Part shown: positions 1 to 33,316 of the stretch, piece after piece
Layout: each line of letters begins with the position of its first letter
Numbering within the stretch: position 1 is the stretch's first letter
NCBI GenBank assembly: GCA_003558625.1
Contig: PWPP01000077.1
Coordinates: 1 to 33,316, forward strand
Reading direction: 5' to 3'
Length of the DNA: 33,316 bases
Source of the DNA: Syntrophomonas sp.
Lineage (GTDB): Bacteria > Bacillota > Syntrophomonadia > Syntrophomonadales > Syntrophomonadaceae
The notes under the pieces: model-generated
Seen by the model: the letters and a program-made list of their open reading frames with translations, nothing else
What the model was told of the DNA's origin: nothing
Databases searched by the model: none
Made by a program: the position numbers and the translations under genes

Positions 1-1375
1 CTACCTCCGCTTCCTTGATGCCTTCCATACCGCGGACAACTTTAAAATCTAAGTCTTTCAGCTCTTCTTCCATGACCACTTCATACACGGTACGGAGGGC
101 AGCTTCCATAACTCCTCCGCTAGCTCCGAAGATAACCGCAGCCCCGGTATAGGCTCCCATCCAGGAATCAAAAGCAGAAGGCTGGAGTTTATCAAAGTCC
201 ATGCGTTGCATCCGAAACAGGCGGCCGATCTCCCGGGTAGTAAGCACGATGTCTACATCCCGGAAACCACTGTCCTGCATCTCTGGCCTGGTAGCTTCAT
301 ACTTCTTGGCCACACAAGGCATAATAGAAACCGAATAAATTTTTTCCGGGGGAATGTTCATTTTTTCAGCCCAGTAGGTCTTGGCCAAAGTACCGAACAT
401 CTGCTGGGGGGACTTACAAGTTGACAGGTTATCTAACAGGTCGGGATAGAAGGTTTCACAAAAATTAATCCAACCCGGGCTGCAGGAAGTAACCATGGGC
501 AGGGTTCCCCCGGTTTTTACCCGGTGCAGCAATTCATGACCTTCCTCAATAATGGTCAGGTCGGCCGTAAAATTGGTATGCATGACATGGTCAAATCCCA
601 GTTGCCTGAGACCGGCTACAAACATATCCATAGGCATAACCCCGGTTTCCATTCCGATTTCCTCGGCAATGGCCACTCTGATCGCCGGGGCAATCTGGGT
701 CACAACTACTTTATCGGGGTCTGCCACTGCGGCTAAAAATTCATTGATATGCTCTACTTCTCCTATAGCTCCAACCGGGCAGGCGTGGATGCATTGTCCA
801 CACATGATACAGGGGCTGTCAATCAGGTCTTTGCCCATACTGGGTACCACGATGGCTTCATGGCCCCTGTTTTCCATACCCAGTGCATAAACCGTCTGGG
901 TCACACTACAGGCATCAATGCAGCGACGACAAACCACGCATTTATCCGGATCCCGGAACAGGGCGGGCGTAGAATAGTCTTTAGCCATCCCTTTGACTTT
1001 TAACTCAAAGGGATTGTCCCTGATTGCCATATCCTCGGCTAAATCCTGTAGTTCACAAACCCCACTGCGGATACAGTTCAGACAATCCTGGGGGTGATGG
1101 GCCAGGATCAATTCCAGTATTGTTTTCCGGGCTTCCAGAACTTTCATACTGTTGGTTTTAATCACCATGCCCTCATATACTTGTTGGGAACAGGCTGCCT
1201 GCAGCAGGTTGTTCCCTTCAACTTCACACACACATATCCTGCAATTGGCTTTAACAGCTTGGTCGGGATGATAACATAAGGTCGGAACCCATACACCGAC
1301 TTCTTTAGCTGCCTGCAGGATGGTGGAGCCTTGAGGAACAGACGTCTTTATTCCGTCTATGGTTACATTTATCAT
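1..1375 (-). CDS. hydA: [FeFe]-hydrogenase catalytic subunit of NADH-linked trimeric hydrogenase (HydA/HndD-like), 3' end beyond window
   Basis: Manual translation from ATG at 1375: MINVTIDGIKTSVPQGSTILQAAKEVGVWVPTLCYH..., 2Fe-2S ferredoxin domain, HHPQDCLNC...GVCELQ (His/Cys cluster), CVVCRRC and CIMCGQCIHACPVG clusters, H-cluster motifs TSCSPGW and MPCVAKKYE. L3 motif lies beyond the window. Missing from the ORF track because it is open at the left edge. Confidence 0.93.
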   Translation of the reverse strand, partial: MINVTIDGIKTSVPQGSTILQAAKEVGVWVPTLCYHPDQAVKANCRICVCEVEGNNLLQAACSQQVYEGMVIKTNSMKVLEARKTILELILAHHPQDCLNCIRSGVCELQDLAEDMAIRDNPFELKVKGMAKDYSTPALFRDPDKCVVCRRCIDACSVTQTVYALGMENRGHEAIVVPSMGKDLIDSPCIMCGQCIHACPVGAIGEVEHINEFLAAVADPDKVVVTQIAPAIRVAIAEEIGMETGVMPMDMFVAGLRQLGFDHVMHTNFTADLTIIEEGHELLHRVKTGGTLPMVTSCSPGWINFCETFYPDLLDNLSTCKSPQQMFGTLAKTYWAEKMNIPPEKIYSVSIMPCVAKKYEATRPEMQDSGFRDVDIVLTTREIGRLFRMQRMDFDKLQPSAFDSWMGAYTGAAVIFGASGGVMEAALRTVYEVVMEEELKDLDFKVVRGMEGIKEAEV

Positions 1376-1398
1376 TCATTTCACTCCTTTTGCTCTTC

Positions 1399-2622
1399 CT
1401 ACATCATTTTGGCATCATAGTCGGCGGAAAAATGCTTTAAGGTACTTAAAATAGGACTTGGTGCTGCCTGTCCTAAACCGCATAAGGATGAATAAGACAT
1501 TACCCGCCCCAGTTTTTCTATAAGCGCGGTATCTTTAGCAGTTCCCTGACCCTGATTGATTTTTGTCATCATGTCTTTGAGACGCATGGTGCCCTCACGG
1601 CAAGGGGCACATTTGCCACAGGATTCATGCTCGAAGAATTTGGAAATTTGAGTGGCTACATCTACCAGATCCCTGCTTTCATCAAGAACAAAAACAGCTC
1701 CGGAGCCTAAAACCGCTCCGATTTGAGACATGGAATCAAAGGCAATGGGAGTATCTAAATTTGCTTCCGGGATAAAGGCACCCGAAGTGCCACCTACCTG
1801 AACCGCTTTAAACTTCTTGCCGGCCGGTATGCCACCGCCGAAATGATAAATGACTTCCCTTAAAGTAGTATCAGTGGGAACCTCAAAAAATGTGGTATTA
1901 TTAACATCCCCGGTCAAAGTTACTATTTTGGTTCCGGGATAAGCAGCAGCCCCAACTGAGGCAAACCAGTCTGCTCCCCGTTCAACAATGACAGGGATAT
2001 TGGCAAAGGTTTCAACATTGTTCACTATGGTAGGCTTTCCCCATAGTCCTTCATTGGGAGGATAAGGAGGTTTAAATCGGGGTTCTCCTCTGTTACCTTC
2101 GAGTGATTCGATTAGGGCGGTTTCTTCACCGCATACATAGGCTCCTGCTCCCATTCTGACTTCAACATCAAAACCGGGCAAAATGCCTTTAGCGTTAGCC
2201 TGCTCTATCGCTTCATTCAGTATTTCCACCACTTGGGGGTATTCCCCACGGCAATAGATATATCCTTTGGAGGCTCCTATGGCATAACCACAGATCGCCA
2301 TCCCTTCCAACACTGCTTGAGGGTCATTTTCCATGATCAGCCGGTCCTTATAGGTACCCGGTTCTCCTTCATCGGCATTGCATACTACATACTTCTGGTC
2401 TGCCTGGGCCTGATAGGCAAAAGACCATTTTAACCCACAATTAAAACCGGCTCCTCCCCGTCCTCTGAGGTTCGCTTTTTTAACTTCCTCAATCAGGTCT
2501 GCCGGGGACATGGCTTTAGCCTTCTCCAGGGCCTTATATCCACCCTGGGCTAGATAATCATCAATCTTCAGGGGGTCAATCTTCCCATAGTTGCGCAGTA
2601 AAATGCGCATTTCGTCTGCCAT
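1399..2622 (-). CDS. hydB: NADH-binding flavoprotein subunit of hydrogenase (HydB/NuoF-like), short form
   Basis: 407 aa; GRGGAGFNCGLKW, NADEGEPGTYKDR, GAYVCGEETALIESLEG, C-terminal SCGKCAPCREGT...SSLCGLG cluster; no added C-terminal ferredoxin domain. Confidence 0.93.
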   Translation of the reverse strand: MADEMRILLRNYGKIDPLKIDDYLAQGGYKALEKAKAMSPADLIEEVKKANLRGRGGAGFNCGLKWSFAYQAQADQKYVVCNADEGEPGTYKDRLIMENDPQAVLEGMAICGYAIGASKGYIYCRGEYPQVVEILNEAIEQANAKGILPGFDVEVRMGAGAYVCGEETALIESLEGNRGEPRFKPPYPPNEGLWGKPTIVNNVETFANIPVIVERGADWFASVGAAAYPGTKIVTLTGDVNNTTFFEVPTDTTLREVIYHFGGGIPAGKKFKAVQVGGTSGAFIPEANLDTPIAFDSMSQIGAVLGSGAVFVLDESRDLVDVATQISKFFEHESCGKCAPCREGTMRLKDMMTKINQGQGTAKDTALIEKLGRVMSYSSLCGLGQAAPSPILSTLKHFSADYDAKMM

Positions 2623-2682
2623 TATATGTCCTCCTTCCGTTAAAATGTGAAAAATCCCTGATCATATCCCCTATAGCAAAAG

Positions 2683-3126
2683 TTATTTATACTCTGCTAA
2701 GATGTCCGTTATTGTAGTCGGATTGACATCAAAATAGGGTTTTCCATTCACTGTGATCACAGGAGTAGCCTGACATTGTCCCACGCACTCGGTAAATTCC
2801 AGCGCAAACACTCCATCTTGGGTGCTCTCGCCGATTTTTATACCCAGTTCCCTTTCTAGTGCGGCAATGACTTCTACCGCCCCTGCAATGTGACAGGGAG
2901 CACTTTCACATATACGGATGACATTTTTCCCCCTCGGGGTAGTGGAGAACATTGAGTAGAAGCGGGCTACACCATAAACTTCGGATGCCGGCTTGTTAAA
3001 AACCCTGGCTGTTTCTAAAATGGCATCTTCGGGTAAATAACTGTATTCTTTCTGAATAGCGTGCAGTGCTTCTATCAAACCACCGGGTTGATCTTTATAT
3101 TGCATAATAATATCGACCAGTTTCAT
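2683..3126 (-). CDS. hydC: 2Fe-2S thioredoxin-like subunit (HydC/NuoE-like)
   Basis: 147 aa; CESAPCHIAGA ... ECVGQCQATPVITVNG NuoE signature; same strand, upstream of hydB. Confidence 0.92.
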   Translation of the reverse strand: MKLVDIIMQYKDQPGGLIEALHAIQKEYSYLPEDAILETARVFNKPASEVYGVARFYSMFSTTPRGKNVIRICESAPCHIAGAVEVIAALERELGIKIGESTQDGVFALEFTECVGQCQATPVITVNGKPYFDVNPTTITDILAEYK

Positions 3127-3493
3127 GTTAATATTTCACCTCCTTTGCTGTAATTTTTAACAACATATAAAAGCTTATCGCTGATACGTCGAATAAGGCT
3201 AGGTTGTAATCCGGAAATATGGGAAAATAGTTTTTCTGGATAGCAATATTGCCGAAATTATCCTATCGCCTGATATGGGGAAAGATATTTTCATACTAAA
3301 AATATACCTTGTATAAGGCGATCAGTCGGATTTTTAAAAAATGAACTTGGAAAATATGAATAAAATATAGAAAGGATGGTTAGAAGTATGTTTTTTGTCA
3401 TAGAACCGTTAATATATAATATCAAAGCTTCAGTTAAAAAATTTTAACATAAGTTTTTCTATTTGTATACGTTTTTCAAGGTAAGTGAAGCAC

Positions 3494-3538
3494 ACAAAAA
3501 GAGCAGAAAAAGGTCAGAGCATGACCTCTTTCTGCTCT
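3494..3538 (-). terminator. Rho-independent terminator downstream of hup
   Basis: Inverted repeat AGAGCAGAAAAAGGTCA/TGACCTCTTTCTGCTCT with a short loop; on the minus strand followed by TTTTTGTG. Confidence 0.85.
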
Positions 3539-3558
3539 AATAGCATGGGTTATTAATA

Positions 3559-3885
3559 CTATTTCTTTTTCGGTTTTCTCTTGGCAGCACCTTTCCCGGC
3601 AGCTTTCTTTTCAATAGCCACCGCCTCTTTTAAGGATTTACCCGGTTTAAAGGCTGGCACCTTGGTAGCTGGTACCATAATTTCTTTTCCTGTGGCAGGG
3701 CTGATAACTTTTCTCTCTTTACGGTCTCTAACTTCAAAACTGCCAAATCCGATAATCTGCACTTTATCTCCCTTGGCCAAAGCATCCTGAATACTACCTA
3801 CTACCGCATCTAAAGCTTTTGCTGCATCCTTTTGGGTTATTTCTGCTTTTTCGGCGAGTGACTTAATGAGTTCGGTCTTATTCAC
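3559..3885 (-). CDS. hup: HU family DNA-binding protein with short Lys/Ala-rich C-terminal tail
   Basis: MNKTELIKSLAEKAEITQKDAAKALDAVVGSIQDAL...GFGSFEVRDRKERKVISPATGKEIMVPATKVPAFKPGKSLKEAV then KKAAGKGAAKRKPKKK; GTG start preceded by AGGGAGG. Confidence 0.95.
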   Translation of the reverse strand: MNKTELIKSLAEKAEITQKDAAKALDAVVGSIQDALAKGDKVQIIGFGSFEVRDRKERKVISPATGKEIMVPATKVPAFKPGKSLKEAVAIEKKAAGKGAAKRKPKKK

Positions 3886-3900
3886 AACCTTTTCCTCCCT

Positions 3901-4044
3901 TTAATATAATAAACATATTTTTAGATTCCTCAAAAAAATGCCAATTCCTGCTATTTTCTTTTTTTTTTTGAAATATTCTGCGATTTTTTTTGGTTTTTTA
4001 TCCTTTATGGTTTGCTTTTGCACAGGAACCTTTTTTAGGGACAT
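3901..4044 (-). CDS. Putative 47-aa Lys-rich small protein immediately upstream of hup
   Basis: Manual minus-strand translation from ATG at 4044: MSLKKVPVQKQTIKDKKPKKIAEYFKKKKKIAGIGIFLRNLKICLLY*. Upstream AGAGGATTTT is a plausible Shine-Dalgarno; stop lies 15 nt before the hup start. Shorter than the ORF-track entries. Confidence 0.45.
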   Translation of the reverse strand: MSLKKVPVQKQTIKDKKPKKIAEYFKKKKKIAGIGIFLRNLKICLLY

Positions 4045-4098
4045 AAAATCCTCTCACATCCTGATTCCGATATCTGTTCTTCCTTCCCGGTTAAGGCG

Positions 4099-5214
4099 TC
4101 AAATAATTTTTATGCAGGGTTCGGCATAAACAGTTTTGACTTCAAGGGGGTAACAAAACTCCTGGCTCCATTCTGTCAATAAATTTTTAAGATGATCCAA
4201 AACCATTTCTTCACTGGACTGGTGCCCCGGGTCTATAAGGGCCAAGCCCAAAGCCTGGGCTTCTTTCGCTTCGTGATACTTAATATCTCCGGTAATAAGA
4301 AGGTCCATGCCCAGGGATTTAACCTGCTGAATAAAAGAAGCACCCGATCCCGGAATCACAGCGACTTTCTGTACCCTCCGGTTTAAATCTCCCACTACCT
4401 TAATTCCTTCAAGGTGAAAATCTTGCTTTATTTTCTCCGCCAAGTCCTGCAAAATCACGGGAGGATTGACTATGCCTTTTCTACCCCAGCTATAAGCTCC
4501 CAGATTATTCTCCAGTTTATAAATATCATAAGCTGCTTCCTCATAAGGATGGGCCGACAACATAACCTCTAATACCCGGGACAGTAAGAACTGGGGAACA
4601 ATGGTCTCCAGGCGGTATTCATCCGCCTTTTGCAAAACCAGGGGCTTTCCGATATAAGGCCGGGTTCCCGGAGCCGGGGTAAAGGTTCCTACTCCTGGGC
4701 TTTGAAAAAATGTATCCGCATAATTTCCTACATGGCCTGCCCCAGCAAGGCTTATCGCCTCTCGCACCCTTTCCAGGGCTTCCGGGGGAACAAATACTAC
4801 CAGCTTATAGAATGTTTTTTTGATATCCGGACTAAGAAGCGCAATTTCTTCTAAACCGATTTTTTCCGCCAATTGTTGGCTAGTACCCATGTCTGCAGCA
4901 TCTAAGTTGGTATGGGCCGAGTATAATGCAATACCATGAAGAATCATTTGTTGCAGAATAAACCCCTGTGGTTCATCAAAAATGATTTTTTTTACCGGCT
5001 GAAACAAAAAAGGATGGTGGGTAATAATTAAATCCGCACCATCCTTTACCGCTTCCCGTAAGATCTGTCCATCCAGATCCAAGGCCACCACAACCTTGTT
5101 TGCTTCTTGGTAGGCCGAACCGATGAGGAGTCCACTGTTATCCCATTTTGCCGCGATGTGTAACGGAAAATGAGACTCTAAAAAATCAATGATCTTGTGT
5201 ATTCTTACCCCCAT
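4099..5214 (-). CDS. Nif3-like dinuclear metal center protein (YqfO type, with central insert)
   Basis: Start chosen at MGVRIHKIIDFLESHFPLHIAAKWDNSGLLIG; DLIITHHPFLF, SAHTNLDAA, LITGDIKYHEAKEA..GLALIDPGHQSSE motifs; follows trmK as in other Firmicutes. Confidence 0.92.
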   Translation of the reverse strand: MGVRIHKIIDFLESHFPLHIAAKWDNSGLLIGSAYQEANKVVVALDLDGQILREAVKDGADLIITHHPFLFQPVKKIIFDEPQGFILQQMILHGIALYSAHTNLDAADMGTSQQLAEKIGLEEIALLSPDIKKTFYKLVVFVPPEALERVREAISLAGAGHVGNYADTFFQSPGVGTFTPAPGTRPYIGKPLVLQKADEYRLETIVPQFLLSRVLEVMLSAHPYEEAAYDIYKLENNLGAYSWGRKGIVNPPVILQDLAEKIKQDFHLEGIKVVGDLNRRVQKVAVIPGSGASFIQQVKSLGMDLLITGDIKYHEAKEAQALGLALIDPGHQSSEEMVLDHLKNLLTEWSQEFCYPLEVKTVYAEPCIKII

Positions 5215-5911
5215 AAATAATTGCCTCCAACTCTGTGATCCTATCCTTATAGACCTGTAAAAGCTTACTTGTTTCCATGTTTTCTGATCGCCGCAGCCGG
5301 TCATATATTTGACGGTACTGCTGTCGCCTGTATTGCAAATAATCCCTGTTTTTTTCGGTTGGCCCTAAAACCAGGGGACCTATTTCCAGGGCCAAGTCCT
5401 CCAAAATATACGGAGATCCTCCGGGTTCTGCTGTTATAATAACATAAAACTGTTTCTTGTCCCTTATTACCTGTTCTTTAACAATTTTCCATCCCTGAGC
5501 GGCCACCTCCCTTCTTAAAACCTCCCACCGACTCATGGGTTGAAAAACAAATCGTTGGTATGACGAAGCTTTTTTCCAGTCAAAGGACAGGATCTCCACG
5601 ATGGTTTCCCCACCCAGACCTGCTGCAATTACCGTAGATACTTCATTCCGTTGGATCACTCGGAGACCATCCCCCAGGCGAACTTCAATCTGGCTACGTT
5701 CTTTAGGTGTCATAGCCTGAAGGGCCAGAACAGATTTTTCATAGGGTCCGGGATTTAACTCCACCATAATGACCTTGGGCACCAGCTGTTTTTTTATTAA
5801 ATATTGAGACAGCTGGCCATGATCTGCTCCGATATCAGCAACGGCTTCCTGGTTAATTATTTCCCCGGCAACCGCCAATAAGCGCTCAGATAACCCCTTC
5901 ATGTCTAACAC
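5186..5911 (-). CDS. trmK: tRNA (adenine(22)-N1)-methyltransferase TrmK family
   Basis: ADIGADHGQLSQYLI, VELNPGPYEKS, GDGLRVI, AAGLGGETIVEIL, FQPMSRWEVLRR; overlaps the nif3-like start. Confidence 0.92.
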   Translation of the reverse strand: MLDMKGLSERLLAVAGEIINQEAVADIGADHGQLSQYLIKKQLVPKVIMVELNPGPYEKSVLALQAMTPKERSQIEVRLGDGLRVIQRNEVSTVIAAGLGGETIVEILSFDWKKASSYQRFVFQPMSRWEVLRREVAAQGWKIVKEQVIRDKKQFYVIITAEPGGSPYILEDLALEIGPLVLGPTEKNRDYLQYRRQQYRQIYDRLRRSENMETSKLLQVYKDRITELEAIIYGGKNTQDH

Positions 5912-5943
5912 CCTTTACCTTTGCTTACCCAGTGCCAAAACAA

Positions 5944-5977
5944 GTTTAAAAAAGCCTGGATTATATTAATCCAGGCT
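5944..5977 (-). terminator. Rho-independent terminator downstream of the trpB-like gene
   Basis: AGCCTGGATTA/TAATCCAGGCT hairpin; minus strand continues TTTTTTAAAC. Confidence 0.85.
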
Positions 5978-5989
5978 GCTAGCTTTTTT

Positions 5990-7351
5990 TTAAATCTGGG
6001 GAAGCGTCTTTAAGCTTTCTTGTAAAGCTTCTTCTGAAAATACGATGTCCTGGGTCGCACCGGATAAATATTGATCATATGCAGCCAAATCCAGTAACCC
6101 GTGACCGCTTAAATTAAACACGATACATTTAGCGACCCCTTCGGATTCCGCTTTTAGGGCTTCATCAACAGCGGTACGGATAGCATGGGCAGATTCCGGA
6201 GCCGGGACCAGTCCCTCCGTCTGGGCAAAGGTCATCGCCGCTTCAAATACAGGGTTCTGTAAAACGGATGTGGCTTCAATTAAACCATCATGGTATAAGC
6301 GGCTCACAAGCGGAGATTCGCCATGATATCTGAGTCCTCCGGCATGAATGCCGGAAGGGGTAAAATCATGACCTAAAGTGTACATTTTTACAATCGGAGC
6401 CAAACCTGCCACATCACCATAGTCATAAGCAAAAACACCTTTGGTTAAGGTAGGACAGGCTGCCGGTTCAACAGCCACCAGGCGGATATTTTTCCCCGCT
6501 ATCTTATCCGGTATGAAGGGGAATGCAATCCCGGCAAAGTTGCTTCCACCACCACAACAACCGATGATCACGTCGGGATATTCATCTACCATTTCCAGTT
6601 GCTCCCGGGTTTCAAGGCCAATAATGGATTGATGCAGGCAAACATGGTTCAAAACACTGCCCAAAGAATAATTTGTATCCTCGCGGCTCATGGCATCTTC
6701 GACCGCTTCACTGATGGCAATGCCTAAGGTTCCAGGGGTATCAGGGTTTTGAGCCAGGGCATCTCTTCCACTCTGGGTCAGGGTACTGGGGCTGGGGACA
6801 CATTTGCCACCATAAAGCTCCATGACTGAGCGGCGGTAAGGCTTTTGCTCATAACTTACCCGGACCATATAGATCATGGCTTCTAAATCAAAGAATTTAC
6901 AGGCCAGGGCCAGGGCCGTGCCCCATTGTCCGGCACCGGTTTCAGTGGCAATCCTTTTTATCCCCTGCTTTTTATTATAATATGCCTGGGGCAGGGCAGA
7001 ATTCAATTTATGGCTCCCTACCGGGCTTATCCCTTCGTATTTATAATAGATTCGACTGGAAACATTCAGGGCTTTTTCCAGACCCCTGGCCCGAAATAAA
7101 GGCGAAGGTCTGTATTTCTTATAGAAATCACGCACCTCCTCGGGAATTTCAATATACCTTTCCGCAGAGACTTCCTGCATAATCAGCTCTTTGGCAAAAA
7201 TGGGTTCCAGATCAGCGGGAGTTATGATTTTTTTGGTTGCGGGATGAAGAGGTGGATCCAAAGGGGTAGGCATGTCTGCCTGTACATTATACCAGTATCG
7301 GGGAATCCTTTTTTCCGGCAGCTCAATCTTGACGAACTCTTCTCTACTCAT
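5990..7351 (-). CDS. TrpB-like PLP-dependent enzyme (TrpB2 class tryptophan synthase beta chain)
   Basis: Start at [28 protein letters not shown] (GGAGCG upstream); [15 protein letters not shown] (PLP lysine), [40 protein letters not shown] typical of TrpB2. Confidence 0.93.
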
Positions 7352-7611
7352 CTCAAATACGCTCCTCTCAGCATTATATTTTTGAAATACAGTAATTTTA
7401 ACACAGTTAAACCCTCTACACAAGGGATTAATCGGACTTTGGCCCATAAATGAGATATATATTATTTTGTTAAAGGGGTTTTCAGGCTGATAATGCCTAC
7501 CCGGCCTGATGCCAGCAAAGCAGCAGGATTAATTGACACTAAAGAAGCGCTTAAATTATTCATTGACCCCAGAGCAACTTAATACTAAAATTAAAATAAC
7601 AGAGAACTTTT

Positions 7612-7706
7612 ATACGGGGAGCTGAATGTTTTTCGGCTGAGAGTGGGTTAATTGAAACCCTGACCCTTATACCTGATCTGGATAATGCCAGCGTAGGGAC
7701 CATCAT
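7612..7706 (+). promoter_or_regulatory. TPP riboswitch (THI element)
   Basis: cgGCTGAGAGtgggtt...aaccCTGACCCTtatACCTGATCTGGATAATGCCAGCGTAGGGAcc matches the conserved THI-box core; located upstream of thiamine-type transport genes. Exact ends approximate. Confidence 0.95.
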
Positions 7707-7791
7707 GAAAGAAGGAATTATGCTGCTTGCACCATTTTGGGGAAGTAGTATTTTTTATTGTATATGGTTTAATAATAGAAGGAGGAAAAAA

Positions 7792-8082
7792 ATGGCCGAA
7801 GCAACCTTAAGTATCCAAATCATTCCGGTAGTTCCCGAAGAACAGATTTATCCCCTGGTAGATCAAGCCATTGCCATGATTTCAGCTTCCGGATTCACTT
7901 ACTGGATCGGACCTTCAGAAACCACCATTGAAGGTGATTTAACATCCATGCTGGAACTGGTGCAAAAATTGCTTCGATCCACCTATGGAGCCGGAGCCTC
8001 CAGGATCATTTCTCATATTAAAATTGACTATAAACCTTCTGGAGTAACCATTGATGAAAAAATCCATAAGTATCTTAAATAA
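7792..8082 (+). CDS. Thiamine-binding protein (COG0011 / MTH1187-YkoF family)
   Basis: Start at MAEATLSIQIIPVVPEE after GGAGGAAAAAA; ..AIAMISASGFTYWIGPSETTIEGDLTSMLELVQ... family pattern; under the TPP riboswitch. Confidence 0.85.
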   Translation: MAEATLSIQIIPVVPEEQIYPLVDQAIAMISASGFTYWIGPSETTIEGDLTSMLELVQKLLRSTYGAGASRIISHIKIDYKPSGVTIDEKIHKYLK

Positions 8083-8821
8083 GATCGGTTCCCTGCTGCT
8101 GTTCCTGTTGTTGCTTCTGCTCTGGGAATTGGCAGTCTGGTTCCGCCAGATTCCCGAGTGGCTCTTGCCTGCACCCAGCACCGTAGTCTTAGTCATGGTA
8201 GATATTAAAGCCCTCTTGTTTAAACACAGCCTGACCACGATGGGAGAGGCTTTGCTGGGATTCTTATTGGCCATCCTCCTTGCATTTTCTGTCTCAGCCA
8301 TGCTGGATAACATTCCTGTCATGAATAAAGCTGTATCTCCTCTGCTGATCATTAGTCAGACCATTCCTATTATTGTCATAGCTCCTTTGCTTATTATCTG
8401 GTTTGGTTATGGTTTGATGCCCAAAATTTTAGTGGTAATTCTGGTATGTTTTTTCCCTATAACCATCAATCTCTTACGGGGATTAACATCAGTAGATCCG
8501 GATCAGGTTAACCTTTTTAGATCAATGGGTGCGGGTAAACTATTAATATTCAAAATGGTTAAGTTTCCTACCGCCCTGCCTTCATTATTTGCCGGGTTAA
8601 GAATATCCGCTTCATACAGCATTATGGCCGCTGTTATCGGCGAGTGGTTGGGAGCTAAATCCGGCCTGGGTTATTTTATGATCCTCTCCCAAAAATCCTT
8701 TTTAACCGGTCAGGTTTTTGCTGCTATTGTTTTAATTTCTCTATTAAGCTTAGCCCTGGTGAAATTATTGGACTGGGCAGAAAGGCTCTTAATCCCCTGG
8801 AACCGGGGAGGTGATATATAA
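8054..8821 (+). CDS. thiX: ABC transporter permease, thiamine-precursor (HMP) type
   Basis: Hydrophobic permease of SsuC/TauC/ThiX type: LPAPSTVVLVMVDI, GEALLGFLLAILLA, FPTALPSLFAGLRISASYSIMAAVIGEWLGAKSGLGYFM; overlaps the preceding gene by 29 nt. Confidence 0.9.
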   Translation: MKKSISILNKIGSLLLFLLLLLLWELAVWFRQIPEWLLPAPSTVVLVMVDIKALLFKHSLTTMGEALLGFLLAILLAFSVSAMLDNIPVMNKAVSPLLIISQTIPIIVIAPLLIIWFGYGLMPKILVVILVCFFPITINLLRGLTSVDPDQVNLFRSMGAGKLLIFKMVKFPTALPSLFAGLRISASYSIMAAVIGEWLGAKSGLGYFMILSQKSFLTGQVFAAIVLISLLSLALVKLLDWAERLLIPWNRGGDI

Positions 8822-8986
8822 ATCTGCAAAGACCCGCTGTAAAAAAATGTCTGGTAAAACCAAAAAAAGAGGGGCCTACTCCCTCCTCAAGCTGGTGAAA
8901 AAATGACCGGGCATGTATTTTTATATCACGATACGCAGTAACTATTTATGTGAATGGCTTTAATGCCTAAGATGGGAGGATTCTGC

Positions 8987-9976
8987 ATGAACTTAACCAC
9001 TATAAGAAACATTATTATTTATTTAATCATCCTAAGTTTGGCTGTCTTTGCTGCCGCCTGCGCCCAGCAACCGCAGGCAGATAAAGAAGAAATACAGATA
9101 TTGCTGGATTGGTTCCCCAATACCAATCACAGCGGCTTGTATGCAGCCCGGGAACAGGGTTTTTATCATGATCAGGATTTAGAAGTAGACATTATCCAAG
9201 CCGGTGAAACCGGAGTAGTTCAGTTGGTAGCCACGGGTAACGCGGATTTCGGTATCAGCTACCAGGAAGAAGTTACCATTGCCAGGTCATTGAACATCCC
9301 TGTTATCGCCATCGCCACCATCATTCAGAATAACACCTCCGGTTTCGCTTCGAAAAAAGAAAAAAACATTCTTAGCCCCCAGGATTTTGCTTTTAAAAAC
9401 TATGGTGGATGGGGTTCCCCCTCGGAGACAGCTATCCTTAAAGCTTTAATGGAAAAATACGATGCAGATTTCGAAGAACTCAATATGATTAATATCGGCA
9501 CTGCTGACTTTTTTACCAGTATGGAGCGGGACATTGATTTTGCCTGGATCTATTACGGATGGACCGGAATAGAAGCTGAGCTCCGGGGAATTGATCTAAA
9601 CTTTATTCCCATTAAAGATGAAAACGAAGCGTTAAACTTTTATACCCCGGTAATTATCACCAGCGAAAGCTTTTTAGCCCAAAACGAGGCCACTGTAAAA
9701 AAATTCCTTAAAGCTACTGCCCAGGGGTATGAATATGCCATAGAAAAGCCTGTTGAAACTGCAACTATCATGCATAACTTGTTTCCGGAACTAAACCCGG
9801 ATCTATTATTGGCCAGCCAGAACTATCTGGCAACACAATATCGGGCCGATGCACCCCGTTGGGGAGAAATGTCCTTAGAAAGGTGGAAAAATTATACCGA
9901 ATTTATGAGTGATTATGGATTGTTGCAGCATCCGATGGATCCAGCCCGGGCATTTACCAATGATTACCTGCCCTGA
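8987..9976 (+). CDS. thiY: ABC transporter substrate-binding lipoprotein, ThiY/NMT1-like
   Basis: Lipobox LAVFAAAC; LLDWFPNTNHSGLYAAREQGFYHDQDLEVDI, GETGVVQLVATGNADFGISYQEEV; GGGAGGA upstream of ATG at 8987. Confidence 0.9.
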   Translation: MNLTTIRNIIIYLIILSLAVFAAACAQQPQADKEEIQILLDWFPNTNHSGLYAAREQGFYHDQDLEVDIIQAGETGVVQLVATGNADFGISYQEEVTIARSLNIPVIAIATIIQNNTSGFASKKEKNILSPQDFAFKNYGGWGSPSETAILKALMEKYDADFEELNMINIGTADFFTSMERDIDFAWIYYGWTGIEAELRGIDLNFIPIKDENEALNFYTPVIITSESFLAQNEATVKKFLKATAQGYEYAIEKPVETATIMHNLFPELNPDLLLASQNYLATQYRADAPRWGEMSLERWKNYTEFMSDYGLLQHPMDPARAFTNDYLP

Positions 9977-9990
9977 AAGAAAGATATTAT

Positions 9991-10719
9991 ATGAAAATAC
10001 AGGTATCGAATATAAGTAAAACCCTAGACGACCTACCTACCCTGGACCGGATTTCTTTGACCGTAGAGAGGGGACAGTTTGTGGTAATATTAGGTCCCAG
10101 CGGCTGTGGTAAAAGCACCCTGCTGAATATCATATCCGGTTTATTGGCCCCGGATCAGGGTCGGGTGATTTTAGACGGTGAAGACTGGACCGGACGCACA
10201 GGCAAAATCAGTTATATGCAGCAAAAAGATTTGATTTTACCCTTTAAAAACATTTTGGAAAACCTGATGATACCCTTATTAATCCGGGGCGAAAACAAAA
10301 AAGAAGCCCGAACCAGGGTTTTTCCTTATTTAAATGAGTTCGGTTTAAAGGGATTTCAGGACTATTATCCCTACCAACTATCGGGTGGTATGCGTCAGCG
10401 AGCCGCCTTGCTGCGCACTTATCTGTTTAAACAAGATGCACTGTTATTGGATGAGCCTTTTGCAGCTTTAGATGCGATCAATCGCAGAAAAATGCAACTG
10501 TGGCTGAAAAAATTGTGTCAGACCTATTCCCCTTCGGTACTCTTGGTAACCCATGATATCGAAGAAGCGCTACTATTGGCCGACGATATATTTGTTTTTT
10601 CAGCCCGCCCCGCTGCTGTGAAACTAAAGGTCCACATCCAAGCTCTTATGTCTTTAGAAGAAAGAGAAGCAATAAAAAAAGAAATCCTTTCTATACTGGA
10701 AGTAGAAGCAGATAAATAA
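9991..10719 (+). CDS. thiZ: ABC transporter ATP-binding protein, ThiZ-like
   Basis: Walker A GPSGCGKSTLL, signature LSGGMRQRAALLRT, Walker B ALLLDEPFAALDAINR, H-loop VTHDIEEA. Confidence 0.93.
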   Translation: MKIQVSNISKTLDDLPTLDRISLTVERGQFVVILGPSGCGKSTLLNIISGLLAPDQGRVILDGEDWTGRTGKISYMQQKDLILPFKNILENLMIPLLIRGENKKEARTRVFPYLNEFGLKGFQDYYPYQLSGGMRQRAALLRTYLFKQDALLLDEPFAALDAINRRKMQLWLKKLCQTYSPSVLLVTHDIEEALLLADDIFVFSARPAAVKLKVHIQALMSLEEREAIKKEILSILEVEADK

Positions 10720-10934
10720 TAACGTGCCAAACGGCCAAATCCTGAACCGTTATGATCCAATTATGAAGTCTACGTACTATTGTATGATTCCGGGGAATAG
10801 TATATATTCCAGCTCCGGGGTCTGATATTTGATAAAATAAGAGGAGGAAACTTTCGCCCCCCGGACTTCTAGCCAAATATATTGGGGGATATGCTTTTCA
10901 ATGGGACCGAAGAACGTGCAAGGGAGGATTCTAC

Positions 10935-11585
10935 ATGAACAACAACCTTCACTACGATGAAAAACGCAGAGAAATGGTAGAAACACAAATTATCAACCGG
11001 GGCATAACCCAGCCGGATATTATCAACAGTATGTTAGAAGTGCCACGGCATGATTTTGTGCCTAAAGAATTGCAACCTTTCGCTTATGAGGATAACCCTC
11101 TTCCCATCGGTGATAACCAGACCATCAGCCAACCCTATATTGTGGCTTTAATGATCCATGCTTTAGCAGCCACGTCCTCGGATAAAGTGCTTGAGATCGG
11201 CACCGGCTCCGGTTATGCTGCTGCAGTCTTATCCCGACTCGTAAATGAAGTATATACCATCGAGCGCCTTGATACCTTAGCCCGGTCAGCCCAGAGAGTA
11301 ATAAAAAAATTAGGCTATGATAATATAAAAATCAAAGTAGGAGATGGAACCAAGGGTTGGCCTGAAGCATCCCCCTTTGACTGCATTTTGGTCTCTGCCG
11401 GGGCACCGGTAGTTCCGGAAACATTAAGCAACCAACTGGTTCCAGGGGGCAGAATGGTTATTCCCGTAGGAGATAATTTTTCCCAGGATTTAATGAAAAT
11501 AGAAAAACGGTTGGATGGACACTTGATTTGCACCTATATTACCGCTGTCAGATTTGTACCCCTCATCGGGGAAGAGGGTTGGTAA
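10935..11585 (+). CDS. pcm: Protein-L-isoaspartate O-methyltransferase
   Basis: MVETQIINRGITQPDIINSMLEVPRHDFVP, QTISQPYIVALM, VLEIGTGSGYAAAVLSRL, ILVSAGAPVVPETL; GGGAGG upstream of ATG. Confidence 0.95.
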   Translation: MNNNLHYDEKRREMVETQIINRGITQPDIINSMLEVPRHDFVPKELQPFAYEDNPLPIGDNQTISQPYIVALMIHALAATSSDKVLEIGTGSGYAAAVLSRLVNEVYTIERLDTLARSAQRVIKKLGYDNIKIKVGDGTKGWPEASPFDCILVSAGAPVVPETLSNQLVPGGRMVIPVGDNFSQDLMKIEKRLDGHLICTYITAVRFVPLIGEEGW

Positions 11586-11602
11586 GCCTTTCGATTGAGA
11601 GG

Positions 11603-11648
11603 TAAAAATCTGGTCCACCCCGGATTTTTTATTCGGGGTGGACCAGAT
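11603..11648 (-). terminator. Terminator hairpin between convergent pcm and IMPase-like genes
   Basis: Perfect 15-bp stem ATCTGGTCCACCCCG/CGGGGTGGACCAGAT, 11-nt loop; TTTTT follows on the minus strand. Could act on both strands. Confidence 0.8.
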
Positions 11649-11695
11649 CATAACTCCTTCGCGGCATAAAGTGCCAACAAAACCCTTCCGGTTGG

Positions 11696-12469
11696 CTAGG
11701 ATAAAATCGGTACCGTATTGTTCAAAATCCATTTATGGATCAACCCGTTTGAAGCGGCTATATGTTTTTGATAAAGATAATCATCACTGCCATTCCAGTC
11801 GGTGACTTTGCCCCCGGCCTCTTTCACGATTAAAGTACCGGCTGCATATTCGTTCACTCGTAAATTGGGGTCTAAAAATCCATCCAGTCTACCACAGGCA
11901 ATCCAGCATAAATCAATAGCTACCGAACCATAGCGGCGCAAACCATGAATATGGGGTAGGATTTTATGAAGCAGGGAAAAATAACTCTGCAATAAGTTAT
12001 AATCATAAAAATAATATCCCGTAGTCAGCAAGCAGTCTTTTATTTCCCGGGTGGGAGAAACCCGGATCTTATGGCCGTTTAAAAAAGCACCTTTCCCCTT
12101 CTCTGCAGCGAATATTTCCTGTCGCTGGGGATCATATACAATGCCCGCCACAACCTGCCCTTTCATAACTGCGGCAATGCTCACCGCCCACATGGGAAAA
12201 TTCCGGGCCAGGTTGTTCTTACCATCAGCGGGTTCTATAATCCAGACTACACCCGCTCCAACCCTGCCGGGGTCAACCAGGGCTCCGGAAAAGTCTATAT
12301 GATCTTGGGGATAATGTTCTCTGATCAAGGTACTCACCTGGTCCCGGCACTGGTTAATTTTGGATTGGTGATTTTGTTCCGTTTTTTCCCCCCCCGGGGC
12401 TAAAAACTTTCCCCCCTCCACAGCGGCAGTTATCGCGATTAGGGTGAAGTCTGACAATGTATTGTCCAT
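11696..12469 (-). CDS. Inositol monophosphatase-family paralog with degenerate catalytic motifs (possible pseudoenzyme)
   Basis: Aligns without gaps to the adjacent paralog across the core; IIEPADGKNNLA in place of LIDPLDGTFNF, LRVNEYAAG in place of LRPWDIAAG. Confidence 0.88.
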   Translation of the reverse strand: MDNTLSDFTLIAITAAVEGGKFLAPGGEKTEQNHQSKINQCRDQVSTLIREHYPQDHIDFSGALVDPGRVGAGVVWIIEPADGKNNLARNFPMWAVSIAAVMKGQVVAGIVYDPQRQEIFAAEKGKGAFLNGHKIRVSPTREIKDCLLTTGYYFYDYNLLQSYFSLLHKILPHIHGLRRYGSVAIDLCWIACGRLDGFLDPNLRVNEYAAGTLIVKEAGGKVTDWNGSDDYLYQKHIAASNGLIHKWILNNTVPILS

Positions 12470-12590
12470 AGTAAAACCTCCTCTGCCCCTGGCAACCTCT
12501 TATAGTGGTCCCAGCCCTCGTCCCTGCTTTCAAGGTTTCCTGGGGTTGGATCTTGAGAATAGCTATTGCAATAGATTGCTGTCAGTATTG

Positions 12591-13421
12591 CTATAAAAAC
12601 TCTTTGCCTGTAAAGTAGGTGTCAATTTTTTTTAGCAGCCACTTATGGAGATGTTGGTTGGTAGCTACAATATTACCGCTGGTCAAATAATCCCCGGCAC
12701 CGGCCCAATCAGAAACAATGCCACCTGCTTCTTCGACCATAACAATACCGGCAGCGATATCCCAGGGACGCAGATGTACTTCAAAACATCCATCCAACCT
12801 GCCGGCTGCAACCCAGCATAAATCCAGAGCAGCTGCTCCAATTCTTCTGATATCATTAATCTCCAGCAGCATATGTTCAAATAAATCGATGTGGCTTTTC
12901 AACATATGCGTGTCGGGACCACAGGGGAAAAATACAGCCAGAACGGCTTCCTGAACATCTTCTAAACCAGAAACCCTAAGTCTTTCTCCGTTTAAATAAG
13001 CACCTTTACCCCGTTCGGCTACAAACAGTTCTTCCCGGTTAAAATCGTATACCACGCCTCCCTGGATTTGATCATGGTATTCATAGGCGATACTGACACA
13101 AAAAACAGGGATATGGCGCACAAAATTAAACGTTCCGTCCAGGGGGTCTATGAGCCAGCGGTATGTATCCTGAGCATATACTCCATGGTCTCCCGTTTCC
13201 TCACCCCGCAGGGCATCATCCGGAAAATCACGCCTGATTAAATCTAGTATGGTAGCTTCAATCAGTTGATCCATTTTCGTAACCAGGCTGCGATCCCTTT
13301 TTCTGTGTACGAAGCCGGATTCTTGGCGAATATCATCAATATAACTCCTAAATACTGCCGCAGCTTTTAAAACCGCTTCCACCGCAGTATTAGTCCGGGG
13401 AGATAACCGTTCTTTATCCAT
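12591..13421 (-). CDS. Inositol monophosphatase family protein (SuhB-like), catalytic motifs intact
   Basis: RGEETGDHG, LIDPLDGTFNFV, LRPWDIAAGIVMVEEAGG. Confidence 0.93.
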   Translation of the reverse strand: MDKERLSPRTNTAVEAVLKAAAVFRSYIDDIRQESGFVHRKRDRSLVTKMDQLIEATILDLIRRDFPDDALRGEETGDHGVYAQDTYRWLIDPLDGTFNFVRHIPVFCVSIAYEYHDQIQGGVVYDFNREELFVAERGKGAYLNGERLRVSGLEDVQEAVLAVFFPCGPDTHMLKSHIDLFEHMLLEINDIRRIGAAALDLCWVAAGRLDGCFEVHLRPWDIAAGIVMVEEAGGIVSDWAGAGDYLTSGNIVATNQHLHKWLLKKIDTYFTGKEFL

Positions 13422-13836
13422 AATAACAACCTGGTTTCAACTGTCCTTACCCTAATAATCACGGGGATCAACCAGAAGTTCACCAAAAAACCTGGGATCC
13501 TGAAGCAGAAACAAAGAGTTGAACCCGTTGTCCAGACTCTGCGTTTCCACTTTTTTCCGGCCTCTGCTGTGTCACCCCTTATTTAAAACCAGATTCTACA
13601 CCTGCCTTCCCTTTAGAAATACAGTAAATCGATTAGTAATAATAAGCATTTGCGTCAGTAAATATGTTACTGTCTTTGTCCCTCAAAAAAGATAATATAT
13701 CAGTTTAAAGCCTTCATCTCCTTAATCATAAAGGGAGAAAAGCATAAAACGCAATAAGCCATTAAATATTTTCAAAAATTCTTATACAAGACCCATAATT
13801 CATATCCTGCAGGGAGTGGAACATAAAACAACTTTA

Positions 13837-15150
13837 CTAAAGTACCACTTGTAAAATCAATTCTTTTCTGTCCGGGGGTAAAGACCCCATCCGGTATGCA
13901 GACAAAAGCTGTTCTTGGGCCTGTCTGATCAACCCCAGACAATTTCCATGTATAAAAGCAATGGTCTGTCCTTTATATACATAATCTCCCCGTTTTTGCA
14001 CCAACTCCAGACCTGCTCCATGATCAATGGCATCTCCGGCCCGGGCTCTCCCCGCTCCCAATAACATGGATATCAGCCCGACCTGTTTGGCATCTATACT
14101 CTGAATGTACCCTTCCTGATCGGATGTGATTTCCTGCTGAAACCGGGCCCGGGGCAAAGAATAATGCTCATCATTCAGATCGATATGCCCTCCCTGCCAT
14201 TGAATCATTTCCATAAACTTTTTAAGACCCGCTCCTGAATGTAGCAAGTATTGAGCCCGTTTATAGGAGGCTTCCACATTTTCATACTGACCGGCTAACC
14301 ACATCAAGTAGGCAGAGAGGCATAAAGAAAGTTCTACTATATCGGGAGGACCGCCTCCACGTAATGTATCAAGGGCCTCTTTTACTTCCAGGGCATTGCC
14401 TACCATCCTACCCAGAGGCTGGTCCATATCACTGATCAGGGCCGCCACCTTGAGGCCGACGTCCTTGCCAATCTGCACCATGATTTGAGCCAGCTCCAGG
14501 GCCTCTGCTTCTTTTTTCATAAACGCACCACTACCGGTCTTCACATCTAAGACCAATGTTTGGGCTCCACAGGCTATTTTCTTGCTCATAATGCTGGCAG
14601 CAATTAGCGGTATACTGTCTATGGTCGCAGTAACATCTCTTATGGCATACAATCTTTTGTCCGCCGGGACCAGTTTGTCGCTTTGGGATACTATAACCCC
14701 ATTGATGGCCTTCACCTGGGTTAAAATCTCATTTTGTCCCAATTCCACCCGAAAACCGGGTATGGCCTCCAGTTTATCAATGGTTCCCCCGGTATGGCCC
14801 AGACCCCGGCCCGACATCTTAAGCATAGCCAGACCCGATGCTGCCACCAGGGAGATTACAACCAGGCTGATTTTATCCCCAACACCACCGGTACTGTGCT
14901 TGTCAATAACCTTTACGGGCAAATCCTCAATACCTATGACCTCACCTGAATGGGCCATGGCCCAGGTCAGATCCTTTAATTCCCGGGGTGACAGTCCCTG
15001 AAAATAAACCGCCATAGCCCAGGCTGCCGCCTGGCAATCCTCTAATTGCCCGTTGGTCATGCCCTTCACTAAAAACGCTATTTCCTCTGTAGTTAACGCT
15101 TCCTTGTTTCTTGTTTTCAATATTAGGTCTTTAAAATCCAACACCATCAC
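13837..15150 (-). CDS. pdp: Pyrimidine-nucleoside / thymidine phosphorylase
   Basis: DKHSTGGVGDKISL, MSGRGLGHTGGTIDKLEAIPGF, DVKTGSGAFMKK; overlaps the deoB stop. Confidence 0.95.
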   Translation of the reverse strand: MMVLDFKDLILKTRNKEALTTEEIAFLVKGMTNGQLEDCQAAAWAMAVYFQGLSPRELKDLTWAMAHSGEVIGIEDLPVKVIDKHSTGGVGDKISLVVISLVAASGLAMLKMSGRGLGHTGGTIDKLEAIPGFRVELGQNEILTQVKAINGVIVSQSDKLVPADKRLYAIRDVTATIDSIPLIAASIMSKKIACGAQTLVLDVKTGSGAFMKKEAEALELAQIMVQIGKDVGLKVAALISDMDQPLGRMVGNALEVKEALDTLRGGGPPDIVELSLCLSAYLMWLAGQYENVEASYKRAQYLLHSGAGLKKFMEMIQWQGGHIDLNDEHYSLPRARFQQEITSDQEGYIQSIDAKQVGLISMLLGAGRARAGDAIDHGAGLELVQKRGDYVYKGQTIAFIHGNCLGLIRQAQEQLLSAYRMGSLPPDRKELILQVVL

Positions 15151-16319
15151 CTCAGCTGCTTATAAAAACTAATACCGGCAAGATCCGATATTTCCACTCC
15201 AAGATGTTCAGCCATGGTTTGACCCAGATCGGCAAACGTTTTACGTACACCCAGGTTGATATCAGCTTTAATCCAGGGCCCCCCAATCAGTAAAGGTACA
15301 AATTCCCTGGTATGATCCGTGCTTAAAGTAGTGGGATCACAGCCATGATCCGCAGTAATGGCCAGCAAATCCTCTTGTTTCAGAGATGCCATAATATCCG
15401 GCAGCAGCTGGTCAAACTCTTCCAGTGCGCGGGCATAACCTGCGGGATCATTCCGATGTCCATATAATTGGTCAAAATCCAATAGATTGATAAAAACGAG
15501 GCCCATAAAATCATTTTTTAAGACCTCCAACAAAATTTTGACCCCTTCGCTGTTACTCCTGGCGGAAAAACTCTCACTGAGAGCCCGGGATCCGAATATA
15601 TCTTTTATTTTCCCGATACCCACTACATTATGTCCGGCTGTCTTTACATAATCCAAAATGTTTGGGGGTGACAGCAAAGAAAAATCTTTTCTGTTCGGGG
15701 TGCGGATAAAACTTCCGGGAACTCCACTAAAAGGCCGGGCAATTACCCTTCCCACACCATGTTTTCCCTGCAGTAAATTGCGAGCTGTTTCACAAATGCG
15801 ATACAGTTGCGCTACCGGAATTATCTCCTCATGGGCAGCAACCTGAAAAACACTATCGGCCGAAGTATATACAATAGGAAAACCGGTTTCAAGGTGTTCT
15901 TGGCCCAGTTCCTCAATAATTGCCGTTCCCGAAGCCGCCACATTGCCCAGGCTTTTCGTGCCAATCTCTTGTTCAAATTCCCTGATCAATTCCTGGGGGA
16001 ACCCGGCCGGGTAAACCGGAAAAGGGTGCTCCAGAATCACCCCCATCATTTCCCAATGGCCGGATACGGTGTCTTTTCCCGATGACTGTGGTTTCATTTT
16101 CCCGTAAGCACCCTCGACAGTCATGGAGGAGGATACGCCCGGTATCATCTCTATTTTCCCGAGCCCCAGGCTTTCTAGATGTGGCAGCTGAATCCCCCCC
16201 ACCGCCTGGGCTACATTCTGCAATGTATTGCAACCGCAGTCCCCATATTGGTAGCTGTCCTCCGTTTCACCAATCCCGACACTATCCAGAATCAGTATTA
16301 TGGCTCTCCTGGTATTCAT
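15147..16319 (-). CDS. deoB: Phosphopentomutase
   Basis: RRAIILILDSVGIGE, SGKDTVSGHWEMMG, TADHGCDPTTLSTDHTREFVPLL. Confidence 0.96.
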   Translation of the reverse strand: MNTRRAIILILDSVGIGETEDSYQYGDCGCNTLQNVAQAVGGIQLPHLESLGLGKIEMIPGVSSSMTVEGAYGKMKPQSSGKDTVSGHWEMMGVILEHPFPVYPAGFPQELIREFEQEIGTKSLGNVAASGTAIIEELGQEHLETGFPIVYTSADSVFQVAAHEEIIPVAQLYRICETARNLLQGKHGVGRVIARPFSGVPGSFIRTPNRKDFSLLSPPNILDYVKTAGHNVVGIGKIKDIFGSRALSESFSARSNSEGVKILLEVLKNDFMGLVFINLLDFDQLYGHRNDPAGYARALEEFDQLLPDIMASLKQEDLLAITADHGCDPTTLSTDHTREFVPLLIGGPWIKADINLGVRKTFADLGQTMAEHLGVEISDLAGISFYKQLR

Positions 16320-16344
16320 CTATCATTCCTCCCTGCTTGCTTGG

Positions 16345-17235
16345 TTAAGCCCTGGGATGGCAATCATCGTAGATTTCCCGCAACCGGCTTCTGGTCAGAT
16401 GGGTGTAGATCTGGGTCGTCGAAACATCTGCATGCCCCAGTAATTCTTGCACAATGCGCAAATCAGCCCCGTTTTCCAACAGATGGGTAGCAAAAGAATG
16501 GCGCAAAATATGGGGGCTCAAAACTTTTTTTATATCAGCCCCTTGCCCATATTGGGATAAGATCTTAAAAAAACCCTGACGGCTGAGGGAGGTTCCCCGG
16601 GCATTTAAAAACAGGGTTCTTTCCTGGGGTTTTTTTACCAGAAAATTGCGGCTGCGGGCCAGATATCTTTGCATCCAGTAAATCGAGGTGTGATGCACCG
16701 GTAAAATCCGTTCCTTACTGCCTTTACCCATACAGCGCAAAAACTCTGCAGTGAAATTAATATCCTCCATCTGCAAAGACAGCAGCTCCGAAACCCTCAA
16801 ACCGGTCCCGTACATTAATTCCAGCATGGCCCGGTCTCTTATGCCGATGGGCTTAACCACATCAGGCTGCTTCATCAATGCATCAACTTCCTCAACACTT
16901 AATATATGCGGAAGCTTTCTTTTTATTCTAGGCGTTTCCAGATCAAAAGCAGGATTGTTTTTTATATGGCCTTCCAGCTGCAGATATTTATAAAAGGACT
17001 TAATACTGGATAGGGTGCGGGCCAGGGTAGAATTGTTCAACCCCTGATCCAGCTGCCAGGACAAATAATCTAAAATGACATTTTTATTGATCTGCCCTAA
17101 ATCCTGCATATTCCGCTCTTTTTGGGCAAAATGGATAAACTTGGACAAATCGCGCCGGTATGCCCCCTGGGTATGGACGGAGTACCCTTTTTCGTAGCAC
17201 AAATAATGAATAAATTCAGTGATGTAGGCTTCCAT
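16345..17235 (-). CDS. xerD: Tyrosine recombinase XerD
   Basis: Start at MEAYITEFIHYLCYEKGYSVHT (GGGGAAGG upstream); YGTGLRVSELLSL, LSPHILRHSFATHLLENGADLRIVQELLGHADVSTTQIYTHL; located next to deoB as in other Firmicutes. Confidence 0.95.
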   Translation of the reverse strand: MEAYITEFIHYLCYEKGYSVHTQGAYRRDLSKFIHFAQKERNMQDLGQINKNVILDYLSWQLDQGLNNSTLARTLSSIKSFYKYLQLEGHIKNNPAFDLETPRIKRKLPHILSVEEVDALMKQPDVVKPIGIRDRAMLELMYGTGLRVSELLSLQMEDINFTAEFLRCMGKGSKERILPVHHTSIYWMQRYLARSRNFLVKKPQERTLFLNARGTSLSRQGFFKILSQYGQGADIKKVLSPHILRHSFATHLLENGADLRIVQELLGHADVSTTQIYTHLTRSRLREIYDDCHPRA

Positions 17236-17403
17236 TTTTTCCTTCCCCACTATAGGATTAATGATGCAATAATAAAGACCAATTTGTAATAAATTTAACA
17301 TAACCCTTATAAAACAAATGAAAAAATCCTAAATCCATGACCTTTCCTCCCATTGGGAAATCAAGATCCCAGAGTATATATTTTTAAAATCAATGGCATA
17401 AAA

Positions 17404-17433
17404 GAAAAACCCTGTACGGCATGCAGCTACAGG
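17404..17433 (-). terminator. Putative terminator downstream of the CBS-PPase gene
   Basis: CCTGTA/TACAGG stem; minus strand continues GTTTTTCTTTT. Confidence 0.6.
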
Positions 17434-17508
17434 CTAAAATCCAGAACAGAGCACCAGAACGATATTCATGTTCATCCATATTTTCACCTGGGTATTGAAA
17501 AGAAGGAT

Positions 17509-18867
17509 TTATACATGTTCCTCTTGACGTAAAGCTTCAAACAACAACGGTACCACTTGTTTCTTGCGAGACATAATCCCCCGCAAAAAAATGCTATGCT
17601 CTATCATTTTCTGGCCAAAAGCCCGTGCAATCAAGTCCGATTTTCCCCCTACCATCATTAACTCTGTTTCTCCCTGATAAATATCCGTTACCATCAAACA
17701 TAAAAAGCCATACCCGTTTTCCCGTAAAATCAGATTCATGGTATCAATAAGTTCCACTTTGCGGCGGGAAAAATTCTCTCTTCCCATGGTTTCAATCTGT
17801 GCAATGGCAAAAGTCATACTGCCGCTGGAATACTCTTTCAAATCCTCATTGATAATCTCATATTCCGTTTTCAACTCGCTTTTAGTAGTCGTTTCAAAGA
17901 TGCGGTACCCCCACTGCAGGGCATCCAGTCCAGACGCAACCTCCAACTTCCGGGCAATTGCTTTGTCTTTAAGGGTCGTGGTCGGGGATTTAAAAATCAT
18001 GGTATCTGCAACTATTCCTGCCAACATTAATCCTGCCAGGTTAGCATTGATGTCTATTGTATGCTTGAAAAACATTTCCGCAATCAACGTACAAGTAGAT
18101 CCTACCGGTTCATTATGAAATAAAATAGGCTGGGTCGTTTGCAGATCGCCTACCCGGTGATGATCGATGATTTCCAGGATTTCCGCTTCCTCTATGCCCT
18201 CCACAGCCTGCTTTGATTCATTATGATCCACCAAAATCACCCTTTTTCTTTTTAGATTTAACAAGTGATAACGCGAGATCATGCCCAGTAAGCGATTGGT
18301 TTCATCCACTACCGGATAATTCCGGTACCGGGTAGACAGCATCATCTTTTTTACATCATCAATGCTTTCTGTGCTTTCAAAAAGAATAAGGTCCCGGCTT
18401 TTCATGATCTTAGATACCGGGAGGTCCAGAAATTCCCGCAACTGTTTAACACTGTGGGAAATATCCTTTTCTGGGTCCAGGGCATTCATATATAACATGG
18501 CTACATCCCCGATGGTAAATAAACCCAACAGCTGCTTCTTTTCATCCAACACCGGGATCGTTTTCAACTGTTCTTCCCGGACCTGTGCCGCCAGCTGGGC
18601 CAACGTAGTATCAGCATGTACATAAAGAGCTTTCTCCTGATCCAAAATATCTTCTGCCTTGGACCTGACATCTCTGATAATTTCCGGGGGTTCAAAACCC
18701 AGATGGTTTAATACAAAAACACTTTCTTCGTTTAATTCTCCTGCTGCAGCAGCGATGTAATGATCTGGGCCCTGGATATCTTTAAAAATCTTATAACTTA
18801 TGGCAGCAGCAATTGAATCCATATCAGGATGTTTATGCCCCAAAATATAAACCGGTTTCATGATCAA
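17509..18867 (-). CDS. ppaC: Mn-dependent inorganic pyrophosphatase with regulatory CBS pair (DHH-CBS2-DHHA2)
   Basis: GHKHPDMDSIAAAISY, VDHNESKQ, EIIDHHRVGD, EPVGSTCTLIAEMF, ..AGIVADTMIFKSPTTT; CBS-like segments with TIPVLDEKKQLLGLFTIGDV and NYPVVDETNRLLGMISR. Confidence 0.93.
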   Translation of the reverse strand: MIMKPVYILGHKHPDMDSIAAAISYKIFKDIQGPDHYIAAAAGELNEESVFVLNHLGFEPPEIIRDVRSKAEDILDQEKALYVHADTTLAQLAAQVREEQLKTIPVLDEKKQLLGLFTIGDVAMLYMNALDPEKDISHSVKQLREFLDLPVSKIMKSRDLILFESTESIDDVKKMMLSTRYRNYPVVDETNRLLGMISRYHLLNLKRKRVILVDHNESKQAVEGIEEAEILEIIDHHRVGDLQTTQPILFHNEPVGSTCTLIAEMFFKHTIDINANLAGLMLAGIVADTMIFKSPTTTLKDKAIARKLEVASGLDALQWGYRIFETTTKSELKTEYEIINEDLKEYSSGSMTFAIAQIETMGRENFSRRKVELIDTMNLILRENGYGFLCLMVTDIYQGETELMMVGGKSDLIARAFGQKMIEHSIFLRGIMSRKKQVVPLLFEALRQEEHV

Positions 18868-19007
18868 TTCCCTCCATCCCGAAGCCCACTCTTTCCCTGA
18901 GACTGGGTGAGTCTACCATTCCGGGGTCAGAAATACCTTATTCCCCGGATGCCCTAAAAGACAAAGGGGTTCATGATATGGGTAAGTCTTCCCGGAAAAA
19001 CTCTCTG

Positions 19008-19682
19008 CTATTTATTATACAATAATAAACCGGCAATATACTGCGCCCCCAGCACATCTTCCAGGGAATTGCGGCTGGCAGCAATCACAGCAATGCCGGT
19101 ATGATGAGCCCCGAAGGATGCCCGGGCCCTTTTACAGGCACTAAGTGCCGGTTGTAGCCCTTTTTGGGTCAAGGTTCGTGCAACCGTTCCGGTAATAACC
19201 CTGCCCCCGGCCTGAAAAGCGGCATCATAGGCCACCCCGCCGGTTTCTGTTACCGCCAGCACCACCCGGTCTTTCATCTCTGTTAATTTAGGGGTTTCCG
19301 CTCCCAGGTTGGGGACAATGGCTTCGATAAGACCTTTTTCCGACTCAATGCCTCTAATGACTTTTTGACAGCGTGTGATTCGTTCTTTTTCAGTGCCTGC
19401 ACGGGGTTCTGCTACCAGGACAATTCCTCTCCTACCCTCCCGCGCTTCCCGCGCTGCCAATCGTCCCATCCCTTCAGGATCAACTTTTACCGGTGCCCGG
19501 TTAACATCCGGGCTGGCTCCCAATATCATGAAGGCTCCTGCATCCAGAGCACTTTCCAGAGTCGTGGACATATCAATCACATCCACGATCATGACCAGCA
19601 GCCCTTCCCGGGCTGCGTTGTAGGCCCCGCTGGCATCGGTACTAAAAATAATCCTTTCGGACTTTACCATAATTTCCACCAC
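19008..19682 (-). CDS. ComB (2-phosphosulfolactate phosphatase)-like fold protein, divergent
   Basis: VMIVDVIDMSTTLESALDAGA resembles ComB VxxIDVLRATTTIxxAL..GA; VTETGGVAYDAAFQAGGRVITGTVART and NSLEDVLGAQYI resemble ComB positions. ATG at 19670 with upstream GGAGG may be the true start. Confidence 0.55.
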   Translation of the reverse strand: MVEIMVKSERIIFSTDASGAYNAAREGLLVMIVDVIDMSTTLESALDAGAFMILGASPDVNRAPVKVDPEGMGRLAAREAREGRRGIVLVAEPRAGTEKERITRCQKVIRGIESEKGLIEAIVPNLGAETPKLTEMKDRVVLAVTETGGVAYDAAFQAGGRVITGTVARTLTQKGLQPALSACKRARASFGAHHTGIAVIAASRNSLEDVLGAQYIAGLLLYNK

Positions 19683-20814
19683 CTCCGGGTATAATGGGCA
19701 AACGGCCCTGCCTCATCCCATGAATCATTTTTGCTATGTAATCCCCTGCTGCTTCACGAATAACTTCGATGGGTGCATGTTCTACCAAATTGATTTCATG
19801 ATCAAAAAACCTGTGCAAGCGGACCAGGGTTTTAGGACCAATTCCCGGTAGATTCTGCAAAGGCACCCGGTAAAAATAACCGGGTTGCCTCCGGGGTTGT
19901 ACCCTTTCATCATGATCCCTGATTGCTACAATGCGGTCATATACCCCGGGCATCATATCCGGAGCATGACAACGGGGGCAACGAAAAACCGGGGGTGGAT
20001 CCCCGGCAATGGACTGGCATATAGAGCAAAAACTGCGATGATATTTACCCAGGCGGGGATCCATACCGAAATTGGCCAGGATCCTTCTTCCTTTTTGGTT
20101 TTCCAGCCCGTATTTTAGTTCCTGGAAAGTCTTGTCCCCGAGTGCCAACAAGTTATATTCTCTTCCCACATTGGGAGAAGAGTGGGCATCAGAATTGGAT
20201 AAAAAAGAGAAAAACCGTGTTTCATCAATCATTTCTGCCATGGTTGTATCGGCGCTTAAACCCAATTCCAAGGTATTGATTTTTCTAATGTCAGCACCTA
20301 GTTTAGCTTCCAGCCGCGGGGTCCACTTGCCATAAACACCTTTATGAGGGGTAAAAGCATGGGCAGGACAAAAAAAACCTTTCAGCTCCAGGGTCAGGTG
20401 CAAAAGTTCCCCAAAACCCAGGCTGGTTTTCTGGGTAGATAATTGATTATTTGTCATATGGGAGGCCATGGCTTCTTGCCAGTTTTCGATGCTCTCCATG
20501 TGGGGCAGGTAGCTGATCACATGGACCCCTTCCCTGCTTTCAACTTCGCAGGCAGGAACAAACAGAACACCGTTGGAGGCCAAAAATCCTCCATCAGTTA
20601 AAGGCCTGAGCGCTCCCCGGTCTATAAAATCCCGTATCTCCCGGACCACCGGGATACAGCCTGCATCTACCACCCCTACAATATCCAAGCCCTTTCGGGG
20701 GGCATCTTCAAAAATAATCCGTTCAAGAGTTAGAGATCGGGAAGCGGTAATCTTCACCCACTTCCCCCCGGCCTGACCGATATGAATATGTAAGTCCGCA
20801 TAATAATTATTCAA
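19642..20814 (-). CDS. PHP-domain protein of the endonuclease Q family (YqxK/TIGR00375-like)
   Basis: YADLHIHIG, GVVDAGC, HAFTPHKGVYG, SNSDAHSSPNVGREYN, zinc-ribbon CSIC..CPRC, and YRVPLQNLPGIGPKTLVRL helix-hairpin-helix. Confidence 0.88.
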   Translation of the reverse strand: MNNYYADLHIHIGQAGGKWVKITASRSLTLERIIFEDAPRKGLDIVGVVDAGCIPVVREIRDFIDRGALRPLTDGGFLASNGVLFVPACEVESREGVHVISYLPHMESIENWQEAMASHMTNNQLSTQKTSLGFGELLHLTLELKGFFCPAHAFTPHKGVYGKWTPRLEAKLGADIRKINTLELGLSADTTMAEMIDETRFFSFLSNSDAHSSPNVGREYNLLALGDKTFQELKYGLENQKGRRILANFGMDPRLGKYHRSFCSICQSIAGDPPPVFRCPRCHAPDMMPGVYDRIVAIRDHDERVQPRRQPGYFYRVPLQNLPGIGPKTLVRLHRFFDHEINLVEHAPIEVIREAAGDYIAKMIHGMRQGRLPIIPGGGGNYGKVRKDYF

Positions 20815-21355
20815 GTTTCTGCCTCATCAACCGATCATAAGCCATTTGGATGCCAATAATGCTTTTCCCGTCAACAATCTCACCGGCCACCACTTTCCCA
20901 TACGCTTCTTCTAAAGGCAGGCAAATATGTTCCAGGAATTCATCCTCATCCAGGTTGGTAGTCCCCTCATAAAGCTCCCGGGCCAAAAAAATATGTATAA
21001 TTTCATCACAAAAACCCGGAGCACTGTAATAGCTGAGCAGCTTATTCCATTGCTTTGCTTTAAGACCAACTTCTTCTTCCAGTTCTCGTTGGGCGCAGGA
21101 TAACGGTTCCTCCAGGGGATACAGAATCCCGGCCGGGATTTCCATGATGGTTTTTTCCAGCGGTTTGCGAAACTGTCGCACCAGGTGTATGTTGTTCTTC
21201 TCATCTACGGCCACCACTGCCGCGGCTCCGTCGTGCTCTACAATTTCCCGGGTAGATTCCTTTCCATCGGGCAAGAGCACCCGATCCACCCGCAACTTCA
21301 ATATTCGCCCCTCAAAAACAGGGTTGGATGATAACGTCTTTTCTTCCCCTGACAT
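20807..21355 (-). CDS. nudF: ADP-ribose pyrophosphatase (Nudix hydrolase)
   Basis: Nudix box GILYPLEEPLSCAQRELEEEVGLKA; VEHDGAAAVVAVDEKNNIHLVRQFRKP; start at MSGEEKTLSS with GGAGG upstream. Confidence 0.93.
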   Translation of the reverse strand: MSGEEKTLSSNPVFEGRILKLRVDRVLLPDGKESTREIVEHDGAAAVVAVDEKNNIHLVRQFRKPLEKTIMEIPAGILYPLEEPLSCAQRELEEEVGLKAKQWNKLLSYYSAPGFCDEIIHIFLARELYEGTTNLDEDEFLEHICLPLEEAYGKVVAGEIVDGKSIIGIQMAYDRLMRQKLE

Positions 21356-21388
21356 ATAGCAGGCCTCCTGTCTCAAATTCATTCTAAT

Positions 21389-22483
21389 TCAACCCGTAAA
21401 ACCGTCCCTGAGTTGAATGAGGATGGGTAATGCAGCCCGGACTGCTGCTCCCAGGGCCAGATAAAATTCCTGTTCCTCTTCAAAGCTGCGACCCATGGTA
21501 GTAAATGAATAGGCGGGATGGGAAAGCACCTCGAAAACCGAGCCTCCATCCCAAAAGCTTACCTCGTGCCGGTTACCTATGTTTTGTTGTTGTATTTGCT
21601 CCAGGATATACGCTTGTTTTTCTTCTTCTAATATTGGAAGTGGAACCAACGCCTTCATCCGTGTGACCTGCCCTAAAACCGTCAGGGTATGATGGCTAAT
21701 TCCCCGGTGGCGAAGTCTACGGTCCCCAAAACTGATTCTGGGAACAGCAATTCCCCGACCCTTAAGGGTAGCCGTTGCATTAAGGATATCCCCCTGTTCA
21801 ATTCCGCTAAATCCCCATTTAGTTCCGGTTCCCACGATCCCGGGCCCCATGGTTACGATGATCACATCCGCCCTTAGAATATGCCGCGCTGCCAGTAATC
21901 CCGAATAGATATTTACGGCTTCTAAATCCCCACCAAAAGCATGACCTGCGGCCACAGTCCCGACCAGAACCCCTTGCTGGCGCAAAAGATGCACCGTCTG
22001 GCTGAATTTTACAGGTAATGCAGCACCGTCGGTCATAACATACCCTACCCTGAATCCTTCCCGGGCCAGGAGCAGAGCCAGGGGAGCCAGCATGGAATGA
22101 AGTGTTCCCACTAAAACCGGAATCTGATCCAGACTGTCCGCCTTTTGCATGATCTCATGGTAGGGACTATCCTCTTCTTCCACACTGAGTACTTTTAATT
22201 GTTGCGGTGTATAGCGTAATTTCATAATATGCCCGCCCGGTTTCAAAGGTGTATATTCCTGACGGTTCATGGGAGCAATGATATAATGATAGCCACCACT
22301 TCCCAGCTTCAAGCTTACCGCGGTAGTATTCAGCAATACCTGATCTCCGGGGTTGATCTCCCCGGTTAATTCAGTATAGGCAATACCCTTATCTTCGGCT
22401 TCCCCTACCTGGATAATAAAGCCCTTCACCCCGGGCCGGGAAAAAATCTCCCGGATCACAAGGCCTTGTTTAAATTCAATCAC
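21389..22483 (-). CDS. DUF3866 family protein
   Basis: MIEFKQGLVIREI..., GGYHYIIAPMN, GHIMKLRYTPQQ, VTMGPGIVGTGTKWGFSGIEQGDILNA, SFGDRRLRHRGISHHT patterns; family name recalled, not searched. Confidence 0.75.
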   Translation of the reverse strand: MIEFKQGLVIREIFSRPGVKGFIIQVGEAEDKGIAYTELTGEINPGDQVLLNTTAVSLKLGSGGYHYIIAPMNRQEYTPLKPGGHIMKLRYTPQQLKVLSVEEEDSPYHEIMQKADSLDQIPVLVGTLHSMLAPLALLLAREGFRVGYVMTDGAALPVKFSQTVHLLRQQGVLVGTVAAGHAFGGDLEAVNIYSGLLAARHILRADVIIVTMGPGIVGTGTKWGFSGIEQGDILNATATLKGRGIAVPRISFGDRRLRHRGISHHTLTVLGQVTRMKALVPLPILEEEKQAYILEQIQQQNIGNRHEVSFWDGGSVFEVLSHPAYSFTTMGRSFEEEQEFYLALGAAVRAALPILIQLRDGFTG

Positions 22484-22524
22484 AGCCTCCCCCCTAAAAT
22501 GCGTTTAATCGGGGCTGCCCTTAA

Positions 22525-23649
22525 TTAATAGACGGGATCTGCAGCTTCTGCTATCAATGCCAGAACCAACTTGACATCATTGACCAGATCTTGCACAGAT
22601 ATATATTCATCACAAGTATGGACCGCCTGCATCCCTATAGCCAAATTGACACAGGGGATTTCCTGGCCATTAATGATGCTGGCATCACTACCTCCGCCCG
22701 TTTTCACTAACTCCACCGGCAATCCCGTTTTTTCCGCAGCCTTAACCGCCCTGAGCACCACTTCTGAGCCCGCATCCAATGACACCTCGGGATATAAAAA
22801 CTCCACCTTAACCTCTGCCCGTCCACCATGTTTTTCAACTTCGGTGGTAAATATGGAACTAAGTTCCCGGGTTATCTGGTTTAACTGTTGCCGGGACATA
22901 CTTCTGGCCTCCCCCTGGATCACACAGGAGTCGGGGATGATGTTGCGGGCCTGCCCCCCTTCGATCATTCCAAAGTTGCAGGTTGTATCTTCATCAATAC
23001 GTCCACTGGGCATTTTACTTAAGGCTAATGCGGCTAAATGAATGGCATTGATCCCCTTCTCGGGATCTATGCCGGCATGAGCAGCCTTGCCCAAAGCTTT
23101 ATACTCAATATGATTCTGGCAGGGGGATTGAATAACAATGGTTCCGGGTTTTCCTCCTGCATCCAGGGCATAACCCATAGGCGAGGATAAAAGAGAAAAA
23201 TCAAAATGCTTGGACCCTAATAAACCCTGCTCTTCGGCCACGGTTAATAATATTTCCAGGGGAATATGTAAAGCTCCCTGTTCCTGCAAAACATCAATTG
23301 CTTCTAAAAGTACCGCAATGTCTGCTTTATTGTCTGCTCCCAGGATAGTGTTGCCCCCGCTTCTTATCACCCCGTCTGCCACCACTGCTTTGACTTGTTT
23401 TCCCGGTTTCACCGTATCCATATGGGCAGTAAAAAATAGGGGGGGGCGCTCTATCAAGCCGGGAACTTTAAGGAATAAATTGCCTGCATCTCCCCCGATC
23501 TTGGCCCCGGATTCATCTTCATATCCCTTTATTCCCCTTTGGGCGAACTGGTTTTGCAGCCAGTCCTTCAGTTTCGCTTCTTCCCGCGATTCCGAATCTA
23601 TTTCTACCATGGTAATAAAATTTTGCACCAACCGGCTCTGGTTAATCAT
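22525..23649 (-). CDS. M20 family metallopeptidase (peptidase T-like, YqjE type)
   Basis: FFTAHMDTVKPG, TILGADNKADIAVLLEAI, LLTVAEEQGLLGSKHF, KTGGGSDASIINGQEIPCVNLAIGMQAVHTCDEYI. Confidence 0.92.
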   Translation of the reverse strand: MINQSRLVQNFITMVEIDSESREEAKLKDWLQNQFAQRGIKGYEDESGAKIGGDAGNLFLKVPGLIERPPLFFTAHMDTVKPGKQVKAVVADGVIRSGGNTILGADNKADIAVLLEAIDVLQEQGALHIPLEILLTVAEEQGLLGSKHFDFSLLSSPMGYALDAGGKPGTIVIQSPCQNHIEYKALGKAAHAGIDPEKGINAIHLAALALSKMPSGRIDEDTTCNFGMIEGGQARNIIPDSCVIQGEARSMSRQQLNQITRELSSIFTTEVEKHGGRAEVKVEFLYPEVSLDAGSEVVLRAVKAAEKTGLPVELVKTGGGSDASIINGQEIPCVNLAIGMQAVHTCDEYISVQDLVNDVKLVLALIAEAADPVY

Positions 23650-23653
23650 GTCA

Positions 23654-24475
23654 TCATTCCCTCCCTATACGGTCTATCCAACGCAAAAAATTGTTTTTTT
23701 CGATCACGGTACTCAAGGAGTATTTTTCTGTATATAAATGTATAAGCAGCAACAGGATAAGCAGAATACTCTTTGCCGGCAGGGATAAATGCATAATGCT
23801 TAAAAATCCCAGGGTAAACCCTAAAGCATTGGAGCCCGCATCTCCCAGCATGACCCGCCCCCCTAGATCCCCGGGGAGATACCAGAGAACCGCTCCCAAC
23901 AGAGGAGCTATCATGAAAAAAGCCTCGCCCTTTACTCCAATGAGCCCCAAAACCAGCATAAAAAATAAAAAACCCTTAACCGCCCTTCCCGGGCGGAGAT
24001 CTAACAAATTCAGCAAATTGGTAAACAAGGCAATTACCAGAGTATTCAGGAGAATTTCCCACCAGGGCCCCGAAATAATCAGGGCAATAAATAAGGCTGC
24101 TCCTCCCCCCCCCAGGGCTTTAATGCCTCCCGTGGTCAGTTTGCCGCGAAACAATGCACCGAAATGGCCGCTAAAGCCGAGGGTGTCTCTTTGCCCCAGC
24201 ATATCGTCAACGAAACCCAGGAAAGCGATAAAACTAAAGCCAAAAAGAAACATCAAGTAAACGGGTTGGTACCATCCCCAAGCCATATAAAGCATATAAG
24301 ATAAGAGCAAGACAAAGGTAAAGCTAAAACCAACGCCAACAGGGATTTCAACACCCAGGTAATTTCTGCCCACCAAGCCCTGGGTCCTTAAAAATGGCAC
24401 CCACAGGTAAAGGAGCAACGCCTCGAGCAGCAAACCCATGATCAACACGGTCAGGATCCAAAAAAATACTATCAC
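23654..24475 (-). CDS. Polyprenyl-phosphate N-acetylhexosamine-1-phosphate transferase (MraY/WecA-like PNPT) with atypical core motif
   Basis: GTG start at 24475 overlapping the upstream TGA (GTGA); multiple TM segments; LGFVDDMLGQRDT, NLLNLLDLRPGRAVKG, MLGDAGSNALGFTLGF. Confidence 0.85.
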   Translation of the reverse strand: MIVFFWILTVLIMGLLLEALLLYLWVPFLRTQGLVGRNYLGVEIPVGVGFSFTFVLLLSYMLYMAWGWYQPVYLMFLFGFSFIAFLGFVDDMLGQRDTLGFSGHFGALFRGKLTTGGIKALGGGGAALFIALIISGPWWEILLNTLVIALFTNLLNLLDLRPGRAVKGFLFFMLVLGLIGVKGEAFFMIAPLLGAVLWYLPGDLGGRVMLGDAGSNALGFTLGFLSIMHLSLPAKSILLILLLLIHLYTEKYSLSTVIEKNNFLRWIDRIGRE

Positions 24476-25149
24476 CTCTTTTTCCTCCTTGTTTCCTGCC
24501 AGAGGACTTTCAGAACATCCAGCCATTGGCGCCCCCGGTGCCGGAAACCTTTCAAGTCCCGTCCTGTCTCATGGTGCCGCATCATTGTCAGCACTTCCTT
24601 TACCTTAAAATCCTGGGCCAATGCCCGCAAAGTCATGCCCAACTCCACCCCGAAGGCTTCCCGAAAGGGGGTCACAGACTCCATAACCTCCCTGGTCATA
24701 GCCCTCTGCCCGCTCAGGGGAGCCCTGGCTTCCATGCCGCCCATCCGGTGGATAGCCCAGGCTGCAGTACCCTTTACCAGGCCAAACCCCCCTTTTCTTC
24801 GGGGTGGGGGAAAAGCAGCAATACATATATCACATTGTTTTTCTTTCACCGGTGCGATAATTTTGACGGCCTCGGCGGCGGAATCCCCTAAGTCTGCATC
24901 CAGAAAGACTATAATATCCCCCTCAATATGCGGGATGGCTGCATTCATGGCGCCTCCTTTACCCCGGTTGGGATAAAGGTCTAAAACCTCGACTCCTTCT
25001 GCCTTTGCCAGTACAGAAGTTTGATCCGTGGACCCGTCATTTACCACCATAATATGGCTGATCCCATCCAATTGCTTAATGCTTCTGATGGTCTGAACGA
25101 TTTCCTTTTCTTCATTAAATGCCGGAATCACTACCCATACGGAACTCAA
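24472..25149 (-). CDS. Family 2 glycosyltransferase
   Basis: VWVVIPAFNEEKEI, VVNDGSTDQT, NRGKGGAMNAAI, IIVFLDADLGDS. Confidence 0.93.
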   Translation of the reverse strand: MSSVWVVIPAFNEEKEIVQTIRSIKQLDGISHIMVVNDGSTDQTSVLAKAEGVEVLDLYPNRGKGGAMNAAIPHIEGDIIVFLDADLGDSAAEAVKIIAPVKEKQCDICIAAFPPPRRKGGFGLVKGTAAWAIHRMGGMEARAPLSGQRAMTREVMESVTPFREAFGVELGMTLRALAQDFKVKEVLTMMRHHETGRDLKGFRHRGRQWLDVLKVLWQETRRKKR

Positions 25150-25150
25150 C

Positions 25151-26047
25151 CTACTGTCTCCTCAGGTATTCTACCGGTATAGTAGGCATAAACTTATTGG
25201 CCGTTGGTTTTATGCCATAATTCCCTGACTCCCCTTCTAACGCAAGAACCAGGGCAATTTGGCCGGGACTGAGATCAATGTTGTCTATCGTGCTGATATT
25301 AAAGCCCTGGTAAAAATTCATATATGACATTTCCACCTGGGTACTTTCAACACCTATGACCATTTGCCCCTCTGCCAACAAAAATTCGATCAGGGGGACA
25401 TCAACCTTTTCGGGATAATAATAGGCCAGATCATCCGCTCCGCCCACCACGATCACTGCGTCCAGATTGGTATTATAATTGCCGTTGAATTTTACCAGAT
25501 TTTTCTCATTCAGAAAGGCCATGGCATTGACATCCGGTTCCCGGCTAAGTATCGTGGCAACACTGGATGCAATCATCCTTTGCACAGTTTCAGTCTCACT
25601 GGCTTGCGGTAAACCATAATACGCTGTGATTTCATCTTTTAGTCCCTCCTGGGATAGATCCAGACCGGATAGAAGTACGGTTTTGCATATAACCTCTGCC
25701 CCGGAACGGGTCAGGGTATTAACCATTCCGGCCGGAATATCTTTGCCTCCTGTCACTACCACTGCTACCCTGGATCCCGCTAATAGTTCATCCACAATAG
25801 CCGGCAATAAGGTCTGGCTGTAGTTTTCATAATGATTGTTTATCTGTTGCAAATACTGGTTCTCGCTAATCAATTCCCGTTCTGTTTCCCGTTGGGTCAC
25901 ATACTGCTCTTCGAGTCTATCAATCATTTTTTTTTGCTGTTCAACCAGCAAATCATCCCCCACAATCGTGCTTCCGATCAACATCCCCAATCCCAGGGCT
26001 AAAAAAATACCGATCAGGGAAGCGACATGGTATCTAAGGTCAATCAT
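25151..26047 (-). CDS. SteB/MctB-like (copper transporter family / DUF3186) envelope protein
   Basis: Start at MIDLRYHVASLIGIFLALGLGMLIGSTIVGDDLLVEQQKKMIDRLEEQY: one N-terminal TM then coiled coil, the characteristic family start. Confidence 0.85.
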   Translation of the reverse strand: MIDLRYHVASLIGIFLALGLGMLIGSTIVGDDLLVEQQKKMIDRLEEQYVTQRETERELISENQYLQQINNHYENYSQTLLPAIVDELLAGSRVAVVVTGGKDIPAGMVNTLTRSGAEVICKTVLLSGLDLSQEGLKDEITAYYGLPQASETETVQRMIASSVATILSREPDVNAMAFLNEKNLVKFNGNYNTNLDAVIVVGGADDLAYYYPEKVDVPLIEFLLAEGQMVIGVESTQVEMSYMNFYQGFNISTIDNIDLSPGQIALVLALEGESGNYGIKPTANKFMPTIPVEYLRRQ

Positions 26048-26136
26048 ATGCCTGCACCACCAGAAATAAATATTAAAAAAACCGGACAAACCCTCATATT
26101 TTTATCAACACTCCCTTGTTAAAACACTTGTTATGA

Positions 26137-27258
26137 TTATATATTCAGCATCATTTTTATCTGCAGCCACAGAAGTTGAAGCATTGGATGCAGGGCAGGA
26201 GAAAGCCACAATAATATAATGATCGGAACCAGGGCTGCTGCAAAAAGGAAAAACACATATTTGGTGCTGGTTCTCTCCCGGTATAATTGGCTTACCCCCC
26301 GGGCATCCACTAAAATCGAACCGATTTTCAATCGTACCAAAAAGGTGCTGGACATCCCCTTGCGCCCTTTCTCTAAAAAATCCACCATATTGGAATGGGT
26401 TCCCACAGCTACAATCAAACTGCTGCCACATTCCCAGGCTAAGATCATGGCCGCATCTTCACTGGTTCCGGTGATAGGGAAAATCAATGCCTGCAGCCCC
26501 ATATTTTTCACTCTTTCCAGACCCGGAGCCCCCCCGTCAGCATAAGCATGTACAATAATTTCTGCTCCGCTGGACAGGGCCTGATCCGATACACTGTCCA
26601 TATCCCCGATAATGATATCCGGTGTGAGGCCAAACTCCAAGAGTGCATCAGCACCGCCGTCTACTCCGATTAATACCGGCTTTTCTTCCTGAATATAGGC
26701 ATGAATGGTTTTCAGGTCCTCTTTATAGCTGCTTCCCCTTACCACAATTAGGACATGACGGTTTAGCATCTCGGTTTTAAGCACGGGTACTTCAATATCA
26801 CCCAACAAAACATTTTTTTCCTTGCGGGCATAGGCCAGGGTATTTTCCACAAAACGATCTAACTCTTTCTGAGTATTGGCAGCAGCCAGTGCCTGTTTTT
26901 CCCGGATATCTTCCATCGTTAAAATCTTACCCCGGGCGACAGGTTTTTTTTGGTAACAAACTTCCTCCCCCTTAATTTCAACGCTATTTCCTTCCCGGAG
27001 CCTGAGAAAAATCTCTTCCCCGGCTTCATCGATAAGGGGGATTCCCGCCATAATAATCTTATACGCTCCCCGGGAAGAATACCTTCCGGTTATAGATTGC
27101 CGGGCATTAATAATGGCCGCCGGTTTAGCTGCAATCAGCCCGTTGGCGGCAACCTCATCGATATCTTCATGGTTGATTATCGCGATTTCATTCTTTTTTA
27201 ATCGCAGTACCAGGTTTTTCGTTCGATGGTCTAAACGAACCCTGCCCCGTATGGACAT
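26137..27258 (-). CDS. steA: SteA-like putative cytokinetic ring protein (thiamin-pyrophosphokinase-like domain)
   Basis: GRVRLDHRTKNLVLRLKKNEIAIINHEDIDEVAANGLIAAKPAAIINARQSITGRYS, GVDGGADALLEFGLTPDIIIGDMDSVSD, TGTSEDAAMILAW, C-terminal TM. Confidence 0.85.
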   Translation of the reverse strand: MSIRGRVRLDHRTKNLVLRLKKNEIAIINHEDIDEVAANGLIAAKPAAIINARQSITGRYSSRGAYKIIMAGIPLIDEAGEEIFLRLREGNSVEIKGEEVCYQKKPVARGKILTMEDIREKQALAAANTQKELDRFVENTLAYARKEKNVLLGDIEVPVLKTEMLNRHVLIVVRGSSYKEDLKTIHAYIQEEKPVLIGVDGGADALLEFGLTPDIIIGDMDSVSDQALSSGAEIIVHAYADGGAPGLERVKNMGLQALIFPITGTSEDAAMILAWECGSSLIVAVGTHSNMVDFLEKGRKGMSSTFLVRLKIGSILVDARGVSQLYRERTSTKYVFFLFAAALVPIIILLWLSPALHPMLQLLWLQIKMMLNI

Positions 27259-27506
27259 CACACACCTCATTTATCATATGGATTTGCTCCCGGTTGAGTC
27301 CTGGCAGGTATATCCCTTAATCCCATGCCGGAGCCTTTCTTCCGAGTTTTATTCTTTAATACTATAGTTTTTTTTATTATAAAAGACCCGCCATAATTAA
27401 GCAAAAATATCTGCCGTTTACAGAGGTTGGGAGCGGGAAATGGGCCCGGGGCAAAACCCCTCCTCCCCCTTATAATACGTCTTTATTTAGTACAAAAATC
27501 CCGGGG

Positions 27507-27535
27507 CAAAAATGCCGGTTTAAAACAACCGGCAT
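27507..27535 (-). terminator. Rho-independent terminator downstream of spo0A
   Basis: ATGCCGGTT/AACCGGCAT stem; minus strand continues TTTTTGCCCC. Confidence 0.75.
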
Positions 27536-27570
27536 ATGACCTCCGGGTCCGTTGCGGATAAGCTCCGGGT

Positions 27571-28374
27571 TTAATATACTTTGTTTTCTAATCTGATCCG
27601 ATCGGAGATAATAGCGATGAATTCTGAATTGGTCGGCTTCCCTTTTTCTCCACTCACGGTATATCCGAAAAACTTGTTGATTTTATCCAGGTCTCCCCGT
27701 TCCCAGGCCAGTTCAATCGCATGGCGGATGGCTCTTTCTACCCTGCTGGGTGTCGTGTCATATTTTTGGGCAATGGCCGGATATAATTCTTTGGTTACTG
27801 CCCCAAGGTAATTCACTTCTTTTATAACCAATATTATGGCATCGCGAAGATACTGGTAGCCTTTTACATGGGCCGGAACTCCCAGTTCATGAATGACTTT
27901 TGTCACCCTCACTTCCATATCTTTAGAAGGTGCGGGCGTAGGCGGTTGACTGCCCCTGTGGGTCGGATAAGGTTTCTTGGTTTTGATATCCCGGGCAATT
28001 TGCCTGACCCGATCACCCAGGACATTGAGATTAAATGGTTTTAAAATATAATAATCTGCTCCCAGCTGCACTGCTCTCTGGGTTATGTTCTCCTGTCCGA
28101 AAGCAGATAATATGATTATTTTGGGTTTCATTTCCGGATTATAACCGTCTATGTGCTCCAATACACCGATTCCATCCATATAGGGCATAATCAGGTCCAG
28201 GATCAGAACTTCTATCTGGTTTCTCTGCAAAGATTCTAAAACCTCCAAGCCATTAGAGCATACATCCACTAAATCAAAGTCTTTTTCATTTTGAAAAAAA
28301 TCTTTCAACAAGGCGCAAAATTCACGGTTGTCATCTGCTACGAGGATCTTTATGGGATCATTTTCAGCAATCAT
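27571..28374 (-). CDS. spo0A: Stage 0 sporulation response regulator Spo0A
   Basis: [46 protein letters not shown]-terminal [19 protein letters not shown] and [22 protein letters not shown]. Confidence 0.97.
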
Positions 28375-28553
28375 GAAAGAAAAATACCTCCTTACCCAAC
28401 TAAAACTCCCTGGGATATCTTACCACGGGCAGACCCGCAACAGCTACTATAATTAATTGGGCCCCCGGACCCGGTTTTTGTTCCTGCCAATCATACCGAG
28501 GACCCATTTACCCGTTCACTCTGCTCTATTCCATATTGGGGGTGAGAAGCGGA

Positions 28554-30224
28554 TTATAAGCGCATCATTTCCTCAGCATGTTGGAGGGTTATAGAAGAAA
28601 AATTTTCTCCTCCTAACATCCGGGCAACTTCTTGAACCCGTTCTGCAGGTTCCAATTTTTTAACTGCGACAATAGTGCTGTGATCAGGCAATATGTTTTT
28701 CTCGATTAGATAGTGCACCCCGGCCCGGCTGGCAATCTGAGGGGCATGCGTTACCAAAAGCACCTGGTGACTGGATCCTAATTCTAATAATTTCCCGGCC
28801 ATGGCTTTTAAAGCAGTCCCCCCCACGCCGATATCAATTTCGTCAAAAATCAAGGTGGGAACCGCATAAACCCGGGCTAAAGCCTTTTTTAAGGCCAATA
28901 CAAAACGGGAAATTTCACCTCCTGATGCAATCCTGGCCAGTGGCCTCATGGGCTCACCAGGATTAGGGGAAAACATAAACTCCACTTCGTCAGTCCCCAG
29001 GGCATCGCCCTCTTTTTCCCGGAAATCAATTTTAAATTCCACATGCGGCATGTTTAAGGCCATCAGTTCAGCATGAACCTGCTCCTGCAAAAATGAGGCA
29101 GCCTGCTTTCTTTGCTCCCTAACAGAAGCGGCCAACTCATCATATTGGGCTTCCAGCACCCTGATTTGGGCGACAATGTCGTCCATAATGATTTCACTAT
29201 TCTTCAGGGCCTGTATTTCTTCCTGCACTTTTTCACCAAAAATAAGGATGTCTGCCACCGTATCCCCGTATTTTTTTTGCAGCTGTCTGATAGTATACAA
29301 GCGGTTTTCTATTTCCTCCAGTTTTCCAGGCTCAAAATCCAGCTCCTGCACCAGATTACTGATAGCAATAGATATCTCCTCAATAGAATAACACATTTCC
29401 TCCAATTGCCCGGTGATGTTTTGAAACATTTCCTCATGCCTGAAATCCTTACTGACTGCTGCCCCCTGATAGAGCAATTCATATGCCGAATTATTACCCT
29501 CCGGAGCATGGTATAGCAATTGCTGTAGAAGGTCACAACCCTGCATTAACTGCTGCAAATTTTGAATCCGTTCCCTGGTTTTAAGCAATTCCTCCTCTTC
29601 CCCTGCTTGTAGCTGGCTTCCCTCAATCTCTTGCAGCTGATAATGCAGAAATTCCATTCTCTCCTTTTGGTTTGCTTCCGCCCCGGACAATGTTTGCAGT
29701 TTTTTTCTGCTTTCTTTCAGGTCCGCAAATAATGCAGCCAACCAGGCTAAATCTCCTGCCATTTCCGAAGCAAAGCCATCAACAAAACTAAGAAATGATT
29801 CCGGTTTCAGGAGGTTTAAATTATCATACTGGACATGGATATCAATCAGATAGGGTGCTACCTTTTTCAACAGGTTCAGGGGGGCTACCCGTCCGTTGAT
29901 ACGAACCAGGTTTTTTCCCTGGGGATCCAGTTCTCTGCTGATTACAATTGTATTTACATCCGCTTCTATATACCCATTTTCCTCTAAAAAACCCCGGGCC
30001 CGGTTGTCACGGTCCAGGTCAAAAACCGCATCCAGAATTGCTTTGCGGCTTGTATCCCGCAAATAATCATGTCTGACTCTTTCGCCCATAATTAAACCCA
30101 GGGCATCAATAATAATAGACTTACCAGCTCCGGTTTCTCCTGTGATTACATTGAGTCCCGGGGCAAAAGCCATCTGCAAATCCTCAATTAAAACAAAATT
30201 CTTTATTTGTATCTCTGCCAGCAT
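28554..30224 (-). CDS. recN: DNA repair protein RecN
   Basis: MLAEIQIKNFVLIEDLQMAFAPGLNVITGETGAGKSIIIDALGLIMGER; ARIASGGEISRFVLALK; PTLIFDEIDIGVGGTALKAMAGKL; QVLLVTHAPQIAS. Confidence 0.97.
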   Translation of the reverse strand: MLAEIQIKNFVLIEDLQMAFAPGLNVITGETGAGKSIIIDALGLIMGERVRHDYLRDTSRKAILDAVFDLDRDNRARGFLEENGYIEADVNTIVISRELDPQGKNLVRINGRVAPLNLLKKVAPYLIDIHVQYDNLNLLKPESFLSFVDGFASEMAGDLAWLAALFADLKESRKKLQTLSGAEANQKERMEFLHYQLQEIEGSQLQAGEEEELLKTRERIQNLQQLMQGCDLLQQLLYHAPEGNNSAYELLYQGAAVSKDFRHEEMFQNITGQLEEMCYSIEEISIAISNLVQELDFEPGKLEEIENRLYTIRQLQKKYGDTVADILIFGEKVQEEIQALKNSEIIMDDIVAQIRVLEAQYDELAASVREQRKQAASFLQEQVHAELMALNMPHVEFKIDFREKEGDALGTDEVEFMFSPNPGEPMRPLARIASGGEISRFVLALKKALARVYAVPTLIFDEIDIGVGGTALKAMAGKLLELGSSHQVLLVTHAPQIASRAGVHYLIEKNILPDHSTIVAVKKLEPAERVQEVARMLGGENFSSITLQHAEEMMRL

Positions 30225-30280
30225 GTATATCCCCTCATAATCTGAGTCTAGGGATAAATTCCCGTCACCCCTGAATATAA

Positions 30281-30730
30281 TCAGGAAATTAGGTCTTTAA
30301 ACCTTTGCACAATCGATTTTACTGCTTTTTCCGGGCTTACGGCAATAAATATGGTATCATCACCGGCTACAGTTCCTAAAATTTCTTCATAATCCACTGC
30401 ATCAATCAGAGAAGCAACGGCCTGGGCAGCTCCGGGCAGGGTTTTTATTACCACCAGGCTGGAGCTGGAATTAATGCTCAACACCGAATCCCGGAATATC
30501 CTTTGCATCCTTTCACCGGAACCCCGGGGGCCCTGTAATTCAGCCAGAGCATATCTATAACCCTGGGCATCGGAAATCTTTATTAATTGCAGTTTTTTTA
30601 CATCCCGTGAAACCGTAGCCTGGGTCACGGCAAACCCCATGGCCTGTAGCTTTTCCTGCAATTCCGCCTGGGTAGTAATTCGTTCCCGGCCTATCAGATC
30701 CAGAATGGCAAAACGTCGTCTAGCATTCAT
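30281..30730 (-). CDS. argR: Arginine repressor ArgR family regulator
   Basis: Start at MNARRRFAILDLIGRERITTQAELQEKLQAMGFAVTQATVSRDVKKLQLIK; C-terminal TLPGAAQAVASLIDAVDYEEILGTVAGDDTIFIA. Confidence 0.95.
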   Translation of the reverse strand: MNARRRFAILDLIGRERITTQAELQEKLQAMGFAVTQATVSRDVKKLQLIKISDAQGYRYALAELQGPRGSGERMQRIFRDSVLSINSSSSLVVIKTLPGAAQAVASLIDAVDYEEILGTVAGDDTIFIAVSPEKAVKSIVQRFKDLIS

Positions 30731-31313
30731 CCCTATCCTCCATTTTTTTATACAGTAAAAACAATCGGGGCGGACTGTTGTTCTGGTTGATAAAATTAAC
30801 CTCCAGGATTTCAAAAAGCTGCTGCCGGATTTGAAGCAAAAATTCCCGGACTTCTTCCATTTCCAAACTGCCCATGGGGTGTCCCGGATAAGCGACTATG
30901 CTGATTAGACCCCCCGGAATTAATAGCCTCATAGCTTTGTCTATAGCGGTCAGGGTACTTGCCGGGGCGGTAGTAATGAGATGGTCTCCCCCTGGCAGAT
31001 AACCCAGGTTAAACATGGCTGCTTTAATAGGCCCCTGTAGGTAGTTATCCAAATCCACATGATCAGCGCCAATTAGTGCAACCCGCCCCAGCATACCGTT
31101 TTTTTTCAGCAGCTGGCGGGTTCGATCTATCGCTGTCTGTTGAATATCAAAAGCAAAAACCTTGCCTTCATCCCCTACCAGTCCTGCCAGAAAAAGTGTG
31201 TCTTTCCCATTACCGCATGTTGCATCCAGAACCCGGTCTCCCGGTTTTATGATGGGCTGCAGAGAAACGTGAGACAGATATACTGCATTTTTAAAAAAAC
31301 TATCTGCCATCAT
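30720..31313 (-). CDS. mnmM: Class I SAM methyltransferase, YtqB/MnmM family (tRNA mnm5s2U34 methyltransferase)
   Basis: DRVLDATCGNGKDTLFLAGLVG, VFAFDIQQTAIDRT, AAMFNLGYLPGGDH; 11-nt overlap with argR. Confidence 0.82.
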   Translation of the reverse strand: MMADSFFKNAVYLSHVSLQPIIKPGDRVLDATCGNGKDTLFLAGLVGDEGKVFAFDIQQTAIDRTRQLLKKNGMLGRVALIGADHVDLDNYLQGPIKAAMFNLGYLPGGDHLITTAPASTLTAIDKAMRLLIPGGLISIVAYPGHPMGSLEMEEVREFLLQIRQQLFEILEVNFINQNNSPPRLFLLYKKMEDRDEC

Positions 31314-32130
31314 CAGGTTCTTCGCTCCTTCCCAGTTTGTTTAACAAGCGGTAAAAAAAATCTACTTCCTTTAACTTGACCAGTTTTAGCTGTAAATCGG
31401 ATTTAAAAATCTCAATGCGGTGATCCTCTCGAAGAATGGAAAAATTTTCCCCATCGACGGAAACCAGGGCTTCCATACAAGTAATGGGAACCAGGACCAA
31501 TTTGCGGTGGGCAGAAATCACGATGGGTCTCTTATGTAAATAATAAGGAGATATCGGGGTTAACACAATCGCTTCCATAAATGGATCCAGGATCGGCCCT
31601 CCTGCAGATAATGAATAGGCCGTTGATCCCGTAGGGGTTGCTATGATGATTCCGTCACCCCGATAGGTTCCAATAAGCTGCTCCCCGGTTAAGGCTTTTA
31701 GTTTAACCATGTGTGCCGTCCTGGAACGAATTACAATCTCATTTAAACAAAAAGAACTGGCGATGAGTACATCCCCGGTAAAAAGCCGGGTTTCTAACAT
31801 CATCCTGCTCTCCAGGTCATAGTCGCCGGCAACCAGTTTTTCCAGGTACGCGTCAAACTCATGTTCTTCAATACTGCTTAAAAAACCAATGGTTCCCATA
31901 TTAATACCCAGAATCGGTCTATCTAACCCAAAATAATTACGGGCCGTTCTCAGTATAGTCCCGTCACCACCGAGTACGATAATTAAATCTATTTCCTGCT
32001 CCGGCAGGTGCGGGTCTTCATTGTCACCTGCTTCAACTGAGATATTAAAACGCTGCAACTGGCGGGTAATTTTCCTGGCCATAGCCATGGTATTCGGTTT
32101 CAGTTTGTTGCGAAGCATCAGTACCCTCAT
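31300..32130 (-). CDS. nadK: NAD kinase
   Basis: DLIIVLGGDGTILRTAR, ILGINMGTIGFLSSI, YRGDGIIIATPTGSTAYSLSAGGPI. Confidence 0.97.
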   Translation of the reverse strand: MRVLMLRNKLKPNTMAMARKITRQLQRFNISVEAGDNEDPHLPEQEIDLIIVLGGDGTILRTARNYFGLDRPILGINMGTIGFLSSIEEHEFDAYLEKLVAGDYDLESRMMLETRLFTGDVLIASSFCLNEIVIRSRTAHMVKLKALTGEQLIGTYRGDGIIIATPTGSTAYSLSAGGPILDPFMEAIVLTPISPYYLHKRPIVISAHRKLVLVPITCMEALVSVDGENFSILREDHRIEIFKSDLQLKLVKLKEVDFFYRLLNKLGRSEEPDDGR

Positions 32131-32132
32131 GT

Positions 32133-32942
32133 TTATCTTACCCCCAATAAAGCATGGGCATCAGCAACCGTTTTTTCGATCAAGACCCTGATATTCTCCG
32201 GGCCCGGGATTCCGTGAAGTAAATGAACTAAAAACTCAATATTCCCCTGTGGTCCTTTAATGGGTGAAAACCCTACCGCCGCACAGTGCAAATCAACTTT
32301 TTCCCCGGCCTGAATGATATATGACAGGACCTCTCGGTGTACGGCGGGGTCTTTAACAACCCCTCTTTTGCCCACTTTTTCCCGCCCCGCTTCAAACTGG
32401 GGTTTTACTAAAACAATCATTTCCCCCTGGTCTTTCATCAATCCCTTTATCCCCGGCAAAATTTTCTGCACCGAAATAAAAGAAACGTCAATCAAGACCA
32501 AATCCACTTTTTCGCCGATATCTGCCAGGGTAACATTCCTGATATTCCTTTTTTCCATATTTATTACCCGGGGATCATGGCGCAAGGTCCAGTCCAACTG
32601 ACCGTACCCTACATCTACGGCATAGACTCTGGCTGCCCCGTGCTGCAGGATACAATCAGTAAACCCCCCGGTAGAGGCCCCGATATCTAAAACCACCTTG
32701 TTTTTTATCTCCAGATTAAACTCCTGCAGGGCTTTTTCTAATTTCTGTCCTCCCCGGCTGACATATTTATTCCGGTTCGGCTCCAGGATTATTTCTGCAT
32801 CTTCAGCTACTGCGGTTCCTGCCTTATCAATAATTTTACCATTTACCCGAACTTTTGCTGCCAAAACTAATGCGCGGGCTTTTTCCCTGGTTGGAGCCAA
32901 CCCTCTTTGAAAGAGCAAAACATCTAATCTATATCTGGCCAA
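32133..32942 (-). CDS. tlyA: TlyA family rRNA (cytidine-2'-O)-methyltransferase / hemolysin-like
   Basis: S4 domain RLDVLLFQRGLAPTREKARALVLAAKVRVNGK; DIGASTGGFTDCILQHGAARVYAVDVGYGQLDW; VKPQFEAGREKVGKRGVVKDP. Confidence 0.96.
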   Translation of the reverse strand: MARYRLDVLLFQRGLAPTREKARALVLAAKVRVNGKIIDKAGTAVAEDAEIILEPNRNKYVSRGGQKLEKALQEFNLEIKNKVVLDIGASTGGFTDCILQHGAARVYAVDVGYGQLDWTLRHDPRVINMEKRNIRNVTLADIGEKVDLVLIDVSFISVQKILPGIKGLMKDQGEMIVLVKPQFEAGREKVGKRGVVKDPAVHREVLSYIIQAGEKVDLHCAAVGFSPIKGPQGNIEFLVHLLHGIPGPENIRVLIEKTVADAHALLGVR

Positions 32943-33316
32943 ACTTCAAGCACTCCCCACCATGATGATTAAGTAAATCCGGCCAGCGATGGATAACAGC
33001 CTCCCGGATTGAACCGGGATCCATGTTCAGATAATCAAATAACTGCTCTACTTTCCCATGTCCCACAAATTCATCAGCAACTGCAACCCGCAACACTTCT
33101 GCCTGGATTTGACCGTCATTGATAATCTCTAATACCCCGCTGCCAAATCCACCGATCATGCTGTTATCTTCAATTGTGACAATACGCCCAATTCGGGCAG
33201 CAAGGTCATATATCATGGTCTCATCCAGGGGTTTCAAAAACCGGCTATTAATTAGTTCGGCCTGAATTCCGTTTTCCAGCAGCAAAGCCGCTGTATCTTT
33301 AGCCAGGGCCAGACCC
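32929..33316 (-). CDS. dxs: 1-deoxy-D-xylulose-5-phosphate synthase, C-terminal part (5' end beyond window)
   Basis: GLALAKDTAALLLENGIQAELINSRFLKPLDE, IVTIEDNSMIGGFGSGVLE, VADEFVGHGKVEQL; upstream of tlyA as in many Firmicutes. Confidence 0.92.
   Translation of the reverse strand, partial: GLALAKDTAALLLENGIQAELINSRFLKPLDETMIYDLAARIGRIVTIEDNSMIGGFGSGVLEIINDGQIQAEVLRVAVADEFVGHGKVEQLFDYLNMDPGSIREAVIHRWPDLLNHHGGECLKFGQI

Follow-up and report, generated by a model that had tools for sequence, protein, structure and literature searches.

The window, a 33,316-nt stretch of the draft genome of an uncultured Syntrophomonas sp. (GCA_003558625.1, contig PWPP01000077.1), encodes two adjacent inositol monophosphatase (IMPase) paralogs. 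The downstream paralog, P1, is probably a pseudophosphatase that has been kept for its fold or its dimer interface, and it may work together with the neighboring P2. This reading is based on the loss of the active site relative to intact relatives, the uniqueness of that loss, a compatible fold, and an intact gene. Counting against it, the carboxylates of metal site II survive as Glu/Asp/Glu, the IMPase family is dispensable in the order, and AU tests reject none of the alternative placements of P1 within its clade.

P1 is located at positions 11696 to 12469 on the minus strand and has 257 codons without internal stops (257 amino acids). In a profile search, it matches the Pfam Inositol_P family (PF00459) with 142 bits (cut-off of 27) over positions 49 to 264 of 271, a significant match across most of the domain that makes it a member of this superfamily by descent. 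An AGGAGG ribosome-binding site (12477..12482, minus strand) lies 7 nt 5' of the ATG. A hairpin resembling an intrinsic terminator, with a 16-bp stem followed by UUUUU, is found 47 nt past the stop codon (11607..11649, minus strand) and has a folding energy of -41.9 kcal/mol (z -7.0). The codon usage of P1 is ordinary, a property that is slow to decay. P1 is an intact gene in a likely transcription unit, and it is presumably made as a folded protein. Upstream of P1, in the same direction and after a gap of 121 bp, lies P2 (12591..13421, minus strand; 276 amino acids), a catalytically intact paralog that scores 208 bits against PF00459 and carries all ligands. Contig C86 of the genome carries a third, likewise intact, IMPase gene. 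This homolog (G000:C86:4453-5091, L002) has an open frame of 524 residues, about 250 above the usual length, possibly reflecting a fusion or a long open extension.

To describe the active site, P1 was aligned with about 118 IMPase homologs, and residues were numbered after IMPA1. Positions D47, E70, D90, D93, T95, and D220 are occupied in P1 by N, S, E, D, K, and E, respectively, meaning that five of the six metal and water residues are changed. None of the six is changed in 113 of the 119 sequences and a single one in five sequences, leaving P1 as the sole sequence with a lost site and the only one with multiple losses, a deviation much larger than chance would produce. All altered codons are read on the minus strand. 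N39 (AAC; 12353..12355) stands at the position of D47, which takes part in water activation, and S61-G62 (TCC GGA; 12284..12289) at those of E70 and E71, the former being a ligand of Mg-I and Mg-III (PMC4954947). The motif D90-P-x-D93-G-T95 is replaced by E79-P-A-D82-G-K84 (12218..12235), and W219-D220 by N206-E207 (AAC GAA; 11849..11854). In addition, D200 (GAC; 11870..11872) is found in place of E213, a Glu that is nearly invariant in the homologs. When P1 is excluded, 13 columns of a 66-homolog alignment are invariant, and P1 changes seven of these. A homolog from Natrialba aegyptia (L103:2024-2809) has an Arg at the T95 position, with all other ligands intact.

The first-pass annotation of this region had proposed the changes at E70, E71, D90, T95, and D220, the retention of D93, and an intact adjacent paralog. 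All of these recur in the alignment of some 120 homologs and in P2, and the bounds given for the open reading frame are exact. The annotation left the strand unstated and missed the changes at D47, W219, and E213, as well as a shortening of the mobile loop, described below. It had also stated that the metal-binding residues were lost. This holds for sites I and III, as it does for water activation, but is too strongly worded for site II. In IMPases, D90 contributes to two sites, binding Mg-I together with E70 and the carbonyl of Ile92 and Mg-II together with D93 and D220, and E70 additionally holds Mg-III (PMC4954947). Because Mg-I and Mg-III need E70, P1 would lack sites I and III along with the water-activating pair (D47 and T95, now N39 and K84), while the metal-II set is kept as three carboxylates, E79, D82, and E207. 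The metal ligands of an active Mg2+-dependent IMPase (E70, D90, D93, D220) are thus S, E, D, and E in P1. Judging from these residues, a residual single-metal site is possible and three-metal hydrolysis is not expected. Single-residue losses suffice to suppress activity in E. coli SuhB (D93N) and in the human enzyme (D90N) (PMC2834668), and it is very probable that P1 would be unable to hydrolyze phosphomonoesters by the mechanism of the family.

The same tandem pair, in the same order and direction, is present in another Syntrophomonadaceae metagenome-assembled genome (G030, JARYMO010000034.1), where both copies are intact, and a further relative (G026) has one intact IMPase gene. Since both G030 copies are intact, the site loss in P1 is derived. 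No orthologs with the losses of P1 were found in the 63 genomes of the order (a class-level search covers the same 63) or in 399 genomes of the phylum, nor among species-genome contigs (best 80 of 207 relatives) or viral contigs. As far as sampled, the loss is therefore confined to this lineage. Members of the Inositol_P family occur in 18 of the 63 genomes of the order and are absent from 45; all 14 control genomes carry one.

The window pair, the G030 pair, and the G026 gene group together with strong support in a single clade (100/97 and 98/96). Inside this clade, AU tests reject none of the alternative branching orders (AU p of 0.175 to 0.48), and diagnostic residues, split 6 to 3, do not settle whether P1 belongs with the downstream-type copies. 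Gene order and similarity (42 to 53% to the downstream-type copies versus 38 to 41%) point to P1 as the putative downstream copy of an ancestral pair. The P1 branch has a length of 1.2 to 1.5, compared to 0.33 to 0.62 for the other clade members, making it two to four times longer.

AlphaFold2 (AF2) models of P1 and P2 reach a pLDDT of 93.3 and 94.1, respectively, and the best solved matches of P1 in Foldseek are SuhB structures (TM of 0.85 to 0.91). The P1 model was built with a family alignment, which partly imposes the fold; it shows that P1 is compatible with the IMPase fold without proving this independently. Sequence change is unevenly distributed along the protein. Residues 27 to 75 (12245..12391, minus strand) have only 14 to 17% identity to the two nearest relatives, which are 47% identical to each other in this stretch. 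It includes the mobile loop between alpha1 and alpha2, which is 10 to 12 residues shorter in P1, in frame; the loop strands of the P2 model (E38-40 and E46-48) are missing from the P1 model. K29 of P1 aligns to the mobile-loop residue K36 in the large alignment only. When all three frames of residues 20 to 75 were read, no hidden frameshift was found. By comparison, residues 141 to 251 are 55 to 60% identical to the two nearest relatives (66 to 75% between those two), and residues 141 to 195 are 56 to 60% identical. In Mycobacterium tuberculosis SuhB, the dimer interface is made up of helix alpha6, beta10, alpha7, and loops (PMC2080633). Assigned by the order of secondary-structure elements, the matching elements of P1 would span residues 151 to 201 (11867..12019, minus strand), within its well-kept part.

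The main rival to selective retention is a recent loss of function. Here, P2 would have made P1 redundant, lifting selection on catalysis, and P1, now serving no role, would be caught at an early stage at which its frame is still unbroken. We regard this as rather unlikely, yet it has several points in its favor. The IMPase family is dispensable in the order, being absent from the majority of its genomes, so that losing a spare copy is cheap; P2 and the third intact IMPase are present in the genome; the P1 branch is long; and the site and the mobile loop are worst affected, as expected where catalysis is unneeded. However, the losses are concentrated in the site. Among 31 columns that are at least 90% conserved, P1 loses eight of the nine in the active site but a single one of the other 22 (Fisher p about 1e-5); under a stricter definition of the site, it loses six of seven inside and three of 24 outside (p about 7e-4). 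The retention of 21 of the 22 strongly conserved residues beyond the site caps unselected drift at some 0.23 changes per site (0.35 under the stricter definition), which is below the excess length of the P1 branch. At a neutral drift of 0.5 to 1 amino acid change per site, about 7 to 15 stop codons would be expected, and P1 has none; nor does it contain a frameshift, every indel being in frame. Its ribosome-binding site and terminator-like hairpin are also kept.

Together with the confident IMPase fold and the intact pair in the relative, this site-specific loss supports well the earlier proposal of a pseudoenzyme with a preserved fold. P1 has lost essential catalytic residues and, given its intact relatives, had an active ancestor, as is characteristic of pseudoenzymes. 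The further proposal that P1 has been selected rather than decaying is favored by the limit on drift but is unproven, given that the loss of function may be recent. From the sequence comparisons, selection for fold rather than catalysis during most of the P1 branch is favored, and we have some confidence that P1 was kept for a non-catalytic role.

Alternatively, P1 could have altered chemistry, coordinating a single metal with Glu79, Asp82, and Glu207 at site II, or using Lys84 as a substitute for a metal, with the rebuilt pocket catalyzing or sensing. The site-II positions are all carboxylates (D90E, D93, D220E), and the phosphate-side Gly is kept as G83 (sites according to PMC4954947). Moreover, Lys at the T95 position would bring positive charge close to where the phosphate binds. 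Nevertheless, this option seems improbable: Glu70, Asp47, and Thr95, on which metals I and III as well as water activation depend, are gone, the mobile loop is shortened, and the Asp/Glu exchanges are conservative, take one base change, and may be drift.

A role in rRNA antitermination, as a SuhB-like transcription factor, is more doubtful still. It would fit the SuhB structures being the nearest solved structures to P1, and E. coli SuhB offers a precedent: its phosphatase activity is not needed for its antitermination role, and suhB mutants have a growth defect that IMPase-dead mutants lack (PMC4807359). However, SuhB acts via the AR2 domain of NusA and rrn nut RNA (PMC6614801). The AR2 domain is not universal in NusA, and a core Nus role is unlikely in an order in which the majority of genomes are without any IMPase. 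The intact relatives of P1 also retain their catalytic site.

Finally, a draft assembly of 143 contigs (1.37 Mb, 73.6% complete) might lead one to suspect an error in sequencing or assembly, or a contig that was binned wrongly. These explanations can practically be dismissed, as the frame is intact, E70S (TCC) and W219N (AAC) need at least three nucleotide changes each, which excludes a single-base sequencing error, and the contig is correctly placed, given that the best matches of the neighboring deoB are in the same family (60 to 63%) and that the xerD-deoB-pdp order is common to the window and its relatives. The first-pass annotation had held that restored ligands in orthologs would indicate such an error; the ligands are indeed intact in the nearest relatives, which reflects lineage-specific loss instead.

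In the window, the IMPase pair occupies the place after xerD-deoB-pdp (11696-17301, minus strand) where relatives carry other genes. In G003, G020, and G017, xerD-deoB-pdp is followed by a dacF-like gene and then by genes resembling spoIIAB and sigF (identities assigned by eye, using the translations). No conserved neighbors of the IMPase genes are common to the window, G026, and G030. Elsewhere in the window, a TPP riboswitch (Rfam, 65 bits) precedes genes for an ABC permease, an NMT1/THI5-like lipoprotein, and an ATPase (7605-10719, plus strand), which is an ordinary thiamine-precursor uptake operon. Two adjoining ORFs of 224 and 390 amino acids (19008-20814, minus strand) have no Pfam match.

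Returning to P1 as a pseudophosphatase, we envisage an ancestral tandem arrangement of two active IMPases, with P1 being derived from the downstream one. Its three-metal center would then have been lost in this lineage, as Glu70 (metals I and III) and the water-activating Asp47 and Thr95 disappeared, and its mobile loop would have been shortened, while the fold and the dimer-forming half were kept. As for its function, we tentatively propose a structural or regulatory partner of P2, via the conserved dimer interface, or a binder of a phosphorylated ligand; we think that partnership with P2 is the likeliest of the candidate roles, followed by ligand binding. More specific candidates, namely, a P1-P2 heterodimer that regulates P2 or a metabolite sensor that uses the remodeled single-metal (Glu/Asp/Glu) pocket, are speculative. 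If P1 does bind P2, it would be a readily testable regulatory subunit.

To our knowledge, pseudoenzymes have been studied in depth among kinases, but there is little documentation of them for the family of lithium-sensitive phosphatases. A literature search for inositol monophosphatase and pseudoenzyme retrieved no pseudoenzyme of the IMPase family. P1, known so far from one draft genome, is a probable pseudoenzyme paralog in a family where such cases appear to be rare. A score of 142 bits against a Pfam cut-off of 27 cautions against calling every Inositol_P match a phosphatase. In addition, a tandem pair with one copy devoid of its site, alongside a relative in which both are intact, offers a before-and-after case for the origin of non-catalytic roles.

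The closest known counterpart is the G030 pair, which matches the window pair in gene content, order, and direction, with an identity of 42% for P1 and 55% for P2. In contrast to P1, both of its copies keep all metal and water residues. SuhB and IMPA1 (E. coli, P. aeruginosa, human) share the Inositol_P domain and fold of P1 (TM of about 0.81 to 0.91) at 25 to 33% identity, whereas in P1, E70, D47, T95, and W219 are missing, D90 and D220 are replaced by Glu, and the mobile loop is shortened. With pseudoenzymes in general, P1 shares gene duplication, loss of the catalytic set, and a retained fold, its own non-catalytic role being a predicted one.
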